A stretch of 64,000 nt of DNA from an uncultured Trichococcus sp. Its GTDB lineage: Bacteria; Bacillota; Bacilli; Lactobacillales; Aerococcaceae. A program made the translations under genes and the position numbers. Below are positions 1-64,000 of this stretch, one piece after another; the stretch's first letter is position 1, and every line of letters starts with the position of its first letter. Location: assembly GCF_963667775.1 (NCBI RefSeq), contig NZ_OY764015.1, forward strand, positions 3,027,001 to 3,091,000, in the 5' to 3' direction. Under the pieces are notes generated by a model. That model made no database searches. It saw nothing but the letters and a program-made list of their open reading frames with translations, and was not told where the DNA came from.

Positions 1-1
1 T

Positions 2-628
2 TCATCGCAAACGACAGCGCAGAGCAGTTCGACAGCAAAGACCGCGAGTAGCGAAACGGAAGAATCCGCGGGTGAATCCACTGAAATAGGGGATCGTCTC
101 GGCAAACTCTCAAAAGGCTACATCGATATCATGGAAAGCGGCACTTACTATATGTCTTTCCGCTCCACTGCAACATTTGAAGGCGAAGTGATGGAATCCG
201 AAACGGCGATGGCCATTTCAGGTGAAAAGACATCGATCCACTCCACATCATCCGAAATGGACACAACCCTCTTGATGATGGAAGACAACACCTATATGAT
301 CGACCATATCAGCAAAATGGTGATGGTCCTGCCTGTGTCTGTTACGGAAGACGAGGCTGCGGTGCCGGAAATACCGGAATCAGGCGAGCCGGTCGAAGTG
401 GATGGCATCGAATATATCGGCAGCGGCGAGGAAGATGGGTTGATTTACGAGGAATATCGTGCGGAGAGCGGAACGCAGATTTTCTATTATTTTGATGGCT
501 CCGATCTGAAGAAAATCAAGACGATCGATGAAGGGTTTGAATCGGTCATGGAAATTCTGGAATTGTCCGGCAACATTCCGGAGGATGCTTTTGAAATACC
601 AACGGATTATCAGCAACTATCGTTCTGA
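2..628 (+). CDS. Probable surface lipoprotein, C-terminal part (5' end outside window)
   Basis: The reading frame is open from the first bases of the window, so the gene begins upstream and only the C-terminal part is visible. The first ATG inside the window (position 131) is internal. The upstream part encodes a Ser/Thr/Glu-rich low-complexity linker of the kind that follows the lipidated cysteine of Gram-positive lipoproteins. After it comes a soluble domain of about 165 residues rich in acidic residues and beta-prone segments, with no membrane segment. I do not recognise a catalytic motif. The overall look (linker plus beta domain) resembles DUF-type or LolA-like lipoproteins, but that is inference. 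It ends 46 bp before the Na+/Ca2+ exchanger and could be co-transcribed with it. Confidence 0.6.
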   Translation, partial: SSQTTAQSSSTAKTASSETEESAGESTEIGDRLGKLSKGYIDIMESGTYYMSFRSTATFEGEVMESETAMAISGEKTSIHSTSSEMDTTLLMMEDNTYMIDHISKMVMVLPVSVTEDEAAVPEIPESGEPVEVDGIEYIGSGEEDGLIYEEYRAESGTQIFYYFDGSDLKKIKTIDEGFESVMEILELSGNIPEDAFEIPTDYQQLSF

Positions 629-674
629 TTTGGATTAGCGCACAATCAATTTTTATCAAAGGGAGTGGAGGACT

Positions 675-1670
675 ATGCAATTGCTGTTGGAGCAAATGAA
701 CGGATATGTGCTGGCGGCAGTACTTGTCCTCTGCATTTGGGTGCTGTCCAAGGCGACGGATATTTTGGTCGATGAAGCCATTTCGCTGTCTTTGGAGTGG
801 GGGATGTCAGAACTGGTGATAGGCGCCACGATTGTTTCTTTGGGAACTTCGCTGCCGGAATTGGCGGTATCGATTTCCTCGTCCATGAAGGGCAACGGAA
901 TTCTGGCTTTGGGGAATGTCGTTGGATCGACATTCGTGAATACCAGCTTCATTTTGGGGGTCGGCGCACTTTACGGAAGCATACCTGTCAACCGGAAAAC
1001 TGCTCATAAACACAGTGTTTTGTCGGTGCTTTCGCTCTTGTTGATACTCTCATCGTTGCCGATTTTTCATGCGGATGGACAAGGCAAGATACCGCAGTGG
1101 CTAGGTCTTGTCTTCCTAGTGTTGACTCCCGTTTACTTCTATTGGACGGTGAGGGAGGGGAAGCTGTACGGTGATGAGGCTATCATAGAAGAAGACAAGG
1201 AAAAAGGCATGCCGATTCTGATCAAATTGACAAAGTTGCTCGTCAGCGCGGTTTTTGTTATTGCGAGTGCTTCTGTACTGGTAAGTACGGTGGAAATCGG
1301 TGCTGCCCGAATCGGTATCCCAGATTCGGTCATCGCATCCACGGTCGTAGCCTTCGGGACCGGATTGCCGGAAATAAGCACAACCATCGTTTCCGTGAAA
1401 AAAGGCTACGGTGCTCTGGCGATGGGGAATATCATGGGTTCCAACCTACTGAACACTTTGCTCGTTCTTGGCGTGGCATTAGGATTTTCTCCTGGAGGAA
1501 TGGTCGTCAGTCCGGATTTCTACCAGATCCATTTCCCGGCTTTGGCTATTTTGCTGGCAGTTTTGGGATACTTTTCCTACAACAACAAAAGGGATGCCAT
1601 CAGCAGAAAAGAAGGGCGGATCTTGATAGTGTTCTATCTCGTGTATCTGATAGGAAACTATTTTCTGTAG
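675..1670 (+). CDS. Na+/Ca2+ antiporter, CaxA/YrbG (CaCA) family
   Basis: An integral membrane exchanger of 331 residues predicted to swap Ca2+ for Na+ (or H+) across the cytoplasmic membrane. Both signature alpha repeats of the CaCA superfamily are visible: GTSLPEL at residues 57-63 with GNVVGS at 80-85, and GTGLPEI at 228-234 with GNIMGSNL at 251-258. The two halves are inverted copies, and a hydrophilic loop at about residues 158-182 separates them. Length fits the bacterial YrbG group. The ATG follows a good ribosome binding site (GGAGTGGAGG). The ion specificity cannot be read from sequence. It follows the partial lipoprotein gene closely and is followed by an inverted-repeat region. Confidence 0.85.
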   Translation: MQLLLEQMNGYVLAAVLVLCIWVLSKATDILVDEAISLSLEWGMSELVIGATIVSLGTSLPELAVSISSSMKGNGILALGNVVGSTFVNTSFILGVGALYGSIPVNRKTAHKHSVLSVLSLLLILSSLPIFHADGQGKIPQWLGLVFLVLTPVYFYWTVREGKLYGDEAIIEEDKEKGMPILIKLTKLLVSAVFVIASASVLVSTVEIGAARIGIPDSVIASTVVAFGTGLPEISTTIVSVKKGYGALAMGNIMGSNLLNTLLVLGVALGFSPGGMVVSPDFYQIHFPALAILLAVLGYFSYNNKRDAISRKEGRILIVFYLVYLIGNYFL

Positions 1671-1679
1671 TAAGAAAAG

Positions 1680-1785
1680 CTGAACGGGTTCGTTCAGCCC
1701 TGAAAGAAATTTAGGAAATCTGTCCGACTGAGCATCGAAGAGCGCAATAGGACAGATTTATCTAATTTCCGAAGGGCTAACCCGT
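1680..1785. repeat. Long imperfect inverted repeat in intergenic DNA
   Basis: Two arms of about 36-42 bases (1683-1724 and 1750-1785) are imperfect reverse complements: ACGGGTT, AGCCCT, GAAATT and AAATCTGTCC reappear in inverse order in the right arm. A small perfect hairpin (CTGAACG-GGTT-CGTTCAG, 1680-1697) sits inside the left arm. There is no T-tract, so it is not a simple terminator. It may be a MITE-like or REP-like element or an RNA processing structure. Confidence 0.6.
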
Positions 1786-1890
1786 GAAGCTGGACATCAT
1801 TTTAGGTGCATGAAACATTTTGCAAACTTGTGAAACACCTACGGTGATGCACTTTTCACTCTGGAAAATTTTATAAATTCCTATATGTCA

Positions 1891-1930
1891 AAAAAAGGTT
1901 CGCGATCCCCTCGGGGTCACGAACCTTTTT
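1891..1930. terminator. Bidirectional intrinsic terminator
   Basis: Hairpin with arms AAAAAGGTTCG and CGAACCTTTTT and a GC-rich upper stem, with A- and T-tracts on both sides. It lies between the 3' ends of the convergent exchanger and AI-2E permease genes. Confidence 0.85.
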
Positions 1931-1932
1931 GA

Positions 1933-3213
1933 TTATCGTTCTTCTTTATCGCTTTCGTTATCCGGGACATCCCGGGCCACATCAACAGTCGCGAAATCTT
2001 TGACAGGCGTTGAGCCGTTGATCAGCTCAGACTCAGCCTCGGCCAATTCAAATGTACCGGCTATATCCCCGAAGTACCGATTATAGCGCAACTTGAATTT
2101 CTCAAGGACATGCTCGAGCAGAATCTTCAGCATTGCGAACAGGGGCACACCCAATATCATCCCGATCAAGCCGAGCAGATTGCCCATAATCAGCAAAACG
2201 ATGATGATCGTCAACGGGTGCATCTTCAAGTTCCGGCCCATGATGCTCGGCTCGATGATGTTGCCTTGGATGAACTGCGCCAAGGCCCAGACGACTGCCA
2301 TCTTCAGGAGCATGGCCGGTGAGGTGAAGGCCGCGACGAACAAAGCCGGGATGACCCCGATGGTGGCACCGATGAAAGGGATGACCGCTGTCAAGGTAGC
2401 GATCAACGCAAGGATGAATGCATAATCCAGGCCGATGATCAAATAACCGACAATCAACAGGGCACCTAGACTCAACGCAACGAGCAACTGGCCTTGGACA
2501 TAGGAGCCTACCTGAAGCGACATTTGACTGGATATCTTTTCGATATCTTCACGGAAGATCGGCGGGATGTTCTTCATGACAAAAGGTTTGAACTTCCCTT
2601 GATCCTTCAGCATGAAAAAAAGGATGACCGGGAAAGTGACGGTCACGACCACCACGCTGGAAATGGTGGAAAAAATATCCATGATTTTTTCGCTTGAATT
2701 GCTGACCCATTCCAGGATCAGTTCAGGAATACTGCCCACTGTGCCGTCCAACCAACTTCTCGCTTGTTCATAATAGTCTTTGAAAGTACTGTTTGCTAGC
2801 AACCTGTCGAAATAGACATTCATCTGATCGATATAGGAAGGAAATTCATTGACAAGATTCGCCAGCTGATCCGACAAGACCGGAACCAAGAGGACAATCC
2901 CATAGACCAACATCAAAATGAAGAGGACAAAGACGAGCGCTGTCGCCATCCCTCGGTTGAGTTTCCGCCCTTCAAGGAAAGTCACCATCGGGTTGAAGAT
3001 ATAATAGAAGACAATTGCTAAAATCACAGGGGCAACGATTGTCGAGAAAATGACCTGCAGTGGTTTGAAGATGAAAGAAATGGTATCCATCGTGAAGACG
3101 AGTGCGCCGAATAGGATAAGGGTGGACAAGATAAAGAGGATTGTCTTGCCGCCCAAGAAAGAGATGAGCCGCGTATCTTCAGGAACTGTTTGCTTCGATT
3201 CTTTTTTTTGCAT
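1933..3213 (-). CDS. AI-2E family transporter (YdbI/PerM-like permease)
   Basis: A polytopic membrane protein of 426 residues of the AI-2E transporter (UPF0118) family. Family members export autoinducer-2 or act as Na+/H+ antiporters, so the substrate is uncertain. Hydrophobic segments fall at about residues 25-50, 55-80 and 85-115, followed by the long amphipathic region typical of the family and a C-terminal block of helices. The family-like stretch VIPFIGATIGVIPA is present, as is a charged C-terminal tail ending DNESDKEER. The ATG is preceded by AGAAAGGA. It is a single-gene unit sharing a bidirectional terminator with the upstream exchanger. Confidence 0.85.
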   Translation of the reverse strand: MQKKESKQTVPEDTRLISFLGGKTILFILSTLILFGALVFTMDTISFIFKPLQVIFSTIVAPVILAIVFYYIFNPMVTFLEGRKLNRGMATALVFVLFILMLVYGIVLLVPVLSDQLANLVNEFPSYIDQMNVYFDRLLANSTFKDYYEQARSWLDGTVGSIPELILEWVSNSSEKIMDIFSTISSVVVVTVTFPVILFFMLKDQGKFKPFVMKNIPPIFREDIEKISSQMSLQVGSYVQGQLLVALSLGALLIVGYLIIGLDYAFILALIATLTAVIPFIGATIGVIPALFVAAFTSPAMLLKMAVVWALAQFIQGNIIEPSIMGRNLKMHPLTIIIVLLIMGNLLGLIGMILGVPLFAMLKILLEHVLEKFKLRYNRYFGDIAGTFELAEAESELINGSTPVKDFATVDVARDVPDNESDKEER

Positions 3214-3429
3214 AGGCTGTCCTTTCTTATGCCTTGATCGGAGTGGTTCCGTGCTTCGGCATAACGGTTTTCTGCTTTTAGTTTACCAGAGTTCCGATCG
3301 AATGCCATACTGCAAAGGTCCTATTTACCGGAAATTCTATCGTTCGATTGTTCAGGTGTTCGTTTGAGAGGAATTGCTTGAATTGTGATAGAATGGCAGA
3401 ACAAGATAAGCACTAAGAGGAGGAAACCT

Positions 3430-4026
3430 ATGAAATACAACATCTACACACGCACCGGCGATAAAGGCAACACACGCATCGGAGGGGGAAAAGCCCTTCC
3501 GAAAAATGCCGAAAGGATCGAAGCTTTCGGTGCGCTGGATGGTCTGAACTCATGGTTTGGCTTGGTCCGGACTAAGAATGATTGCGGCGAGGACATCCAG
3601 GAGGACATGGCGCTCATCCAGCAGTTCCTGTTCGATTGTTCCTCAGATCTCTCGACCCCCAAAGGACACAGGGAGTACAAGCTTGCGCAGGATCACATCA
3701 ATTGGCTGGAGCGGAAAATCGACGGATACAGCGAAGAACCGGAAGAGACCCAGTACTTCATCATACCGGGCGGAACGGAACTGGCAAGCTGGTTCCATAT
3801 TTTGCGGACCACTACCCGGGATGCGGAACGCCGGATCGTCACTTTCATGGAGTCTGAACCGGATGAAGTGAATCCGTTCGTTCTGAAGTTCATCAACCGA
3901 CTTTCAGACTATCTGTTTGTCGTCGCCCGGGTCGCCAATTCCCGTAAAGGCGTTCCTGACGTTCCGTACGAACGCAGCGAAAAGGTGTTCCGTATTTCCG
4001 GAGAACAGGGCAGTTCCAAGGGGTAG
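3430..4026 (+). CDS. Cob(I)alamin adenosyltransferase, PduO type
   Basis: Predicted ATP:cob(I)alamin adenosyltransferase, which makes adenosylcobalamin from ATP and reduced corrinoid in the cytoplasm. The 198-residue protein begins with the family signature IYTRTGDKGNTRIGGG (ATP-binding N-terminus), followed by EAFGALDGLNSW and, towards the C-terminus, IIPGGTELASWFHILRTTTRDAERR, the helix with the conserved arginines (given here as family landmarks). I use the ATG at 3430 because AGGAGG lies directly upstream, although the frame is open from 3385. No other cobalamin gene and no cobalamin riboswitch is visible nearby, so this looks like a salvage enzyme. Confidence 0.85.
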   Translation: MKYNIYTRTGDKGNTRIGGGKALPKNAERIEAFGALDGLNSWFGLVRTKNDCGEDIQEDMALIQQFLFDCSSDLSTPKGHREYKLAQDHINWLERKIDGYSEEPEETQYFIIPGGTELASWFHILRTTTRDAERRIVTFMESEPDEVNPFVLKFINRLSDYLFVVARVANSRKGVPDVPYERSEKVFRISGEQGSSKG

Positions 4027-4093
4027 CCGGAACAGAAGGTGAGGCCAACTTACCCGGTCGCACCCTTAAGGTCATCCACGCATTCTTCCATTC

Positions 4094-4143
4094 AAAAACG
4101 CACAAGGAACCCGGCAGTTTGTTGCCGAGTTCCTTGTGCGTTT
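4094..4143. terminator. Bidirectional intrinsic terminator
   Basis: Strong hairpin with arms AAACGCACAAGGAAC and GTTCCTTGTGCGTTT around a GC-rich loop. It lies between the convergent adenosyltransferase and NAD(P)HX repair genes. Confidence 0.85.
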
Positions 4144-4164
4144 AGCTTTGTTTACTTAAAATGA

Positions 4165-5712
4165 TCAGCGCAATACCGCCGGCAAAGCTTCGATGAGATC
4201 AGAGGCCATCAAGCTGTATTCGGATTTTTCCTGGGCTGCGATATCGCCAGCCAAACCATGAACATAGACACCCAGTTTGGCCGCCTCGGAAGGGACCAAG
4301 CCTTGGGCCAACAAGCCGGCGATGATACCGGTCAGGGCATCGCCAGAACCGCCCGTCGCCATGCCGTTGTTGCCGGTCGCGTTGATGAAACGCTCATCCT
4401 GATGGGCCACTACAGTCCGGGCATCCTTCATGACGAAAGTCAGATCCGATTCGGCCGTGCAAAAGTCCGCAGAGCCTAAGAGATCCGCTTTTATTTCCGC
4501 AAGATCCTGATCCAGAAGACGCGCCAGTTCCTTCAAATGAGGAGTAAGGATGCTTCCCGCCGGAATGGCTTGCGATACAGCTTTGATGCGGGCATGGGAA
4601 TCTTTCCCCGGTAACGAAGCGTCGTTGAAGCGATCGGAAAGGATGTTCAAGGCATCCGCATCGATGATCAAAGGGATTTGACTGTTTTCGAGAACCAGAT
4701 CGACTATCGTGCGGGCTGCATGTGATTTCCCGATTCCGGGTCCGAGGACGATCGCATCAGCGCAGGACAACGCCGCGATGATTTTCAGCCGTTCACTTTC
4801 CTGATCCAATCCATTCGGCGGGTAAGTCGTCAGGATGGCTTCAGGCAGCTGCATCTGAAGAATGGTGCGGTTATCATCCGGTGTGATGATCTGGACAAGT
4901 CCGGCGCCGGTGCGATAGGCGGCTTTTGCCGAAAGGAAAGCAGCGCCGCTCATGTTGGCGGATCCGGCGATGATCACGACCCGGCCGTAAGTGCCTTTGT
5001 TCGAGTAGGCCGCGCGCCTTGGCAACGAAAAAAGATCGCTCTCATCATAAAACAGTACATTCGAAGAAATGACATCCATCGCGTTTGGCGGGAAACCGAT
5101 GTCGCTGACGATCAGTTTTCCTGTGTGCAAAGAACCGGGATAAAGCAAGTGGCCGATTTTTTCGATTCCGAAAGTGATGGTCACATCGGCCCGGACAGCG
5201 GTTCCCAGCACTTGTCCATTGTCGGCGGAGATGCCGGATGGGATGTCGACGGCAAAGACATATCCCTGGAATGCGTTCATGAGTTGGATGGTCTCCGCGT
5301 ATTGCCCTTCTGTCGGTCTATCCAGTCCGATGCCGAAAATCGCATCGACCAGGACGGTATAGCCTTTGAAATTGATTTCGCTGACGTCATCCCAGATGAC
5401 CATGTCCAAGTTTTCGATGATGTCGAGTTGTTTTTTGGACTCAGCGGACAATTTGTCGCGTTCGCCGATTAAGAATACGTCGACTTGGAAGCCGTGGTTC
5501 AACAAAATTCGGGCTGCCGCCATTCCATCGCCGCCGTTGTTGCCTGAACCACAGATCACCAAGATGATATCTTCTTTTGAAATACGTTCTTCCATGGCCG
5601 AGACGACCTGATTCGCCGCATTTTCCATCAATACCAAGGCTGGTATGCCGATCTCATCAATCGTAAAGGCGTCGATTTTTTTCATCTGTTGGCTGTTGAT
5701 AAGTTTTTTCAT
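4165..5712 (-). CDS. nnr: Bifunctional NAD(P)H-hydrate epimerase / ADP-dependent NAD(P)H-hydrate dehydratase
   Basis: Metabolite repair enzyme that converts damaged NAD(P)H hydrates back to NAD(P)H. The N-terminal YjeF_N epimerase domain carries GSGNNGGDG at residues 55-63. The C-terminal ribokinase-fold dehydratase domain carries GPGIGKSHAAR and, near the end, NGMATGGSGDALTGIIAG. The total of 515 residues matches the fused bacterial enzyme. I start at the ATG at 5712, which is preceded by GGAGGAACACT. A 40-residue upstream extension is open but has no ribosome binding site and no homology that I recognise. The gene is monocistronic. Confidence 0.9.
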   Translation of the reverse strand: MKKLINSQQMKKIDAFTIDEIGIPALVLMENAANQVVSAMEERISKEDIILVICGSGNNGGDGMAAARILLNHGFQVDVFLIGERDKLSAESKKQLDIIENLDMVIWDDVSEINFKGYTVLVDAIFGIGLDRPTEGQYAETIQLMNAFQGYVFAVDIPSGISADNGQVLGTAVRADVTITFGIEKIGHLLYPGSLHTGKLIVSDIGFPPNAMDVISSNVLFYDESDLFSLPRRAAYSNKGTYGRVVIIAGSANMSGAAFLSAKAAYRTGAGLVQIITPDDNRTILQMQLPEAILTTYPPNGLDQESERLKIIAALSCADAIVLGPGIGKSHAARTIVDLVLENSQIPLIIDADALNILSDRFNDASLPGKDSHARIKAVSQAIPAGSILTPHLKELARLLDQDLAEIKADLLGSADFCTAESDLTFVMKDARTVVAHQDERFINATGNNGMATGGSGDALTGIIAGLLAQGLVPSEAAKLGVYVHGLAGDIAAQEKSEYSLMASDLIEALPAVLR

Positions 5713-5961
5713 ATAGTGTTCCTCCTGAGCATTGGTGGATGTCAATCCATTTTCACAATTGATATTATACCATTCTTGGCGCTGGAAAGAATACGGGTAG
5801 GCTGATATAGCTCTATGCAAGCCGGAATCCAAACGATTGCCTTAACAAGCCGGGACTATTTTGCACAACGATTTTCTGAAAACTTAGGGAAAACAGTCAT
5901 TCACTTTTTATAAGTAATGTGATAATCTTATCAAGGAACTCGAATAAGGGAGGAATGTAGG

Positions 5962-6882
5962 ATGATCGAGCTGATTGCAACAGCCGAGTCAGTAGCGCAA
6001 GCCAAGGAATTGGTGGATTGCGGTGTAGATATACTATATATAGGAGAGGATGAATACGGCCTTCGTTTGCCGTATTCCTTCACCAGAGAGGAACAGCGCG
6101 AGGTCATTGCCTATGCGCACGAGAAAGGCGCGCAGGTCAGTGCCGCAGTGAACGCGATCTTCCATAACGATCGGATCAATCAAGTGGCCGAATATCTGAC
6201 TTTTCTGCGTGAAGCGGAAGTCGACAGCATCACGTTGGGCGACCCTGGCGTAGTGCAGGTGATGCGGGAACAGGATTTGTTCATCCCTTACCGTTATGAC
6301 GCACAAGTCATGGTGACTTCAAGCGGACAGATCAATTTCTGGGCGAAAAGGGGAGCGGTTGGTTCCGTGCTGGCCCGTGAAGTGCCTTTCGAGGAAATGA
6401 AGAAATTGATTCCGGGCGCTTTGGTTCCGGTCGAAGTATTGGTGTACGGTGCCACTTGCATCCATCAATCGAAACGCAACCTGCTTGAAAATTATTTCAA
6501 TTTCATCGAGAAAGAGGAAGCTGTGAACAAAGAACGCGGATTGTTCATCTCGGAGCCGAAAAAAGTGGATTCCCATTATTCCATCTATCAGGACCGCAAC
6601 GGGACGCATATCTTCGCCAACAATGACCTTGATCTGATGCCTCATCTGGGGGAACTGACGGCTATCGGCGTTTCGCAATGGATGCTGGATGGCTTGTTCA
6701 CCCCGGGAGAAAATTTTGTCGCCATCGCGAAGCTGTTCGTTGAGGCGCGCGAAGCCCTCGCGGAAGGGAACTGGACGGAAGCATTGGCGGAACGTTTGGA
6801 TGCCGAACTGCACGCTCTGCATCCCGCCAACCGTGAGCTGGATTCCGGATTCTATTCCAAGGATCCGAACGAAGTCGTCTGA
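5962..6882 (+). CDS. U32 family protein, TrhP1/YrrN-like (tRNA hydroxylation)
   Basis: A 306-residue protein of the peptidase U32 family. In Bacillus subtilis the paralogous pair YrrN/YrrO (TrhP1/TrhP2) is needed for 5-hydroxyuridine at position 34 of tRNAs. The shorter member lacks most of the C-terminal domain, as here. Family features visible: the TIM-barrel start with VDCGVDILYIGEDEYGLR, the YAHEKGAQVSAAVNA strand, and VEVLVYGATCIHQSKRN near the cysteine-containing part of the barrel. The gene is 36 bp upstream of the longer U32 paralogue in the same direction, the yrrN-yrrO arrangement. Start ATG follows GGGAGGAATGTAGG. Confidence 0.85.
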   Translation: MIELIATAESVAQAKELVDCGVDILYIGEDEYGLRLPYSFTREEQREVIAYAHEKGAQVSAAVNAIFHNDRINQVAEYLTFLREAEVDSITLGDPGVVQVMREQDLFIPYRYDAQVMVTSSGQINFWAKRGAVGSVLAREVPFEEMKKLIPGALVPVEVLVYGATCIHQSKRNLLENYFNFIEKEEAVNKERGLFISEPKKVDSHYSIYQDRNGTHIFANNDLDLMPHLGELTAIGVSQWMLDGLFTPGENFVAIAKLFVEAREALAEGNWTEALAERLDAELHALHPANRELDSGFYSKDPNEVV

Positions 6883-6918
6883 TACTTTGATACCGAAAGA
6901 AAGAGAGTGTACACACAC

Positions 6919-8157
6919 ATGCGAACAATAACAAAGAAGCCCGAGGTCTTGGCCCCGGGCGGAACATTGGAAAAATTGAAGACAGCCATCCACTACGGAG
7001 CTGATGCCGTCTATATCGGCGGAGAAGCATACGGGTTGCGCAGCCGCGCAGGCAACTTCGACTATTCGGAGATGGCGGAAGCGGTCGCTTTTGCGCATAG
7101 CCATGGTTCGAAAGTCTACGTCGCCGCGAATATGGTCACCCATGAAGGCAACGAGGAAGGCGCTGGCGAATTCTTCCGCACAATCCGCGATATCGGCATC
7201 GATGCGGTCCTGATTTCGGATCCCGCGCTGATGGAAATCGCCGTGACCGACGCACCCGGCTTGCCGATCCATTTGTCGACACAGGCATCAGCGACCAACT
7301 ACCAGACGCTCAACTTCTGGGCGAGCGAAGGGTTGGAACGTGTCGTTTTGGCCCGTGAAGTATCGATGGCAGAAATTCAGGAAATGAACGAGAAGACCGA
7401 TGTCGAAATCGAAGCCTTCGTCCATGGGGCGATGTGCATCTCCTACTCGGGCCGTTGTGTCCTCTCCAACCACATGTCGAACCGTGATGCCAACCGCGGA
7501 GGCTGCGCACAGTCTTGCCGTTGGAAATACGGCCTGTTCGATATGCCATTGTTGGGGCAACAGAACCCTGTAGGTGCCGGCGAAGAAGGCATCGAAGAGA
7601 AATTTTCCATGAGCGCAGTCGACTTGTCGATGCTGGAGCACTTGCCCGACCTGATCGAGAGCGGCGTCGACAGCCTGAAAATCGAAGGGCGCATGAAATC
7701 GATCCATTACGTGTCTACCGTCGTCAACGTCTACCGCAAAGCCGTGGATGCCTATTGCGCCGATCCGGACCATTACGAATTGAAGCAGGAATGGGTGGAT
7801 GAACTGTGGAAAGTCGCGCAGCGTGAATTGGCGACCGGTTTCTTCTACAAGGATCCGACTGAGGATGAACAGCTCTTCGGTCAGCGCCGCAAAATCCCGC
7901 GTTACGGTTTCGTCGGCCAAGTGATGGCTTACGATCCGGAAACGCAGATGGCCACGATTCAGCAACGGAACAATTTCGGTGTCGGGGACGAAATCGAATT
8001 CTACGGTCCTGGCCTACGCCACAACAAACTGACTGTGGAAGCCATCTGGAACGAACTGGATGAAGCAATCGACCGTGCACCCAACGCCATGATGATCGTG
8101 AAGATGAAAGTTCCTTTCGCGGTCGAGCGTTTTGACATGATCCGCAAAAAGAAATAG
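6919..8157 (+). CDS. U32 family protein, TrhP2/YrrO-like (tRNA 5-hydroxyuridine synthesis)
   Basis: Full-length U32 protein (about 412 residues), partner of the preceding short paralogue. Based on the B. subtilis and E. coli families, it is expected to act in prephenate-dependent hydroxylation of U34 in tRNA, not as a secreted protease. The start KPEVLAPGGTLEKLKTAIHYGADAVYIGGE is the classic U32 opening. The U32 signature with conserved cysteines follows: FVHGAMCISYSGRCVLSNH, then RDANRGGCAQSCRW and SAVDLSMLEHLPDLIESGVDSLKIEGR. A GTG at 6907 is an alternative start with closer purine-rich sequence; ATG 6919 better matches where homologues begin. Confidence 0.88.
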   Translation: MRTITKKPEVLAPGGTLEKLKTAIHYGADAVYIGGEAYGLRSRAGNFDYSEMAEAVAFAHSHGSKVYVAANMVTHEGNEEGAGEFFRTIRDIGIDAVLISDPALMEIAVTDAPGLPIHLSTQASATNYQTLNFWASEGLERVVLAREVSMAEIQEMNEKTDVEIEAFVHGAMCISYSGRCVLSNHMSNRDANRGGCAQSCRWKYGLFDMPLLGQQNPVGAGEEGIEEKFSMSAVDLSMLEHLPDLIESGVDSLKIEGRMKSIHYVSTVVNVYRKAVDAYCADPDHYELKQEWVDELWKVAQRELATGFFYKDPTEDEQLFGQRRKIPRYGFVGQVMAYDPETQMATIQQRNNFGVGDEIEFYGPGLRHNKLTVEAIWNELDEAIDRAPNAMMIVKMKVPFAVERFDMIRKKK

Positions 8158-8177
8158 AAAAAGTGAAAGCTTAAGAT

Positions 8178-8206
8178 TTGCTTTTTTCGGGCTTACCGTT
8201 TATATT
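8178..8206 (+). promoter_or_regulatory. Promoter of the Mn2+-riboswitch/ATPase transcript
   Basis: TTGCTT at 8178-8183 and TATATT at 8201-8206 with a 17-base spacer. Transcription would start near 8213, about 20 bases before the riboswitch. Confidence 0.6.
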
Positions 8207-8230
8207 AATAAAGAACTGAATAGAAGTTTT

Positions 8231-8330
8231 TCCGTAAGGGAGTAACTAGCAGCTTGGCTGTGGCAATTCCAACAATAAGTAGATCCGAGAGGGTCTTCTG
8301 GGGTTGCCTTAAATAGTGAGACTTATGCCT
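8231..8330 (+). ncRNA. yybP-ykoY manganese riboswitch
   Basis: The 5' part carries the conserved AAGGGAGTAACTAGC segment (family form GGGGAGUAGC). The 3' part carries TTAAATAGTGAGACTTA, matching the family UUUAGCAAGACCUUU strand. CGTAAG (8233-8238) pairs with CTTATG (8322-8327) to form P1, and GGCAA (8262-8266) pairs with TTGCC (8304-8308) to form an internal helix. This family senses Mn2+ and commonly controls Mn exporters and P-type ATPases such as YoaB of Lactococcus, which fits the gene downstream. The GAGACTTATG strand is shared with the terminator, so ligand-stabilised P1 should allow read-through (an ON switch). Confidence 0.85.
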
Positions 8331-8370
8331 ACCGATTTTACAGAATCGGTAGCGCGTAAGTCTCTTTTTT
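8318..8370 (+). terminator. Riboswitch-controlled intrinsic terminator
   Basis: Long hairpin with arms GAGACTTATGCCTACCGATT and AATCGGTAGCGCGTAAGTCTC followed by TTTTTT. Its 5' arm overlaps the 3' P1 strand of the Mn2+ riboswitch, so the two structures exclude each other. Confidence 0.85.
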
Positions 8371-8487
8371 ATTAGTTATTTACGGAAAACAGTGGGGGTG
8401 AGAACAACAAAACTTGATGCAGGAAACGGATAAAAGAAACAACAGTAAATGAAAATAATAGATAATCCAACAACAGGAGGTTTTCAG

Positions 8488-11211
8488 ATGGAAAACGAAA
8501 GAATAACCATAAACGAGATGGCAGCAAAACAGAATGTTGACCACCCGCATAATAACAAACCTGGAGGGGCTTCATTGGCGTCATACCAGAAGAGTCTGGA
8601 AACGATTTTTTCGGAAACAGGAAGCACCCGGGAAGGGCTGAATGGGGAAACCGTCAAAAACAAGCAGGCGGAAAACGGGTTTAATGAACTTGATACGAAA
8701 GAGAAGGATTCTGTCCTGAAGCTCTTTATTGAGACGTTCAGGGATGCCATGGTCATGGTATTACTGACTGTCGCTACCATTCAAATGGTCATGGGGCATG
8801 CAGCGGAATCATTGATCATTTTCGCAGTTCTGATGATCAATGCGATTGTCAGCGTTATCCAGACAAGGAAAGCAGAAGGCTCACTGGATGCATTGAAGAG
8901 CTTGTCCGCTCCGATGGCAAAAGTTAAAAGGGCCGGCGTGAAGCTGACTGTTCCTGCTAGGGAATTGGTTGTTGGAGACATCGTCAGCCTGGATGCTGGT
9001 GATTATGTTCCTGCAGATGGCCGACTGTTTGAAGCCAGTTCGCTCAAGGTGGATGAAGGGATGCTGACCGGTGAATCCATCCCTGCCGAAAAGGGAGTAA
9101 TGGATATCGATGGGGCAGTTCCGGTAGGTGATCGCTTCAATATGGTCCATAGCGGGACGCTTACCGTGTACGGCCGGGGAGAATTCATCGTTACCGGTAT
9201 TTCCAACGACACCGAAATCGGTAAGGTGGCGAACTTACTGGAAAATGCGCTGGCTAAGCAAACGCCTCTACAGAAGGGGCTGGAGCATTTCAGTAAAAAA
9301 TTGGGAGTGGGCATCCTGATGCTTTCCGTATTTATTTTCGGAATCCAGTTCATCCGTATGATGGCGGAAGGCACGACGGATATGGGGTCCGGCATACTGA
9401 GCGCCTTCATGTTCGCCGTCGCCGTGGCGGTTGCTGCGATTCCGGAAGCTTTGCAGTCGATTGTGACGATTGTCCTTTCGATCGGGACGAAAAAGATGGC
9501 CAAACAAAACGCGATTATCCGTAAATTGCCTGCAGTCGAAACTTTGGGATCGACCAGCATCATCGCCACCGATAAGACCGGAACTTTGACGCAGAACAAG
9601 ATGACGATTGTAGACTATTATTTGGCGAACGGCCAATCCGGCAGTTTCAATAATCAGCCGCAGACCTGGTCATCCGATGAGCAGCGATTGATGCAGGTCG
9701 CCGTCTTGGCCAATGATGCCAGCATCAATATGGACGGACACGAGGTGGGGGATCCCACGGAAGTAGCCATGATTGCCTTCAGCAACAAAATCAATCAGCC
9801 ATACGATGAGTTAAGGAAAGCTTATCCGCGTGAAGCGGAGTTGCCTTTCGATTCGGAACGGAAACTGATGTCAACGGTCCATACGATCGCCGGGGAACGC
9901 ATGTTGCTGACGAAAGGCGGCCCTGATGTGGTGTTCGGGCGCAGTACCAAAGTTTTGATCGGCGGAGAAGTGGTGACGCTGACGAAGGAAATATTGGAAG
10001 ACATCAAGGAACAGAACGAGCATTTTTCGGATCGTGCCTTGCGCGTATTGGCTTTCGCCTATCGGCCGCTTGGGGAAAAAGAGACGCTCGATTTCGATGC
10101 GGAGCATGATCTGATTCTGATCGGACTTATGGCGATGATTGATCCACCGCGTGAAGAGGTTTATGTAGCTGTTGCGGAAGCCAAGATAGCAGGCATCAAG
10201 ACGGTGATGATCACCGGCGACCACAAAACGACGGCACGCGCGATTGCCCGCGATATCGGGATTGCGGAAGAGGAGGACCTTGCTTTGACCGGACAGGAGC
10301 TGGACAACCTAAGCGATATGGATTTGGATGGCATTTTGGAACGGGTATCCGTCTATGCCCGGGTATCTCCTGAGAACAAAATTCGGATTGTCCGAGCGTG
10401 GCAGAAGAAAGGCCATGTCACTGCGATGACTGGAGATGGAGTGAACGATGCTCCGGCGTTGAAGCAAGCTGATATCGGCATCGCCATGGGTAGTGGAACA
10501 GATGTTGCCAAAGAGGCGGCGGCTATGGTGCTGGCCGACGATAATTTCGTTTCCATCGTCAGCGCGGTCGGAGTCGGCCGGAACGTCTATGACAATATCA
10601 AGAAAGCCATCGCCTACCTTTTTTCGGGCAACTTGGGGGCGATCATCGCCATCATCACGGCGTTGCTGATGGATTGGGTGAATCCTTTTACTGCTCTGCA
10701 GTTGTTGTTCATCAACTTGGTCAACGACTCGATTCCTGCAATTGCTTTGGGGATGGAGAAGGGTGAGCCTGATGTGATGTCCCGCAAGCCGAGAGATCCA
10801 AATGAGGGCATCTTTTCCGGTGATACGCTCATTTCGGTCATCTATCGCGGGGGACTGATCGGGGTGGCTGTCATCCTTTCGCAATTCATCGGGCTGAGTT
10901 TTTCTGCCGAAATCAGTGTGGCGATGGCCTTCTCCACCTTGATCATTGCGCGTACTTTGCAGACTTTCCCTGCGCGATCTAATTCCCAGACAGCCATCGG
11001 GGCAGGTTTCTTTTCGAACAAATATGTCCTTTATGCTGTAGCTTTCTGCAGCACATTGTATGCAGCGACTTTGTTGCCGGCGGTACGCGGCATCTTCTCG
11101 ATACCGGCAGACTTCGGCCTCGTGCATTTCGGGATGGCGGCAGGGTTGGCCTTGATCGCGGTCGCATTGATGGAAGCGACGAAGCTGATCATCAAACGAG
11201 TAAGGCACTGA
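8488..11211 (+). CDS. P-type ATPase (P2A-like), probable Mn2+/Ca2+ exporter, YoaB-like
   Basis: A 907-residue cation-pumping ATPase of the inner membrane. Visible motifs: actuator loop LTGES (193-197), phosphorylation site DKTGTLTQ with Asp362, PEAL in the fourth membrane helix (319-322, the ion-binding kink of Ca/Mn pumps), the hinge TGDGVNDAPALKQADIGIAMG, and NLVNDSIPAIALGME in helix 6 with the ion-coordinating Asn/Asp pair. The C-terminal cation ATPase membrane domain is complete. I start at ATG 8488 because AGGAGG lies 8 bases upstream; an earlier in-frame ATG at 8449 has none. The Mn2+ riboswitch directly upstream argues for Mn2+ efflux as a main task; Ca2+ cannot be excluded. Confidence 0.9.
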   Translation: MENERITINEMAAKQNVDHPHNNKPGGASLASYQKSLETIFSETGSTREGLNGETVKNKQAENGFNELDTKEKDSVLKLFIETFRDAMVMVLLTVATIQMVMGHAAESLIIFAVLMINAIVSVIQTRKAEGSLDALKSLSAPMAKVKRAGVKLTVPARELVVGDIVSLDAGDYVPADGRLFEASSLKVDEGMLTGESIPAEKGVMDIDGAVPVGDRFNMVHSGTLTVYGRGEFIVTGISNDTEIGKVANLLENALAKQTPLQKGLEHFSKKLGVGILMLSVFIFGIQFIRMMAEGTTDMGSGILSAFMFAVAVAVAAIPEALQSIVTIVLSIGTKKMAKQNAIIRKLPAVETLGSTSIIATDKTGTLTQNKMTIVDYYLANGQSGSFNNQPQTWSSDEQRLMQVAVLANDASINMDGHEVGDPTEVAMIAFSNKINQPYDELRKAYPREAELPFDSERKLMSTVHTIAGERMLLTKGGPDVVFGRSTKVLIGGEVVTLTKEILEDIKEQNEHFSDRALRVLAFAYRPLGEKETLDFDAEHDLILIGLMAMIDPPREEVYVAVAEAKIAGIKTVMITGDHKTTARAIARDIGIAEEEDLALTGQELDNLSDMDLDGILERVSVYARVSPENKIRIVRAWQKKGHVTAMTGDGVNDAPALKQADIGIAMGSGTDVAKEAAAMVLADDNFVSIVSAVGVGRNVYDNIKKAIAYLFSGNLGAIIAIITALLMDWVNPFTALQLLFINLVNDSIPAIALGMEKGEPDVMSRKPRDPNEGIFSGDTLISVIYRGGLIGVAVILSQFIGLSFSAEISVAMAFSTLIIARTLQTFPARSNSQTAIGAGFFSNKYVLYAVAFCSTLYAATLLPAVRGIFSIPADFGLVHFGMAAGLALIAVALMEATKLIIKRVRH

Positions 11212-11227
11212 TTCATCTGAACACAGT

Positions 11228-11267
11228 AAAAAAACGGCCAGGGAACTTGGATTCCCTGGCCGTTTTT
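11228..11267. terminator. Bidirectional intrinsic terminator
   Basis: Hairpin AACGGCCAGGGAA / TTCCCTGGCCGTT with flanking A- and T-tracts, between the convergent ATPase and MFS genes. Confidence 0.9.
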
Positions 11268-11282
11268 GCGATTAAGATATCA

Positions 11283-12472
11283 TCAAGAAAAGAGTCGTTC
11301 TTTCGGCTGAGCCGGTACTTTGAACAGCAAGGTGATCACCGCAGCGATGACCGTAAAGACGAAAAGGAGCAGATAAAGGTAATTCAGTCCGATTTGATCG
11401 ATGATGGGGCCGGCCATCAACTGGAAGAAGATGGTGCCGATGTTTCTGGAAAGCATGGCGACGACTGCTGTTCCGGTGGCGATCAGTTTCCGGTTCAACA
11501 AGGTGGAGACCATCTTGAGGTTCAGCATGATGAAGGTTCCAGAAGCGAAGAACTTGGTCAGGACAGTCGCTATCGAAAGCACCAAAAAGTCATCCGATAG
11601 GAAATTGATCAGGTATTCTGTTCCGGACAGGAACAGAATAGCCAGCAGAAGCTGTTTGTTCGTGAAATGGTCCATGAAACGATGCGAAAAAGCCATCGCG
11701 ATGACTTCCGCAAACAGAGCCACTGTCAGGGTCGTGCTGACAAGTGCGACTGGAGCGCCCGTATCGGTCAAAAGCAACGGCAGATAACTGGTGTTGACTG
11801 TGTTCGTGCCGAAAATGATGAACGCCAAAAGCAGATAGGTGATGAAAAGCTTGTTCTGGAAGATGTTCTTGAACGTGTTGCCTCCGGAAGCTTCATCCTT
11901 CTTTTCTGACAAATCCTTTGCAGAGTCAATCGGTTGAGCCGGTTTGGGCAACAGATACAAGAACAGGATGCTGGAAAGATAGCAGACAAGATACAGCACG
12001 AAAATGGATTTCGGGGATACAAAATCGTAGATGATCCCGGAAATCTGTTGCCCGGCCGCATAGCCGATTGTCCCCCAGAGGCGAATCTGGCCGAATTTGT
12101 AAGGGCTGTTGGCTGCAAGCACATCGAACAGAGGCGCAAGCCCCAAAGTGATGGCGTTCGCCAAGCCATACACGATCCCGAAGAGCCAGTTGCCGGTGAA
12201 GAAAAAGAGGCCGCAGCTGATGACGGAAGAAATCAGGATATAAATGGTAACGGTTTTGTGTGTTCCCCATTTTTCATTCGAATAACCGATAAGACCTTGG
12301 ATGATGAGTGCGATTATGTTTGAAAGGATAAGGACGAATGAAATTTCCGAACCGCTTTTCCCAGGCCCCGCATGTAGACCGTAATCAATGAGGATAATGC
12401 CGCTAGGGACATAAAGTAGAAGATGAATAATATCACGTATTGCTGATACAGGCGTTCCTTAAAATACCCCAT
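11283..12472 (-). pseudogene. MFS transporter (LacY/MFS_1-like), interrupted by a frameshift
   Basis: The gene starts at an ATG ending at 12472, behind GGAGGAAA. It encodes a first membrane helix (VILFIFYFMSLAALSSLITVYMRGLGK) and then runs out of frame at GGAAAAGC (12354-12361). The frame resumes one base back as SGSEISFVLILSNIIALIIQGLIGY and stays open to 11283. One extra A (five instead of four) would give a normal 12-helix transporter of about 395 residues. The intact downstream part covers TM2-TM12 with the usual central loop (about 20 charged residues, DSAKDLSEKKDEASGG). The substrate is unknown; the fold resembles oligosaccharide or nucleoside permeases. Either a recent inactivating indel or a sequencing error in a homopolymer. 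Confidence 0.75.
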
Positions 12473-12690
12473 CGATTTGATTTCCTCCATTAAAGTTCAC
12501 TAATATACAATATTATTCTAACATATGAGCCGATGATAAACCTGTTTCTTTTTTAAAATGAAAAGTGCTTCGCAAAACGCGCGCCAATCTTCCCCAAAAT
12601 TGTAAAAAGCGTTCGAAAGAGGCCGTGCATCTGGCCTTGGATGCGTTATAATGATAGACAACTATAGTAGAGGAAAGGAGGGGCTTGCTG

Positions 12691-13713
12691 ATGTATCCAG
12701 AAACCCAAAAGAAAATCTCCGAGATGCTGGAAGATGCTGTTTTTCCCGGAGCGACCTACACCTTCATCGAAAAGGATAAAGCGGAAACCCGGCTGGTCGG
12801 ATCGGCGGCGATACTGCCTGAGCCGGAAACCTTGAGGGAGGGCATGCTCTATGATTTGGCGTCTTTGACGAAAGTGATCGTCACAACGACGCTCCTGCTG
12901 CAGCTCCATGAAGAAGGGAGAGTCCGCTTTGAAGATCCGGTACAGGTTTATCTGCCGGCATTTCCTTCTGGTGCGGTGACGATCCGGCACCTGCTGACGC
13001 ACACGTCCGATCTGCAAGGCTACATCAAAAACCGCGATGCGCTGTCGGCTGAACAACTCGCCGCCGCCCTGATCGCCCTTGAACCGGCAGAAAACCTCGG
13101 AAAAAAAGTGGTTTATACCGACACCGGCTTGATCCTTGCGGGCTTCATCATCGAGAGGCTGACCGGAAAAACGGTAGCCGAAAACTTTGAGGAACGCATC
13201 AAGCAGCCGCTGGCTATGACGGAAAGCAGCTACGATCCGACCGATCCGGTGGATTGCATTCCGACGCAAAACCATCCGACCAGAGGGGTGATCCGCGGCA
13301 GGGCGCATGACCCCAAAGCGCTGGTTTTGGGTGGACATTGCGGAAGCGCTGGCTTGTTTGCGCCGATGCAGGATCTGATTCGTTTCGCCCAAATGCTGCT
13401 GCATTTCGGGGAATGGGAGGGCCAACGTATTTTGCGGAAAGAGACTGTCCAAGCTTTGCTTCGGGATTGGGGGAATGTCCCGGGCCAGCCACGCTCCTTG
13501 GGGTGGAACCTGTTTAAGGAGAGGGACGATTTGGTGTTGTGGCATACCGGCTATACCGGAACGTTTATGATCTTGGATCCGAACCGGCAAAGAGCGTTCA
13601 TATTGCTCTCGAACCGGGTCCACCTCAAAGACCACAGGCCGGAATGGATAGCGGTCCGCGACGATCTGATCGCCATCTACCTGAAGGAATCACGTGAGGG
13701 GAAAATAGGATAA
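12691..13713 (+). CDS. Serine hydrolase, class C beta-lactamase-related family
   Basis: A 340-residue protein of the beta-lactamase/penicillin-binding-protein-like family (PF00144). The SxxK active-site motif is visible as SLTK in MLYDLASLTKVIVTTTLLLQ, at about residue 56. The tyrosine motif region is VVYTDTGLILAGFIIERLTGK, and WHTGYTGT near residue 290 is the HxG/KTG equivalent. There is no signal peptide, so it is probably cytoplasmic: an esterase or peptidase, not a true beta-lactamase. I start at ATG 12691 with GGAAAGGAGG upstream; TTG at 12685 is an alternative. A TATAAT box lies at 12647-12652 without a convincing -35. The gene is monocistronic, ended by a strong terminator. Confidence 0.85.
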   Translation: MYPETQKKISEMLEDAVFPGATYTFIEKDKAETRLVGSAAILPEPETLREGMLYDLASLTKVIVTTTLLLQLHEEGRVRFEDPVQVYLPAFPSGAVTIRHLLTHTSDLQGYIKNRDALSAEQLAAALIALEPAENLGKKVVYTDTGLILAGFIIERLTGKTVAENFEERIKQPLAMTESSYDPTDPVDCIPTQNHPTRGVIRGRAHDPKALVLGGHCGSAGLFAPMQDLIRFAQMLLHFGEWEGQRILRKETVQALLRDWGNVPGQPRSLGWNLFKERDDLVLWHTGYTGTFMILDPNRQRAFILLSNRVHLKDHRPEWIAVRDDLIAIYLKESREGKIG

Positions 13714-13748
13714 CAAAAAAACGCCACCCAAAAGTGGCGTTTTTTTGT
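13714..13748 (+). terminator. Intrinsic terminator
   Basis: Hairpin AAACGCCAC / GTGGCGTTT with a seven-base T-tract directly after the serine hydrolase stop codon. Confidence 0.9.
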
Positions 13749-13941
13749 TGTCCTTGGATGGACGAATTTCTTCAGAATGTGGACGGTGAAGTTGCAGCTT
13801 CACCGATCCGGTTCGGAGGTCCAAAGAAAAAGAGTAGTTCTCTCAGTAACTAAGAGTATACAATGATACTCTGAATATAGTATGACAGCTTATTAATAGT
13901 TTGGGTAGTAGAAAATGAGAAAATTCACATGAAAACTGCTA
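13749..13941. other. Intergenic stretch with small hairpin, no gene seen
   Basis: Contains a perfect hairpin GGTGAAG-TTGCA-GCTTCACC near 13786-13805 and an ATCCGGTTCGGAGG stretch that loosely recalls the dispersed GC-rich repeats elsewhere in the window. No open frame of note. Confidence 0.4.
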
Positions 13942-13970
13942 TTGAAAATTTCACTGACAATTGATAAGAT
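13942..13970 (+). promoter_or_regulatory. Promoter of the uracil permease transcript
   Basis: TTGAAA at 13942-13947 and TAAGAT at 13965-13970 with a 17-base spacer, just upstream of the PyrR-type leader. Confidence 0.6.
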
Positions 13971-13982
13971 AGTGGGAGCAAA

Positions 13983-14082
13983 GTCCTTTAATATGATCCC
14001 GAGAGATTATGAAGGGTAACAAATCACATACATTTGATACCTTAGGTCCTTTTGCAAATAAACGTCAAAAGGGTATTTTTTT
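13983..14082 (+). promoter_or_regulatory. PyrR-type attenuator leader
   Basis: The stem-loop at 13983-14016 has the PyrR-binding pattern: GATCCCGAGAGATTATGAAGG (consensus UCCAGAGAGGCUNGCAAGG) closed by CCTT/AAGG. A terminator follows: GGTCCTTTTG (14045-14054) pairs with CAAAAGGGTA (14066-14075), then seven T. In the known mechanism UMP-bound PyrR stabilises the first hairpin, which favours termination when pyrimidines are plentiful. Regulation of a uracil permease this way is standard in Bacillales and Lactobacillales. Confidence 0.8.
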
Positions 14083-14107
14083 GCCCAAAAAACTAGGAGG
14101 AAAAGGT

Positions 14108-15436
14108 ATGGCAATCAACCAGAAACCGTTATTATTGGACGTGGATGAAAAACCGGAAGTGCTGAAAGGCATTCTGTTGAGTTTTCAGCACGTCTTTGCA
14201 ATGTTTGGAGCAACAATATTAGTTCCGCTTATTTTAGGAATGCCTGTCTCGATCGCTTTGTTCGCGAGTGGAATCGGCACGCTGATTTACCAGGTGGCAA
14301 CAAAAGCGAAAGTTCCCGTTTATCTGGGTTCCTCATTCGCCTACATCACGGCTATGGCTGTAGCGATGGAACAAATGGGCGGCGACATTAAAGCCGCACA
14401 GACAGGTGTCGTCATGGTGGGACTTGTCTATGTCCTGATCGCCGGACTTGTCAAAGTGCTTGGCACAAAATGGATCGACAAATTACTGCCGCCGATCGTC
14501 ATCGGACCGATGATCATGGTCATCGGTTTGGGCCTGGCTTCATCTGCGGTAACCAATGCTGGTTTCGTGGCTGACGGCGATATCCGTCACATCATCGTGG
14601 CGATTGCAACCTTCCTGATCACCTCGTTCATCAATACGAAAGGGAAAGGTTTCTTCAAAATCATTCCTTTCCTGATCGGAATCATCGGGGGTTACGTCAT
14701 TGCGCTTTTCATGGGTTTGGTCGATTTCCAACCTGTGTTGGATGCTAAGTGGTTCGAACTTCCAGGTTTCTATCTACCGTTCGAAACGCCATGGTTCGGT
14801 TCCTACGACCTGTATTTCGGCCCAGAAACGTTGGCCATCATCCCAGTCGCATTAGTGACCATTTCGGAACATATCGGTGACCACACTGTCTTGGGCAAAA
14901 TCTGTAACCGTCAATTCTTGAAGGATCCGGGTCTTTCCCGCACACTTATCGGCGACGGTGTGGCGACTGCTGTGTCGGCATTCATCGGCGGACCGGCGAA
15001 TACGACATACGGTGAGAACACCGGTGTCATCGGAATGACGCGTATCGCATCCGTATCCGTCATCCGCAATGCCGCCTTCATTGCAATCGGCTTGAGCTTC
15101 TTCGGGAAATTCACGGCACTGATTTCAACCATCCCGACTTCCGTTTTGGGCGGGATGTCGATCCTGCTGTATGGTGTCATCGCCAGCAACGGTCTGAAAG
15201 TACTTATCGAAGAACAGATCGACTTCAATCATGTCCGCAACCTGATCATCGCCAGTTCGATGCTGGTGCTTGGCTTGGGTGGAGCGGTTCTGGATATCGC
15301 GGGCATCGTTACCTTGTCAGGGACAGCTTTGAGCGCGATTGCCGGCATCATCCTGAATTTGGTTCTGCCGCATGAAGAAGCCTACAATCCAAAGCATCCG
15401 ATTCATAAAAAAGAAGAGCACAAACACAACCATTAA
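14108..15436 (+). CDS. uraA: Uracil permease, NCS2 (UraA) family
   Basis: A uracil:H+ symporter of 442 residues with 14 hydrophobic segments. It shows UraA-type features: the FQHVFAMFGATILVPLILGMPVSIALFASGIGTL opening, VYLGSSFAYITAM (TM3 substrate strand), the substrate-binding helix with VALVTISEHIGDHTVLG (the Glu of the ISEHIGD motif binds uracil), and GPANTTYGENTGVIGMTR (TM10 strand with the second Glu). The start ATG at 14108 follows AGGAGG. The open frame back to 14009 is the attenuator leader read through, not protein. The PyrR-type leader supports a pyrimidine substrate over a purine. Confidence 0.92.
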   Translation: MAINQKPLLLDVDEKPEVLKGILLSFQHVFAMFGATILVPLILGMPVSIALFASGIGTLIYQVATKAKVPVYLGSSFAYITAMAVAMEQMGGDIKAAQTGVVMVGLVYVLIAGLVKVLGTKWIDKLLPPIVIGPMIMVIGLGLASSAVTNAGFVADGDIRHIIVAIATFLITSFINTKGKGFFKIIPFLIGIIGGYVIALFMGLVDFQPVLDAKWFELPGFYLPFETPWFGSYDLYFGPETLAIIPVALVTISEHIGDHTVLGKICNRQFLKDPGLSRTLIGDGVATAVSAFIGGPANTTYGENTGVIGMTRIASVSVIRNAAFIAIGLSFFGKFTALISTIPTSVLGGMSILLYGVIASNGLKVLIEEQIDFNHVRNLIIASSMLVLGLGGAVLDIAGIVTLSGTALSAIAGIILNLVLPHEEAYNPKHPIHKKEEHKHNH

Positions 15437-15441
15437 TGCCT

Positions 15442-15487
15442 AAAAAACGCAGCGCCACTCGGGAATTGAGTGGCGCTGCGTTTTTTT
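15442..15487. terminator. Bidirectional intrinsic terminator
   Basis: Hairpin AACGCAGCGCCACTC / GAGTGGCGCTGCGTT with A- and T-tracts, between the convergent uracil permease and MetE-like genes. Confidence 0.92.
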
Positions 15488-15497
15488 CGGAATACTA

Positions 15498-16616
15498 TCA
15501 GGCGCCCCAGACTTCATCAGCGATCTGCTTGACCAAAGCCAATTTCGCCCACTGTTGTTCTTCCGTCAGGTTGTTTCCTTCTTCAGTCGAAGCGAAGCCG
15601 CACTGCGGGCTCAGGCATAATTGCTCCAAGGGTACATACTTGGTCGCTTCAGCGATGCGTGCTTTGACTTCGTCGACATCTTCCAATTCCGGTGTCTTTG
15701 AAGTGATCAGGCCCAGGATGATTTGGCCTTCGCCTTTGTAGTAACGCAATGGTTCGAATCCGCCGGCGCGATCGGTGTCGTATTCCAGGAAGAAACCATC
15801 AAAGCCGGTTTCGCCGAAAAGCTCTTTCGCAACAGGCTCATAAGCGCCCTCTTGCGAATAGGATGAACGGAAATTGCCGCGGCAGATATGCGTCGTGACG
15901 ACCAGATCTTCGGGCAGGCCGATCTGGATGTTTTTGACGTTTTCGGTGGCGACGCGCTTCAATTCATCGTAGGTTTCTTGGGAACCAAAGATTTCCAGTG
16001 CCTTGTCCGAGCAAAGATCGCCCCAGAATGTGTCATCAATCTGGATGTAACGGTTACCCAGCGAATAGAAGTGCAGGATCGTGTCGCGGTATGCCTGTTG
16101 CAGATCGGCAGCGTACTCCTCCAACGTAGGATAAATTTCTTCGTTGCGGAAACCGAGGCGGATCAATTGATTCGGGCTCGGAATCGATACTTTTGCAACG
16201 GCCCTGTCGCCGACTGCTTCAGCCAAGAAGGCATAGTCGGCGAAGAAAGGGTGTTCCGGATTAAAAGCGATTTTGCCGATGTTGCGCACGCTGTGGGCGC
16301 TGGTCACAACGTTGTGGAATTGTTTGCCTTGAGCTGCAAGGTAACCTTCAAAGCCCAACAGGTTTTCAAGGAAATCGAAATGCCAATAGGAGCGTCTGAA
16401 TTCGCCGTCCGTGATGCCTTTGTAGCCAAGCGCAATCTGTTTGTCGACGATACGCGTGATTTCAACATTTTCGATTTCGCGCAGGGCTTCCTTCGTGATT
16501 TTTCCTTCCGCCAGTTCCTTGCGGGCTTTTTTGATGCTTTCGGGACGCAAGAAGCTGCCTACGTGGTCTGCGCGGAACGGCGCCTTCGTTCTGTTTAAAG
16601 TTGTTTTGGTTGTCAT
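15498..16616 (-). CDS. Cobalamin-independent methionine synthase-like methyltransferase (MetE C-terminal domain, YxjG type)
   Basis: A 372-residue single-domain relative of MetE, like B. subtilis YxjG/YxjH. It probably transfers a methyl group to homocysteine; the donor is unproven for these short forms. The zinc-binding set of the MetE catalytic domain is present: THICRGNF (His-x-Cys), the glutamate of FFLEYDT, and LSPQCGFAST with the last cysteine. The N-terminus FRADHVGSFLRP is the usual folate/substrate opening. The start codon ends at 16616 and is preceded by AAGAAGGAAAC. The Met-specifier T-box leader upstream directly ties expression to uncharged methionyl-tRNA, supporting a role in methionine supply. 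Confidence 0.88.
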   Translation of the reverse strand: MTTKTTLNRTKAPFRADHVGSFLRPESIKKARKELAEGKITKEALREIENVEITRIVDKQIALGYKGITDGEFRRSYWHFDFLENLLGFEGYLAAQGKQFHNVVTSAHSVRNIGKIAFNPEHPFFADYAFLAEAVGDRAVAKVSIPSPNQLIRLGFRNEEIYPTLEEYAADLQQAYRDTILHFYSLGNRYIQIDDTFWGDLCSDKALEIFGSQETYDELKRVATENVKNIQIGLPEDLVVTTHICRGNFRSSYSQEGAYEPVAKELFGETGFDGFFLEYDTDRAGGFEPLRYYKGEGQIILGLITSKTPELEDVDEVKARIAEATKYVPLEQLCLSPQCGFASTEEGNNLTEEQQWAKLALVKQIADEVWGA

Positions 16617-16625
16617 GATTGTTTC

Positions 16626-16960
16626 CTTCTTTCGTTAGTTTTTTGTAAAAAAATACGTCCTTGCGCATGATGCTGCGCAAGGACGTATGAAAGATTCACC
16701 GTGTTACCACCTTGATTCGGAAAAACCTCTCGATTTTCCCCTTAACCAGTACGCCTCAGCAAAACGCTGTTCCGGGATACCGTGATGCTGTAACGGGCAT
16801 TCCCGTGGAGGACTAAGGTTCTAAAAAAGAGCGTTCGCCATCCACCCACTCGAAGACCATTTTCCGGATAGCGTCCCTGTCCTCTTTTCAGCTGCCGAGG
16901 TTCTCTGTGCATTTCGTCCATCCGTACTTATCTTTTCAATGTGATTTTATTTCGAAATTT
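16626..16960 (-). ncRNA. T-box leader, probable methionine specifier
   Basis: Read on the minus strand. The antiterminator carries AGGTGGTAACACGG, a good match to the T-box AGGGUGGNACCGCG; its TGGT can pair with an ACCA tRNA end. Stem I has AGAGAACCTCGG...GCTG, as in other T-boxes, and the strand after the apical part contains GGAAAATGGTC, where ATG is the likely specifier codon (Met). A strong terminator (arms ATACGTCCTTGCGCA and TGCGCAAGGACGTAT plus T-tract) lies at 16646-16690. Uncharged tRNA-Met would favour antitermination of the MetE-like gene. Confidence 0.88.
16646..16690 (-). terminator. T-box controlled intrinsic terminator
   Basis: Perfect arms ACGTCCTTGCGCA / TGCGCAAGGACGT with a T-tract on the minus strand, directly before the MetE-like gene. 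Confidence 0.9.
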
Positions 16961-16966
16961 ATATAC

Positions 16967-16995
16967 ATAATAACAAGCGGATAAGAACGAGTCAA
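16967..16995 (-). promoter_or_regulatory. Promoter of the T-box/MetE-like transcript
   Basis: On the minus strand TTGACT (16995-16990) and TATTAT (16972-16967) are 17 bases apart, placing the start of transcription near 16960. Confidence 0.65.
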
Positions 16996-17060
16996 ATCTT
17001 TTTTTAATTATTTTTTAATCTTCCTGTATTTTCATATCCATTTTTTGCGCAAGACGGAAA

Positions 17061-17089
17061 TTGCAATTCATGCCGTAAGGGTATATACT
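17061..17089 (+). promoter_or_regulatory. Promoter of arsR1
   Basis: TTGCAA at 17061-17066 and TATACT at 17084-17089, spacer 17. The ArsR-type operator begins 5 bases downstream. Confidence 0.65.
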
Positions 17090-17093
17090 TCAT

Positions 17094-17109
17094 ATAGATG
17101 GATGTCTAT
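17094..17109. promoter_or_regulatory. ArsR-type operator, site 1
   Basis: ATAGA-N6-TCTAT inverted repeat at the predicted transcription start of arsR1. The same half-site pair recurs at three further ars promoters. Confidence 0.65.
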
Positions 17110-17178
17110 GTAATGGCGCCATGGTTGAGGGAGCGGGCTGGGGTGCCTCAAAAAACATCAGGAAAAGAGGAAATGAAT

Positions 17179-17469
17179 ATGGCAATTAAATACAAAACAT
17201 ACGCGAAATGCCTGAAAGTGTTGTCGGACGAAACCAGATTGGAAATCATGGATTTATTGTCGGAAGGTGAAATGTGCGCCTGTGCGTTATTGGATCAGTT
17301 TTCGATTACCCAACCGACTTTATCCTATCACATGAAGATGATGAAGGAATGCGGCTTGGTGGACAGCAGGAAAGACGGAATTTGGGTCAAATATTCCGTG
17401 AATCATGAAAAATTGGATGAATTGAAGGACTTTTTCCAGACAATGGCGAAACAAAACACCACTGTATAA
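17179..17469 (+). CDS. arsR: ArsR family repressor (arsR1)
   Basis: A winged-helix metalloregulator of 96 residues. The metal-sensing motif is GEMCACALLDQF, with the CxC pair typical of As(III)/Sb(III) ArsR proteins at the start of the recognition helix region. FSITQPTLSYHMKMMKECGLVDSRKDGIWVKYSV gives the DNA-binding helix and wing. I use the ATG at 17179, 8 bases after AAGAGG; ATG 17173 is too close to it, and upstream codons to 17098 run through the operator. It heads the arsenic island. A degraded thioredoxin fragment begins 3 bases after its stop codon, suggesting an ancestral arsR-trx operon. Confidence 0.88.
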   Translation: MAIKYKTYAKCLKVLSDETRLEIMDLLSEGEMCACALLDQFSITQPTLSYHMKMMKECGLVDSRKDGIWVKYSVNHEKLDELKDFFQTMAKQNTTV

Positions 17470-17471
17470 TC

Positions 17472-17597
17472 ATGCAGACTCCAGGGCTGGTCATCAATGA
17501 GAAGGTCGTCTCGTATGGGCGGATCCTGACGCCCAAACACATTGCAGAGTTCCTGCAAAAGGGACAGACAGAGAAAAATGATCCTTGCATGGAATAG
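17472..17597 (+). pseudogene. Fossil C-terminal fragment of a small ars-linked thioredoxin
   Basis: Forty-one codons with no visible ribosome binding site of their own. The peptide contains TPGLVINEKVVSYG and IAEFLQK, which align with TPGLVIDEKVVSYG and IAEFLKK of the intact thioredoxin at 18805-19038. The N-terminal half with the CxxC active site is missing. The homology begins exactly after the arsR1 stop codon, so a deletion joined arsR1 to the middle of an older trx copy. The ATG is the Met of the I-M-x-T-P motif, not a real start. Function is unlikely. Confidence 0.8.
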
Positions 17598-17671
17598 TTG
17601 TGATAACTAGGGTTCTGCATCGGCCTTAGCCCAGCTTTTTTTGCAGTGCTTCAGCATCCGAAAATAACACA

Positions 17672-17701
17672 TTGACATTTATCTATGTATGCGCGTATAC
17701 T
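17672..17701 (+). promoter_or_regulatory. Promoter of arsP-trx
   Basis: TTGACA at 17672-17677 and TATACT at 17696-17701 with an 18-base spacer, followed at once by the second ArsR-type operator. Confidence 0.7.
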
Positions 17702-17706
17702 GACAT

Positions 17707-17722
17707 ATAGATAAACATCGAT
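17707..17722. promoter_or_regulatory. ArsR-type operator, site 2
   Basis: ATAGA-N6-TCGAT, one mismatch from the other three sites, 5 bases downstream of the -10 box of arsP. A further ATCTAT half-site lies in the promoter spacer at 17681-17686, and a perfect ACATCGATGT palindrome overlaps the right half. Confidence 0.55.
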
Positions 17723-17764
17723 GTGTTATGTGAAAAAAATACAAACTAGAAGGTGCAGTTCATC

Positions 17765-18769
17765 ATGGGAATTTTTCAATGGTTAAATGATCAGTTATTA
17801 AAAATGCAGTGGCTCAGCGATTTGGTCGGTGTGCTTGTCCGGGATGTCTTCGGATTGGATCTCGCCAGCAGGGTAGGCGGCAGCATCCATTTCTTCATCT
17901 ATGACGTCATCAAAATCTTTATCCTGCTGTCGGTTTTGATTTTTGGTATTTCATACGTGCAAAGCTTCTTCCCGCCAGAGCGGACGAAGAAAATCTTGAG
18001 CCGATTTGATGGGATCACTGCCAATATCTTGGCGGCGTTGCTGGGGACGATTACACCGTTCTGCTCCTGTTCCTCGATTCCGCTTTTCATCGGGTTTACC
18101 GGATCGGGATTGCCGTTAAGTGTGACGTTTTCGTTCCTGATCTCTTCGCCGTTGGTTGATCTGGCATCGATCATCCTCTTGGCCAGCATCTTCAACTGGA
18201 AGATTGCCATTGCGTATGTCGTTGTCGGCTTGATTCTGGCGGTTGTAGGCGGGACCTTCATCGGGAAAGCGCATCTGGAAGATCAGGTCGAGTCCTTTGT
18301 GTTCGGCAGCCCGACGGTTGAACTGGAGGAAGCCGAGTTGACCAGGAAAGACCGGGTGGATTATGCCTTTGATCAAGTGAAGGAAGTCGTCCAGAAAGTA
18401 TGGCTTTACGTGCTTCTTGGGGTCGGTATCGGGGCGGCCATCCACAACTGGATTCCCGAATCCGTCATAACGGCTCTGTTGGGTCAGGATAAATGGTATT
18501 CGGTATTGGTCGCAACGTTCGTCGGTGTTCCGATGTACGCGGATATTTTCGGGACGCTGCCCATTTCTGAAGCGCTTGTCGCAAGAGGGGTCGGACTGGG
18601 GACCGTGCTGTCCTTTATGATGGGCGTAACGGCATTGTCCTTGCCGTCGCTGGTCATGCTTAAGCAGGTCGTTAAGCCTAAATTGCTCGGCCTTTTCTTC
18701 GGGATCGTGGCTGTCGGCATCATCATCATCGGCTATCTGTTCAATTTCCTTGGACCGATATTTATTTAA
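17765..18769 (+). CDS. arsP: Permease ArsP/YraQ family, probable organoarsenical efflux
   Basis: An eight-helix membrane permease of 334 residues (PF03773). ArsP members export trivalent methylated or aromatic arsenicals. The conserved helix with TPFCSCSSIPLFIGFTGSG (Cys-rich motif CSCSS) and the mirror segment FVGVPMYADIFGTLPISEAL mark the two halves. A cytoplasmic loop of about 50 charged residues separates them. I take the ATG at 17765 with AGAAGG upstream; GTG 17753 overlaps that site. It sits in the ars island with an ArsR-type operator at its promoter, which supports the arsenic role over the undefined YraQ role. Confidence 0.82.
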   Translation: MGIFQWLNDQLLKMQWLSDLVGVLVRDVFGLDLASRVGGSIHFFIYDVIKIFILLSVLIFGISYVQSFFPPERTKKILSRFDGITANILAALLGTITPFCSCSSIPLFIGFTGSGLPLSVTFSFLISSPLVDLASIILLASIFNWKIAIAYVVVGLILAVVGGTFIGKAHLEDQVESFVFGSPTVELEEAELTRKDRVDYAFDQVKEVVQKVWLYVLLGVGIGAAIHNWIPESVITALLGQDKWYSVLVATFVGVPMYADIFGTLPISEALVARGVGLGTVLSFMMGVTALSLPSLVMLKQVVKPKLLGLFFGIVAVGIIIIGYLFNFLGPIFI

Positions 18770-18804
18770 GCAAATCAAAAAAATAATATGCAGGAGGAAT
18801 CATC

Positions 18805-19038
18805 ATGGAAATCAAAATTTTGGGTACGGGCTGCAAAAATTGCGTGAATTTAGCCAAAAATACGGAAGAGGCTTTGAAGGAACTGGGGATGGAAGCGACC
18901 ATCACAAAAGTGACCGACATGAAGGACATCGCCAAGTACGGAATCATGCGCACGCCGGGATTGGTCATCGACGAGAAAGTCGTGTCCTATGGCAAAGTCG
19001 CCAGTACGAAAGAAATCGCAGAATTTCTTAAAAAATAA
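18805..19038 (+). CDS. Small thioredoxin-fold protein (TM0996/MTH895 family)
   Basis: A 77-residue redox protein with the active site GTGCKNC (Cys10 and Cys13) and the cis-proline motif RTPGLVIDEKVVSYG. This family of minimal thioredoxins is often encoded beside arsP/YraQ permeases and ArsR regulators. It may reduce disulfides or pass electrons to arsenate or permease partners, but no substrate is proven. It lies 35 bp after arsP behind AGGAGG and is followed by an intrinsic terminator, so the arsP-trx pair is one transcript. A truncated paralogue lies behind arsR1. Confidence 0.85.
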   Translation: MEIKILGTGCKNCVNLAKNTEEALKELGMEATITKVTDMKDIAKYGIMRTPGLVIDEKVVSYGKVASTKEIAEFLKK

Positions 19039-19050
19039 GCAAGTTATCAT

Positions 19051-19090
19051 AAGTGTTGGGAAGAGAAACATCTTTTCCCTCACTTTTTTT
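19051..19090 (+). terminator. Intrinsic terminator after arsP-trx
   Basis: Imperfect hairpin AAGTG-GGGAA / TTCCC-CACTT followed by a T-tract. Confidence 0.75.
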
Positions 19091-19110
19091 GTTTCTTATT
19101 GAATTTAGCA

Positions 19111-19139
19111 TTGACTATAGATAGAAGAAAATCTATATT
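19111..19139 (+). promoter_or_regulatory. Promoter of the arsD-like gene with internal ArsR operator
   Basis: TTGACT at 19111-19116 and TATATT at 19134-19139, spacer 17. ATAGA-N6-TCTAT (19121-19136) occupies the spacer and part of the -10 box, so a bound ArsR dimer would block RNA polymerase directly. Confidence 0.7.
19121..19136. promoter_or_regulatory. ArsR-type operator, site 3
   Basis: Perfect ATAGA-N6-TCTAT, inside the promoter of the arsD-like gene. Confidence 0.65.
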
Positions 19140-19215
19140 ATAAGTGTACCAACAGTTAATTGAAATCATGATCAGATTCACATTCAAATAGAAACAGAAT
19201 AAGGGGACACGAACA

Positions 19216-19686
19216 ATGACGAATATCACTATTTTTGAACCGGAAACAAGCAGCAGCTTATTCAGCAGCCAGGATGCCATGCGCATTGCAGCAGTAATGG
19301 AAGCCTTGGAGGGATTGGAGAATTACGAGGCATTGCTTTTCAATCTGACGGATGATGCAGATCAGTTCGCGCTCAACAAGTCCGTAAACGAAAAAATCGA
19401 GTCGGAAGGGAATGGTGTGTTGCCGATCACTGTTGTCGATGGGACAATCATGAAAAGCGGCAGCTATCCGACCAACGATGAAATCACCAGCTATATCGGC
19501 GTCCGCTTCATTGAAGAGACAGAAGGGTCTTGTGGGTGCGGAGGCTGTGGTTGTGGCGGTTCGGAGGAATCTTCTGAGGCCGAAGAAAAGACCGATTGCT
19601 GTGGCGGACATGGACACCACCATCATGAGGAAGTTGCGACAGCAAGTGAAGGCTCATGCAGTTGTGGGAATGGCGGCTGCTGCTGA
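19216..19686 (+). CDS. ArsD-like protein lacking the arsenite cysteines, with Cys/His-rich tail
   Basis: A 156-residue protein in two parts. Residues 1-95 follow ArsD, the arsenite metallochaperone: ITIFEP start, FALNKSVNEKI, and LPITVVDGTIMKSGSYPTNDEI. Family ArsD binds As(III) through Cys12, Cys13 and Cys18; here positions 12, 13 and 18 are all serine (AGC codons) and the domain has no cysteine at all. Residues 104-156 form a tail with ten cysteines (106, 108, 111, 113, 128, 129, 148, 150, 155, 156) and a run HGHHHH (132-137). No ArsA ATPase, the usual ArsD partner, is in the window. The tail may carry the metal-binding role as a sink, sensor or chaperone. Own promoter with ArsR operator, own terminator. 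Confidence 0.82.
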   Translation: MTNITIFEPETSSSLFSSQDAMRIAAVMEALEGLENYEALLFNLTDDADQFALNKSVNEKIESEGNGVLPITVVDGTIMKSGSYPTNDEITSYIGVRFIEETEGSCGCGGCGCGGSEESSEAEEKTDCCGGHGHHHHEEVATASEGSCSCGNGGCC

Positions 19687-19693
19687 TACGCAT

Positions 19694-19739
19694 AAAAAAA
19701 GACTCGTATCCTGGGACACTCCGGATCGAGTTTCTTTTT
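19694..19739 (+). terminator. Intrinsic terminator after the arsD-like gene
   Basis: Hairpin GACTCG-ATCC / GGATCGAGT with flanking A- and T-rich tracts. Confidence 0.75.
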
Positions 19740-19748
19740 CAGTGATAG

Positions 19749-19764
19749 ATAGAAAAACTTCTAT
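19749..19764. promoter_or_regulatory. ArsR-type operator, site 4
   Basis: Perfect ATAGA-N6-TCTAT 32 bases upstream of the arsR2 start codon. It overlaps a TATATA -10 candidate (19762-19767); a matching -35 box is not clear. Confidence 0.65.
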
Positions 19765-19785
19765 ATAAAAGGGGCATCAGCAATC

Positions 19786-20130
19786 ATGGATTATGAAAAT
19801 TATGCAAAAATCGCAAAAGCTTTGGCCGACCCGAAGCGCGTCAAAATCGTCGATATGCTTTCCTGCGGGGCCATGTGTGCTTGCGACATACTGGAACATT
19901 TCGATTTTACCCAGCCCACCCTGTCCCATCACATCAATCTGTTGGTGAAGGCGGGACTGGTGACGACGGAAAAAACGGGAACATGGCATTATTACGATCT
20001 GAATAAAGAGGTCTTTGAAAAATTCAAGGCGGACACAGCAGAACTGATAGCCGATACACCGGCCTGCATCTGCGAACCTGTACGATCAAAAGCAGTGTGT
20101 AGAACGGAAGCGAATGAACTGGTTAAGTGA
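19786..20130 (+). CDS. arsR: ArsR family repressor (arsR2)
   Basis: A 114-residue ArsR-type repressor, first gene of the arsR2-acr3-cdr transcript. The sensing motif is CGAMCACDILEHF, with CxC plus an additional upstream cysteine (SCGAMCAC). The wing and recognition helix are FDFTQPTLSHHINLLVKAGLVTTEKTGTWHYYDL. Compared with arsR1 it has a C-terminal extension with four more cysteines (PACICEP and KAVCRTE), which may form part of the metal site. The operator 22 bases upstream matches that of arsR1, so the two repressors may share targets. The ATG has only a weak AAGGGG ribosome site upstream. Confidence 0.9.
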   Translation: MDYENYAKIAKALADPKRVKIVDMLSCGAMCACDILEHFDFTQPTLSHHINLLVKAGLVTTEKTGTWHYYDLNKEVFEKFKADTAELIADTPACICEPVRSKAVCRTEANELVK

Positions 20131-20183
20131 AGCAAAAATAGTACTGTAAAGAGCGCAAAACAATAATTGGGGGTATAATAAAA

Positions 20184-21269
20184 ATGAGTGGAAAAGAGCA
20201 ACCAAGCATTTCCTTCTTCAATAAATATTTGAGTGTCTGGGTAGCCAGTTGTATGGTGGCGGGGGTCTTGATCGGAAAATATCTGCCGGCCATACCTGAA
20301 TTCTTCGGTAAATTCGAATATGCGAACGTATCGATTCCGACGGCCGTGTTGATCTGGGTCATGATCTATCCGATGATGATGAAGGTGGATTTCCAAAGCG
20401 TCCGGGATGTCGGAAAGAATCCGAAGGGACTTTATGTCACTTGGGCAGTGAACTGGCTGATCAAACCGTTCAGCATGTATGCCATTTCCGCCTTTTTCTT
20501 TTTTGTCGTCTTCAAGAATTTCATTACACCTGAGTTGGCGACGGAGTACTTGGCCGGTGCAATCCTCTTGGGGGCTGCCCCGTGTACGGCCATGGTGTTT
20601 GTCTGGAGCCAATTGACAAAAGGCAATCCGGCGTACACAGTCGTCCAGGTTGCGACCAATGATCTGATCATCCTGGTTGCCTTCATTCCGATCGTCAAAT
20701 TTCTTCTAGGTGTCAGCAATGTAACAGTTCCTTGGGACACTTTGATTCTGTCCGTTGTCTTGTTTGTCGTGATTCCGTTGGTCGGTGGTGTTTTGACGCG
20801 GATCTTCGTCACAAAGAAAAAAGGCGTCGCTTATTTCGAGAAGGATTTTCTTTCAAAATTTGATGGCGCGACCACTGCGGGGCTGTTGCTGATGCTGGTT
20901 TTGCTGTTCTCTTTCCAAGGGGAGGTCATCCTGGAGAATCCGTTGCACATTTTGATGATCGCCGTACCTTTGATCCTGCAGACTTTTCTGGTTTTCTTCA
21001 TCGCCTATCTTGCAAGCAAAGTGCTGAAGCTTCCGCATAATATTGCTGCACCGGCCGGCATGATCGGCGCATCGAACTTTTTTGAATTATCGGTCGCGGT
21101 TGCCATCGCGTTGTTCGGAATGGATTCCCCGGCAGCTTTGGCTACGGTGGTTGGCGTCCTGACTGAAGTGCCGGTGATGCTGATTTTGGTGAAAATCGCC
21201 AATTCGACAAGACAGTGGTTTCCCGGAAAGGAAACGAGTGCAGTGAATCCTGTAAAAACCTTAAAATAA
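20184..21269 (+). CDS. acr3: Arsenite efflux transporter, ACR3 family
   Basis: A ten-helix antiporter of 361 residues that extrudes As(OH)3 in exchange for protons. The essential thiolate cysteine of helix 4 is Cys134 in LLGAAPCTAMVFVWSQLTKGNPAYTVVQVATNDLI. The second-half signature is PHNIAAPAGMIGASNFFELSVAVAIALFG. Length is normal for bacterial Acr3. The gene is 53 bp after arsR2 and 29 bp before the CoA-disulfide reductase gene in the same direction, so they should be co-transcribed. This is the main arsenite pump of the island; no ArsB, ArsA or ArsC arsenate reductase is seen here. Confidence 0.92.
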   Translation: MSGKEQPSISFFNKYLSVWVASCMVAGVLIGKYLPAIPEFFGKFEYANVSIPTAVLIWVMIYPMMMKVDFQSVRDVGKNPKGLYVTWAVNWLIKPFSMYAISAFFFFVVFKNFITPELATEYLAGAILLGAAPCTAMVFVWSQLTKGNPAYTVVQVATNDLIILVAFIPIVKFLLGVSNVTVPWDTLILSVVLFVVIPLVGGVLTRIFVTKKKGVAYFEKDFLSKFDGATTAGLLLMLVLLFSFQGEVILENPLHILMIAVPLILQTFLVFFIAYLASKVLKLPHNIAAPAGMIGASNFFELSVAVAIALFGMDSPAALATVVGVLTEVPVMLILVKIANSTRQWFPGKETSAVNPVKTLK

Positions 21270-21298
21270 ACCACTTTAATTGAAAAGGAGAATTAATT

Positions 21299-22966
21299 AT
21301 GAAAATCATCGTAATCGGTTCGGTAGCAGCGGGAACCTCTGTTGCAGCCAAAGCGCGCAGAAACACAGAGGAAGCGGAAATAGTCGTCTATGACCAAGGG
21401 AAGGATATTTCCTATTCCGTCTGCGGCATCCCTTACAAAATCGGTGGGGAAGTCGATTCAGTGGGTCGCCTGACGCCGCGTGATGAAAAATGGTTCAAAA
21501 AGAGATACGATGTCTCCGTCTTTACGGAACACAAAGTGACGAAAGTGGATCATGAAGCCAAAAAACTGCAAGTGAAAGATCTGAAGACCGGTGAAATCAA
21601 AGAGGACGCTTATGATGTGTTGGTTTTCGCGACAGGTGCTTCGCCGCTTACGCCTCCACCTTTTGATCAGGCAGAATACGAAAATGTCTTCCATGTCCGC
21701 AACATCCAGGACCTTCGTGACATAGAAAGTTATTCGGAAGCGAACCAACCGAAAAAAGCGCTGATCATCGGTGCCGGCTTTATCGGTCTGGAAATGACCG
21801 AGCAGCTTGTGCAAAAAGGGTGGGATGTCACCATCGTTCAGCTGGAGAATCAAGTGATGCCGACGATGGATGCGGATATGGCTTTCCGTGTGGAGGAAGT
21901 GCTGATGGCCAAAGGGGTGCATCTGCACCTTGGGGATACCGTCCAGGCCATCGAAGGTAAGGGGACCGTAAAAAACGTGGTGACGACTGAAGGTGCCATC
22001 ATCGAGACGGATATCGTCATCCTGGCAGCCGGCGTGCGTCCGAACACAAAACTGGCGAAGGAAATCGGCGTCACGATCGGAGCGACGGGTGCGATCGCCG
22101 TCAACAGCAAAATGCAGACGAATATTCCGGATGTATATGCAGTCGGTGATGTGGCCGAAAGCTTCTCCGTCATCATAGGCAAACCGATCTACCGTCCATT
22201 GGGCTCCACGGCCAACAAGATGGGACGGATCGCCGGTGATGTGATTACCGGTGGGAATCTGGAACATCGTGGGGTGCTGGGTACCGGTATCTTCCGCGTA
22301 TTCGATCTGCATGTCGGCCAGACCGGCATGACCGAAAAAGAAGCGAAGGCAGCAGGTTATTCCGTGGAAATCCTGTTCAACATCAAGCCGGACCACGCCG
22401 AATACCTTGGCGGCAAGGAACTGATCATCAAGGCATTGGCTGACAAGGCGACCGGACGCGTCTTGGGCGCACAAATCTTAGGAACGCAAGGTGTGGATAA
22501 ACGGATCGATGTCCTTGCCACGGCCATCACCTTCAAGGCGAAAGCCGAAGATCTGTTCCATCTGGATCTGGCCTATGCACCGCCGTTCGCAACAACAAAA
22601 GACCCGATCCTTTATACAGGTATGGCTTTGGATAACGCCTTGCGCGGTAATCCGTTGATGACGCCGGCCCAGTTGGTCGAAACGCAGCAAAAAGGCGAAT
22701 CCATCCAAGTGGTCGACACACGATCAGCCAAGGATTTCGAGAAAGGCCATGTCCAAGACGCGCTCCACATCCCGTTAGGGGAACTGCGTGCACGCGCCGG
22801 AGAACTTTCCAAGGAGATTCCGACAGTGACCTATTGCAACAAAGGCGTGACCGGTAACGCCGCTCAGAATGTATTGCTCAATTTAGGCTTCCAAGAAGTT
22901 TATAACCTTTCGGGCGGAAATAAAAATTATCAAAGTTACCTCAAAATGCTGAAGCGAAAAAACTAA
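21299..22966 (+). CDS. CoA-disulfide reductase-like flavoprotein with C-terminal rhodanese domain (ars-linked)
   Basis: A 555-residue FAD- and NAD(P)H-dependent disulfide reductase fused to a rhodanese domain (CoADR-RHD). The N-terminal FAD fold is GSVAAGTSVAAKAR; the single active cysteine is Cys42 in SYSVCGIPYK. The NAD(P)H fold GAGFIGLEMTEQL follows at about residue 160 and the FAD-closing motif is PDVYAVGDVAES. The rhodanese part (from about residue 460) has IQVVDTRSAKDFEKGHV and the catalytic loop CNKGVTGN. Such proteins reduce CoA persulfides and disulfides. In ars operons they may relieve thiol stress. Last gene of arsR2-acr3-cdr. A paralogue lies at 61254-62909. Confidence 0.88.
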   Translation: MKIIVIGSVAAGTSVAAKARRNTEEAEIVVYDQGKDISYSVCGIPYKIGGEVDSVGRLTPRDEKWFKKRYDVSVFTEHKVTKVDHEAKKLQVKDLKTGEIKEDAYDVLVFATGASPLTPPPFDQAEYENVFHVRNIQDLRDIESYSEANQPKKALIIGAGFIGLEMTEQLVQKGWDVTIVQLENQVMPTMDADMAFRVEEVLMAKGVHLHLGDTVQAIEGKGTVKNVVTTEGAIIETDIVILAAGVRPNTKLAKEIGVTIGATGAIAVNSKMQTNIPDVYAVGDVAESFSVIIGKPIYRPLGSTANKMGRIAGDVITGGNLEHRGVLGTGIFRVFDLHVGQTGMTEKEAKAAGYSVEILFNIKPDHAEYLGGKELIIKALADKATGRVLGAQILGTQGVDKRIDVLATAITFKAKAEDLFHLDLAYAPPFATTKDPILYTGMALDNALRGNPLMTPAQLVETQQKGESIQVVDTRSAKDFEKGHVQDALHIPLGELRARAGELSKEIPTVTYCNKGVTGNAAQNVLLNLGFQEVYNLSGGNKNYQSYLKMLKRKN

Positions 22967-22990
22967 AAGGTGAGCCGCTGAATGTATGCG

Positions 22991-23025
22991 TAAAAATGGA
23001 GAATCCAAAACGGGTTCTCCATTTT
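22991..23025 (+). terminator. Intrinsic terminator of the ars operon
   Basis: Hairpin AAAATGGAGAATCC / GGTTCTCCATTTT just after the CoADR gene. Confidence 0.85.
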
Positions 23026-23079
23026 CTTTGGATTAAAATCCGATTAAGGGTGGCAATTGTCAGAACGAGTGATAGAATG

Positions 23080-23112
23080 AAAAGTAAGTTGAAAGTAAGT
23101 TAAAAGTAAGTC
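23080..23112 (+). repeat. Three 11-bp direct repeats upstream of patB
   Basis: Three tandem copies of (A/G)AAAGTAAGT(T/C) spaced exactly 11 bp, about one helical turn, just upstream of the ribosome binding site. A possible promoter (GTGGCA-17-TAGAAT, -10 at 23073-23078) would place them at the very start of the transcript. Could be stacked regulator sites. Confidence 0.5.
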
Positions 23113-23133
23113 AAATGTTGGGAGGATGGATAC

Positions 23134-24333
23134 ATGAATTATGATTTTGAAACGCCCATCAATCGGAGCAATACCGGATCCGAAAAATGGGCAGCCATGC
23201 ACAGAAGCAATCCGAATGTGGGGAAGGAAGTCTATCCTTTTTCTGTAGCGGATTTGGACATAAAAACAGCACCGGAGATCGTCAATGGGCTGCAGGAATA
23301 CATCGGAACGGCCGTGATGGGCTATGATCTGCCGACCGAAGACTATTACCGCGCAATCATCAATTGGATGGGGAACCGCCATGCTTGGGAAGTCGAGAAG
23401 GAATGGATCATCTGCACTCCGGGCATCATTGCGGCGTTCTATTCCGCTATCCGGGCATACACCGAACCGGGCGACGGCGTCCTTTACATGGGCCCAGTCT
23501 ATTATCCGTTCATGAAATCGATCAAGAACACGAAACGCAAGCTCATCAACAATTCGCTGGTCCGCAATGGCGATCGTTATGAAATCGATTTTGAAGGTTT
23601 GGCTGAAAAAGCCAAAGACAAAAACACAAAGCTGATGCTTTTCAGCAATCCGCACAATCCGGTCGGACGCGTCTGGACCAAAGCGGAACTGGAAAAGGTT
23701 GTTGAAATATGCGCCGCCAATGAGGTCGTGATTTTGGCGGATGAAATCCACCACGATCTGATCATGCCCGGCCATGTCTTCACACCGATGGTATCCATAT
23801 CGGAAGTTGCTGCGGATATCTGCATCACGGCAACCGCCGCCAGCAAGTCCTTCAATATCGCGGGTCTGCGCAATTCAAATGTCATCATCTCCAATCCGAA
23901 ACTCAACACGGCTTTCAAGATGGATATGGAAATGACCGGCATCGGCGGAGGGACCAATGTCATCGGTCTGAAGGCGACGGAAATCGCCTATACAGCAGCT
24001 GAGGGCTGGTTGGAAGCGTTCAAAGCTTTGATCTGGCACAACCACGAAACGCTAAGGGGTTTTTTGGCGAAGGAACTGCCGGAAGTGATCGTCTTCGATC
24101 TGGAAGGGACTTATCTGCAATGGATGGATTTCAGTGCCTTCGGATTGTCGCACAAGCAGTTGGAAGAAATCATGGAGCAGGAAGCGCAAGTGTTCCTGGA
24201 TGAGGGCTACATATTCGGGGACGAGGGTCGCGGCTACGAAAGGATCAGTCTGGGCGCCCCTACGAAAACGCTGATGGAAGCGATGGAGCGCCTAGTCTCA
24301 GTCATGCAAAAATACCGGAAACAAAATCAATAG
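23134..24333 (+). CDS. PatB/MalY family PLP-dependent C-S lyase or aminotransferase
   Basis: A 399-residue fold-type I PLP enzyme like B. subtilis PatB, a cystathionine beta-lyase able to desulfurate cystathionine or cysteine. Visible: YDLPTEDYYRAIINWM near the N-terminus, FSNPHNPVGRVW (the NPHNP motif), ILADEIHHDLIMPGH (Asp to pyridine N) and TATAASKSFNIAGL with the Schiff-base lysine. NFETPINR-like starts are typical of this group. Its own transcript starts after the ars terminator. Three 11-bp direct repeats lie just upstream. The sulfur-related role fits the MetE-like gene nearby but no common regulator is evident. Confidence 0.85.
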   Translation: MNYDFETPINRSNTGSEKWAAMHRSNPNVGKEVYPFSVADLDIKTAPEIVNGLQEYIGTAVMGYDLPTEDYYRAIINWMGNRHAWEVEKEWIICTPGIIAAFYSAIRAYTEPGDGVLYMGPVYYPFMKSIKNTKRKLINNSLVRNGDRYEIDFEGLAEKAKDKNTKLMLFSNPHNPVGRVWTKAELEKVVEICAANEVVILADEIHHDLIMPGHVFTPMVSISEVAADICITATAASKSFNIAGLRNSNVIISNPKLNTAFKMDMEMTGIGGGTNVIGLKATEIAYTAAEGWLEAFKALIWHNHETLRGFLAKELPEVIVFDLEGTYLQWMDFSAFGLSHKQLEEIMEQEAQVFLDEGYIFGDEGRGYERISLGAPTKTLMEAMERLVSVMQKYRKQNQ

Positions 24334-24341
24334 AAAGAACT

Positions 24342-24369
24342 GGGCTGTCTCGATTTTTCGAGGCGGCCC
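24342..24369 (+). terminator. Hairpin after patB, possible terminator
   Basis: GGGCTGTCTCGA / TCGAGGCGGCCC stem, with little T-tract. The core GCTGTCTCG recurs in hairpins at 37.4 and 63.7 kb. Confidence 0.5.
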
Positions 24370-24410
24370 TAATTTTGGCGGGAACCTAGGACCAGCAGTG
24401 TAGCGCGCTG

Positions 24411-24455
24411 ATCCGGTGAACGGAGGCTTCGCCGGAGCTGGGGAGTTCTCGGGGA
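24411..24455 (+). repeat. Truncated copy of dispersed GC-rich repeat
   Basis: Contains TCCGGTGAACGGAGGCTTC followed by GCCGGAGCTGG. This matches the repeat near 34.1 kb and, in reverse, that near 63.9 kb. The GAAGC-flanked GGAG/CTCC segments can form a hairpin. Confidence 0.6.
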
Positions 24456-24604
24456 ATGGTGTCCTTCTGCCAATCAGAATCAGGTTTTGCGTATAACAAA
24501 TATCTAAAGAATTTCATAAAATTACTGCAATGTAAGCATTCTTCATTCATTCTTCACAATCGGATGCTATACTGTAGAGTAACTAAAAGAAAGGTTGATG
24601 AAAC

Positions 24605-25303
24605 ATGTTGTATCCATTCTTCGATAGCACCTATATATTGATCATCCTAGGTATCGTGGTTTCCATGATTGCTTCGGGATTCGTCAAACGCACATTCAAT
24701 ACCTATAACCAAGTGAAAAGCCAGAACGGTTACACCGCTACGGATGCAGCGCGCTTCATCCTGGAGCAATCGGGCATCCATGATGTGCGGATCGAACGCG
24801 TCCGCGGGGATCTGACGGACCACTACGACTCACGCGCCAAAGTTTTGCGTCTTTCCGACACGACAGCCAACTCGACTTCGGTCGCGGCCATCGGCGTTGC
24901 TGCCCATGAAGTCGGTCACGCAATCCAAGACCAAAAGAATTACATTCCGTTGCGCTTGCGTGCCGGTTTGGTCCCGGCCGCCAACTTAGGCCAGACGCTT
25001 TCCATGCCGATGATCATGATCGGCGTATTCTCAGGCATGAACCAGACGTTCCTCAATTTGGGTATCCTTTTCTTCTCGTTCAGTTTCCTGTTCCAAGTGG
25101 TCACATTGCCTGTCGAATTCAATGCATCCGGCCGCGCCCTGAAGATCCTTTCGAACGGCGGCATCCTGAATGCGCAAGAAGTACCGAAAGCCCGCAAAGT
25201 TCTTGTGGCAGCAGCCATGACGTATGTCGCGGCTGCCTTCATGAGCTTCCTGCAACTGCTCCGTCTGCTCTTGCTTTTCGGCGGCGGAAACAACGACGAT
25301 TAA
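24605..25303 (+). CDS. Membrane zinc metallopeptidase, YugP family
   Basis: A 232-residue membrane protein of the neutral zinc metallopeptidase family (PF04298). The N-terminal helix (residues 8-25) is followed by a domain with the zinc motif HEVGH at residues 101-105. Two hydrophobic regions follow (about 125-160 and 195-225). The rest of the family pattern is visible as LSDTTANSTSVAAIGVAAHEVGHAIQDQ and PVEFNASGRALKIL. The substrate is unknown. The ATG follows AAAGGTTGATGAAAC. It is a single gene with its own terminator. Confidence 0.85.
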   Translation: MLYPFFDSTYILIILGIVVSMIASGFVKRTFNTYNQVKSQNGYTATDAARFILEQSGIHDVRIERVRGDLTDHYDSRAKVLRLSDTTANSTSVAAIGVAAHEVGHAIQDQKNYIPLRLRAGLVPAANLGQTLSMPMIMIGVFSGMNQTFLNLGILFFSFSFLFQVVTLPVEFNASGRALKILSNGGILNAQEVPKARKVLVAAAMTYVAAAFMSFLQLLRLLLLFGGGNNDD

Positions 25304-25337
25304 TTGGTGGTGACGGCGTAAGCCCGTGTTCCATCGG

Positions 25338-25384
25338 AAAAACTGCTTCGGTCCATTTCAACGGCCCGGAGCAGTTTTTTTGTT
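25338..25384 (+). terminator. Intrinsic terminator after yugP-like gene
   Basis: Hairpin AAACTGCTTCGG / CCGGAGCAGTTT followed by a long T-tract. Confidence 0.88.
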
Positions 25385-25513
25385 TGCAGGATTCCCTGAA
25401 AGGCGGTCGTTAAACTTGTTATCTCGGGGTGGCTATACTATAATCATGTTAGCATTTTGGAAGTCTATATCAGAAAAGAATTCCAAATAAAACTCTGGAA
25501 GCAGGAGCAAACA

Positions 25514-26119
25514 ATGAGTCCTAATAAACAATCTAAAGATAAGCGCGTCTTAGCCACAAAGAAAAACCTTTTGCATGCATTGATAACACTGCTGGAAGAA
25601 AAATCCATCGAAGAAGTGACTGTGAGGGAACTTACTAAACGTGCAAAAGTGAATCGGGGAACTTTTTACCTGCATTATGCAGATAAGCAGGATCTGCTGG
25701 AGAAAAATATCGATGCGCTGATACTGGAACTTCAGGACAGAGGAAAGGCCATCACGAAAACGGCTTTGTCCGATGCTACTGAAATAGAATTCAGGCAAAA
25801 AACAGTCGAAGCGTTCACGGATATCTTCAACTACATCAGAGAAAATGAACGCTTCTTCAGTGTTCTTTTCAACGGGAGAAGCAGCTATTCCTTTCCGCTC
25901 AAATTCAATACCTACTTGAGGGGACGCTTGGAGGAACAGCTCCAATCGAAAAAATCCGCAATTCCTTATGAACACTGGATCACCGCCGTTTCCTTCGCCT
26001 ATCAAGGGATGATCTACTCCTGGGTGACGAACGGCATGAAAGATTCGCCGGAACGGATGGGCGAGTATGGGTATTATTTCATTTCCCAAAGCGTGGTGGA
26101 GATAACCAGAGGGACGTGA
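25514..26119 (+). CDS. TetR/AcrR family transcriptional regulator
   Basis: A 201-residue regulator with a standard TetR DNA-binding domain: TKKNLLHALITLLEEKSIEEVTVRELTKRAKVNRGTFYLHYADKQDLLEK, where the turn and recognition helix are RAKVNRGTFYLHY. The C-terminal part is all-helical and resembles TetR_C_8. I use the ATG at 25514, preceded by GCAGGAG; the frame is open from 25457 without a ribosome site. It lies 48 bp upstream of the GTPase gene on the same strand and is probably co-transcribed; it may regulate itself. No ligand can be proposed. Confidence 0.85.
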   Translation: MSPNKQSKDKRVLATKKNLLHALITLLEEKSIEEVTVRELTKRAKVNRGTFYLHYADKQDLLEKNIDALILELQDRGKAITKTALSDATEIEFRQKTVEAFTDIFNYIRENERFFSVLFNGRSSYSFPLKFNTYLRGRLEEQLQSKKSAIPYEHWITAVSFAYQGMIYSWVTNGMKDSPERMGEYGYYFISQSVVEITRGT

Positions 26120-26167
26120 CCGTTACGTAACAAAGGATACTTGTGCTGAGCGACAGGAGGAAACGTC

Positions 26168-27358
26168 ATGGGAAGAGGTAACCTTGATTTGAATGTGGTC
26201 CAGGAGATACTGAACAAGACAAAAGAAGAAGTAGAAAACATGCATCCCGTCAATATCCTGCTAGCGGGGAAGACGGGTGTCGGGAAGAGTACGCTGATCA
26301 ATAATGTCTTCCGGGAACGGTTGGCTGAGACCGGCATCGGGAAACCCGTCACGAAACACTTGCGTCGGATCGCGAAGGAAGGCATGCCGATCGCGTTGTA
26401 CGATACGCGCGGACTGGAATTGGGCCACCCGATCCAGACTGAAGTAAAACAGGAAATCATCGAGGCCATCAAGAAGAGCCAAAAGGAAGGGTCCGATAAG
26501 GCGATCCATTTGGTCTACTATTGCATCAATGCGCATTCCTCGCGCATCGAGGAATCCGAGATCGCCTTCATGGAAGAACTTTCCAACCTGTTGCCGGTGC
26601 TGGTCGTCCTGACGCAATCGATCGGAAAGCCAGCGAACGATCTGAAGAAGTACATCGAAAACCTGAACCTGCCGATTGCCGGTGTGCTGAACGTGATGGC
26701 GGAACCGTACACCATCACGGATGAACTGGTGCTTCCGCAGAGCGGATTGAAGGAATTGATCGAGCGTACGTTTGCGGTGCTGCCGGAGGAGACGAAAGAG
26801 GCTTTTAACAACGCCCAACAGGTGGATATTGTGCGTAAAGCGAAAGCATCCCGAAGTTGGGCGATCAAATACATTGCGACCACATTCGGCGTCGGTTTCA
26901 CACCGATTCCCTTTTCCGATGCGACTATTCTGGTGCCGATGCAGATCGGCATGCTTGCCCACATCACCGCCATCTTTGGCATTTCGATGGACAAAGCCGC
27001 CATCACCAGCGTGATCGGCGCTGTCGGCGGAACAGGAGGAGCCACTTATTTAGGGCGGTACATCGTCTCGAACCTGCTGAAGCTGATTCCGGGTGCCGGA
27101 ATGATCGTCGGAGGTTTCATCAGCGGCACGACGGCTGCCGTACTGACGACTGCGTTGGCGATGAGCTACATCGAGGTGCTGACGATCGTGGCAAAAGGGG
27201 AAAAGGACGGCAAGTATCCGGACCTCAGCAACATCGAGACGCTGATGCGTGAAAAAATGCAGGAACGGCTCAAAATGGGAACCAAGGACCCGGATGTCAA
27301 AGAAGTATTGGACAAACTGAAGAAGAACAATCCGTTGAAAAAATGGCTGAAAAAATAG
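26168..27358 (+). CDS. Era-like GTPase with C-terminal membrane domain (DUF697-like)
   Basis: A 396-residue GTPase. The P-loop is GKTGVGKS (residues 34-41), Switch II is DTRG (79-82), and VVLTQSIGK at about residue 142 probably stands where the NKxD specificity motif would be. After residue 230 comes a hydrophobic region with FTPIPFSDATILVPMQIGMLAHITAIFGI and a glycine-rich pair of helices (GAVGGTGGATYLGRY, GAGMIVGGFISGTTAA). That layout matches GTPases with DUF697, which act on membranes. The C-terminus is lysine-rich (KKNNPLKKWLKK). Role unknown. AGGAGGAAACGTC precedes the ATG. Confidence 0.85.
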   Translation: MGRGNLDLNVVQEILNKTKEEVENMHPVNILLAGKTGVGKSTLINNVFRERLAETGIGKPVTKHLRRIAKEGMPIALYDTRGLELGHPIQTEVKQEIIEAIKKSQKEGSDKAIHLVYYCINAHSSRIEESEIAFMEELSNLLPVLVVLTQSIGKPANDLKKYIENLNLPIAGVLNVMAEPYTITDELVLPQSGLKELIERTFAVLPEETKEAFNNAQQVDIVRKAKASRSWAIKYIATTFGVGFTPIPFSDATILVPMQIGMLAHITAIFGISMDKAAITSVIGAVGGTGGATYLGRYIVSNLLKLIPGAGMIVGGFISGTTAAVLTTALAMSYIEVLTIVAKGEKDGKYPDLSNIETLMREKMQERLKMGTKDPDVKEVLDKLKKNNPLKKWLKK

Positions 27359-27370
27359 AAAAATACAAAG

Positions 27371-27398
27371 ACGCGGACAATTTCATGTCCGCGTTTTT
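27371..27398. terminator. Bidirectional intrinsic terminator
   Basis: Hairpin ACGCGGACA / TGTCCGCGT plus T-tract between the GTPase and the convergent MFS gene. Confidence 0.85.
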
Positions 27399-27439
27399 GT
27401 GGTGGGGCCGGAAATCCGGCATATCTGATTTTATTTTTT

Positions 27440-28678
27440 TTAGATGCCGGTTACATTAATAGGTTGCTTTAACGGGCCTCTTTTCAGTGCGAAAAGGTAA
27501 CAGAAGCCGTAAACGATGGCAAGTCCCATCATCGTAAACATGCCAATTGCATATGAGCCGGTCACGTCATAAACGGCTCCCCATAGCGGGCCGGAGATGG
27601 ACATGCCGATGGAAGGCGCCATACCGAGGATGGACCAGATACGCGGGTAATCGCCGACACCGAAGACTTCGCTCACGACCAAAGGCGTCAACACCGCCGG
27701 CCCACCGAGTCCGAACGCAAGGATGAACATGACGACCGACAACGCCAAGAAAGAGCGGGTGGTCGCAAGGAAGAACAAGGCGATCACCATGCAGACGACA
27801 ACAACCGTAAGGGTGATGGTGGAATCGATTTTGTCATTGATGGCCCCGACCGAAATGTTGGCAATGATCATGCCTGTCATGACGAGCGAGAACAGCGTGC
27901 CGACCTGTCCGGATGTGAAATTCATCCCGCTGAAGTGTGCCGGCAAATGTTGCATCATCCCGCCCCCGAAAGCGGAAAGGAAGATGCCTATGAACAGGAT
28001 GTAAAACGGTTTCATCTTTTTGGCATCTTCATAAGGGATGGACAAATCAGGTGTAGGTTCATTGCTTTCGTTTTGGGCGGACAGTTCAGTTCCGTAAGCG
28101 TTCATGCCGATAGTGCCGGGATGTTCAACCAGCAAAAAGAGGCCGTTGGGAACAGTCAAAAGAGCGAAAAGTCCAGCAATCAAAAAGTAGCCCATACGCC
28201 AACCGAAGTTATCCAGAAATGTTGGCATAATCATCGAAATGATGGCTCCTGCAAGCCCTCCGGAGGCGTTCAACAAGCTCATCATCAAACCTTTTTTGGC
28301 AGTGAACCAATTGTTGATCAGTAAAATTGCCAGAAACATAGTGATCGGCATCATGAACAACCCGAGGAAAACGCCTCCCAAATAGAAATGCCATAAACGG
28401 GTAGCGAATGCCAACCAAACAAATCCAAGCGAGACCCAGAGGCCTCCTCCAATCAACAGGCGCTTTGCGCCAATTTTAGGGAGAAATTGCCCAATCAAGG
28501 GAAGCACGAAAACGCCGGTCAGAGTCGACAGGCTGATGTAAAGCGAAAAGGCACTGCGCGTGAATCCTAATTCCGTGGTGATGGGCTCGACGAAGAAACC
28601 GATCGCATTTCCGGAAATGTACATGGCCATAATCAAAAAGGCCGCAGAAATAAAGGATAAATAGTGGCGTAAGGTCAT
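27440..28678 (-). CDS. MFS transporter, oxalate/formate antiporter (OFA) type
   Basis: A 12-helix major facilitator of 412 residues. The N-terminus AAFLIMAMYISGNAIGFFVEPITTELGFTRSAFSLYISLSTLTG is typical of the OFA group, which handles small carboxylates. A central loop of about 35 charged residues (QNESNEPTPDLSIPYEDAKKMK) separates the halves. I start at the ATG ending at 28678 with GAGAGGAAC upstream; the frame extends to 28756 without support. A cre site lies about 100 bp upstream, so carbon catabolite control is likely. The ROK regulator upstream on the same strand may also act on it. Confidence 0.83.
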   Translation of the reverse strand: MTLRHYLSFISAAFLIMAMYISGNAIGFFVEPITTELGFTRSAFSLYISLSTLTGVFVLPLIGQFLPKIGAKRLLIGGGLWVSLGFVWLAFATRLWHFYLGGVFLGLFMMPITMFLAILLINNWFTAKKGLMMSLLNASGGLAGAIISMIMPTFLDNFGWRMGYFLIAGLFALLTVPNGLFLLVEHPGTIGMNAYGTELSAQNESNEPTPDLSIPYEDAKKMKPFYILFIGIFLSAFGGGMMQHLPAHFSGMNFTSGQVGTLFSLVMTGMIIANISVGAINDKIDSTITLTVVVVCMVIALFFLATTRSFLALSVVMFILAFGLGGPAVLTPLVVSEVFGVGDYPRIWSILGMAPSIGMSISGPLWGAVYDVTGSYAIGMFTMMGLAIVYGFCYLFALKRGPLKQPINVTGI

Positions 28679-28775
28679 AGGATAGTTCCTCTCTACATCA
28701 AAATAGGTCAAATATGCTTGTTGGCAGAATTTCCGTATAACAAAAAGGCATCCCATAATATGGAATGTCGTTTCT

Positions 28776-28789
28776 TGAAAACGAATACA
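28776..28789 (-). promoter_or_regulatory. cre site upstream of the OFA-type MFS gene
   Basis: TGAAAACGAATACA matches the CcpA consensus TGWAANCGNWNNCA at every fixed position (read on the plus strand; cre sites work in both orientations). A palindrome ATACATGTAT overlaps its end. Confidence 0.6.
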
Positions 28790-28842
28790 TGTATCTGCAT
28801 ATAAAATTCTATATCAATAATCAACGAAAAGCAATAGGGTGT

Positions 28843-28873
28843 CAAAAAAACATCACACCCGTGAGGATGTGAC
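28843..28873 (-). terminator. Intrinsic terminator of the ROK gene
   Basis: On the minus strand ACATCC-TCACGGG-TGTGATGT with seven T, just after the ROK regulator stop. Confidence 0.7.
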
Positions 28874-28925
28874 GTCAGAAAGAGGCTGATTCTTTTTAAG
28901 CTTATTCTGCATATTAGCCGGAATT

Positions 28926-30083
28926 TCAATCTTCAAAATGCAATTGTAGTTGCGAAACTTGGAAGAAATGCTGGAGTGCCAAGGCGATCCCGCCCAAAAG
29001 AGCCCCATTTTCCCCGAGTGTGGACAAACTCACCGGGACGTACTGGCCTGTTTTTTTGTTCAATTCCGTTTGGATTGCTGTCACACATTCCGGTAACGAA
29101 CGGAAAAGCTCTCCATTCAGATAGACTTTTTCCGGATCGAGCAGGCTGACGACATTGCTTATTGCGATGCTCATATGCAGCACGAGATGTTCCACTACGA
29201 TTTTGGCTTCTTCATCACCGACATTGTATAAGGTAATCAAATCTGCCAGTTGAAGCGAGGCATCCTTCTTGAGGTCCTTGATTTCCGCAATCAAAGTAGC
29301 GGTCGAACAATATTGGTTCAGGCATCCTTGTTTGCCGCAGTCGCAGTCTTTTCCGAACGGGTAGAGGATGGTGTGTCCCAGATTGCCCGCCAGACTGTGT
29401 TTGCTGCGGAATAATCGGTTCTGAAACAAAATTCCGGAACCGATGCCTTCATCCAGATCGATGCTGATGATGTTCCCCGGAGAGTGGGCGAATACCGCTT
29501 CGGCGATCACCGCCAGATTGTTCTGGTTTTCCAGATAGATCGGACAGTCGATGGCGTCGCTCTCCAGATGTTTGGCGGTCAGATGCTCCAACATTTTGTT
29601 CGTTGATGCTACTATCTCATCTTCGTGCACAAAGCCGTCGATGGATACGACAATGCCTACGAAGCGAAAAGGCGTCTTAGCGAGGCTCTTCCTGTGGTAA
29701 AGCACGACTTCCTCGATGCTGTCGATGATATTGCTGGCCTCCACTTTTCTGACCAAATCGTACTGGGCGACGATCCTTCCTTGAAGATTGCAGACAAGAG
29801 AAGAAATCTTTGTTTGTGTAATGGTCAAACTCATCGCGTATCCGCCATTCGCGTTCACCTTCAACAACACCGGTTTTCTCCCGCCAACGATGGAACTTTG
29901 ACCTGTACCGAGCTCGACGACAAGTTTTTCCTTGAGCAATTTTTTGACAATTTCTGATACGGTTGCCTTGTTGAGTCCGGAATCATGAGAGATGGCCGCT
30001 CGTGAAGTATTGGGATGATTGATGATTGCTGTCAAAACGATGGTCTCGTTTTGTTCCCTGATTGTGTTGCGGTTGACGATCAT
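28926..30083 (-). CDS. ROK family transcriptional regulator (NagC/XylR type)
   Basis: A 385-residue protein with an N-terminal winged helix (ETIVLTAIINHPNTSRAAISHDSGLNKATVSEIVKKLLKEKLV) and a ROK sugar-kinase-like domain. The ROK zinc motif is CDCGKQGCLNQYC, at about residues 230-242, after GNLGHTILYPFG. A sugar ligand would be expected, but ATP-binding residues of true kinases look weak, so a repressor role is more likely. A perfect 13-bp palindrome GGTGTG-T-CACACC directly overlaps its ribosome binding site region (30084-30096) and could be an autoregulatory site. The downstream neighbour on the same strand is the OFA-type transporter. Confidence 0.88.
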   Translation of the reverse strand: MIVNRNTIREQNETIVLTAIINHPNTSRAAISHDSGLNKATVSEIVKKLLKEKLVVELGTGQSSIVGGRKPVLLKVNANGGYAMSLTITQTKISSLVCNLQGRIVAQYDLVRKVEASNIIDSIEEVVLYHRKSLAKTPFRFVGIVVSIDGFVHEDEIVASTNKMLEHLTAKHLESDAIDCPIYLENQNNLAVIAEAVFAHSPGNIISIDLDEGIGSGILFQNRLFRSKHSLAGNLGHTILYPFGKDCDCGKQGCLNQYCSTATLIAEIKDLKKDASLQLADLITLYNVGDEEAKIVVEHLVLHMSIAISNVVSLLDPEKVYLNGELFRSLPECVTAIQTELNKKTGQYVPVSLSTLGENGALLGGIALALQHFFQVSQLQLHFED

Positions 30084-30096
30084 GGTGTGTCACACC
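30084..30096. promoter_or_regulatory. Palindrome at the start of the ROK gene
   Basis: GGTGTGTCACACC is a perfect inverted repeat with a one-base centre touching the start codon of the ROK regulator. Candidate operator; it also contributes to the ribosome site AAAGGGTGTG. Confidence 0.4.
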
Positions 30097-30459
30097 CTTT
30101 ACAAATTTTTTTTGAGTTTTGGGCGCAAAAAGGAGATGGATCTGAAAAATATACAAAGAAAGGCCATCTTGATGCAGAGTTGAGCGTGTTCCATAAAGTC
30201 TCTCCGAGGTGGAAATACCTTGCATAGTCGTCAGAAGTCTGATTTTGAAGGCGGTTACATAGATGGTGAAGACAAAAGTGGGCTCGTAGAAGAGCGATGG
30301 GTGGGGGAAACAGTCACTGCGGGCATTGTCTTTGGTTATATTTTAACACTTTTTGAGGGTAATTGCGAGGTTTGGATGCCCGCCAAACCCAATTAACGAC
30401 CACTTTTTTTCAATTGGGTATAGGGATGAAGCGTTTTCCGGATTGTGGGCTCTGAGTCA
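30097..30459. other. Intergenic stretch without recognisable gene
   Basis: Divergent region between the ROK regulator and the TauE exporter. It is AT-rich near 30330-30350 and has CCCAATTAACG / TCAATTGGG inverted segments around 30388-30420. I see no convincing small gene or RNA. Confidence 0.4.
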
Positions 30460-30488
30460 TTGTCATTTAATTGGAAAATCGGTAAAAT
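30460..30488 (+). promoter_or_regulatory. Promoter of the TauE/SafE gene
   Basis: TTGTCA at 30460-30465 and TAAAAT at 30483-30488 with a 17-base spacer. Transcription would begin about 20 bases before the start codon. Confidence 0.65.
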
Positions 30489-30516
30489 GAAAGGAATCGT
30501 GGGAGGTGGTTAGAGA

Positions 30517-31257
30517 ATGTTGGGGTTGAACGGGATTGAATGGATGATGCTGATAATTGCGGCCCTCATCATCGGTTTTTCAAAAACAGGCATACAAGGC
30601 GCGACAATTCCGGCGGTGGCGCTCGTCGCGATTCTGTTCGGCGGGAAGGCATCAGCCGGAATCATGTTGCCGATGCTGATGTTGGGGGATCTGATCGCCA
30701 TCTTCCAATACGGAAAACAAGGTAAATTCAGTGACGTCCTGAAATTGTTGCCTGCAGCCGTATTAGGTATTGCCGTCGGGGCAATCACGGGCAATTATCT
30801 GGATGACGAGCAGTTCAAAGCCTTGTTGGGTGTTGTCGTATTGATTTGCTTGGGGCTATTGGTCTACCGCGAGGTGGCCAAAAGAGTTTTGCCGCTTCCG
30901 AAAAATCCGATTTTCCACTGGATGGTCGGGGCTGTCAGCGGTTTTTCTTCGATGTTAGGGAATGCCGCAGGGCCAATATTCAACGTTTATGTACTGTCGC
31001 AGGACCTGACCAAGAACAAAATGATCGGAACGACTGCGTGGTTCTTCCTGGTGATGAACATCGTGAAATTGCCTTTTCACATCTTCATGTGGGGGACCGT
31101 CACTTGGGGAACGCTCCGGTACATGCTACTGATGATACCTTTCATTGCATTCGGCAGTGTGTTGGGCATCAGATTCGTCAGGAAGATTAACGAAGTCTGG
31201 TACAAACGTATCATCATGATCATGACCGCAATCGCGGCGATCCGTCTGTTCATCTAA
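30517..31257 (+). CDS. TauE/SafE family sulfite exporter-like permease
   Basis: An eight-helix permease of 246 residues (PF01925). Family members export sulfite, sulfoacetate or related organic anions. Features: the repeated core IGFSKTGIQGATIPAVALVAILFGGKASAGIMLPMLMLGDLIAI in the first half and VGAVSGFSSMLGNAAGPIFNVYVLSQDLTKNKMIGTTAWFFLVMNIVKLP in the second half. The ATG follows GGGAGGTGG. The gene stands alone with its own promoter and terminator. Its substrate is not indicated by neighbours, though reactive-sulfur genes are present elsewhere in the window. Confidence 0.85.
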   Translation: MLGLNGIEWMMLIIAALIIGFSKTGIQGATIPAVALVAILFGGKASAGIMLPMLMLGDLIAIFQYGKQGKFSDVLKLLPAAVLGIAVGAITGNYLDDEQFKALLGVVVLICLGLLVYREVAKRVLPLPKNPIFHWMVGAVSGFSSMLGNAAGPIFNVYVLSQDLTKNKMIGTTAWFFLVMNIVKLPFHIFMWGTVTWGTLRYMLLMIPFIAFGSVLGIRFVRKINEVWYKRIIMIMTAIAAIRLFI

Positions 31258-31262
31258 AAAGT

Positions 31263-31315
31263 AAAAAACGATGCCTTATGAACGAGTTTACTTCGTTCAC
31301 AAGGCATCATTTTTG
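31263..31315. terminator. Bidirectional intrinsic terminator
   Basis: Long hairpin AAAACGATGCCTT-GAACGA / TCGTTC-AAGGCATCATTTT between the convergent TauE and DUF1576 genes. Confidence 0.88.
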
Positions 31316-31344
31316 TTTTTGAAAAATCGCGCTGAATAATTTTG

Positions 31345-32685
31345 TTAATCGGCCTGCTCGATCTCGACTTCATCAGCCGGATCGACCGCCCCACGCAACG
31401 CCCGTTGGTTATCCCGATGAAGATGGAAGGCTTCCAGAATGGGAACCAGTATCGAAGCGACAAGTCCGCCCGAAAAGCCGTTGTTGTAGAGGTTGACGCC
31501 GCCATGGAGATAGCCGATATTCATGACCAATGTCAGATGCATAGCTCCGGCAATGATGCCCGCTATGTTCCCGTAACGACCGGCCAATGGCGCCAAGGTA
31601 GTACCGAACAGTGCCGAAATCAGGACAATGGTTGATTGATTATCCTGATAATTGAGCCGTCCCATCAAAGTGACCCCGATCAGGACCGGCAACACATTTT
31701 TGATATTTTTCCCGAAGGCTCCGAAGCCAACGACTGTGAAGATTCCGCCAAAAACCGGACCGTTGATTTCTCCGCCCATCAGCAGAATGTAAGTCGTAGA
31801 CAAGAAACCGAGCAAAGACATGTTGATGAGCGTCGCACCCAAACCTCCCAGTTCCAGGTAATCGGTGGACAGCTGGCCCGAATGTCGCATGATACGCTTC
31901 AACCCATGGAAGCTCCATCCGTTGAGCCACAAACCGATCAGGAACATACCGATGAACAGTGAATAGAGCAACAATGAAAAGGGCCCGTTGTAGCCGCTGG
32001 CAAGGATGTTCACCGTTTCGATCTCGAAGCCGAAGTTGCGCATCAGGGAGATGAAGACCGTTCCAATGATGCCGCAGGTGAAGCCTACGTTATAGAGGCT
32101 GAAACCTCTTGTGAAGGTAACGAAATGATGCGCCAGTGGGGGAATCAGGAAGCCGGAAACAAACCCGGCGCCGAGCCCCAATAACACACCGTAGGGTTGG
32201 CCGATCCCGAGATTGAAGGAGAGTTCGCTGACCAGTGGCGCCAAAGCAGTCCCGAAAAGGGCGGCCAGCAATGATTTATGCATCGGAACTTTTGTGACTT
32301 TTGCATACGCGAAGGCTCCGATGCTGATCGGCATGGAATTGAATAAATTCTTGCCAAAGAAGGCGAAGCCCGCAATCGTTAAAATGCCGGCTATGATCGG
32401 GCCATTTATCTTAGCATCCGCCATCCGGACGATCCAGATGGCCTGCAGTGTCATCAGCGAAGCGTTGAACAATGCCGATCCGACGTTCGTCAAGGCTATG
32501 TAATCCGTCAACAGGTTAGCTGGAGAGGCCAAGATGGTGAGGTTACCTTCATAAATTTCCCGTGGACTGTTGAACAGGAAAGCCACACCGCCCATCAATA
32601 AGGCAAAGCCGGCCAGCAGACCGTATTTTAATCGCTCGGAAAGCTCCTCAGCGCCACACATAGTAGGCTGTCTTTTCTGTATCAT
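31345..32685 (-). CDS. DUF1576 family multi-pass membrane protein with tandem internal repeat
   Basis: A 446-residue membrane protein that I assign to DUF1576 from its overall pattern; the function is unknown. The two halves are clear copies: NGPIIAGILTIAGFAFFGKN (94-113) against NGPVFGGIFTVVGFGAFGKN (308-327), AALFGTALAPL (141-151) against SALFGTTLAPL (357-367), and LYNVGFTCGIIG against LYNNGFSGGLVA. Such two-fold repeats are typical of transporters and channels. The start codon follows GGGGGCAAC. A perfect cre site about 100 bp upstream suggests carbon catabolite control, which hints at a nutrient-related role. Confidence 0.75.
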   Translation of the reverse strand: MIQKRQPTMCGAEELSERLKYGLLAGFALLMGGVAFLFNSPREIYEGNLTILASPANLLTDYIALTNVGSALFNASLMTLQAIWIVRMADAKINGPIIAGILTIAGFAFFGKNLFNSMPISIGAFAYAKVTKVPMHKSLLAALFGTALAPLVSELSFNLGIGQPYGVLLGLGAGFVSGFLIPPLAHHFVTFTRGFSLYNVGFTCGIIGTVFISLMRNFGFEIETVNILASGYNGPFSLLLYSLFIGMFLIGLWLNGWSFHGLKRIMRHSGQLSTDYLELGGLGATLINMSLLGFLSTTYILLMGGEINGPVFGGIFTVVGFGAFGKNIKNVLPVLIGVTLMGRLNYQDNQSTIVLISALFGTTLAPLAGRYGNIAGIIAGAMHLTLVMNIGYLHGGVNLYNNGFSGGLVASILVPILEAFHLHRDNQRALRGAVDPADEVEIEQAD

Positions 32686-32782
32686 TAGTTGCCCCCAATC
32701 TTATAGTATTGAAAATAGTAGTTGAAAATGGAATATGGAAATTGCTGTTTGCCGGAACGGGAAGAACCCAAGTTTACAAAAC

Positions 32783-32799
32783 AATGTAAACGTTAACTT
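32783..32799 (-). promoter_or_regulatory. cre site upstream of the DUF1576 gene
   Basis: AATGTAAACGTTAACTT matches the 17-base cre consensus WWTGWAARCGYTWWCWW at all positions. It overlaps a second inverted repeat, GTTTACA-AAACAA-TGTAAAC (32773-32792). Confidence 0.75.
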
Positions 32800-32978
32800 G
32801 CATTTAATTATACAGGTCCGGAGAGACTCTCACAATATTTATTTTCAACTTTACTAAAAACCGCTAATATCCCAACAGGAAATACACAAGCGGAACAATC
32901 TGCGCTGAACATTTGGTCCAAAAGGAAGCGCCCATTCCAAAAAAGACCGTACTATTTTACCGGTATAGCCCGGATTGG

Positions 32979-33006
32979 TTTACATTTGGATATATACCGC
33001 TACAAT
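32979..33006 (+). promoter_or_regulatory. Promoter of the Gfo/Idh/MocA gene
   Basis: TTTACA at 32979-32984 and TACAAT at 33001-33006, spacer 16. Confidence 0.6.
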
Positions 33007-33042
33007 ATAGGTAGAAGATACAATCATTTAGGGGGAAGAAGT

Positions 33043-34059
33043 ATGCTGACAATCGGGTACATCGGAAACGGTAAGAGCACGAACCGCTATCATCTACCGT
33101 TTTCTTTATCAAGGAGCAACATCAAAGTCAAAACGATCTATAGCCGGAATCCGGAGAAGAGCGATTGGGAAAAAATCGAGGGCATCCACTATACGGGGAA
33201 TATCGCGGATGTGCTGGAGGATGATGATATCCAGTTGGTGGTCGTCTGCACGCATACGAATTCCCACTACGATTTCGCTAAACAAGCTTTGGATCACGGT
33301 AAAAATGTGCTGGTCGAAAAACCGTTCATGGCAACTTCCGAAGAAGCGGCGGCTATTTTTGCCTACGCGAAGGAAAAGGGCTTGCTGGTCCAGTGTTATC
33401 AGAACAGACGCTATGATTCGGACTTCCTGACGACACAGAAAGTCATCGAAAGTGGCAAATTGGGCGATCTATTGGAAGTAGAGATAGCCATCGATTACTA
33501 TCGTCCGGAAATCCCCTTGTCGATCGACAGTTTTACCAAGGATACCAGCTACCTGTACGGAATCGGCAGCCATACCATCGATCAGGTCCTTTCCTATTTC
33601 GGCGAGCCTGAAAAAATCCATTATGATGTACGGCAATTGTTGGGGCCGGGCCGGATGAACGACTACTTCGATTTGGATTTCCATTATCAGAATCTGAAAG
33701 TTTCCATCAAATCCAGCTTCTTCCGGTTGAAAGAGCGTCCAAGTTTTGTCGCTTACGGCAAAAAGGGCATGTTCGTGAAACAGACCCGGGACCGCCAAGA
33801 AGAGCATCTGAAGCTGTTCCACATGCCGAACAATGCTGATTTCGGTGTTGATTTGCCTGAACATTACGGGGTTCTGACGTATATGGATGATGAGGGCGTC
33901 TACCATGAAGAGAAAGTGGTCTCCGAAAAAGGCGATTACGCCAGAGTCTATGATGACCTGTACAACGCAATCGTAAACGGTGCGGAAAAAGTCACCAAGG
34001 ACGAGGAGACCTTGCTGCAGATGGAAATCATGGAAACAGGGATAGCGGGTATGGTCTGA
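33043..34059 (+). CDS. Gfo/Idh/MocA family NAD(P)-dependent oxidoreductase
   Basis: A 338-residue dehydrogenase with an N-terminal Rossmann fold (LTIGYIGNGKSTNRYHLPF, slightly unusual Gly spacing) and the family signature VLVEKPFMATSEEAAAIF at about residues 89-106, whose Glu-Lys-Pro lines the active site. The C-terminal alpha/beta domain has IGSHTIDQVLSYFGEPEKI, with the conserved His that acts with the lysine. The group acts on sugars, inositols or biliverdin-like compounds; the substrate here is open. Start ATG 33043 has GGGGGAAG upstream; the frame runs open from 32986 through the promoter. Confidence 0.87.
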   Translation: MLTIGYIGNGKSTNRYHLPFSLSRSNIKVKTIYSRNPEKSDWEKIEGIHYTGNIADVLEDDDIQLVVVCTHTNSHYDFAKQALDHGKNVLVEKPFMATSEEAAAIFAYAKEKGLLVQCYQNRRYDSDFLTTQKVIESGKLGDLLEVEIAIDYYRPEIPLSIDSFTKDTSYLYGIGSHTIDQVLSYFGEPEKIHYDVRQLLGPGRMNDYFDLDFHYQNLKVSIKSSFFRLKERPSFVAYGKKGMFVKQTRDRQEEHLKLFHMPNNADFGVDLPEHYGVLTYMDDEGVYHEEKVVSEKGDYARVYDDLYNAIVNGAEKVTKDEETLLQMEIMETGIAGMV

Positions 34060-34074
34060 GTCCAACAAGGCCCC

Positions 34075-34205
34075 AACTTCGGTGAACGGAGCTTTTGCCG
34101 TCGTTCAGCCAACATTCCGTTTGCGTACTCCGATGAGGGAAGCTTCGCCGGAGTTGCGGCTGAAAATTACCGAAGACCTTCGATGAGCGTGCGCCTCACC
34201 GGAGC
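34075..34205 (+). repeat. Copy of dispersed GC-rich intergenic repeat
   Basis: Aligns over about 130 bases with the reverse complement of 63796-63968. Shared blocks include GTGAACGGAG, CAGCCAACATTC, CTCCGATGAGGGAAGCTT, CGCCGGAG and GGCTGAAA.TTACCG. It lies directly after the Gfo/Idh/MocA gene, between convergent genes. Confidence 0.7.
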
Positions 34206-34258
34206 AGCGCACTCCCATTTATTGCTATTTTTCGCAAAAAATAACAAGCTAAAAAATA

Positions 34259-34308
34259 GAAAAATCCTAAAAAATGAGCACTCATGCCCATTTTTTAGGA
34301 TTTTTTTG
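34259..34308. terminator. Bidirectional intrinsic terminator
   Basis: Hairpin AATCCTAAAAAATG / CATTTTTTAGGATT with flanking A- and T-tracts, between convergent genes. Confidence 0.85.
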
Positions 34309-34313
34309 GTTAT

Positions 34314-35132
34314 TTAGTTTGCGCGGACATCTTTCATCGCATCCAGAATGGCCATATCTTCTGGTGAAATGACGAAATCCAGCTGCGCGTTCTCGATGAT
34401 GCGTGCCTCGTGCGTGGACTTCGGCAAAGGCAAGGTATCCTTCTCCAGGCAGTAACGGATGGATAATTGCGCCGGTGTTACATTATATTTTTCAGCCATC
34501 TGTTTGATTTCCGGGCTATCCAGAATGGCTCCGGTCGCTAAAGGTGAATAGGCTTCGACAACGATTTTGTGCGTTTTGCAGAAAGTCAGCAGTCCTTTTT
34601 GGTCGCGGCCGATGTAGAAAGGAATCTGGTTCGCCATCGGGACGATGTCGCAGTTATCCAGGATCGCTTGCAAGTCTTTGATGGAGAAGTTCGAAACCCC
34701 GATTGTGCGGATACGGCCTTCGTCATAGAGCTGTTCCATGGCTTTCCAGACTTGGATATTGCCCTCGGTACAGTCCTTTCCGATCTCGTTCCATGGCCAT
34801 GGCGCATGGATCAAGTAAAGGTCCAGATAATCCAAGCCAAGATTGTTCATGGTTTCCTCGAAGTGCTGCAGTGCACCGTCGAAATCCTTGATTTGCGCCG
34901 GCAACTTGCTGGTCACGAACACTTCTTCGCGGGCAATGCCGAAATCGCGGATCGCTTTTCCGACATTTTCTTCATTGTGATAGGCATGCGCCGTATCGAT
35001 GTGCGTATAGCCATTCTTCAAAGCCATCGTCACCGCTGCATAGGCTTCTTCGTTAGGGATTTGCCAAGTCCCGAAACCGATAGAAGGAATCGTCACACCG
35101 TTGTAAAAAGTGAATATGTCTTTAGTTGTCAT
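34314..35132 (-). CDS. Aldo/keto reductase
   Basis: A 272-residue TIM-barrel NADPH-dependent reductase. The catalytic tetrad is visible: Asp and Tyr in THIDTAHAYHNEENVGKAI, Lys in FVTSKLPAQ, and His in LYLIHAPWPWN. The C-terminal cofactor strand LPLPKSTHEARIIENAQLDF matches the family phosphate-binding signature (usually IPKSxxxxRIxEN). It resembles the YtbE/YvgN group (methylglyoxal and other aldehydes), but the substrate is not determinable. The start follows AGGAGGTTATTTA. A cre-like site sits just upstream of the ribosome binding site. Confidence 0.9.
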   Translation of the reverse strand: MTTKDIFTFYNGVTIPSIGFGTWQIPNEEAYAAVTMALKNGYTHIDTAHAYHNEENVGKAIRDFGIAREEVFVTSKLPAQIKDFDGALQHFEETMNNLGLDYLDLYLIHAPWPWNEIGKDCTEGNIQVWKAMEQLYDEGRIRTIGVSNFSIKDLQAILDNCDIVPMANQIPFYIGRDQKGLLTFCKTHKIVVEAYSPLATGAILDSPEIKQMAEKYNVTPAQLSIRYCLEKDTLPLPKSTHEARIIENAQLDFVISPEDMAILDAMKDVRAN

Positions 35133-35149
35133 TAAATAACCTCCTGTTA

Positions 35150-35163
35150 TGATAACGTTTACT
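35150..35163 (-). promoter_or_regulatory. cre-like site upstream of the aldo/keto reductase
   Basis: On the minus strand AGTAAACGTTATCA differs from TGWAANCGNWNNCA only at the first base. It lies 18-31 bases before the start codon, where CcpA binding would block transcription. Confidence 0.5.
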
Positions 35164-35406
35164 ATTCTTTAGTTTAGAGCAGTCAGCAATAGATGTAAAA
35201 GGATATAGCTCGAAAATTCAAAATAGCTTAGAAATGGATAGGGGATACGGAAGAATTATTCCGGAATTTGTCTGCAAATATGCGATTGGATCTGGTTTCG
35301 TCAGGTATGGCGACAATCGATGTCAGGGTTAATTTGAGAACGCTTTTAAAAAACGGTATATTTTAGACAGGAGTGAATGTTATAATTTCGCCAAGGGGGA
35401 ATGGCC

Positions 35407-36570
35407 ATGAGCTTTGATAGGAATCAGTATTTACGTGAATTGGAGACGATCGTCAATATCGACAGTGGCAGCAGAAATCCTGCGGGTACACAGAAAGTGG
35501 CGGCGTTTCTGGAAGAGAAATATAGGCAGCAAGGTTTTCTGACCGAGTTGGTTCCGGTCGGTCCGGAAGTGGGGCCGGTACTCGTGGCGACGAACGTTCC
35601 GGACGAACCCATCGATCTGCTTTTCATCGGCCACACCGATACTGTCTTCCTGGATGGCGAAGCGAGCAGACGGCCTTTCAAGATAGAGAGAGAGCGACTT
35701 TATGGCCCGGGTGTCTATGACATGAAAGGCTGCAGCCTGTTGACGGCTTATTTGCTGGACAACTTGCCAGAAGAACTGAAGCAGAGCCTCAATATCTGTG
35801 TGATCCACAATCCGGATGAGGAAATCAGCTCCTTTTATTCCCGCGAAGTGATCATCAAAAAAGCGAAAACGGCCAAGTTCGCCTTCGTCATGGAGCCGAG
35901 TGCAGCGGATGGTTCGATGATCAAGGAGAGGAAAGGCATCGAAAAACTGAAGATTCATTTCAAGGGCCGGCCCTCCCACGCCGGCGACGCTCCCCAGGAA
36001 GGGCGGAGTGCCATCAACGAATTGGCTCATTGGATCGTTCGCTTGAATACTTTGATCGATTACGCTGCCGGTGTGTCTGTCAACGCGGGCACCATCCAGG
36101 GCGGCAGCGTACCGAATGTCGTCCCCGAGCATGCCCAGATGGAATTGGACTATCGTTACTCAAATCCTGCTGACGTCACGGCTTTCTTTGATATGCTGGA
36201 GGAACTGCAGGCCCATGCCACCGGAATGGAGATCGGCATCGACATCGAAGTCATCGGTAAGCGACCGCCTATGGTCGACGTTCCCGGAGCGAAAGCGTTA
36301 CGGAGCGTTTTCGAGGATGTCGGCAAGCAAATGGGTACGGTCATTTCGTTCAAGAAATCGGGAGGCGTATCCGACGCCAACTTCACGACCAGCGTTGGGG
36401 TTCCGACGGTCTGCAGCATCGGTTTGATCGGTGGCGGGTTCCATACTGATCATGAATACGTAGAACTGGATTCCATTGTGCAACGCTTGGATCTTTTGAC
36501 GGAGGTCATCGCAGAAATGAGCCGGCGGAAGATGTTCTGCGAAAACGCAGATCGGCTTTCCATATCTTGA
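35407..36570 (+). CDS. M20 family metallopeptidase (carboxypeptidase G2 / ArgE-DapE type)
   Basis: A 387-residue di-zinc hydrolase. Metal ligands: His and Asp in FIGHTDTV, Asp in YGPGVYDMKG, the glutamate pair in NPDEEISS, the glutamate in VMEPSA, and the C-terminal His in GGGFHTDHEYVE. The dimerisation (lid) domain begins at KGRPSHAGDAPQEGRSAINELA. The layout best fits carboxypeptidase G2-like members that cut C-terminal acyl amino acids; the specific substrate is unknown. I start at ATG 35407, with AAGGGGG spaced correctly; ATG 35401 is too close to it. The gene is monocistronic. Confidence 0.87.
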   Translation: MSFDRNQYLRELETIVNIDSGSRNPAGTQKVAAFLEEKYRQQGFLTELVPVGPEVGPVLVATNVPDEPIDLLFIGHTDTVFLDGEASRRPFKIERERLYGPGVYDMKGCSLLTAYLLDNLPEELKQSLNICVIHNPDEEISSFYSREVIIKKAKTAKFAFVMEPSAADGSMIKERKGIEKLKIHFKGRPSHAGDAPQEGRSAINELAHWIVRLNTLIDYAAGVSVNAGTIQGGSVPNVVPEHAQMELDYRYSNPADVTAFFDMLEELQAHATGMEIGIDIEVIGKRPPMVDVPGAKALRSVFEDVGKQMGTVISFKKSGGVSDANFTTSVGVPTVCSIGLIGGGFHTDHEYVELDSIVQRLDLLTEVIAEMSRRKMFCENADRLSIS

Positions 36571-36603
36571 ATCCCAAAGATGCAGGCACGAAAAATCATA
36601 AAT

Positions 36604-36655
36604 AAAACAGCAGCGCGAAGGTCCTTTTCCGGGCCTCTGCGCTGCTGTTTTTTTG
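36604..36655 (+). terminator. Intrinsic terminator after the M20 peptidase
   Basis: Hairpin AAACAGCAGCGC-GAAGG / CTCT-GCGCTGCTGTTT followed by a seven-base T-tract. Confidence 0.88.
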
Positions 36656-36845
36656 GGATTGAGGAATAGGAGTGTTTCGCGGCGGGAATACTTGCCGAAG
36701 CACACCGGAAGAACAGCACTTTTGCAGCTCCGGATGCGATAATAGGGGTATAGCATTTCAGCCGTAGGTAGCGAATCGCGTAAACAGCAGGCCGAATAAA
36801 TGAGTGATTGGATGATTCCGGGGATTAAGCAGAAGGGGTGGTAAC

Positions 36846-37343
36846 ATGGTGAAGATTGGTGAGAAGACGGTTGTGTCCGTAACGTGCCAAGATGTTATTC
36901 TGCAATTAGCTGAGCAGTATTGTTCGAAAGAGGAATACCTTCATTTCGGGATGAAAGAGAATCCGAAAAAATACGTATTGGTGACCGACGAAAAAATATA
37001 CCTGATCAAATCCAAAGCAAGGACTGAAGACAGTCATAAAGAGGATGTGTTCAGCATCCAATACACGCAGATGCGGAAAGAGGAATTAAGGATGAAGTTT
37101 GATGGCTGGTTTGTGGAAATGTCCACCAACGCTGCGGCAAAGAAAGAGCCTTATTTCCATATCGTCTTGGACAAGATCCAAGGCTTGCGTCCGGACGAAA
37201 AAGAGAACTCCTCAACAAATTCACAACCCGTTTTGCCGGATTATCTTGATGCGGAGATCAACTGCTTAAAAGAAATATTGGCGGAAGGCCTCATCACGCA
37301 GGAAGAATACGAGAACGTGAAGGACAGACTTTCGGAAATGTGA
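36846..37343 (+). CDS. Hypothetical protein with PH-like N-terminus and SHOCT-like C-terminus
   Basis: A 165-residue soluble protein. Residues 35-115 (KYVLVTDEKIYLIKSK ... MRKEELRMKFDGWFVEMST) look like a beta-rich bacterial PH-type domain. A linker rich in Ser/Asn/Pro follows, and then LKEILAEGLITQEEYENVKDRLSEM, a short helical hairpin of the SHOCT (oligomerisation) type. No catalytic residues or membrane segment are visible. The function is unknown; SHOCT-PH proteins are often linked to stress or envelope processes. The ATG at 36846 follows GGGGTGGTAAC. Confidence 0.65.
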   Translation: MVKIGEKTVVSVTCQDVILQLAEQYCSKEEYLHFGMKENPKKYVLVTDEKIYLIKSKARTEDSHKEDVFSIQYTQMRKEELRMKFDGWFVEMSTNAAAKKEPYFHIVLDKIQGLRPDEKENSSTNSQPVLPDYLDAEINCLKEILAEGLITQEEYENVKDRLSEM

Positions 37344-37387
37344 TCAAGCAGCCGGTTCTGCGGAATCGTGATACAGAACATATTAAG

Positions 37388-37435
37388 AAAAAACCATGGA
37401 GCTGTCTCGTTTTCGAGAGAGCTCCATGGTTTTTG
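37388..37435 (+). terminator. Intrinsic terminator
   Basis: Hairpin AACCATGGAGCT / AGCTCCATGGTT with an inner GTCTCG/CGAGAG stem and T-tract. Shares the GCTGTCTCG core with hairpins at 24.34 and 63.74 kb. Confidence 0.8.
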
Positions 37436-37484
37436 TGGTTTGGTACTATGATTGTTTGGTCTGGGGTTCAAGTTCGTGGCGGAA

Positions 37485-37513
37485 TTCCCCGCCAAGGCGC
37501 TTTTGGCGGGGAA
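37485..37513. repeat. GC-rich perfect hairpin
   Basis: TTCCCCGCCA / TGGCGGGGAA, perfect arms of 10 bases around a 9-base loop, between convergent genes. No T-tract. Confidence 0.6.
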
Positions 37514-37539
37514 ACGGACAACTTCTCCTGGAACTAAAC

Positions 37540-38136
37540 TCAGATCGCCAAGCTTGTTCTCTTGAATGTGTTGAACTGATCGCGCAAGAGGGCGCGCGTC
37601 AGGTGGTCTTCGAGCGTCACGTTCAGATTCGGCAGTTTTGCGATATTGTAGATGTCGTTTGTATCTTCCACGAGCACCCAATTGTTCAATACCTTCACGA
37701 CGATGGAGGACAGCGGTTCTGCGTTGCTGCACTTGAACAGTGTATCGTCCACAAATTTTTTGAAAGGATTGACCAACTGTTCTTCCGGCAGCATGTTCTC
37801 CGCCAAGTCCAAGGCATCTTCCCGATAAATCGTGAATTCTTTCTCATAAACGGGTGGGGATTGTTTGATGAGCTCGTAATCCCGTTCCTTGATGTAGGCC
37901 AAGGCATCCTGGTATCCTTTGCGGTATTCCTTAGTCGATTTGATGCCGCTGTTCATATAGGTTTTGGCTGCAATGACTTCTTCCAATGAATCTTCAGGGA
38001 TCAACCAACCCTCTTTATTGCTGAATTTCACTGCATCCTTGATTTTTCCTTTGCGGATCCATCTGCGGACCATCTCTTCTGAATGGGTGATGTTTTTTTT
38101 GCTGAGTATTTTGACTGCTTCGGCTACGGTAAGCAC
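37540..38136 (-). CDS. Small HTH (excisionase/MerR-like) DNA-binding protein of unknown role
   Basis: A 198-residue protein. The N-terminal 60 residues (MLTVAEAVKILSKKN..HSEEMVRRWIRKGKI...GWLIPEDSLEEVI) form a HTH_17/MerR-like winged helix of the kind that binds DNA in excisionases and small regulators. The remainder, about 130 residues, is acidic with a helical look and no known motif. I do not recognise the family. It is divergent from the PEP carboxykinase gene across a 254-bp AT-rich region with several imperfect inverted repeats, so a role in controlling that gene is possible. The start follows GGAGGAATGAAT. Confidence 0.6.
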   Translation of the reverse strand: MLTVAEAVKILSKKNITHSEEMVRRWIRKGKIKDAVKFSNKEGWLIPEDSLEEVIAAKTYMNSGIKSTKEYRKGYQDALAYIKERDYELIKQSPPVYEKEFTIYREDALDLAENMLPEEQLVNPFKKFVDDTLFKCSNAEPLSSIVVKVLNNWVLVEDTNDIYNIAKLPNLNVTLEDHLTRALLRDQFNTFKRTSLAI

Positions 38137-38390
38137 TATTCATTCCTCCGTTATTACTTGTTTAGTTGGTTCTATAGTAGCATTAAGCTTTCGGGATGTG
38201 GTGTTTCTTTTGTGTACTCCCAAATATAGTACAGAGAAAAAACACTTGTCGGATGCAAAAAAGTCTACTATATCAAGTAAGTGTTTTTTTTGTGTTCAAA
38301 ATATCAAGCACATCATAAGCACACCTCGTAATCGGCACAAATACAGAAAAGCATACTATAATGAGAGCATAAAAAGTACGGAGGTCGTAT
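38137..38390. promoter_or_regulatory. Divergent regulatory region between the HTH gene and pckA
   Basis: Contains an AAAAACACTT / AAGTGTTTTTT inverted repeat around 38237-38290 with a 40-base loop, GTAC...GTAC near 38214-38232, and repeated ATATCAAG. A TATAAT box lies at 38357-38362 for pckA, but no good -35 is visible, which would fit activator-dependent expression. Confidence 0.4.
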
Positions 38391-40034
38391 ATGGCAACTA
38401 TTGAAATGTACCAAAAATCTGCTTTGAAGAAATCCAATCCATTGTTAACCAAATTACGCACGACGGTCGAAACTACTTTCTACGGCAGCAATATGCATGA
38501 AGTGACGACACTTGCCGAAGCCTATGAGTTGGCTAAAGCATCCCCGGGGGTCATCGTAACCGACCTTCCCATCAAAGAGACGGAAAAATTGGGCCTGCCT
38601 GAAGATGCCAAAGTGTTGGTCGAAAACGGCGGAAAAATAGTCGGGCGGACAGCAAAAGCAAGAAGGATCGTAGGCGAGGACAAAGTAGAAGACGAGCAAT
38701 TGATGGAGCTGATCCGTGAAGTCATCTACCAAAACCGCACGAAGAAATACCACCAGACAACCGGCTATGTCGGCTTGGATGAAGCGTTCATCATCAAGGC
38801 GCACATTGCATTTCCGGAGGGAAACGAAAACAATCTTTATTCGTGGTTGTTGAACTTCCAGTGGGCCAATGACAGGTACAACGAATTGTACGCGCATTCA
38901 AAAAAATACGCTGAAGGGGACATCTACATCTATACGGATCCCGATTGGCGCCATCCCGATTATCCATTGGGGCTTGCGTATTTTGAACCCGATCATAACG
39001 TCGCTTGTATTTTGGGCATGCAGTATTTTGGTGAATTCAAAAAAGGCACGCTTTCCTTGGCATGGGGTACCGCGCATCGCAATGGGTATGCTTCCTGCCA
39101 CGGTGGCCTGAAGAAATTTGTTTTGGAGGAGAAGAAACGCGTATTTGCGTTCTTTGGCCTGTCCGGTTCAGGCAAGTCGACGCTGACGCATTCGAAGCAC
39201 AACGGAAAGTACAAAGTGAAGGTGTTGCATGATGATGCCTTCATCATCGATCTGCTTGACGGCTCGTCGATTGCTTTGGAACCGGCTTATTTCGATAAAA
39301 CACAGGACTATCCGGCCGACCATCCGGAGCAGGAATATTTCCTGACGGCACAGAATGTGGGCGTGACGAAGGACGTGGACGGAAACCGGGTTTTGGTGAC
39401 GGAAGATATCCGCAACGGCAACGGCCGTACTGTCAAGTCGCGTTATGTTACGCCGGACAGAGTGGATAAGTTCCATTCGGCGATCGAGGGCGTCTACTGG
39501 ATCATGAAGGATGATTCCTTGCCACCGCTCGTCAAAATCGAGGATCCGATCCTTGCGGCCACTTTCGGAGCAACGTTGGCAACGAAACGGTCGACTGCAG
39601 AAACCGCAAGAAAGGGCGAAGACAGAGACCGATTGGTTATCGAACCCTATGCCAATCCATTCCGCGTCTATCCGTTGATCGAAGATTACGAAGATTTTAA
39701 AGCTTTGCTGAGCAAAGAAGCGGTGGACTGCTACATCATCAACACCGGTGCTTTCCTGAACAAGGACATCACCAAAGACATCACGCTTGGTGTGATCGAA
39801 AGCATCGTCGAAGAGACTGCCGCATTCAAACCTTTCGGGGAAGGGACCGGCTTGGCGTACTTGGACGTGCCTGGATATGAACCACCACTGCAGGACGAGA
39901 AGTACAAAATGTTGGTCAAGGAACGGATGATCATGCGGATTGAGTACCTGCAGGTGTTCAATCAAGAAAACCCGACCTTCCCGCTTCCCGCTGAGGCCAT
40001 CCATGCATTTGACCAGATTGTCCAATCGCTGTAG
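38391..40034 (+). CDS. pckA: Phosphoenolpyruvate carboxykinase (ATP)
   Basis: A 547-residue ATP-type PEPCK that interconverts oxaloacetate and PEP. The kinase P-loop is GLSGSGKSTLTH, followed by KVLHDDAFIIDL (the kinase-2 acidic pair binding Mg/Mn) and the adenine-side segment VTEDIRNGNGRTVKSRYV. LATKRSTAETARKGEDRD is the substrate-arginine region. The C-terminal half has INTGAFLNKDITKDITLGVIESIVE. The ATG at 38391 follows ACGGAGG. It lies next to the citrate locus: oxaloacetate made by citrate lyase is its substrate, so it may feed biosynthesis or gain ATP when citrate is used. Confidence 0.9.
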   Translation: MATIEMYQKSALKKSNPLLTKLRTTVETTFYGSNMHEVTTLAEAYELAKASPGVIVTDLPIKETEKLGLPEDAKVLVENGGKIVGRTAKARRIVGEDKVEDEQLMELIREVIYQNRTKKYHQTTGYVGLDEAFIIKAHIAFPEGNENNLYSWLLNFQWANDRYNELYAHSKKYAEGDIYIYTDPDWRHPDYPLGLAYFEPDHNVACILGMQYFGEFKKGTLSLAWGTAHRNGYASCHGGLKKFVLEEKKRVFAFFGLSGSGKSTLTHSKHNGKYKVKVLHDDAFIIDLLDGSSIALEPAYFDKTQDYPADHPEQEYFLTAQNVGVTKDVDGNRVLVTEDIRNGNGRTVKSRYVTPDRVDKFHSAIEGVYWIMKDDSLPPLVKIEDPILAATFGATLATKRSTAETARKGEDRDRLVIEPYANPFRVYPLIEDYEDFKALLSKEAVDCYIINTGAFLNKDITKDITLGVIESIVEETAAFKPFGEGTGLAYLDVPGYEPPLQDEKYKMLVKERMIMRIEYLQVFNQENPTFPLPAEAIHAFDQIVQSL

Positions 40035-40069
40035 ACATCAGCAGGTCGGTTGATCGTTGATCTGCAACG

Positions 40070-40121
40070 AAAAAACCAACAGCATTTTCCCCCGTAAATC
40101 AGGATTAATGCTGTTGGTTTT
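40070..40121. terminator. Bidirectional intrinsic terminator
   Basis: Hairpin AAAACCAACAGCATT / AATGCTGTTGGTTTT with a 22-base loop between the convergent pckA and histidine kinase genes. Confidence 0.82.
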
Positions 40122-40135
40122 CGTTTGTTGTCGTG

Positions 40136-41968
40136 TCAGTCTTTCTGGAGGGGGATGTTGACGAGTACGGTCAAACCTTTTTGGGATCTGTCCAGTCTGA
40201 TCTGCCAATCATATTTGTCGGCGATGGAAGAGACCACAAACAATCCCAATCCCGATCCATTACTTCCTTTCGTGGTGAAGAAGGGATCGAACAGGTCATT
40301 GCTTTCCAACCCTTCCGCGATTCCGGGACCATCGTCTGTGATGGACAGGACCGCGAATTTCTTGCCTTTGGTCACAAACGAGCGCTTCTGCAAATCGGTA
40401 TTACGTTCGGCATCGGCTTTTTTCAACTTGATCGTGACATTGCCGGGGCGTTTATCGATCGCTTGAAAAGCATTTGCGAGAAGGTTATACAGGACAACTT
40501 GTAGGTCCTGCTTGTCGAAACCTTCAACCAAGATGCCGGGAGCGATGTCACTCTCGACTTTGATGCTCTTCGGCGTCAGGATCGTGATTTCGGAAAGGGT
40601 TTCCTTGAGCACTTGCGAAAGCTCATGCACAGTATTTTGTTGCCCTTCGCTGACCTTGGAAAAACGCAAAACGTTCGTGGAGAGATCCTTGCCTTTTTCA
40701 GCCGCAAGGTAGATTTCCTTCAGTTCGCTGACCAATTCCTCGTTCTCGGCATAGTCTTCCATCAGCAACTGGGTATTCCCCAGGATTGGGGTCAGGAAAT
40801 TATTCATGTCGTGAACGATCGTCGTGGTCAAGAGTCCTATCGCTTCCAGTTTGCTTTCTTTCAGGATCCGTTTTTCCAATCGATGGCGCTCGTTCTCAAA
40901 TTTTTGTTTTTCGATTAGGCGTTGACTTTCTTCATAAGCCTGATTCTTTTTGTTGTATCCTCTTATCAAAAGAATGAAGATTAAAATGATGGCAGAAATC
41001 AGCAATAACAGACTCAATAGGATATAATTGTTTTGAATAGGGACACGGTTGTGCTCGTAGAAGTCCGAATTCAGCGCGACCACCCAGTGGGCTTCGCCGA
41101 TATCGATCCACTTGAATGCGCCCAACTTCAGTACCTTGGTAGGATTCTCCTCATTCCACCAATAGGAATAATAGCTTAGCGTCCCTTCCTGTTGGCTGAG
41201 CTGAGCTTCCTCCAGTCGTCTCAGATCGGAAAGGTCCAAATCCGGGAACTGCGCTTGGCGATCGGATATGATATCTAAACCCACCTGGTTTTCGACAGGA
41301 TGGAGGACGACTTCCATAGCGGCGTTCTTGACCAAAGGGTAGCCGCTATAATCGCTTGTGTCGCTGAATATATCTGTCTTGAACATGTTCTCCAAGTTCA
41401 AAGGCACGACGAAATATCCTGTTACTTGTTCCTCTGAGTCAAGGATAGAAGCGTAAAGATTGACGTAGGACTGATTATCAAGGAAATATTCGCTGCTGTT
41501 TTGGATTAACCCGTTGCTTGCGGATTCAAGGTTCGAACCCGCAAGAAGATAGCTTTTGGCGCGTTCCTGGGAAAGTTCCTGAAGGCTCCCATTTTCAAGC
41601 TGCCACGCATCCACAAAAATGCCATCAGCATCAAGTTGGAGCAGCAATTTCGTTTGATCAGCATGGGTAGTTAGGTAAGCTTTGATCATAGCCTCCTGAT
41701 CCGCAACAGGGAGCAATCCATCAGGAAAATCATGGAAAGCCATTTCCCTGGAAAAATGATGGAGCGCTAAGGAACGATTTTCAATGAGGAGTTCCAGGTT
41801 GTTCGTCACGTAATTCAAGGTGCGCATAAGTTGTTCTTGGCCGCTCTTGACGGCATTCTGTTGCACGGTATAGAAGCTGCCCGCAATCGTGACCAAGGTG
41901 ATTGTAATGATGATGAATAACCCTGTCATAATGATGTTGATGATACGTGTCGTTGGTTTGTTTTCCAT
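40136..41968 (-). CDS. Membrane sensor histidine kinase with extracellular Cache-like domain
   Basis: A 610-residue sensor kinase. TM1 is at about residues 9-31 and TM2 at about 333-355. The 300-residue extracellular part between them looks like a dCache domain (Asp/Tyr-rich, GYFVVPLNLENMF). The phospho-acceptor box is TTTIVHDMNNFLTPILGN, a HxxNN type as in NtrB-like and hybrid kinases. The ATPase domain has NLLANAFQAI (N), ITDDGPGIA (G1), FDPFFTTKG (F) and GSGLGLFV (G2). I start at the ATG ending at 41968 with AAAGGG upstream. Its probable partner regulator is transcribed divergently. A carboxylate ligand such as citrate is plausible from the location, but that is inference. Confidence 0.85.
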   Translation of the reverse strand: MENKPTTRIINIIMTGLFIIITITLVTIAGSFYTVQQNAVKSGQEQLMRTLNYVTNNLELLIENRSLALHHFSREMAFHDFPDGLLPVADQEAMIKAYLTTHADQTKLLLQLDADGIFVDAWQLENGSLQELSQERAKSYLLAGSNLESASNGLIQNSSEYFLDNQSYVNLYASILDSEEQVTGYFVVPLNLENMFKTDIFSDTSDYSGYPLVKNAAMEVVLHPVENQVGLDIISDRQAQFPDLDLSDLRRLEEAQLSQQEGTLSYYSYWWNEENPTKVLKLGAFKWIDIGEAHWVVALNSDFYEHNRVPIQNNYILLSLLLLISAIILIFILLIRGYNKKNQAYEESQRLIEKQKFENERHRLEKRILKESKLEAIGLLTTTIVHDMNNFLTPILGNTQLLMEDYAENEELVSELKEIYLAAEKGKDLSTNVLRFSKVSEGQQNTVHELSQVLKETLSEITILTPKSIKVESDIAPGILVEGFDKQDLQVVLYNLLANAFQAIDKRPGNVTIKLKKADAERNTDLQKRSFVTKGKKFAVLSITDDGPGIAEGLESNDLFDPFFTTKGSNGSGLGLFVVSSIADKYDWQIRLDRSQKGLTVLVNIPLQKD

Positions 41969-41996
41969 CTTAAAAGCCCTTTCCGGATAAATGTGC

Positions 41997-42025
41997 AGTA
42001 TCAAAATAATTACTTGACAAAACAA
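41997..42025 (-). promoter_or_regulatory. Promoter of the histidine kinase gene
   Basis: On the minus strand TTGTTT (42025-42020) and GATACT (42002-41997) with a 17-base spacer. Confidence 0.5.
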
Positions 42026-42054
42026 TGTTCCGCTTGCGAAACTAGAGAACATTG
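42023..42054. promoter_or_regulatory. Inverted repeat in the divergent kinase/regulator promoter region
   Basis: CAATGTTC (42023-42030) and GAACATTG (42047-42054) are perfect reverse complements 16 bases apart. They lie between the divergent kinase and response regulator genes, the second arm touching the regulator ribosome site. TTGACA at 42014-42019 is a good -35 box for the regulator gene. Confidence 0.5.
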
Positions 42055-42066
42055 AGGAGGAAAAAT

Positions 42067-42777
42067 ATGAACAGCCAAAAAATACTCGTCGTTGATGACG
42101 ATATCGCAATCCGGCGTCTTATTTGGAAGTCGCTGCAGTCAACGGGCGTTCTGATTTACCAAAGTGATTCCATCGAAAAAACACTGGATATCATGACCCG
42201 AGTGACGTTTGATCTTTTTCTGTTGGATATCAGTCTGGAATATGAGAATGACGGCTATCATCTGGCGCAGCTGATCCGCGCTGACTACCCGTTGACCCCT
42301 ATTATATTTATAAGCGGCAAAAAAAGCGAGACCGATATCATCAATGGTCTCGAAACAGGGGCAGATTATTATATCACGAAGCCTTTTTCGCCTAATCTCT
42401 TGCGGGCTCAAATTTTGAGTACGTTGGAACGGATGAAGACTATCCAGTCACAAAAAACAAATCCGAACAGTCGCGTCCTTAAAGTGGGCGATTTTACTTT
42501 CGACAAAAACCTGTACCAATTGCAAAAGAGAGGGCAAGATATCGCCCTGTCATCTAAAGAAATCCAACTGATGCTGTTTTTTTTGGAAAATCCGAATCAA
42601 GTTTTTTCGAAAGAACAGATCTATGCGAATGTCTGGAATGATGGGGAGATGGACAACAACCTGATCATGGTTTACATCAGTTATCTGCGCAACAAGATCG
42701 AGGATGACTCGAAAAAACCGCGTTATTTGAAGACCGTCTGGGGAATCGGCTATACGTTCAACCCGGACGGCGAATAA
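42067..42777 (+). CDS. Response regulator, OmpR/PhoB family
   Basis: A 236-residue regulator. Receiver domain: ILVVDDDIAIR (acidic pair), phospho-acceptor Asp54 in LFLLDISLE, ISGKKSETD, and the conserved lysine in DYYITKPFSPN. The C-terminal winged helix is of Trans_reg_C type (LSSKEIQLMLFFLENPNQVFSKEQIYANVWNDGEMDNNLIMVYISYLRNKIEDD). ATG 42067 follows GAGGAGG. Unusually for this family, the presumed kinase partner is encoded divergently. It ends 2 bp before the end of the convergent citG gene. Confidence 0.9.
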   Translation: MNSQKILVVDDDIAIRRLIWKSLQSTGVLIYQSDSIEKTLDIMTRVTFDLFLLDISLEYENDGYHLAQLIRADYPLTPIIFISGKKSETDIINGLETGADYYITKPFSPNLLRAQILSTLERMKTIQSQKTNPNSRVLKVGDFTFDKNLYQLQKRGQDIALSSKEIQLMLFFLENPNQVFSKEQIYANVWNDGEMDNNLIMVYISYLRNKIEDDSKKPRYLKTVWGIGYTFNPDGE

Positions 42778-42779
42778 AA

Positions 42780-43652
42780 TCAGAACAGATTCTCCAGTTT
42801 TGCAAAAAAGATGCCCAAGGATAAAAGGTCGGCGGCTCCGCCTGGACTCAAGTGTCTTTCTATCAATGCCAAGTCATAGCTGTACAGCAACTCTTTCAGG
42901 TTTCCTTCAGTGGAAGCTTGCAGGAGTTTTTTTGCTTCCGTTTTGACTGTGTGCCAAGCATCGATGCCTCCGCGGTGGATGATGTTGCCATCTTCGACCT
43001 GGCTCATCAGCAGGAGCAGCGTCTCCAACAACAAAAGCTCTGTCGGGCGATCCTGGTTGGCCCTGAGATAAGGCAATACCAGTTCACCCAAAGCAGGATA
43101 GCCGGCCTCCGCCTCACCGCGGATACCGGTAATGCCATAAGTCAGGAATAACTTTTCTCCGTAACTCAGTGAAGATTTTGTCTCCAGAGCGGAAAAGTCA
43201 TTCGTCACCAATCCATAACTCATTTCTTTAGCGTAGGCGAGAATTTTCTGTGTATCTTTTTCAGTGAAGGGGAGCGCTTTGACTTGTCTGACACAAGCAC
43301 CGGTTGCTCCCAACAGGACAGCAAATGAGAAGTTGGCGCCTTTATGCGTATTGATATTATTAGTGGCAGTCAGCATCGCTTTTTCGGCATGGATGCCCAT
43401 TGAGCGAACTTTATGGAACAGCTCTTTAGCGGAACCTTCATGCTCAGTACCTAATTTTACATATTCGAACAGGTAAGGACTCAGGCTTACGATGCTGTCT
43501 ATAAAAGTGAAGAAATCCATGTCGGAGTGCGCACCGCTGTTGTTCCGGTCGACAAGGCCTGGTTTTGGTGTCAAAGCGACTTCGTAGAGTAACGCCTTTT
43601 CGGCTTGGGCTGCGATATGGACAACTAAATCATTCATTGATTTCATAGTCAA
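42780..43652 (-). CDS. citG: Triphosphoribosyl-dephospho-CoA synthase
   Basis: A 290-residue enzyme that makes the prosthetic-group precursor of citrate lyase from dephospho-CoA and ATP; CitX then transfers it to CitD. The family signature is LTPKPGLVDRNNSGAHSDMDFFTFIDS near the N-terminus, with NTHKGANFSFAVLLGATGA (NTHKG motif) and HRGGIDAW, and C-terminal LSPGGAADLLS. It overlaps the end of the GntR gene by 23 bp. The longest frame begins at a TTG with GGAG 10 bases upstream; ATG at 43646 is an equally possible start. It lies in the citO-citG-type transcript on the opposite strand from the lyase genes. Confidence 0.9.
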   Translation of the reverse strand: MTMKSMNDLVVHIAAQAEKALLYEVALTPKPGLVDRNNSGAHSDMDFFTFIDSIVSLSPYLFEYVKLGTEHEGSAKELFHKVRSMGIHAEKAMLTATNNINTHKGANFSFAVLLGATGACVRQVKALPFTEKDTQKILAYAKEMSYGLVTNDFSALETKSSLSYGEKLFLTYGITGIRGEAEAGYPALGELVLPYLRANQDRPTELLLLETLLLLMSQVEDGNIIHRGGIDAWHTVKTEAKKLLQASTEGNLKELLYSYDLALIERHLSPGGAADLLSLGIFFAKLENLF

Positions 43653-44340
43653 TTTTACGTTTCTCCATTTCTTTAACGATAAAATTCAGTGAGCGATCCA
43701 AATGTTCATACGTGATGAGTTGGATCTGCAACGCATCTTGTGTTTTCATCCCGCGGTAAATCAACCAATGCTCCGCCAACGCAAAATCACGTCTTTCTTT
43801 CGAGCTGATCGAGATGTCCCTGAAGTACATCAGATATTCGGAAAGCTTCATAACGATTGACTTCAGGCGCAACATCTGGCTCTTTTCGTAAATAAATTCA
43901 TTGAATTCAAAAAATTTCTGCTGCAATTCCTCGACCTTATCCTCTTGATTCAGAACCTCGCAATGCTCCAAATGCAAACGCATCACTTTGAAATCCTCGG
44001 CCGTCATCAGCTTCATGGCTGTTGTTGTTGCGAGGGTATCCAACGCTTTGCGGATATCGTAAATTTCATAGGCATCTTTGATGCTGATGCCTTTTACGAC
44101 GACGCCGACCCCTGGTACATGTTTCACTAAATTTTCTTCCGTCAACTTTTTCAGAGCATAGCGGATAGGCGTGCGGCTGATGTTCATATTTTCGGAGAAT
44201 TCTTTTTCGTTGATGCGTTCTCCAGCCGGTATTTCGCCTAAAATGATGGTTTTACGGAATGCCTCGTATATGAGATCTTTCAGCGGCATATTCTGACTGA
44301 GATCCAAATTTTTGCTGACTGCTTTGATGATTGTGCTCAT
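43630..44340 (-). CDS. citO: GntR family regulator of citrate metabolism, CitO-like
   Basis: A 236-residue FadR-subfamily regulator. The N-terminal winged helix is EAFRKTIILGEIPAGERINEKEFSENMNISRTPIRYALKKLTEENLV; the C-terminal FCD-like helical ligand domain follows from about residue 85. In Enterococcus faecalis the GntR protein CitO activates the divergent citrate promoters in response to citrate, and its gene also lies next to citH and across from oadHDB-citCDEFX. The conserved gene order makes the same role likely here. Its target would be the 400-bp divergent region at 45814-46211. The transcript also includes citG. Confidence 0.83.
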   Translation of the reverse strand: MSTIIKAVSKNLDLSQNMPLKDLIYEAFRKTIILGEIPAGERINEKEFSENMNISRTPIRYALKKLTEENLVKHVPGVGVVVKGISIKDAYEIYDIRKALDTLATTTAMKLMTAEDFKVMRLHLEHCEVLNQEDKVEELQQKFFEFNEFIYEKSQMLRLKSIVMKLSEYLMYFRDISISSKERRDFALAEHWLIYRGMKTQDALQIQLITYEHLDRSLNFIVKEMEKRKIDYEINE

Positions 44341-44469
44341 CTTATTCCCCTTCGTTTCATTGTTTTTTGGTTAACTGACGCTTAAATCTCTCTGAGAATG
44401 GATTCCTTATACCAAAAAGCCGAGCAATTTCGCCCGGCTTTCCAGTCTTCACAAGGATTATACGTGTCT

Positions 44470-45813
44470 TTATTGTGGGATGTAAAGCGGCATTTGGCCG
44501 AACAATACGATTGTCACCAAGAAGATTACGAAAATTCCTAGTGCATATTTGGCAGATTCTCTTTGCCAAGCGCCCATATCCAAACCAGTCAAACGAAGCA
44601 ACAGGTAGATGAAGGCGACCAGCGGGCTCAGCAAGTGGAACGCTTGACCCATCAGGGAAGCCAAAGCCATTTGCATGTTTGTGAATCCGTAAGAGCGACC
44701 AGCTTCCGCCAATACAGGCAAAACACCGAAGTAGAAGCCATCATTGGAGATGAAGAAAGTACCTGGTGCAGAGATAACGGCGATGATGATTCCCCAGAAA
44801 CCTGCCAACTGTTTAGGGATGATTGTTGCGAAGCTTTCCGCCAAAGCAGTAGCCATTCCGGAACCTTGGAACAAGCCCATGAATACGCCGGCTGCGAATA
44901 CCAGGATAACTACTTGGACAGCGTCACCGCCGTTTGCGCCGATACGTGAAGATTGATCTTTAAGGGCAGGGTAGTTCACCATCAATGCGATACATGTGCC
45001 GACCAAGAACAACATCAAAGGTGGCATTGAGATAGCTTCGATGAACGATCCTGCAACCAACCAAGCAATCAAACCGATTGTCAGGATGCCGTTGAATACG
45101 AAGTTTTGAGGACGACGGATTTCTTGTGTTTCAGGATCAGTAACAGTAGTCATTTCATCGATTTCTGCATCAGTCAGAACTTTGACGCCCAGACGAGCGC
45201 GTTCTTTGCGGCCCATGTGTGGTGCAACCCAGAAAGTGACATACAGCAAAGCCAATACCATACCAGGAGCAAGATAAGAAAGAATGCTTGCATCAACTTC
45301 CAGAACAGCCATCGCACGAGCAGTAGGACCGCCCCATGGAAGCAAGTTCATGATTGTGTTTTGTAGGATAACCAAAACAGCAAGATTCATCAAGTTCATG
45401 TTCAGTTTCTTATAGATAGGAATGAAAGCTGAACAGCAGATCAAAGTTGTTGTAGTACCATCACCATTTAAAGATACAGTTGCAGCAACGACAGCAGTTG
45501 CCATCAAAACCTTCATTGGATCGCCTTTAGCGAAGTGGATCATTTTTTTAGTGATAGGGTCGAACAGACCAGTATCCAACATGATAGAGAAGTACATAAT
45601 AGCGAACAATAACATGATACCTGTTTTAGAAGTTGTATTTACACCTTCCAGAACAAATTCACCGATGTTCCCGGAGGTAACACCCGTTGCCATAGCGATG
45701 AGCGTAAAAACAAGCGGGATGATAACAAGTGCGGTGAACGGTGATAATTTTTTCTTCATGATCACGAACATGAAGATTGCGATCATTGCATAAGATAAAA
45801 CTGTAAGTAACAT
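44470..45813 (-). CDS. citH: Citrate transporter, CitMHS family
   Basis: A 447-residue membrane carrier of the citrate-Me2+:H+ symporter group (CitM/CitH). Hydrophobic segments cover the whole length, with the family-like stretches VSLNGDGTTTTLICCSAFIPIYKKL (signature region), LPWGGPTARAMAVLEV, and near the C-terminus ISAPGTFFISNDGFYFGVLPVLAEAG and SLMGQAFHLLSPLVAFIYLLL. The start follows AAGGAGAAAGAAA. It is divergent from the oad-cit operon and upstream of citO on the same strand, the E. faecalis citHO order. It should import citrate complexed to a divalent metal. Confidence 0.9.
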   Translation of the reverse strand: MLLTVLSYAMIAIFMFVIMKKKLSPFTALVIIPLVFTLIAMATGVTSGNIGEFVLEGVNTTSKTGIMLLFAIMYFSIMLDTGLFDPITKKMIHFAKGDPMKVLMATAVVAATVSLNGDGTTTTLICCSAFIPIYKKLNMNLMNLAVLVILQNTIMNLLPWGGPTARAMAVLEVDASILSYLAPGMVLALLYVTFWVAPHMGRKERARLGVKVLTDAEIDEMTTVTDPETQEIRRPQNFVFNGILTIGLIAWLVAGSFIEAISMPPLMLFLVGTCIALMVNYPALKDQSSRIGANGGDAVQVVILVFAAGVFMGLFQGSGMATALAESFATIIPKQLAGFWGIIIAVISAPGTFFISNDGFYFGVLPVLAEAGRSYGFTNMQMALASLMGQAFHLLSPLVAFIYLLLRLTGLDMGAWQRESAKYALGIFVIFLVTIVLFGQMPLYIPQ

Positions 45814-46211
45814 TTTCTTTCTCCTTCCGACTATAAAAAAGTTTTTGAGAGTGCCCGACCGCTTCAGTATTTAAAGAAATAAGTGAATAGGTTCACATTT
45901 TTTCTAATTTAAAAATACCGAAATTGATGGGGCTATCTCTCTAAGAGCAATAATAGTTACTTAGCCAGTCGATTGAAAGCCGTTACTTTAAAAAAACACA
46001 AAAAATACACCTGTATTGAAACGCTTTCTTAAATGCGGCTTAACCAAATATTAAAAAAGTCTTAAATGGCTATGAATGTTGATGTATCAATGTTTTTGGC
46101 GTTTTTGTAATTTTGAGAACATAAAAAAAACAATAAAACAGGCTTGATGGTCTGTTTTTAATGAGAGAAATTTCTATAATGGGATTAAATCCATAGAAAG
46201 GACGTGAGAAA
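45814..46211. promoter_or_regulatory. Divergent control region of the citrate locus
   Basis: AT-rich spacer between citH and oadH. Features: GTGAA-TAGG-TTCAC inverted repeat at 45883-45896 near the citH promoter side (candidate GntR-type operator), a GAAACGCTTTC palindrome at 46018-46028 that resembles a shortened cre, and TATAAT at 46175-46180 as the -10 box for oadH without a strong -35 (CTGTTT, spacer 17). The weak -35 fits activation by CitO. Confidence 0.5.
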
Positions 46212-46538
46212 ATGATTTTTTTCAAAGGTTTCTTTGGGAAAAAGGACACAAAAGAGCCTGAGTCAGTACCGTCAGCAACGGTTGGTGCAAGTGAACCCGT
46301 GAATGACCTGATTGAAATTCCAGCTTTTATACCCACTGATCCGAATGAATATGAATTAGTCAGTGTCATTGCGACAGCAATCGCTGCAGGAGATCATCCT
46401 AAATCGCAGTTTGTGGTAAAGAATATTATGAAGCGTAATCCCGAGGCTCATCTTGTTTCGCTGATTTCCGCAAGTCTTGCAGCAGGCACCATGCCCGAAA
46501 GTAAATTTGTAGTAAGAAAAATAAGTCAGGTTAAATAA
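46212..46538 (+). CDS. oadH: OadH-like small subunit with two copies of the decarboxylase-gamma C-terminal motif
   Basis: A 108-residue soluble protein, first gene of the oad-cit operon, in the position of oadH of E. faecalis. After a Pro/Ser/Glu-rich segment (residues 12-40), two tandem units appear: YELVSVIATAIAAG...SQFVVKNIMKRN (about 47-77) and AHLVSLISASLAAG...SKFVVRKISQVK (about 79-108). Each resembles the C-terminal motif of Na+-pump decarboxylase gamma/delta subunits, which binds the alpha subunit. It could therefore tether the soluble carboxyltransferase to the pump. No membrane helix is present. The ribosome site is AAAGGACGTG. Confidence 0.72.
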   Translation: MIFFKGFFGKKDTKEPESVPSATVGASEPVNDLIEIPAFIPTDPNEYELVSVIATAIAAGDHPKSQFVVKNIMKRNPEAHLVSLISASLAAGTMPESKFVVRKISQVK

Positions 46539-46554
46539 TAAGGAGGAATTATAA

Positions 46555-46947
46555 ATGTTAAGAAAATTTAAAATCGCAATCGATGGTAAGGAATATTTAG
46601 TGGAAATGGAAGAAATCGGCGGCGTGCCACAACCGGTTCAAGCACCAGTTGCAGCAGCACCGGCAGCTCCAGTAGCGGCACCAGCAGAACAAGCAGCACC
46701 TGCACCAGTCGCAGCGCCTGTTTCAGCAGCTTCAGGAGACGCAATGACAGCACCGATGCCAGGAACGATCTTAAGATTGTTAGTGAATATCGGCGACGAA
46801 GTAAAAGAAAACCAACCATTGATGATTCTGGAAGCAATGAAGATGGAAAATGAAGTTGTCGCAAACCACGCGGGTAAAGTAGCTGGAATCCATGTGAACC
46901 AAGGTCAAGTCGTAAATGCCGGCGATGCATTGATCACCATCGCATAA
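46555..46947 (+). CDS. oadD: Biotin carboxyl carrier subunit of oxaloacetate decarboxylase
   Basis: A 130-residue biotin carrier. The N-terminus (RKFKIAIDGKEYLVEMEEI) is followed by an Ala/Pro linker (about residues 27-60) and a biotinyl domain (about 62-130) with the attachment motif ILEAMKMENEVVA, whose lysine carries biotin. The alpha subunit in this locus lacks a biotin domain, so this separate carrier supplies it. It moves carboxyl groups from OadA to the membrane pump OadB. It lies 16 bp after oadH with AAGGAGG upstream. Confidence 0.9.
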   Translation: MLRKFKIAIDGKEYLVEMEEIGGVPQPVQAPVAAAPAAPVAAPAEQAAPAPVAAPVSAASGDAMTAPMPGTILRLLVNIGDEVKENQPLMILEAMKMENEVVANHAGKVAGIHVNQGQVVNAGDALITIA

Positions 46948-46974
46948 TTATCTTATTTAGGAGGAAGTGAATAA

Positions 46975-48096
46975 ATGGAAACATTATTAGCAGGAATTAC
47001 ATCCATTACGATGGGCCAAATCGCAATGATGCTTATCGGGGCTGTCCTGATATATTTAGGAATCAAAAAAGAGTACGAACCTACATTACTGGTGCCTATG
47101 GGACTGGGGACCATCTTGGTAAACTTCCCTGGTACGGGCGTTCTGACCCAAGTGGTCAACGGATCTGAATCAGAGGGCGTTTTGGATGTTCTCTTCAAAG
47201 CGGGTATCAGCACTGAGTTGTTCCCATTGCTTATTTTCATCGGAATCGGAGCCATGATCGATTTCGGACCACTGTTGCAAAACCCATTCATGTTATTATT
47301 CGGTGCAGCCGCTCAATTCGGTATCTTCTTTACGATCGTAGTCGCTATCTTCTTCGGATTTGATATCCGGGAAGCTGCTTCAATCGGTATCATCGGTGCC
47401 GCTGACGGTCCGACTGCCATCTTCGTATCCAACCAATTGTCGCCTAATCTTCTGGGACCGATCACAGTTGCCGCTTATTCTTACATGGCCTTGGTCCCGA
47501 TCATCCAACCGATCGCCATCAAAGCTGTCACAACCAAAGCAGAACGTCGCATCCGCATGACTTACAAAGCGGAAGGCGTATCCAAAATGACAAAAATTCT
47601 TTTCCCGATCATCATCACGATCGTTGCCGGTTTTATCGCACCAATTTCTCTTCCGTTGGTAGGTTTCTTGATGTTCGGTAACTTGCTGCGCGAATGTGGC
47701 GTGTTGGACAGACTTTCATTGACTGCCCAAAATGAATTGGTAAACATCATCAGTATCCTGTTGGGTCTTACGATTTCCGTCAAAATGCAGGCTGAGCTGT
47801 TCTTGAATCTGCAAACATTGATGATCATCGCTTTCGGTTTGGTTGCCTTCATCATGGATACAGTCGGTGGCGTATTGTTCGCCAAATTCCTGAACCTGTT
47901 CAGAACCACAAAAATCAATCCGATGATCGGTGGTGCCGGTATTTCCGCATTCCCGATGTCAAGCCGTGTTATCCAAAAAATGGCTACGGATGAGGATCCT
48001 CAAAACTTTATTTTGATGTATGCTGTCGGTGCGAATGTATCCGGACAAATTGCATCTGTTATCGCTGGTGGTTTAGTACTTGCCTTCTTTAGCTAA
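46975..48096 (+). CDS. oadB: Na+-pumping oxaloacetate decarboxylase beta subunit
   Basis: A 373-residue integral membrane subunit that decarboxylates carboxybiotin and pumps Na+ out. The conserved loop with the Na+-coordinating aspartate is GIIGAADGPTAIFVSNQL at about residues 137-154. GVSKMTKILFPIIITIVAGFIAP and the C-terminal GAGISAFPMSSRVIQKMATDEDPQNFILMYAVGANVSGQIASVIAGG match the end of the family. Its context between oadD and the tiny oadG, with citrate lyase genes downstream, assigns it to oxaloacetate, not methylmalonyl-CoA or glutaconyl-CoA. The ribosome site is AGGAGG. Confidence 0.92.
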   Translation: METLLAGITSITMGQIAMMLIGAVLIYLGIKKEYEPTLLVPMGLGTILVNFPGTGVLTQVVNGSESEGVLDVLFKAGISTELFPLLIFIGIGAMIDFGPLLQNPFMLLFGAAAQFGIFFTIVVAIFFGFDIREAASIGIIGAADGPTAIFVSNQLSPNLLGPITVAAYSYMALVPIIQPIAIKAVTTKAERRIRMTYKAEGVSKMTKILFPIIITIVAGFIAPISLPLVGFLMFGNLLRECGVLDRLSLTAQNELVNIISILLGLTISVKMQAELFLNLQTLMIIAFGLVAFIMDTVGGVLFAKFLNLFRTTKINPMIGGAGISAFPMSSRVIQKMATDEDPQNFILMYAVGANVSGQIASVIAGGLVLAFFS

Positions 48097-48122
48097 GAAG
48101 GTTCATTGAAAGGAGAATTATT

Positions 48123-48251
48123 ATGGTATTTGATCCAGAAGCTTTACAAATTGCATTTGAATTGATGATTTTCGGTATGGGTGGCATCTTCCTGGTGCTA
48201 TTCCTACTGTATGTTGTATCGATTGTATTGATCAAACGTTTTCCAGCCTAA
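48123..48251 (+). CDS. oadG: Oxaloacetate decarboxylase gamma-like micro-subunit (OadG), 42 residues
   Basis: A 42-residue single-helix membrane protein between oadB and citC. The frame begins at ATG 48123 after GAAAGGAG and ends at TAA 48249-48251. Its one hydrophobic stretch (about residues 14-38) contains LMIFGMGGIFLVLFLLYVV, the FGMGxVF-type core of OadG subunits, and it ends KRFPA. Full-length OadG also has a C-terminal tail that binds OadA; that part is missing here and may be supplied by the OadH-like protein. It is too short for many gene callers. Confidence 0.78.
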   Translation: MVFDPEALQIAFELMIFGMGGIFLVLFLLYVVSIVLIKRFPA

Positions 48252-48275
48252 AAATAAAACAAAGAAGGCTTACCT

Positions 48276-49304
48276 ATGTATGAACTGAAAAGAATCTGGA
48301 TAAATCGTGTTCCAGCGGACAAAAAAGCTTGGGAAGATTTATTGGTCTTAGGCGGATTGGTCCCGGACGAGCAAGTCGACTATACAGTAGGCCTCTATGA
48401 CCGAAACAAATTAGTCGCTACCGGATCGACTTATCAAAACATCATCAAACTCATCGCTGTCGATCCTGAGTATCAAAGCGAAAATTTATTGACAAAAATC
48501 GTGATGGCTTTATCTTCCAAGCTTCACGATGAGAGCATTATCCACTTCTTTTTGTATACGAAACCCTGCGTGGCGGTTTCCTTTGCATCTCTTGGGTTCA
48601 AAGAAATCATCCGCACAGATACGATTCTCTTTATGGAACAAGGTTCTCCCGATTTTGCGGATTACTTGGCCTTGCTTGAAAGCCGTAAGAGGGATGCCGA
48701 TCATGCGGGAGCCATCGTAATGAATGCTAATCCATTCACCAAAGGTCATTTGTACTTAGTCGAAACGGCTGCTGCGCAAGTTGATGTACTCTATCTTTTT
48801 GTCCTCTCTGATGATCGCTCTGAGTTTTCGACGGCAGAGCGGTTGAAGCTTGTAGAGGCGGGCACACAGCACCTTCCGAATGTGGTCATTCTCCCGACAA
48901 GGGACTATCAAGTGTCATCCGCTACTTTCCCTTCCTATTTCCTGAAGGATCAGGCAGTAGAAGGCATAGCCCGCGTACAGGCTGTGCTGGATGCAACCTT
49001 GTTCAAGGAGAGGATCGCGCCTGCTCTCCAGATCAAAACGCGCTTTGTAGGGGAAGAGCCATTATCCCCCGTTACAGAGGTATATAACGAGAGTATGCGT
49101 AAGATTTTTTCTGATACGCTTGCCCTTACAGTCGTTCCCCGGATCGAACTGGAAGGGCAGGTCATCAGTGCTACACGTGTACGAAAAGCATTGAAAGAAG
49201 ATGATTTTCAAACAATTAAAAAACTTGTACCACCAACAACTTATATTTATTTGGCAGAAAATTATGGAAAAGACAAATTTAGAGGTGAAAAAAGTGGAAA
49301 TTAA
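48276..49304 (+). CDS. citC: [Citrate (pro-3S)-lyase] ligase
   Basis: A 342-residue acetate:SH-citrate lyase ligase that activates CitD by acetylating its thiol with acetate and ATP. An N-terminal GNAT-like domain (about 1-125) precedes a nucleotidyltransferase domain whose HxGH-like motif is MNANPFTKGHLYLVETAA. Further family motifs are FVLSDDRSEFSTAERLKLVE and SATRVRKALKEDDF near the end. It overlaps the citD start by 11 bp, indicating translational coupling. Start ATG 48276 is preceded by AAGAAGGC. Confidence 0.92.
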   Translation: MYELKRIWINRVPADKKAWEDLLVLGGLVPDEQVDYTVGLYDRNKLVATGSTYQNIIKLIAVDPEYQSENLLTKIVMALSSKLHDESIIHFFLYTKPCVAVSFASLGFKEIIRTDTILFMEQGSPDFADYLALLESRKRDADHAGAIVMNANPFTKGHLYLVETAAAQVDVLYLFVLSDDRSEFSTAERLKLVEAGTQHLPNVVILPTRDYQVSSATFPSYFLKDQAVEGIARVQAVLDATLFKERIAPALQIKTRFVGEEPLSPVTEVYNESMRKIFSDTLALTVVPRIELEGQVISATRVRKALKEDDFQTIKKLVPPTTYIYLAENYGKDKFRGEKSGN

Positions 49305-49602
49305 AAAATATGCAGTAGCTGGAACGACTGAATCAAGTGACATCATGATCGTCGTTGAACCTAGCGATAACAACGAAGTCGCAGTGACACTGAATTCAAG
49401 CGTGGAAAAACAATATGGCGATCGTATCGAGGAAGTCATCATCGCAACACTTAAAAATCTTGGCATCACAAGCGCGAAAGTATCCGCTGTCGACAAAGGT
49501 GCTTTGGATTGCACAATCGAAGCGCGCACAGTAACGGCCATTCACCGTGCCGCTGAACAAGAAGACTATAACTGGAAGGAGATGGACACATGGAACGTTT
49601 AA
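49294..49602 (+). CDS. citD: Citrate lyase acyl carrier protein (gamma subunit)
   Basis: A 102-residue acyl carrier. The prosthetic-group serine is Ser14 in AGTTESSDIMI, the family site. VNS-type ENVALN-like segment is replaced by VTLNSSVEKQYGDRIEEVI, and the C-terminus DKGALDCTIEARTVTAIHRA is conserved. The start is a GTG at 49294, preceded by AGAGGTG and overlapping the end of citC; the frame is open further up to 49201 but that part lies inside citC. It overlaps citE by 13 bp. Confidence 0.9.
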   Translation: MEIKKYAVAGTTESSDIMIVVEPSDNNEVAVTLNSSVEKQYGDRIEEVIIATLKNLGITSAKVSAVDKGALDCTIEARTVTAIHRAAEQEDYNWKEMDTWNV

Positions 49603-50477
49603 GAAGAACTATGATGTTTGTCCCTGGCGCAAATGCTGCAATGCTAAGGGATGCCCCCCTATATGGTGCTGATTCGATCATGTTTGACCTGGAGGATGCG
49701 GTTTCGCTGAAAGAAAAAGATTCAGCCCGTACATTGGTGCATTTCGCCTTGCGGACATTCGATTACAGCAAATCAGAAACAGTCGTGCGTATCAACAGCC
49801 TGGATACAGTCGGGAAATTGGACATCGAAGCGATGGTTTTGGCAGGCGTGGATGTTATCCGTCTTCCGAAAACGGAAACAGCGCAAGATATCGTGGACGT
49901 AGATGAAGCGATCACTGAAGTCGAAACAAAATACGGCATCGAAATCGGCAGAACCAAAATGATGGCCGCCATCGAATCCGCTGAAGGCGTACTGAATGCC
50001 CGCGAAATCGCTAAAGCATCCACCCGCTTGATCGGGATTGCATTAGGTGCGGAAGACTACGTCACCAACATGAAAACAAAACGCTACCCTGACGGACAAG
50101 AATTATTCTTCGCAAGAAGCTACATTCTGCATTCAGCCCGTGCGGCCGGCATCGCAGCCATCGATACGGTCTACTCTGACGTTGAAAACGTGGGCGGATT
50201 CGCTCGCGAAGTGGAGCTTGTCAAACAACTTGGTTTCGATGGGAAATCCGTCATCAACCCGCGTCAAATTCCGATCGTCAACCATATCTACGCACCAACA
50301 GAAAAAGAAATTCAACATGCTAAAGAAGTTATTTGGGCTATCAGAGAAGCTGAAGAAAAAGGTTCAGGCGTTATTTCCTTGAAAGGTAAGATGGTCGATA
50401 AACCGATCGTTGAACGTGCTGAACGTGTCATTGCTTTGGCCAAAGCCGCAAAACTTATTAGCGAGGAGGATATTTAA
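49590..50477 (+). CDS. citE: Citrate lyase beta subunit (citryl-CoA lyase)
   Basis: A 295-residue TIM-barrel of the HpcH/HpaI aldolase family, which splits citryl-ACP into acetyl-ACP and oxaloacetate. It starts RRTMMFVPGANAAML and carries DSIMFDLEDAVSLKEKDSAR (Mg-binding Glu/Asp), VIRLPKTETAQDI, AAIESAEGVLNAREIA and LGAEDYVTNMKTKR. Length is normal. The ATG at 49590 lies inside the end of citD and has AAGGAG upstream. It forms the complex with CitF and CitD. Confidence 0.93.
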   Translation: MERLRRTMMFVPGANAAMLRDAPLYGADSIMFDLEDAVSLKEKDSARTLVHFALRTFDYSKSETVVRINSLDTVGKLDIEAMVLAGVDVIRLPKTETAQDIVDVDEAITEVETKYGIEIGRTKMMAAIESAEGVLNAREIAKASTRLIGIALGAEDYVTNMKTKRYPDGQELFFARSYILHSARAAGIAAIDTVYSDVENVGGFAREVELVKQLGFDGKSVINPRQIPIVNHIYAPTEKEIQHAKEVIWAIREAEEKGSGVISLKGKMVDKPIVERAERVIALAKAAKLISEEDI

Positions 50478-50479
50478 TC

Positions 50480-52012
50480 ATGACTGTCAATAAAGTTGGT
50501 AAAGAGATACCTGAAATGTATGCTGAGCAATACGGTGTTTTCGACGGGGAATTAGCGAACATCAAAGATTACCAAGAGTCCACCCGCAAAATCCATCCGG
50601 TGAAACCGCGCGACAAAAAATTGCTTGGGAGCCTCCGCGAAGCAATCGAAAAAACAGGTCTGAAAGACGGCATGACGATTTCTTTCCACCACCATTTCCG
50701 TGAGGGCGACTTCGTCATCAACATGGTAATGGATGAAATCGCCAAAATGGGCTTTAAAAACCTATCGATCGCACCAAGTTCGATCGCCAACGTCCACGAA
50801 CCGTTGATCGGCCACATCAAAAAAGGCGTTGTCACAAGCATCACATCAAGTGGTTTGCGTGACAAAGTCGGTGCTGCCATCTCTGAAGGCATCCTGGACA
50901 ACCCGGTTGTCATCCGTTCCCACGGCGGCCGCGCAAGAGCGATCGTGAGCGGGGATATCCACATCGACGTCGCTTTCCTGGGCGCGCCAAGTTCCGACGA
51001 ATACGGCAATGTGAACGGCTCCCACGGCAGAACAGCTTGCGGATCATTGGGATACGCAATGGTGGACGCGAAGTATGCGGATAAAGTCGTCGTCATCACG
51101 GACTCTTTGATGCCGTACCCGAACACGCCGATCAGCATCCCTCAAACAGATGTGGATTACGTTGTCGTAGTTGACGCAATCGGTGATCCTGAAGGTATCG
51201 CTAAAGGGGCAACCCGCTTCACGAAAAACCCTAAAGAGCTTTTGATCGCGGAATATGCTTCAAAAGTGATCACGAATTCACCATACTACAAACAAGGTTT
51301 CTCTTTCCAAACCGGTACCGGCGGCGCTTCGTTGGCTGTATCCCGCTTCTTGAAAGAATCCATGATCAACGATGGCATCACAGCGAGCTTTGCTTTGGGC
51401 GGCATCACAAACGCGATGGTGGAACTGCTTGAAGAAGGCCTTGTCGAAAAAGTCATTGACGTACAAGATTTCGATCACCCATCCGCAATCTCGTTAGGCA
51501 AAAATGCGAACCACTATGAAGTCGATGCGATCATGTATGCATCCCCATTAAGCAAAGGTTCTGTCATCAACCAATTGGATACAGCTATCTTGTCCGCTTT
51601 GGAAATCGATACGGACTTCAACGTGAACGTCATTACTGGTTCCGACGGCATCATCCGTGGCGCTTCCGGCGGCCACTCTGATACAAGTGCTGCCTGCAAG
51701 ATGAGTTTGGTCATCTCTCCGCTGATCCGTGGACGTATCCCGACAATCGTTGATACGGTAAACACTGTCGTAACACCTGGGTCAAGCGTCGATGTTGTCG
51801 TTACCGAATTGGGTATCGCCATCAACCCTGCCAGAGAAGATCTGATCAAACACTTCAAGACATTGGATGTGCCTCAATTCACGATCGACCAACTGAAGGA
51901 CATCGCGTATTCCATCGTTGGGTCTCCTGATCCGATCGAATATGGCGACAAAGTCGTTGCCCTGATCGAATACCGTGATGGCACGATAATCGATGTGGTA
52001 AAAAATGTCTGA
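50480..52012 (+). CDS. citF: Citrate lyase alpha subunit (citrate CoA-transferase)
   Basis: A 510-residue CoA-transferase-fold subunit that exchanges the acetyl group on CitD for citrate. It shows the family segments TISFHHHFREGDFVINMVMDEIAKMG, the glycine-rich GGRARAIVSGDIHIDVAFLGAPSSDEYGNVNG, and toward the end IIRGASGGHSDTSAACKMSLVISPLIRGRIPTIVD. The gene follows citE with a 2-bp gap and overlaps citX by 8 bp. The ribosome site GCGAGGAGG is inside the end of citE. Confidence 0.94.
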   Translation: MTVNKVGKEIPEMYAEQYGVFDGELANIKDYQESTRKIHPVKPRDKKLLGSLREAIEKTGLKDGMTISFHHHFREGDFVINMVMDEIAKMGFKNLSIAPSSIANVHEPLIGHIKKGVVTSITSSGLRDKVGAAISEGILDNPVVIRSHGGRARAIVSGDIHIDVAFLGAPSSDEYGNVNGSHGRTACGSLGYAMVDAKYADKVVVITDSLMPYPNTPISIPQTDVDYVVVVDAIGDPEGIAKGATRFTKNPKELLIAEYASKVITNSPYYKQGFSFQTGTGGASLAVSRFLKESMINDGITASFALGGITNAMVELLEEGLVEKVIDVQDFDHPSAISLGKNANHYEVDAIMYASPLSKGSVINQLDTAILSALEIDTDFNVNVITGSDGIIRGASGGHSDTSAACKMSLVISPLIRGRIPTIVDTVNTVVTPGSSVDVVVTELGIAINPAREDLIKHFKTLDVPQFTIDQLKDIAYSIVGSPDPIEYGDKVVALIEYRDGTIIDVVKNV

Positions 52013-52562
52013 TACAACTCTTTTTACTGAAGGGGAACGCGTTACTCTGGAAAATATGTTGGCGGTGCGTGAAAAACGTGTCGCCCTTCAACGGGAGTTA
52101 TTGAGCAGCCAGAAAGAAGACAGCCTTATGATGGCACTCATGAATATCCCTGGTCCGATAAAAAACAATCCACAGCTGGAAGAGGTCTTTGCTGCAGTTC
52201 TGGAACGGATCGAGGAAGTGCTGGGCAATGATCTGCCGCAAGCTTCGCTCTACCGGAATCTCAAGACAGGTACGGAATATTACATCCTTTCGCCATTGTC
52301 GCCTGCCCAGCTGAAGGGAAAAATGGTGATGATTGAAGAAACGCATCCATTCGGCCGATTGTTTGACTTGGATGTCCTTTGGATGGAAGGCAATGAGCTG
52401 AAGAGCATCAGCCGGACCGAATTAGGCTTGAATACAAGACGTTGCTTCATCTGCAATCGTGATGCAAAAGATTGCGGCCGCAGCCGTCGTCACACTATAG
52501 AAGAAATGCACACTGCCATTTCTAAAATAATACAAGAAGGAAGTGACCTATTACATGACTAA
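52005..52562 (+). CDS. citX: Apo-citrate lyase phosphoribosyl-dephospho-CoA transferase
   Basis: A 185-residue enzyme that attaches the prosthetic group made by CitG to Ser14 of CitD. The family signature G(R/P)LFDLDV appears as PFGRLFDLDVLW, and the cysteine-rich motif RRCFICNRDAKDCGRSRRHTIEEM lies near the C-terminus. It is a stand-alone CitX, not fused to CitG, and CitG is encoded on the opposite strand upstream. Overlaps citF by 8 bp and oadA by 8 bp, so the six genes citC to oadA are translationally linked. Confidence 0.92.
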   Translation: MSDTTLFTEGERVTLENMLAVREKRVALQRELLSSQKEDSLMMALMNIPGPIKNNPQLEEVFAAVLERIEEVLGNDLPQASLYRNLKTGTEYYILSPLSPAQLKGKMVMIEETHPFGRLFDLDVLWMEGNELKSISRTELGLNTRRCFICNRDAKDCGRSRRHTIEEMHTAISKIIQEGSDLLHD

Positions 52563-53949
52563 AGAAATCCGTTTTATGGAAACGGTCTTGCGTGATGGTC
52601 AACAAAGTTTGATCGCAACACGTATGCCACTATCAGATATGTTGCCGATCATCAAAACCATGGATGAAGCCGGCTACCATTCCATCGAAATGTGGGGAGG
52701 CGCTACCTTTGATTCTTGTATCCGCTATTTGAACGAGGATCCTTGGGAACGTCTGCGCACGATCCGTAAAGAAGTCAAAAATGCAAAATTGCAGATGCTT
52801 TTGCGTGGCCAGAACTTATTGGGATACAAACACTATTCCGATGATGTCGTCAGCGCATTTGTCGAAAAATCGATCAAAAACGGAATCGATGTTGTGCGTG
52901 TCTTCGATGCATTGAATGACCTGCGCAACCTGAAGACAGCCATCGATATCACCAAAAAGGCTGGCGGCCATTGCCAGACTGCAATCTCCTATACAACCAG
53001 CGAATTCCACACAGTCGACTATTTCGTCGGCTTGACGAAGGAAATGGCTAAAATGGGCGCAGATTCCATCTGCATCAAGGACATGGCCGGCGTTTTGACG
53101 CCAGCCGTCGCTTTTGAATTGGTAAGCAAAATCAAAGCTGCCGTGGATCTGCCTTTGGAAGTCCACACACATGCGACAAGCGGCATTGCTGAAATGACCT
53201 ACTTGAAAGCTGTTGAAGCCGGTGCCGATATCATCGACACAGCCATTTCCCCATTTGCTGGTGGCACAAGCCAACCAGCTACGGAATCCGTCGCAATCGC
53301 GTTGGAAGGTCTGGGCTATAACACGGGTCTTGATATGAACAAACTTGCAGAAATCGCCGACCACTTTGCACCGATCCGGGATCGTTTCCGCAACGAAGGC
53401 ATCCTGAACCCTAAAGTGAAGGACGTCGAGCCGAAAACATTGCTGTACCAAGTACCGGGCGGCATGCTTTCCAACTTGTTGAGCCAACTGACTGAACAAG
53501 GTTTGCAGGACAAATACGACGATGTATTGGCAGAAGTTCCGAAAGTGCGTGCGGACTTAGGCTATCCTCCATTGGTTACACCGTTATCGCAAATGGTCGG
53601 TACGCAAGCCTTGATGAACGTCATCTCGGGCGAGCGCTACAAACTTGTGCCTAACGAAATAAAGGAATATGTAAGAGGTCAATACGGCAAACCGCCTGTA
53701 GCGATTTCTGAAGAAATCACCAAAAAAATCATCGGCAACGAAGGCATCACAACTGTGCGACCTGCCGACCTGATCCTGCCGCAAATGCTTACATTTGAAA
53801 AAGAAATCAGCCTATATGCTAAATCCACAGAAGACGTCTTGATGTACGCTTTGTTCCCGCAACAAGCAAAAGACTTCCTTGGACGCAGAGAAGACAGATT
53901 CTACGATGTTCCATTACAGACTATCGAAGTTTCCATCGACGTAATTTAA
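52555..53949 (+). CDS. oadA: Oxaloacetate decarboxylase alpha subunit (carboxyltransferase), lacking biotin domain
   Basis: A 464-residue carboxyltransferase of the pyruvate carboxylase/PYC_OADA family. It carries FMETVLRDGQQSLIATRM (metal-binding Asp), DAGYHSIEMWGGATFDSCIRYLNEDPWERL, the carboxyl lysine in DSICIKDMAGVLTP, and LEVHTHATSGIAEM (His pair binding metal). The usual C-terminal biotinyl domain of Klebsiella OadA is absent; OadD supplies it. I use the ATG at 52555 with AAGGAAGTG upstream; GTG 52543 is the alternative. Last gene of the operon, followed by a strong terminator. Confidence 0.92.
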   Translation: MTKEIRFMETVLRDGQQSLIATRMPLSDMLPIIKTMDEAGYHSIEMWGGATFDSCIRYLNEDPWERLRTIRKEVKNAKLQMLLRGQNLLGYKHYSDDVVSAFVEKSIKNGIDVVRVFDALNDLRNLKTAIDITKKAGGHCQTAISYTTSEFHTVDYFVGLTKEMAKMGADSICIKDMAGVLTPAVAFELVSKIKAAVDLPLEVHTHATSGIAEMTYLKAVEAGADIIDTAISPFAGGTSQPATESVAIALEGLGYNTGLDMNKLAEIADHFAPIRDRFRNEGILNPKVKDVEPKTLLYQVPGGMLSNLLSQLTEQGLQDKYDDVLAEVPKVRADLGYPPLVTPLSQMVGTQALMNVISGERYKLVPNEIKEYVRGQYGKPPVAISEEITKKIIGNEGITTVRPADLILPQMLTFEKEISLYAKSTEDVLMYALFPQQAKDFLGRREDRFYDVPLQTIEVSIDVI

Positions 53950-53962
53950 ATAGTTGAAATTC

Positions 53963-54006
53963 AAAAAGCTCCAAGCTTACCTTATCGGTGCGCTTGGAGC
54001 TTTTTT
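53963..54006. terminator. Terminator of the oad-cit operon
   Basis: Hairpin AAAAAGCTCCAAGC / GCTTGGAGCTTTTTT right after oadA, flanked by A- and T-tracts; may serve both strands. Confidence 0.9.
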
Positions 54007-54053
54007 GGATTATTTCTGGGCATTCATTCAATTTACCGCTGGCTCTTCTTTCG

Positions 54054-54581
54054 TCAGGCATCCCAAATCTGTTTGGTGGAAAGTCCGGAAAGCAGTTGGC
54101 TGTTCTGGTTGCGTTTGACCAGATTATTGGTCCTGCGCTCCTCGTATCCGGAACAGATCATCTTTTCTTCAGCCGACTTGGGATGGATCAGCGGCATCAC
54201 AAAGTCCGGGTCTGAGCTGTCGGTGATGACGAACGTCAGGAAGGCGTAAGCGCAGATGCGGTTTTCGCCTGTGCGGACATCGGTGGCGGTCAATTTGGCG
54301 AAGGCTTCCACCGAAGTGTTGCCGCAGCCGGAAACATACGCTTCCACATAGATGGCCTCATTTTTCTGGACGGGCTGGATGAAAGCGACCAAATCGACAG
54401 TCGCGGTAAAGGAAGGTCGTTTGACGAAGTTGAATACGGCCCTTCCGCAGGCTGAGTCGAAGTGCGACATGATTTCGCCGCCGAATAGGGTGTCTTTATC
54501 GTTCAATTCGCTGTAGGACACGAACGCGGTGCGGATGTTACGTGTCTGGTTGCATGTCAGTTCTTTTTTTGTAGGATTCAT
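54054..54581 (-). CDS. Acyl-CoA thioesterase, hotdog fold (YkhA/BFIT type)
   Basis: A 175-residue cytoplasmic thioesterase that hydrolyses acyl-CoA. It opens with a hotdog helix pattern TLFGGEIMSHFDSACGRAVFNFVKRPSFTATVDLVAFIQPVQKNEAIYVEAYVSGCGNTSVEAFAKLTATD, including the family Asn/Asp active-site region (GGEIMSHFD) and the long strand VEAYVSG. Length fits a single-domain enzyme. The gene is convergent with oadA and has its own start after AGGAATGATGAT. Chain-length preference unknown. Confidence 0.87.
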   Translation of the reverse strand: MNPTKKELTCNQTRNIRTAFVSYSELNDKDTLFGGEIMSHFDSACGRAVFNFVKRPSFTATVDLVAFIQPVQKNEAIYVEAYVSGCGNTSVEAFAKLTATDVRTGENRICAYAFLTFVITDSSDPDFVMPLIHPKSAEEKMICSGYEERRTNNLVKRNQNSQLLSGLSTKQIWDA

Positions 54582-54794
54582 ATCATCATTCCTTGTTTGG
54601 ATTTTTTTTCATTGTATCATAGCTTTTTAGTTCAGAAGTGCCTTCCGGCCGCTTTTGTATTTTTCCGGTCGAGGGCTCTGGTTTGTATCCGTTTGCATAA
54701 CGTTATAAAATGAACACAGAGAGGGTTTCCTACCCGAAGGAAATGCTGCTTGCATCTGTCCGCCGAAACCAGCAGAAGAAAAGAGGGCTCGCCA

Positions 54795-56129
54795 ATGAAC
54801 AGAAAACTGATGCGCATGCTGATTGTTGCCGCTTACATCCTTCTCCCTGTGCTTATCGCTGCAGTCTCCCTCAGGAACAGAAGTTTCCTTTCCGCAGGCC
54901 CACCTTTTTTGGGAATCGTGTCCTATTCTTGGCTTTTGACGGGCGTCATCATCGCATCCCGGCCTAGATTCATCGAACATTATTTCAGCCTGGATAAACT
55001 GAATCGATTCCACGCCATCATGGCCGTTGTCGCCTTGTCTATCGGAGTCACCCATAAATTATGGGTGACGGCTCTTTGGGGCTGGGCATACCGCTATTCG
55101 ACCATCTTTGGGGACTTGGCCATCATCTTCTTTTTGACCATCGCCGTCCTTTCTGCACTCATCATGACGAACTGGTTCGGACGAAAGAAAATCGTCAAAA
55201 CGGCCAAAACAACTGTCAAAAAATATCCCATCGCCAACTACGAAAAAATGAAAGTCATCCATAATTTCAACATCCTCGCTGCCGCTTTTTTGGCTGTCCA
55301 TGTCTTGACCATGACCGTGATTGTGCAGGGGGACTACCTTGCAGCTGCGATTTTTGGAGGCTATTTCGCTTTGGCGTTTGGCCTGTATATCAACCACAAA
55401 TTCCTCAAACCAGTCAGACTCAAAAAAAACCTGTACACAGTCACCGCGACAACACAGGAAAAGGGCAATGTCCTGGAAGTCCATCTGAAGCCTGAAAAGG
55501 GGGAAGCATTCGCTTATCAAGCAGGGCAGTTTGTCTTCCTGCGCCTCTATGATGCGCACTATTCATCGGAAGAGCATCCTTTTTCGCTGATCAGCGCCCC
55601 GCAGGATCGGGATGAAGTCGCACTGGCCATCAAGGACTCGGGTGATTATACGCACCGGATCCAAACGTTGCAACCGGGGATAAAAGCCTCGCTTGAAGGT
55701 CCATATGGGGGTATGTGGCATGTTCAGGAAGGCATGCACGATAATGCTGTCAGTATGGTCATGTTTGCGGGAGGTATCGGGATCACGCCGATGCTGGGAA
55801 TATTGGAAAATAGTGTACGCTTGCAATTTCCGAACAGGACGGTACTGGTTTGGAGTCTGAAAGATCGGAATGAATATGGTTTTACCGAGAAACTGCAAAC
55901 TTTCAAGGAAAAGCTCCCAGATTTCCGTTTGGTGCCATTCTTTGCCAATGAGAGCGGCTTTCTTGATGAAGGGAAAATCGATAAGATTCTCCAGGAAAAT
56001 GAAATCCGATTTGAGGCTGCTGAGTACTTGTTGTGCGGTCCGCCGCCATTCATGAATGCCGTCGAAGCAGTTTTGCTCAAAAAAGGTGTCCCCAAAGAAC
56101 GCATCCACTATGAAACATTTGGTTTATGA
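54795..56129 (+). CDS. Ferric-reductase-like transmembrane flavocytochrome
   Basis: A 444-residue membrane oxidoreductase. The N-terminal 215 residues hold about six helices, with histidines in HAIMAVVALSIGVTHKLW, IHNFNILAAAFLAVHVLT and others suited to bind haem b (ferric-reductase-like domain). The C-terminal part is a ferredoxin reductase-like FAD/NAD(P)H module: HPFSLIS (FAD, RxYS-like), GPYGGMWH, VMFAGGIGITPMLGIL (NAD) and YLLCGPPPFMNAVEAVLLKKGV. It should carry electrons from NAD(P)H through FAD and haem across the membrane. ATG 54795 has AAGAGGG upstream. It overlaps, by its stop, the frame of the b5-domain lipoprotein gene. Confidence 0.85.
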   Translation: MNRKLMRMLIVAAYILLPVLIAAVSLRNRSFLSAGPPFLGIVSYSWLLTGVIIASRPRFIEHYFSLDKLNRFHAIMAVVALSIGVTHKLWVTALWGWAYRYSTIFGDLAIIFFLTIAVLSALIMTNWFGRKKIVKTAKTTVKKYPIANYEKMKVIHNFNILAAAFLAVHVLTMTVIVQGDYLAAAIFGGYFALAFGLYINHKFLKPVRLKKNLYTVTATTQEKGNVLEVHLKPEKGEAFAYQAGQFVFLRLYDAHYSSEEHPFSLISAPQDRDEVALAIKDSGDYTHRIQTLQPGIKASLEGPYGGMWHVQEGMHDNAVSMVMFAGGIGITPMLGILENSVRLQFPNRTVLVWSLKDRNEYGFTEKLQTFKEKLPDFRLVPFFANESGFLDEGKIDKILQENEIRFEAAEYLLCGPPPFMNAVEAVLLKKGVPKERIHYETFGL

Positions 56130-56146
56130 TGAAGGAGGAAACGAAA

Positions 56147-56518
56147 ATGACTAGAAGCAAATGGAGCCTGATGCTGCAAGCAGGCCTCGCTGGCCTTTTA
56201 TTGGTCGCATGTGCGCCTGACACTGTCGAAGACAGCGAAACAACGACTTCCGAAAGCGTATCGGTCAGCAGTTCGGCCGCGGAAATGCAAACCTTCACGC
56301 TTGAAGAACTCAGCCAATACACCGGCAAGGACGGCCAGCCTGGTTATGTTGCCGTCGATGGGGTAGTTTATGACGTCACAAACGTGGAAGCATGGAAAGA
56401 CGGGGAACATCAAATGGGATTGACTGCCGGCAATGAATTGTCGGAAGAAATCAATAGTTCGCCTCATGGCAAACAGGTACTTGAGGGATTGCCGATCGTG
56501 GGCGAGTTTGTCGAATGA
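56147..56518 (+). CDS. Cytochrome b5-domain surface lipoprotein
   Basis: A 123-residue exported lipoprotein. A type II signal peptide ends in the lipobox LVAC with Cys22, followed by a Ser/Thr/Glu linker. Residues 48-123 form a short cytochrome b5-like haem or steroid-binding domain: FTLEELSQYTGKDG, PGYVAVDGVVYDVTNV, and the haem-ligand pair expected in GEHQMGLTAG and SPHGKQVLEGLPIVGEFVE. I use ATG 56147 with AAGGAGG spaced 9 bases. It lies directly behind the flavocytochrome gene, so it is a candidate extracellular electron acceptor for it. Confidence 0.82.
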   Translation: MTRSKWSLMLQAGLAGLLLVACAPDTVEDSETTTSESVSVSSSAAEMQTFTLEELSQYTGKDGQPGYVAVDGVVYDVTNVEAWKDGEHQMGLTAGNELSEEINSSPHGKQVLEGLPIVGEFVE

Positions 56519-56536
56519 TTTTTGGTGACAACAAAG

Positions 56537-56570
56537 AAAATGGAGCTTTCCTTGGGAGGGCTCCATTTTC
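56537..56570 (+). terminator. Intrinsic terminator
   Basis: Hairpin AAAATGGAGC / GCTCCATTTT after the b5 lipoprotein gene. Confidence 0.82.
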
Positions 56571-56874
56571 CGATTGGATGGATACTGTGACAAAAAAGTG
56601 ACGAAAGAAACAGGTTTGCTTTCCGTCCGTCAGGATTTTTCGAAGACCTTTCCGAATTGGACAAATGGCTTCATAGAAAGGTTTCTGAGGCAGATTAGGG
56701 GTTCAGGGAACCTATTTTTCTCCAACGGTTCAATTTTGAACAGAATCCGAACCTTTCCAAAATAGGCTGTAAGTGCCTTCAGTTTTTTGGATAAAATGCC
56801 TATACTTGTTCTTGTAGGAAAGACGGTGCTGGCGCATCTGTCTGTTCCAGAACTATTTTGAGAGGGGACAAATC
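56571..56874. other. Intergenic stretch, only a possible promoter
   Basis: No gene of note. A TATACT box at 56801-56806 is the best -10 candidate for the GH3 gene, but no clear -35 is spaced to it. Confidence 0.4.
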
Positions 56875-58638
56875 ATGAGAGTCGATTTAACTACTAAACC
56901 TTATAACTTGGATGCCGAGGGAATCAAGTGGGTCAAAGATACGATTGCAGGCATGTCTGTCGAAGAAAAAATCGGGCAACTGTTCATCAATATGGGATCG
57001 GAACGCACGGAGGAATATTTGACGGGCGTATTGAACAACTATCACATCGGCGGAGTCCGCTATAATCCTGGCATGGCGGAAGAAGTATACGAGCAAAACA
57101 AAATTCTGCAGGAAAACAGCAAAATTCCGTTATTGATCGCTGCCAACACCGAAGCAGGCGGCAACGGTGCATGCAAAGACGGTACGTATGTCGGCGTTGA
57201 AGTGAAAATCGCAGCCACGAACGACACGAAGTACGCCTATGAAATGGGCCGCGTTTCCGGTGTTGAAGCTGCCGCTATCGGCTGCAACTGGAGTTTTGCT
57301 CCGATCGTGGACATCAACCGCAACTGGCGCAATCCGATCATCGCAACCCGTACATGGAGCGGCGATGTGGACAAGACGATCGCCATGTCATTGGCTTATA
57401 TGAAGGGTATCCAGGAGAGCGGCATCGCACCAGCGGCAAAACACTTCCCTGGGGACGGAATCGACGAACGCGACCAACATCTATCTTTCAGCGTAAACCC
57501 ATATTCCACTGAAGAATGGGATGCTACTTTCGGTAAAGTGTACGGCACTTTGTTCGATGCCGGCTTGCCTTCCATCATGGCAGGTCACATCTCTTTGCCA
57601 GAATACGTTAAACACTTCAACCCTGAAGCAACTGTTCAAGAACAGATTATGCCGGCTACTTTGAACAAATACATCCTGACAGACTTATTGCGCGACAAAA
57701 TGGGCTTCAACGGCTTGGTTGTTACCGATGCCAGCCACATGGTCGCGATGACTTCCGCCATGAAACGTCAAGATATGCTGCCGACAGCTATCGCTGCAGG
57801 GTCCGACTTGTTCTTGTTCTTCAATGATCCGGACGAAGATTTCCAATGGATGTTGGACGGCTACAACAACGGCGTCATCACTGACGATCGTTTGGAAGAA
57901 GCATTGACACGCATCTTAGGCACGAAAGCTGCTTTAGGCCTGCACAAAAAAGCGAAAACAGAAATCTTGCCGGCCAAAGAAGAAGCGATGGCTAAAATCG
58001 GCTTGCCGGAAAACAAAGCGATCGCAGTTGAGGTTGCCGACAAAGCGATCACTTTGGTCAAAAACAACCAAAACATCTTCCCGATCTCACCGGATAAAAC
58101 GAAACGTGTCCTTTTGGTCAACGTTGAAGGCCATAAAGGCGGCTTCGGCGCAATGATCGGCGGAGAAGCTGTTCGTCCTGTCGATACATTGAAAGGTATC
58201 CTGGAAGCTGAAGGCTTTGAAGTCTCCATCTGGGAATCTACCGAAGAACGGATCAATAAATTGCCGGAAGAAGAAAGAGCCGCGGCCGTTGCGAACGTGT
58301 ACGCTCAAAAACGTCCGATCAAAGATTTGATAGCGGCTTACGATTTGGTCATCAATGTAGCTTCAGTACAACCGAATACAGATCAACGCATCCAATGGCC
58401 AGCTTCAAAAGGAACACCGGACATTCCGTTCTATGTCCATGAAATCCCGACAATCTTTGTTTCTGTACAAGCACCGAACCACTTGGCTGACGTGCCGCAA
58501 GTACAAACTTACATCAACACATACGATTCAAAAGACTTCACGTTGCAAGCTCTTGTCGACAAGATGGTCGGCCGTTCTGAATTCACTGGTGTTTCTCCAG
58601 TTGATGCATTCTGCGGCTTCCTGGATACACGCTATTAA
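56875..58638 (+). CDS. Glycoside hydrolase family 3, probable beta-N-acetylhexosaminidase
   Basis: A 587-residue cytoplasmic GH3 enzyme without a signal peptide. The catalytic barrel (about 1-350) has AAKHFPGDGIDERDQHLS (the KHF(P/A)G motif of NagZ-type members, with an Asp/His pair suited as acid/base) and GFNGLVVTDASHM with the nucleophile Asp. The C-terminal part (from about residue 390) is the extra alpha/beta domain of two-domain forms. A role in cell-wall or chitooligosaccharide recycling is likely; the group also includes phosphorylases. Single gene with ribosome site GAGAGGGG and a downstream terminator. Confidence 0.82.
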   Translation: MRVDLTTKPYNLDAEGIKWVKDTIAGMSVEEKIGQLFINMGSERTEEYLTGVLNNYHIGGVRYNPGMAEEVYEQNKILQENSKIPLLIAANTEAGGNGACKDGTYVGVEVKIAATNDTKYAYEMGRVSGVEAAAIGCNWSFAPIVDINRNWRNPIIATRTWSGDVDKTIAMSLAYMKGIQESGIAPAAKHFPGDGIDERDQHLSFSVNPYSTEEWDATFGKVYGTLFDAGLPSIMAGHISLPEYVKHFNPEATVQEQIMPATLNKYILTDLLRDKMGFNGLVVTDASHMVAMTSAMKRQDMLPTAIAAGSDLFLFFNDPDEDFQWMLDGYNNGVITDDRLEEALTRILGTKAALGLHKKAKTEILPAKEEAMAKIGLPENKAIAVEVADKAITLVKNNQNIFPISPDKTKRVLLVNVEGHKGGFGAMIGGEAVRPVDTLKGILEAEGFEVSIWESTEERINKLPEEERAAAVANVYAQKRPIKDLIAAYDLVINVASVQPNTDQRIQWPASKGTPDIPFYVHEIPTIFVSVQAPNHLADVPQVQTYINTYDSKDFTLQALVDKMVGRSEFTGVSPVDAFCGFLDTRY

Positions 58639-58646
58639 TTGAAAAA

Positions 58647-58693
58647 GAAAAAGCTCCGCAGGTTCTTATTCCGTGAACCTGTGGAGCTTTTTT
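58647..58693 (+). terminator. Intrinsic terminator
   Basis: Hairpin AAAAAGCTCC-CAGGTTC / GAACCTG-GGAGCTTTTTT directly after the GH3 gene. Confidence 0.9.
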
Positions 58694-58857
58694 CGCACCT
58701 TTTTTAGTATTGGTGCGTTATCCCGCCAACGCGCATTCCCGAAAACATATTTGCAAGTGCATGGCAGTGGTGATAAAATGAAAGCAAATTCATTTATCAA
58801 AAAATGAATAATAGAGCCAAAAAGGCCCGAAAGCGTAAAGCCAGAGGAGGCAAAACG

Positions 58858-59352
58858 ATGAATAACGAATTGAAGGAAAAGATTCTGAAGATTATTGAAA
58901 AGAACAACAAATTGACTGATGAAGAAGTGGCGGTCATGTTGGGTGTTGACACAGAAGAAGTTGCAATTGCCGTGAAAGAGCTGGAAGCGGACAAAATCAT
59001 CTGCGGTTACCACACTTTGATCAATTGGGATAAGACCGGCGATGACGAAGTTTCTGCCATCATCGAATTGCGCGTAAATCCGCAAAGAGGATCCGGATTC
59101 GATCGTATCGCTGAAAAAGTATACCAATTCCCGGAAGTGGAGACCGTTTTCCTGATGTCCGGAGGCTTTGATTTTATGGTGCAGTTGAAGAAAGCACCGA
59201 TGAAGGAGATTGCACTGTTTGTCGCAAAACGTCTTTCTGTCATCGATGAAGTACAATCAACCACTACTCATTTCGTATTGAAACGTTATAAAGACCACGG
59301 CACGTTGTTCGTGGATGAGGGTGACGACAAACGGATGGTGTTGACTCCATGA
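58858..59352 (+). CDS. Lrp/AsnC family regulator
   Basis: A 164-residue regulator. The N-terminal helix-turn-helix is ELKEKILKIIEKNNKLTDEEVAVMLGVDTEEVAIAVKELEADKIICGY, followed by a RAM ligand-binding domain from about residue 70 (DEVSAIIELRVNPQRGSGFDRIAEKVYQFPEVETVFLMSGGFDFMVQL). I start at ATG 58858 with AGAGGAGG upstream; the longer frame from 58804 is a lysine-rich run. It overlaps the aminotransferase gene by 4 bp (ATGA), so the two are an operon. An amino acid is the likely ligand. Confidence 0.88.
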   Translation: MNNELKEKILKIIEKNNKLTDEEVAVMLGVDTEEVAIAVKELEADKIICGYHTLINWDKTGDDEVSAIIELRVNPQRGSGFDRIAEKVYQFPEVETVFLMSGGFDFMVQLKKAPMKEIALFVAKRLSVIDEVQSTTTHFVLKRYKDHGTLFVDEGDDKRMVLTP

Positions 59353-60530
59353 GAAATCCGATAAATGCTAAGGTGCGGGAAATCAAACCTTCCGGCATCC
59401 GAAGATTTTTTGATATTGCGAATGAGATACCTGGAGTGATTTCATTAGGGGTAGGCGAACCAGACTTTGACACCCCTTGGATTGTGCGTGACGAAGGCAT
59501 GTACACCCTTCAAAAAGGACGCACTTTCTACACGGCAAATGCTGGGTTGGCTGAACTGCGCCAAGAAATCTGCCGCTATCTGGAACGCCGCTATAATCTG
59601 AATTATTCCCCCGAGAATGAGACCGTTGTGACGGTGGGCGGCAGTGAAGCCATTGATTTGGCGTTGCGTGCCATGTTGGATCCGGGCGACGAAGTTGTCT
59701 ATGCGGAACCTTGCTATGTCTCTTATCTTCCGTGCATCGTGCTTGCTGATGGAGTCCCGGTTGCTATCCCGTTGCAGGAGAAGAACCAATTCCGTTTGAC
59801 GAAAGAGGAACTGGAAGCGGCGATCACTCCGAAAACCAAAGTACTGATCCTTTCTTATCCCAACAACCCGACTGGGGCCGTTATGTCCAAAGAAGACTTG
59901 GAAGCAATCGCTGAAGTCATCATCGAAAACGACCTGTTCGTCATCACAGATGAAATCTATAGTGAACTTTCCTACAATGGAGATCACGTCAGTATTGCTT
60001 CTTTACCGGGAATGAAGGAACGGACCGTATACATCAACGGATTCTCGAAAGGGTTTGCGATGACCGGTTGGCGTTTGGGCTACGCCACTGCTCCGCCGGT
60101 AATTATGGAGCAGATGATCAAAATTCATCAATTCGCTATCATGGCCGCACCGACGACAAGCCAATACGCTGGAATTGTTGCTTTGAGAAGCTGCGACGAT
60201 AATGTTGCCGAGATGCGTGAAAGCTACAATCAACGTCGACGTTATTTGATGAAAGTCCTGAAAGATTTGGGATTGCCCTGTTTTGTGCCTTTTGGCGCCT
60301 TTTATGTTTTCCCGAATATAACCGAATTTGGTTTGACTTCGGAAGAGTTCGCTACCCGTTTGGTTATGGAAGAGAAAGTGGCTGTTGTGCCCGGATCGGC
60401 CTTCGGAGAGAGTGGAGAGGGCTTTATCCGCATTTCGTATGCCTATTCCATTGAAGAGCTGAAAGAAGCTTTTGGACACATAAAAAGCTTTATCGAACGC
60501 CTACGCGCAGAGAAGAAAAGCGATCAATAA
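59349..60530 (+). CDS. Class I/II aminotransferase (aspartate/aromatic type, PatA-like)
   Basis: A 393-residue PLP enzyme of fold type I. It has ISLGVGEPDFDTP near the N-terminus, SYPNNPTGAVMSKEDL (NPTG motif), FVITDEIYSELSY (Asp and Tyr to PLP) and YINGFSKGFAMTGWRLGY with the Schiff-base lysine. Family members with this start are aspartate, alanine, or N-acetyl-diaminopimelate aminotransferases. The substrate is not fixed. Translated from an ATG overlapping the Lrp stop codon, so the regulator and the enzyme are made together, which suggests a shared amino acid. Confidence 0.88.
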   Translation: MRNPINAKVREIKPSGIRRFFDIANEIPGVISLGVGEPDFDTPWIVRDEGMYTLQKGRTFYTANAGLAELRQEICRYLERRYNLNYSPENETVVTVGGSEAIDLALRAMLDPGDEVVYAEPCYVSYLPCIVLADGVPVAIPLQEKNQFRLTKEELEAAITPKTKVLILSYPNNPTGAVMSKEDLEAIAEVIIENDLFVITDEIYSELSYNGDHVSIASLPGMKERTVYINGFSKGFAMTGWRLGYATAPPVIMEQMIKIHQFAIMAAPTTSQYAGIVALRSCDDNVAEMRESYNQRRRYLMKVLKDLGLPCFVPFGAFYVFPNITEFGLTSEEFATRLVMEEKVAVVPGSAFGESGEGFIRISYAYSIEELKEAFGHIKSFIERLRAEKKSDQ

Positions 60531-60535
60531 GAATC

Positions 60536-60582
60536 AAAGACTGCAGAGTTGCGTTCCTACGCAACTTTTGCGGTCTTTTTTT
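60536..60582 (+). terminator. Intrinsic terminator
   Basis: Hairpin AAAGACTGC-AGTTGCG / CGCAACT-GCGGTCTTT with T-tract after the aminotransferase gene. Confidence 0.88.
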
Positions 60583-60868
60583 GCTCGTGGATTGTTGGGT
60601 GCGAAAAGGAGTTTTCTGTAAGCCACTGAGATTGGGATGGCGGTAGTTATCCGGGAAATCGCGTGCGAATGAGGATGAATTCTACGTGAGGGAGGGTTCA
60701 TCGGAAAACCAGATACGTAGGGGGGCATCAGATCCGACAAAAGCTGATTCACCGGAGTTTATCTGTCAAAGTCTTTCGGGCTACTTTTGCATTTCTGTTG
60801 TTAAGCATAATCAGAATGTCTCTATATCAGTCTTTTTGAACTTTTTTACAATTTTCAAATAAAAATGG
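60583..60868. other. Intergenic stretch, no gene recognised
   Basis: About 290 bases between the aminotransferase terminator and the cst promoter. Mixed composition, AT-rich near the end. I see no small gene or convincing RNA. Confidence 0.4.
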
Positions 60869-60897
60869 TTTACAAAAAATACCCCATAGGGTATTAT
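60869..60897 (+). promoter_or_regulatory. Promoter of the cst-like operon
   Basis: TTTACA at 60869-60874 and TATTAT at 60892-60897, spacer 17. The CstR/CsoR-type operator fills the spacer. Confidence 0.72.
60879..60894. promoter_or_regulatory. CstR/CsoR-family operator
   Basis: ATACCCCATAGGGTAT is an inverted repeat of the ATACCCC-TAGGGTAT type used by CsoR/CstR repressors. It lies inside the promoter spacer, where repressor binding would block transcription. Confidence 0.72.
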
Positions 60898-60942
60898 AAG
60901 TCCATAAGCGATTGAGAATACTTAAAGAAAAAGGAGCCACGT

Positions 60943-61257
60943 ATGCTATTTAATTTATTCAACAGTATGCCTTCCGTTTCCACAAAGGAATTGGAAGCCA
61001 AATTAACCGAAAAACCACAAATAATCGATGTCCGTGAACCGAATGAATTCATCGGAGGACATATTCCGGGAGCAAAAAATGTTCCGTTAAGAAAAGTTGA
61101 AACATATACCCCTAAGGGTAAGGTTTACGTAATCTGCCAATCAGGTGCTCGCAGCAAACGTGCAGCGACTGTCTTAAAATCCAAAGGCTATGATGTAGTC
61201 AATGTCAAAGGTGGCATGTCCGCATGGTCAGGGCCTACAAGAGGAGGAAAACTATGA
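60943..61257 (+). CDS. Single-domain rhodanese
   Basis: A 104-residue sulfurtransferase, first gene of the reactive-sulfur operon. Visible rhodanese features: IIDVREPNEFIGGHIPGAKNVPL and the active-site loop CQSGARS, whose Cys carries the persulfide. It ends in the ATGA overlap with the CoA-disulfide reductase gene. In S. aureus-like cst systems rhodaneses move sulfane sulfur between thiols and the reductase. AAGGAG precedes the ATG. Confidence 0.9.
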   Translation: MLFNLFNSMPSVSTKELEAKLTEKPQIIDVREPNEFIGGHIPGAKNVPLRKVETYTPKGKVYVICQSGARSKRAATVLKSKGYDVVNVKGGMSAWSGPTRGGKL

Positions 61258-62909
61258 TGAGAATTGTTATTATCGGTGGAGTGGCAGGCGGTATGTCCGC
61301 TGCAACACGTTTGAGAAGATTGAATGAAGACGCAGAAATCATCGTACTGGAAAAAGGACCTTTCGTTTCCTTTGCGAACTGCGGCTTGCCTTACTATGTT
61401 TCAGGCGATATCCAAGAACGCAGTGATCTCTTGGTCCAAACCCCTGAACAACTGCGTGCACGCTTTGACTTGGATGTCCGTCCTTTCAGCGAAGCGATCG
61501 CGATCGATCCGGATAAAAGAGAAGTGACTGTCCGTTCAAAAGAGGGCGAATACCAACTGGCATACGATAAAGTCATTTTATCCCCTGGAGCAAAACCATT
61601 CGTACCACCAGCAGAAGGTCTGTCCGAAGCCAAAAACATCTTCACGATGCGCAATGTACCGGATGTGGATGCTGTCACAGGTTTCATCCTTGAGCATAAA
61701 CCGAAAAAAGCAGTCGTCATCGGAGCAGGCTTCATCGGTCTTGAGATGGCAGAGAGCTTAGCGCACCGCGGTTTGGCTGTGACGATCGTCGAAAAGGCAC
61801 CGCATGTCTTACCTCCTTTCGATGAAGAGATGGCAGCTTACTTAACAGATGAACTAGTAGCAAACGGTGTGACACTGTATACAGGAGTTGCGGCTACAGC
61901 TTTCCAGAATGAAGGGAAAACGATCATACTGGAAAACGGTGTGACATTGGAAAGCGACTTGACCATCATGTCAGTCGGTGTCCAACCTGAGAACAGCCTA
62001 GCAATCTCTGCAGGAATCGAAACAGGCATGCGCGGCGGTATCCTTGTCGATGAAAACTATGAAACAAGCAAAAAAGACATCTATGCAGTCGGTGACGCAA
62101 TCATCGTGAAGCAACAAATCACTGGTGAAGATACCATGATTGCGTTGGCTTCACCTGCGAACCGCCAAGGCCGCCAAGTTGCCGACGTCATCAGCGGCTT
62201 GAACAGAAAAAATAAAGGCAGCATCGGTACAGCAATCGTGCGTGTATTCGGCTTGGCCGGTGGATCCACTGGCTTAAATGAACGTCAATTGCAACTGTCA
62301 GGAAAAGAGTATGCAGTTGTGCATATTCAAGGGAAAAGCCATGCAGGGTATTATCCGAATGCATCCGCGATCGTCCTGAAATTGATTTTCCATCCGAAAA
62401 CCGGTGAAATTTACGGAGCGCAAGCTATCGGGGCAGATGGCGTAGACAAACGTATCGACATCATCGCTACAGCAATCAAAGGGAATTTGACGGTCCACGA
62501 TCTGCCGGAATTGGAATTCACATACGCACCGCCTTTCGGATCGGCCAAAGATCCAGTAAATATGGCCGGATATGCAGCCATGAACATCATTGAAGGCGTC
62601 TCTGAATCCATTCAATGGCATGAATTGGATAAGATGCAGGAAGCAGGCTATCAACTGTTGGACGTCCGCAGCGAGAGCGAAATCGAAAGACTAGGTGCCT
62701 TGAAGGATGCCATCAATATCCCTGTCGACGATTTGCGCGCCCGCATAGGGGAATTATCAAAAGAAACACCTATCATCGTCAGCTGCCAAAGCGGCTTACG
62801 CAGCTATATAGCAGAACGTGTATTGAAACAAAATGGATTTACAGTCAAAAATTTAGATGGTGCATTCAGCTTATATGCAACCGTCAGACCAGAAAAGGTG
62901 GTAAAATAA
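61254..62909 (+). CDS. CoA-disulfide reductase-like flavoprotein with C-terminal rhodanese domain (cst-linked)
   Basis: A 551-residue FAD/NAD(P)H reductase-rhodanese fusion. The FAD fold is GGVAGGMSAATRLRR; the active Cys43 lies in SFANCGLPYY; the second Rossmann motif is GAGFIGLEMAESL; FAD closing is KDIYAVGDA. The rhodanese domain (from about residue 460) has LLDVRSESEI and loop CQSGLRS. It should reduce CoA persulfide or disulfide. The ATG at 61254 overlaps the rhodanese stop codon. Homologous along its length to the ars-linked protein at 21299-22966 but with a different loop (CQSGLRS against CNKGVTGN), so the pair diverged in sulfur handling. Confidence 0.9.
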   Translation: MMRIVIIGGVAGGMSAATRLRRLNEDAEIIVLEKGPFVSFANCGLPYYVSGDIQERSDLLVQTPEQLRARFDLDVRPFSEAIAIDPDKREVTVRSKEGEYQLAYDKVILSPGAKPFVPPAEGLSEAKNIFTMRNVPDVDAVTGFILEHKPKKAVVIGAGFIGLEMAESLAHRGLAVTIVEKAPHVLPPFDEEMAAYLTDELVANGVTLYTGVAATAFQNEGKTIILENGVTLESDLTIMSVGVQPENSLAISAGIETGMRGGILVDENYETSKKDIYAVGDAIIVKQQITGEDTMIALASPANRQGRQVADVISGLNRKNKGSIGTAIVRVFGLAGGSTGLNERQLQLSGKEYAVVHIQGKSHAGYYPNASAIVLKLIFHPKTGEIYGAQAIGADGVDKRIDIIATAIKGNLTVHDLPELEFTYAPPFGSAKDPVNMAGYAAMNIIEGVSESIQWHELDKMQEAGYQLLDVRSESEIERLGALKDAINIPVDDLRARIGELSKETPIIVSCQSGLRSYIAERVLKQNGFTVKNLDGAFSLYATVRPEKVVK

Positions 62910-62910
62910 T

Positions 62911-63207
62911 ATGTATCAATCAATTACAATGCCGGAATTCGAACAATTATGGAAAAAAAATCCTGTCAAACTAGTGGACGTACGTGAAGCGGACGAATTT
63001 GCACATGCGCACGTCGATGGTGCCATCTCTATGCCTTTGAGCGGATTGGAAGACACTGCCGATCAACTGGATAAGGATGAAAATTACTATGTTATGTGCT
63101 TGAGCGGTGCACGTTCAATGGCAGCTTGCCAATATCTTGCTTCAAAAGGCTACAAAGTGACCAATGTAATGGGAGGTATTTCGGCCTGGAGGGGTGAAGT
63201 CGTGTGA
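62911..63207 (+). CDS. Single-domain rhodanese
   Basis: A 98-residue rhodanese, third gene of the operon, starting 1 bp after the reductase stop. The domain has VKLVDVREADEFAHAHVDGAISMPL and the active-site loop CLSGARS. It is one of three rhodanese domains encoded in this operon. Its stop overlaps the GTG start of the CstR-like gene. Confidence 0.9.
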   Translation: MYQSITMPEFEQLWKKNPVKLVDVREADEFAHAHVDGAISMPLSGLEDTADQLDKDENYYVMCLSGARSMAACQYLASKGYKVTNVMGGISAWRGEVV

Positions 63208-63467
63208 ACCAATACAACAAAAATATAATCAACCGCATGAAGCGTGCGGAAGGACAGATGCGCGGCATACTTGCCATGATGGAAGACGGGAAGGACTGTT
63301 CTGATGTCGTGACGCAGTTGTCCGCAGTCCGATCCAGCATCGACCGCGCAATGGGCATCATCGTTGCGGAAAACCTGGTTGCCTGCGTGAATGACCAAGA
63401 GAAGGATGGCATGTCCAAGGAAGAAAGCGTCCAACAAGCAATCAATCTGCTGGTTAAGAGCAGATAG
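63204..63467 (+). CDS. cstR: CstR-like persulfide-sensing repressor (CsoR/RcnR/FrmR family)
   Basis: An 87-residue all-helical repressor. The dithiol pair is Cys32 (KDCSDV) and Cys61 (NLVAC). The Cu-type histidine four residues before the second cysteine is Asn here, as in CstR. GKDCSDVVTQLSAVRSSIDRAMGIIVAENLVACV matches S. aureus CstR closely, as I recall it. Persulfide on the cysteines should release it from the operator at 60879-60894. GTG start at 63204 with GGAGGGG upstream, overlapping the rhodanese stop. Unlike S. aureus, where cstR is divergent, here it is the last gene of the operon that it should repress. Confidence 0.85.
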   Translation: MNQYNKNIINRMKRAEGQMRGILAMMEDGKDCSDVVTQLSAVRSSIDRAMGIIVAENLVACVNDQEKDGMSKEESVQQAINLLVKSR

Positions 63468-63722
63468 AGCGTGATGATTCGCGTTTAGACACCCGTACGT
63501 TGGAGTAACCGGCTGCCGTTCACCGCTTTTGTGGACGACAGCCGGTTGCGAAACGGTAGCGGTGTCTGCGAATCAGAACGCGTTTGATAGAGCGTGATGA
63601 TTCGCGTTTAGACACCCGTACGTTGGAGTAACCGGCTGCCGTTCACCACTTTTGTGGACGACAGCCGATTGCGAAACGATAGCGGTGTCTGCGAATCAGA
63701 ACGCGTTTGATAGAGCGTGATA
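63464..63722 (+). repeat. Tandem 123-bp hairpin-rich repeat, two copies plus a partial third
   Basis: Units start at 63464 and 63587, and the first 13 bases recur at 63710. The two full copies differ at three positions. Each unit folds as nested inverted repeats: outer GATTCGCG...GACACC with GGTGTCTGCGAATC, and inner AACCGGCTGCCGTTCAC with GTGGACGACAGCCGGTT. The first copy begins within the last codons of cstR. No open frame is kept across units. Confidence 0.8.
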
Positions 63723-63730
63723 AATGTAAG

Positions 63731-63769
63731 CAGTGGCTGTCTCGAAATGAGATGGCTACTGTTTTTTTG
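63731..63769 (+). terminator. Probable terminator of the cst-like operon
   Basis: Hairpin GCAGTGGCTGTCTC / GAGATGGCTACTGT with a T-tract. Shares the GCTGTCTCG core with hairpins at 24.34 and 37.40 kb. Confidence 0.72.
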
Positions 63770-63795
63770 TTACCTGCTATCAGTATAGGGTTAGC

Positions 63796-63968
63796 TACGG
63801 TTGGCCGGAGGAAATCAGCTGAAGCGGTCGCCAGCTCCGGCGAGAATCCGCCCGCCGGAGGACACCGGTAACTTTCAGCCTCACCTCCGGCCAAGCTTCC
63901 CTCATCGGAGGACGGAATCAGAATGTTGGCCGAACTCCGGCGAAGCCTCCGTTCGCCGGAGTACACAT
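63796..63968 (-). repeat. Copy of dispersed GC-rich intergenic repeat (reverse orientation)
   Basis: Reverse complement aligns with 34075-34205 over most of its length, and its end matches 24411-24455. It contains four CTCCGGC-type blocks, each paired with a GCCGGAG or CCGGAGG, so it can fold into stems. Orientation is opposite to the 34-kb copy. There is no coding potential that I trust. Confidence 0.7.
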
Positions 63969-64000
63969 GCCAAGAAATGAATACCAAAATCCAACAGACA

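Follow-up and report, generated by a model that had tools for sequence, protein, structure and literature searches.

Organization of the ars locus

The window, which is the whole stretch of 64,000 nucleotides analysed here, belongs to a Trichococcus genome of 3.3 Mb assembled as one contig, the genus being assigned from the nearest named loci, and carries an arsD-like gene at 19216..19686 on the plus strand. This gene encodes a 156-residue ArsD homologue with a Ser loop and a Cys/His tail, as identified from its open reading frame (ORF) and from Pfam, PDB and Foldseek searches. The neighbouring genes described next lie on the same strand. Profile matches identify two ArsR/SmtB-type repressor genes, arsR1 (17098..17469), the true start of which may be internal, and arsR2 (19786..20130). 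Genes for an ArsP-type permease (17753..18769; PF03773) and an MTH895/ArsE-family thioredoxin-like protein (18805..19038; NCBIfam-level profile match) are located between arsR1 and arsD. The arsR2 gene is followed by genes for the Acr3 arsenite efflux permease (20184..21269; TIGR00832, 376.6 bits against a cut-off of 282.8) and for a CoA-disulfide-reductase-like flavoprotein (CoADR) with a rhodanese domain (21299..22966), which scores below the NCBIfam equivalog cut-offs. The first-pass annotation had already referred to the two ArsR repressors and to ArsP/Acr3. The gene order of the Ser-type species is arsR1, ArsE-like thioredoxin, arsP, ArsE-like thioredoxin, arsD, arsR2, acr3 and CoADR, and it is constant across the Ser-type loci not interrupted by a contig end. 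By eye, positions 17469-17597 of the window hold about 42 3' codons of the first ArsE-like thioredoxin gene, left as a remnant after arsR1; a 77-79-residue copy occupies this interval in all ten other loci covering it (L033-L042).

A promoter-like sequence, TTGACT-17-TATATT, precedes arsD (19111..19139, plus strand), and its TTGAC and CTATATT parts are identical in 12 of the 12 aligned loci. The promoter scan alone is no evidence, since it gave 8 sites against 8.1 in shuffled sequences. Within this promoter lies an operator-like inverted repeat, ATAGAT-N8-ATCTAT (19117..19136, no strand assigned), the arms of which vary in several other species; it is absent from the inverted-repeat listing because the minimum arm there was 8. 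A second operator-like repeat, ATAGA-N10-TCTAT, found by repeat search and alignment, is placed before arsR2 (19745..19764, no strand assigned), and a further similar repeat precedes arsR1 (17094). From these sequence elements we infer ArsR binding at the putative arsD operator. A terminator-like hairpin, missed by the consensus scan, lies right after arsD (19694..19739, plus strand). Hairpins of this kind are followed by, or end in, TTTCTTTT; that of the window has a predicted energy of -19.7 kcal/mol over 70 nt, and eight other Ser loci examined also have one, partly farther downstream. T. paludicola has no hairpin behind arsD, and the sequence continues into arsA. On the minus strand of the window, a T-box leader match (RF00230; 16676-16948) of 82.2 bits (E = 2.6e-18) stays under the gathering score of 93, and a scan at gathering level gave no hit; the match lies upstream of a minus-strand gene at 15498-16616 that resembles a MetE-type enzyme by eye.

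The ArsD core and its remodelled loop

The 156-residue protein matches Pfam PF06953 at 1.1e-17 (64.9 bits, cut-off 27), and a PDB sequence search with the whole protein, tail included, finds the ArsD structure 3ktb at 2.7e-10. The AlphaFold model, built from 11 sequences, has pLDDT values of 70-90 at 82 of 156 residues, none above 90 and a mean of 62.4; values below 50 are found at residues 12-15 and 99-156. With this model, Foldseek gives seven hits at E <= 0.001, every one of them an ArsD chain (3ktb, 3kgk and 3mwh), with 3ktb at 4.8e-9, which supports a predicted ArsD/thioredoxin fold. The assignment as an ArsD homologue therefore holds on the Pfam match and the fold. The NCBIfam equivalog for the ArsD arsenite metallochaperone (NF033727) gives 54.2 bits against a cut-off of 90.

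ArsD hands As(III) to the ArsA ATPase via Cys12, Cys13 and Cys18. Ser is not known to replace Cys as an As(III) ligand. The thioredoxin-fold core of the window protein (residues 1-99; 19216..19512, plus strand) contains no Cys, and the first Cys of the protein is residue 106, so that the As(III) triad (MBS1) is lost, as the first-pass annotation had stated. In its place is a remodelled loop, PETSSSLFSSQDA (residues 9-21; 19240..19278, plus strand). This loop does carry Ser at residues 12, 13 and 18, and had been described as having Ser exactly where ArsD has its three Cys. Ser12 and Ser13 indeed align with Cys12 and Cys13. Ser18 does not align with Cys18, which falls in a deleted stretch: the Ser loop is five residues shorter than the loops of both Cys-type sister proteins, in an alignment whose gap placement could shift slightly. 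Because the stretch holding Cys18 was deleted, Ser18 is a coincidence of numbering. One of the Ser/Cys sister-protein alignments was made without patagoniensis, DJKA47 and G005. The codons for Cys12 and Cys13 are TGC in T. paludicola, and those for Ser12 and Ser13 are AGC in T. alkaliphilus.

Among 89 distinct canonical ArsD proteins, 24 positions are conserved in at least 85% of the sequences, the three Cys by construction since the triad was the criterion for choosing the set. The window protein has kept 12 of these positions, including the LP, YP and NL motifs, and lost 12, nine of them at Cys-type positions 10-20 and the others being Leu26, Arg46 and Pro53. Besides the loop, two near-invariant ArsD residues are thereby changed, the Arg and Pro of the R.NL...P..F motif. 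The Ser-loop protein shares its fold, core length, LP/YP/NL motifs and ars-locus position with ArsD (PF06953; R773 ArsD, PDB 3kgk/3mwh), and C-terminal Cys pairs with part of the family, whereas it differs in the missing triad, a loop shorter than in the Cys-type sisters, the altered R.NL...P..F motif, the lower equivalog score (54.2 of 90 bits), a tail enlarged by His clusters and a genome in which ArsA was not detected.

Conservation and selection within Trichococcus

ArsD matches above the cut-off were obtained in all 13 Trichococcus genomes searched. The tailed ArsD proteins of these genomes comprise 11 with the Ser loop and two with the Cys triad, the latter from T. paludicola (G006, L042) and T. 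palustris (G009, L043). A record titled Sedimentibacter sp. SX930 (L034, G012) contains a typical Trichococcus locus; it is probably mislabelled and was counted in the genus. Residues 1-21 are identical in all 11 Ser-type proteins, and 13 of these codons vary silently. The core as a whole has a dN/dS of 0.086 among the 11 Ser proteins, and residues 9-21 have a pN of 0 and a pS of 0.355. The core has 24 variable positions, all of them beyond residue 21; the probability of this by chance is 0.0013, or 0.033 for an invariant run of this length anywhere, with sites treated as independent. Among the Ser-type proteins, no part of the core is better conserved than the loop, and the reading frame is open in all 11 Ser genomes, in one case up to a contig end. 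Since pN is 0 against a pS of 0.355 and no variable position lies in residues 1-21, the changed loop is, as judged by these codon comparisons, under purifying selection and not decaying. The alignment across relatives that the first-pass annotation had proposed shows the Ser loop and the tail together in 11 of the 13 genomes. The one-off decay that it had named as a refuting case is ruled out by this conservation and by the low core dN/dS.

When genome contigs from 84,980 species were scanned, 12 loci emerged, 11 of the Trichococcus type and one canonical ArsD of Herbinix; the scan has limited reach because it used exact peptide patterns of the query. A plasmid search returned 84 records (25 of the 84 listed), all below 60% identity and all with query coverage under 80%. 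No triad-less or Trichococcus ArsD was found in the accessible part of the literature on ArsD and Trichococcus, most subscription journals lying outside it.

The Cys/His-rich tail

The acidic tail (residues 100-156; 19513..19683, plus strand) contains ten Cys, at residues 106, 108, 111, 113, 128, 129, 148, 150, 155 and 156, and five His, and its predicted model has pLDDT below 50. The ten Cys and the HGHHHH motif, which starts at residue 132, are as the first-pass annotation had read them, and its view of the tail as rich in Cys and His is supported. The tail is present in all 13 tailed proteins, with 9-14 Cys in 12 of the 12 that have a complete end; in the metagenome-assembled genome (MAG) G007 the tail is ended by the contig end and has 4 Cys. 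The His count of complete tails ranges from 1 in T. palustris, with 12 Cys, to 18 in K1Tr, and tail length and composition vary widely between species. Since the T. palustris tail has 12 Cys but only one His, Cys is the steadier component.

Both Cys-type Trichococcus proteins carry the tail. They share the first nine residues and the kind of tail with the Ser-type proteins and are their nearest neighbours in the core tree, but differ in their intact triad and in their genomes, which have ArsA and in which Acr3 was not found. Since the tail is found on both triad-bearing proteins, it probably predates the loss of the triad; recombination within arsD of T. paludicola is possible, and T. palustris provides a separate case for the age of the tail. 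The proposals that the tail is new and that the metal-handling role has moved to it are accordingly not borne out.

The survey described below contains 127 distinct canonical ArsD ORFs, of which 43 also have a Cys pair near the C-terminal end, so the tail enlarges a known ArsD feature; these 127 ORFs have at most six C-terminal Cys, and none has three or more His there. R773 ArsD has Cys pairs at 112-113 and 119-120 (PMC4562236), and for an Azoarcus ArsD the corresponding C-terminal pairs have been listed as possible binding sites, MBS2 and MBS3 (PMC6683785). The window protein has vicinal pairs of this type, Cys128-129 and Cys155-156, within its enlarged tail. A degenerate GCGCGG(H/Q)GH pattern has 14 sites in 10 of the 13 genomes, although it does not fit the tail of the window protein itself. 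All 14 sites lie within arsD and the backwards control gave 0, so that a motif common to several proteins of the genus is rejected. A search of the PDB with the T. paludicola tail gave three weak matches, none of them SlyD, and homology of the tail to a solved protein was set aside.

ArsA, Acr3 and the type of loop

The statement that the window encodes no ArsA can be extended, by profile search, to its whole genome. The ArsA model TIGR00345 reaches 23.6 bits against a cut-off of 135, and the lone Pfam ArsA_ATPase match (25.7 bits, cut-off 24.3) spans 56 of 305 positions of a model that also gives matches in 14 of 14 control genomes; an ArsA elsewhere in the genome is rejected on these results. 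Across the genus, matches above the TIGR00345 threshold occur in both Cys-type genomes (2 of 13) and in none of the 11 Ser-type genomes. Acr3 (TIGR00832) is above the cut-off in ten of the 13, all of the Ser type, the exception among the Ser genomes being the MAG G007, and was not found with this model in either Cys-type genome. ArsB is above the cut-off in none of the 13. Because the assemblies of G006 (63% complete) and G007 (51%) are incomplete, absences in these two are weak. By these profile matches, loop type follows the pump within the genus, the Ser loop occurring with Acr3 and the Cys triad with ArsA.

In T. paludicola, the common locus has arsD, then arsA 10 bases later, followed by arsR2 and CoADR. 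By eye, an aquaporin-like gene follows CoADR there (L042 10513-11232). One contig of T. palustris contains arsA, arsR, a gene for a tail-less ArsD with the triad, CoADR, arsR and an ArsP-type gene, and the tailed arsD lies at the end of another contig, apart from arsA. The gene arrangement of T. palustris therefore does not show its tailed ArsD serving ArsA. In the ArsA genomes (L042 6563-8317; L149 2926-4668), an ArsP-type gene is the sole arsenic-type permease seen nearby.

History of the locus

In the core tree, built with every Ser protein except that of G005 (10 of 11), the Ser proteins form one clade with a support of 100/100, and both Cys types and the canonical ArsD proteins fall outside it. 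T. paludicola is the sister of the Ser clade (90/78, not starred) and T. palustris lies outside. In RpoB, T. palustris is outside the other nine species tested; rpoB was not found in the T. paludicola assembly. The flanking-gene tree places T. paludicola inside the radiation of the Ser species, beside T. alkaliphilus (92/92, not starred). Compared with the window, T. paludicola has 97% identity in arsP and 90% in CoADR, like other species, and 65% in arsD and 70% in arsR2; the first part of its CoADR is also more distant from the window. The T. paludicola cassette thus looks recombined. The simplest reading of these trees and identities is that the locus occurs as alternative cassettes, one pairing ArsD-Cys with ArsA and the other ArsD-Ser with Acr3, which have been swapped by recombination. 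On this reading, the 13 genomes stand for no more than one or two independent events linking loop and pump.

Triad and ArsA outside the genus

Pfam ArsD matches were found in 98 of 395 Lactobacillales genomes and in 67 of 398 genomes of the class, both samples being drawn evenly from larger groups. The 79 Lactobacillales regions fetched, 58 with strong hits (one of them T. palustris) and 21 with weak hits, contain 78 strong ORFs, 69 of which have the triad in a sufficiently long ORF; ArsA is present in the fetched region for 67 of these 69. The nine ORFs scored as having no triad comprise six truncated ones with CC....C intact, scored so by the ORF-length rule (L163 among them, without ArsA), and three that are one sequence with the CC kept, the third Cys missing and ArsA adjacent. 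In the class, among the matches listed, triad and ArsA occur together in 30 of 30. A further 40 class regions, a few of which overlap the first 30, contain 43 ORFs: 38 with both, three copies with the CC but not the third Cys and with ArsA nearby, and two with the triad and no clear ArsA in the fetched stretch, one of these at a contig end. Triad and ArsA are thus nearly always together in the survey, as far as sequence matches tell. Two Lactobacillales loci, L154 (G283) and L164 (G116), have the triad with ArsA nowhere above the cut-off in the genome, and the gene order of L164 nearly matches that of the Trichococcus locus. Because both keep the triad without ArsA, the loss of ArsA does not force the loss of the triad, and a strict rule of no ArsA, no triad was discarded. 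The survey model was built from triad-bearing sequences, and the count of strong hits alone is blind to Ser types since its 85-bit line lies just above the Ser proteins (78.8-84.3 bits). In the full ArsD listing of the Lactobacillales regions, the Trichococcus Ser proteins alone occupy the range of 61-97 bits. Among the matches listed, no ArsD outside Trichococcus has lost all three Cys and kept a full-length core, barring a distant ArsD-like group.

Possible roles of the Ser-loop protein

We propose with moderate confidence that the Ser-loop protein is an ArsD-derived, probably ArsR-controlled and ArsA-independent metal or metalloid binder, the disordered tail of which would buffer thiophilic metals beside Acr3. 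Arsenite would lift ArsR, and the protein would then be produced as a unit of its own. The flexible Cys/His tail would bind As(III) or other thiophilic metals and lower the free metalloid until export by Acr3, and in such a buffer or sink nothing would be passed on to any ATPase. The Ser loop may now be structural, or may be a docking surface for some partner. The choice of metal is left broad because SlyD tails of similar composition take up several Ni(II) or Zn(II) ions (PMC7055735). The clade keeps arsD under strong selection without the three chaperone cysteines, where a sister species has both these cysteines and ArsA. It thereby separates the ArsA hand-over site from the role of the C-terminal Cys pairs, a less understood part of ArsD, and natural Cys-type and Ser-type proteins are available for comparison.

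By analogy with SlyD, the His/Cys tail might instead bind Zn, Ni, Cu or Co, the protein being no longer an arsenic protein even though its gene remains in an ars locus, which we regard as rather unlikely. The tail does resemble the SlyD tails in being an unstructured C-terminal extension of a folded domain that is rich in Cys, His and acidic residues (PMC7055735), and the K1Tr tail has as many as 18 His. The fold of SlyD differs from that of ArsD, and the T. paludicola tail has no SlyD sequence match in the PDB search. Against a shift of metal, the neighbours in the constant order of the uninterrupted Ser-type loci are arsR, ArsP-type and Acr3 genes, and the T. palustris tail has a single His beside its 12 Cys.

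Another possibility, an unlikely one in our judgement, is that the protein regulates weakly in trans or tunes both ArsR proteins, sensing As(III) by the Cys pairs of its tail. The arsD gene is flanked by two arsR genes and preceded by the operator-like repeat. The C-terminal vicinal pairs of R773 ArsD have been proposed to have a regulatory role, and Bacillus CDB3 ArsD, which is without such pairs, failed to bind its own promoter, in which the authors see support (PMC4562236). On the other hand, the Pfam search recognised no DNA-binding domain in the protein, and a tail varying so strongly in length and composition between species is ill-suited to a precise sensor. The first-pass annotation had offered both a sink and a sensor; we prefer a sink or buffer.

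It is unlikely, in our view, that ArsD has become an ATPase-free buffer or chaperone for Acr3, with As(III) bound by the tail and with the invariant Ser loop, which replaced the ArsA hand-over site, docking either to the permease or to some redox partner encoded at the locus. If true, such an Acr3-serving, ATPase-free ArsD would add a second mode of action to the ArsD fold. More generally, the Ser loop could dock to Acr3, the ArsP-type permease, the ArsE-like thioredoxin or the CoADR-like flavoprotein, the protein remaining a chaperone but serving a permease or redox partner instead of ArsA. In favour of this, the loop is conserved more strongly than the rest of the core and Acr3 was found in 10 of 11 Ser genomes; against it, residues 12-15 of the model have pLDDT below 50 and Acr3 works without a chaperone. 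We regard such a new partner as quite improbable. That the gene is a functionless relic drifting after the loss of ArsA, as the lost active-site loop and the undetected ArsA might suggest, is hardly credible in view of the core dN/dS, the invariant stretch with 13 of 21 codons silently changed and the frame open in every Ser genome.

Distant and partial ArsD relatives

The distant ArsD-like places in Lactobacillales, 36 above the cut-off (about 26 to 45 bits) and 12 below it, mostly belong to a separate triad-less group. No ars neighbours were seen in the two neighbourhoods inspected (L168 and L170), 21 such regions having been fetched. The proteins of L168 (4825-5184), L178 (4974-5357) and L179 (4982-5329), from another genus of the same family (G025, G184 and G361), are triad-less and end in CSCGHHH or CCCGHHH, with more His before the terminal motif in all three; from their sequences, these His/Cys ends are possibly an independent gain. 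ArsD-like proteins of genus g8 (L170 5022-5435 and L167 5015-5398) have a different Cys loop, GCCGGS, and a C-terminal Cys, and by eye the L170 gene adjoins putative branched-chain amino acid genes. Extra ArsD proteins near ArsA with partial loss of the triad, the CC being kept, occur at L226 12274-12627, L227 15608-15961 and L110 7772-8083. The genome of the window itself has a second, distant Cys-less ArsD-like protein of 109 residues (L002 1444-1773) outside the ars locus, and proteins of this type are also found outside the ars locus in five other Trichococcus genomes.
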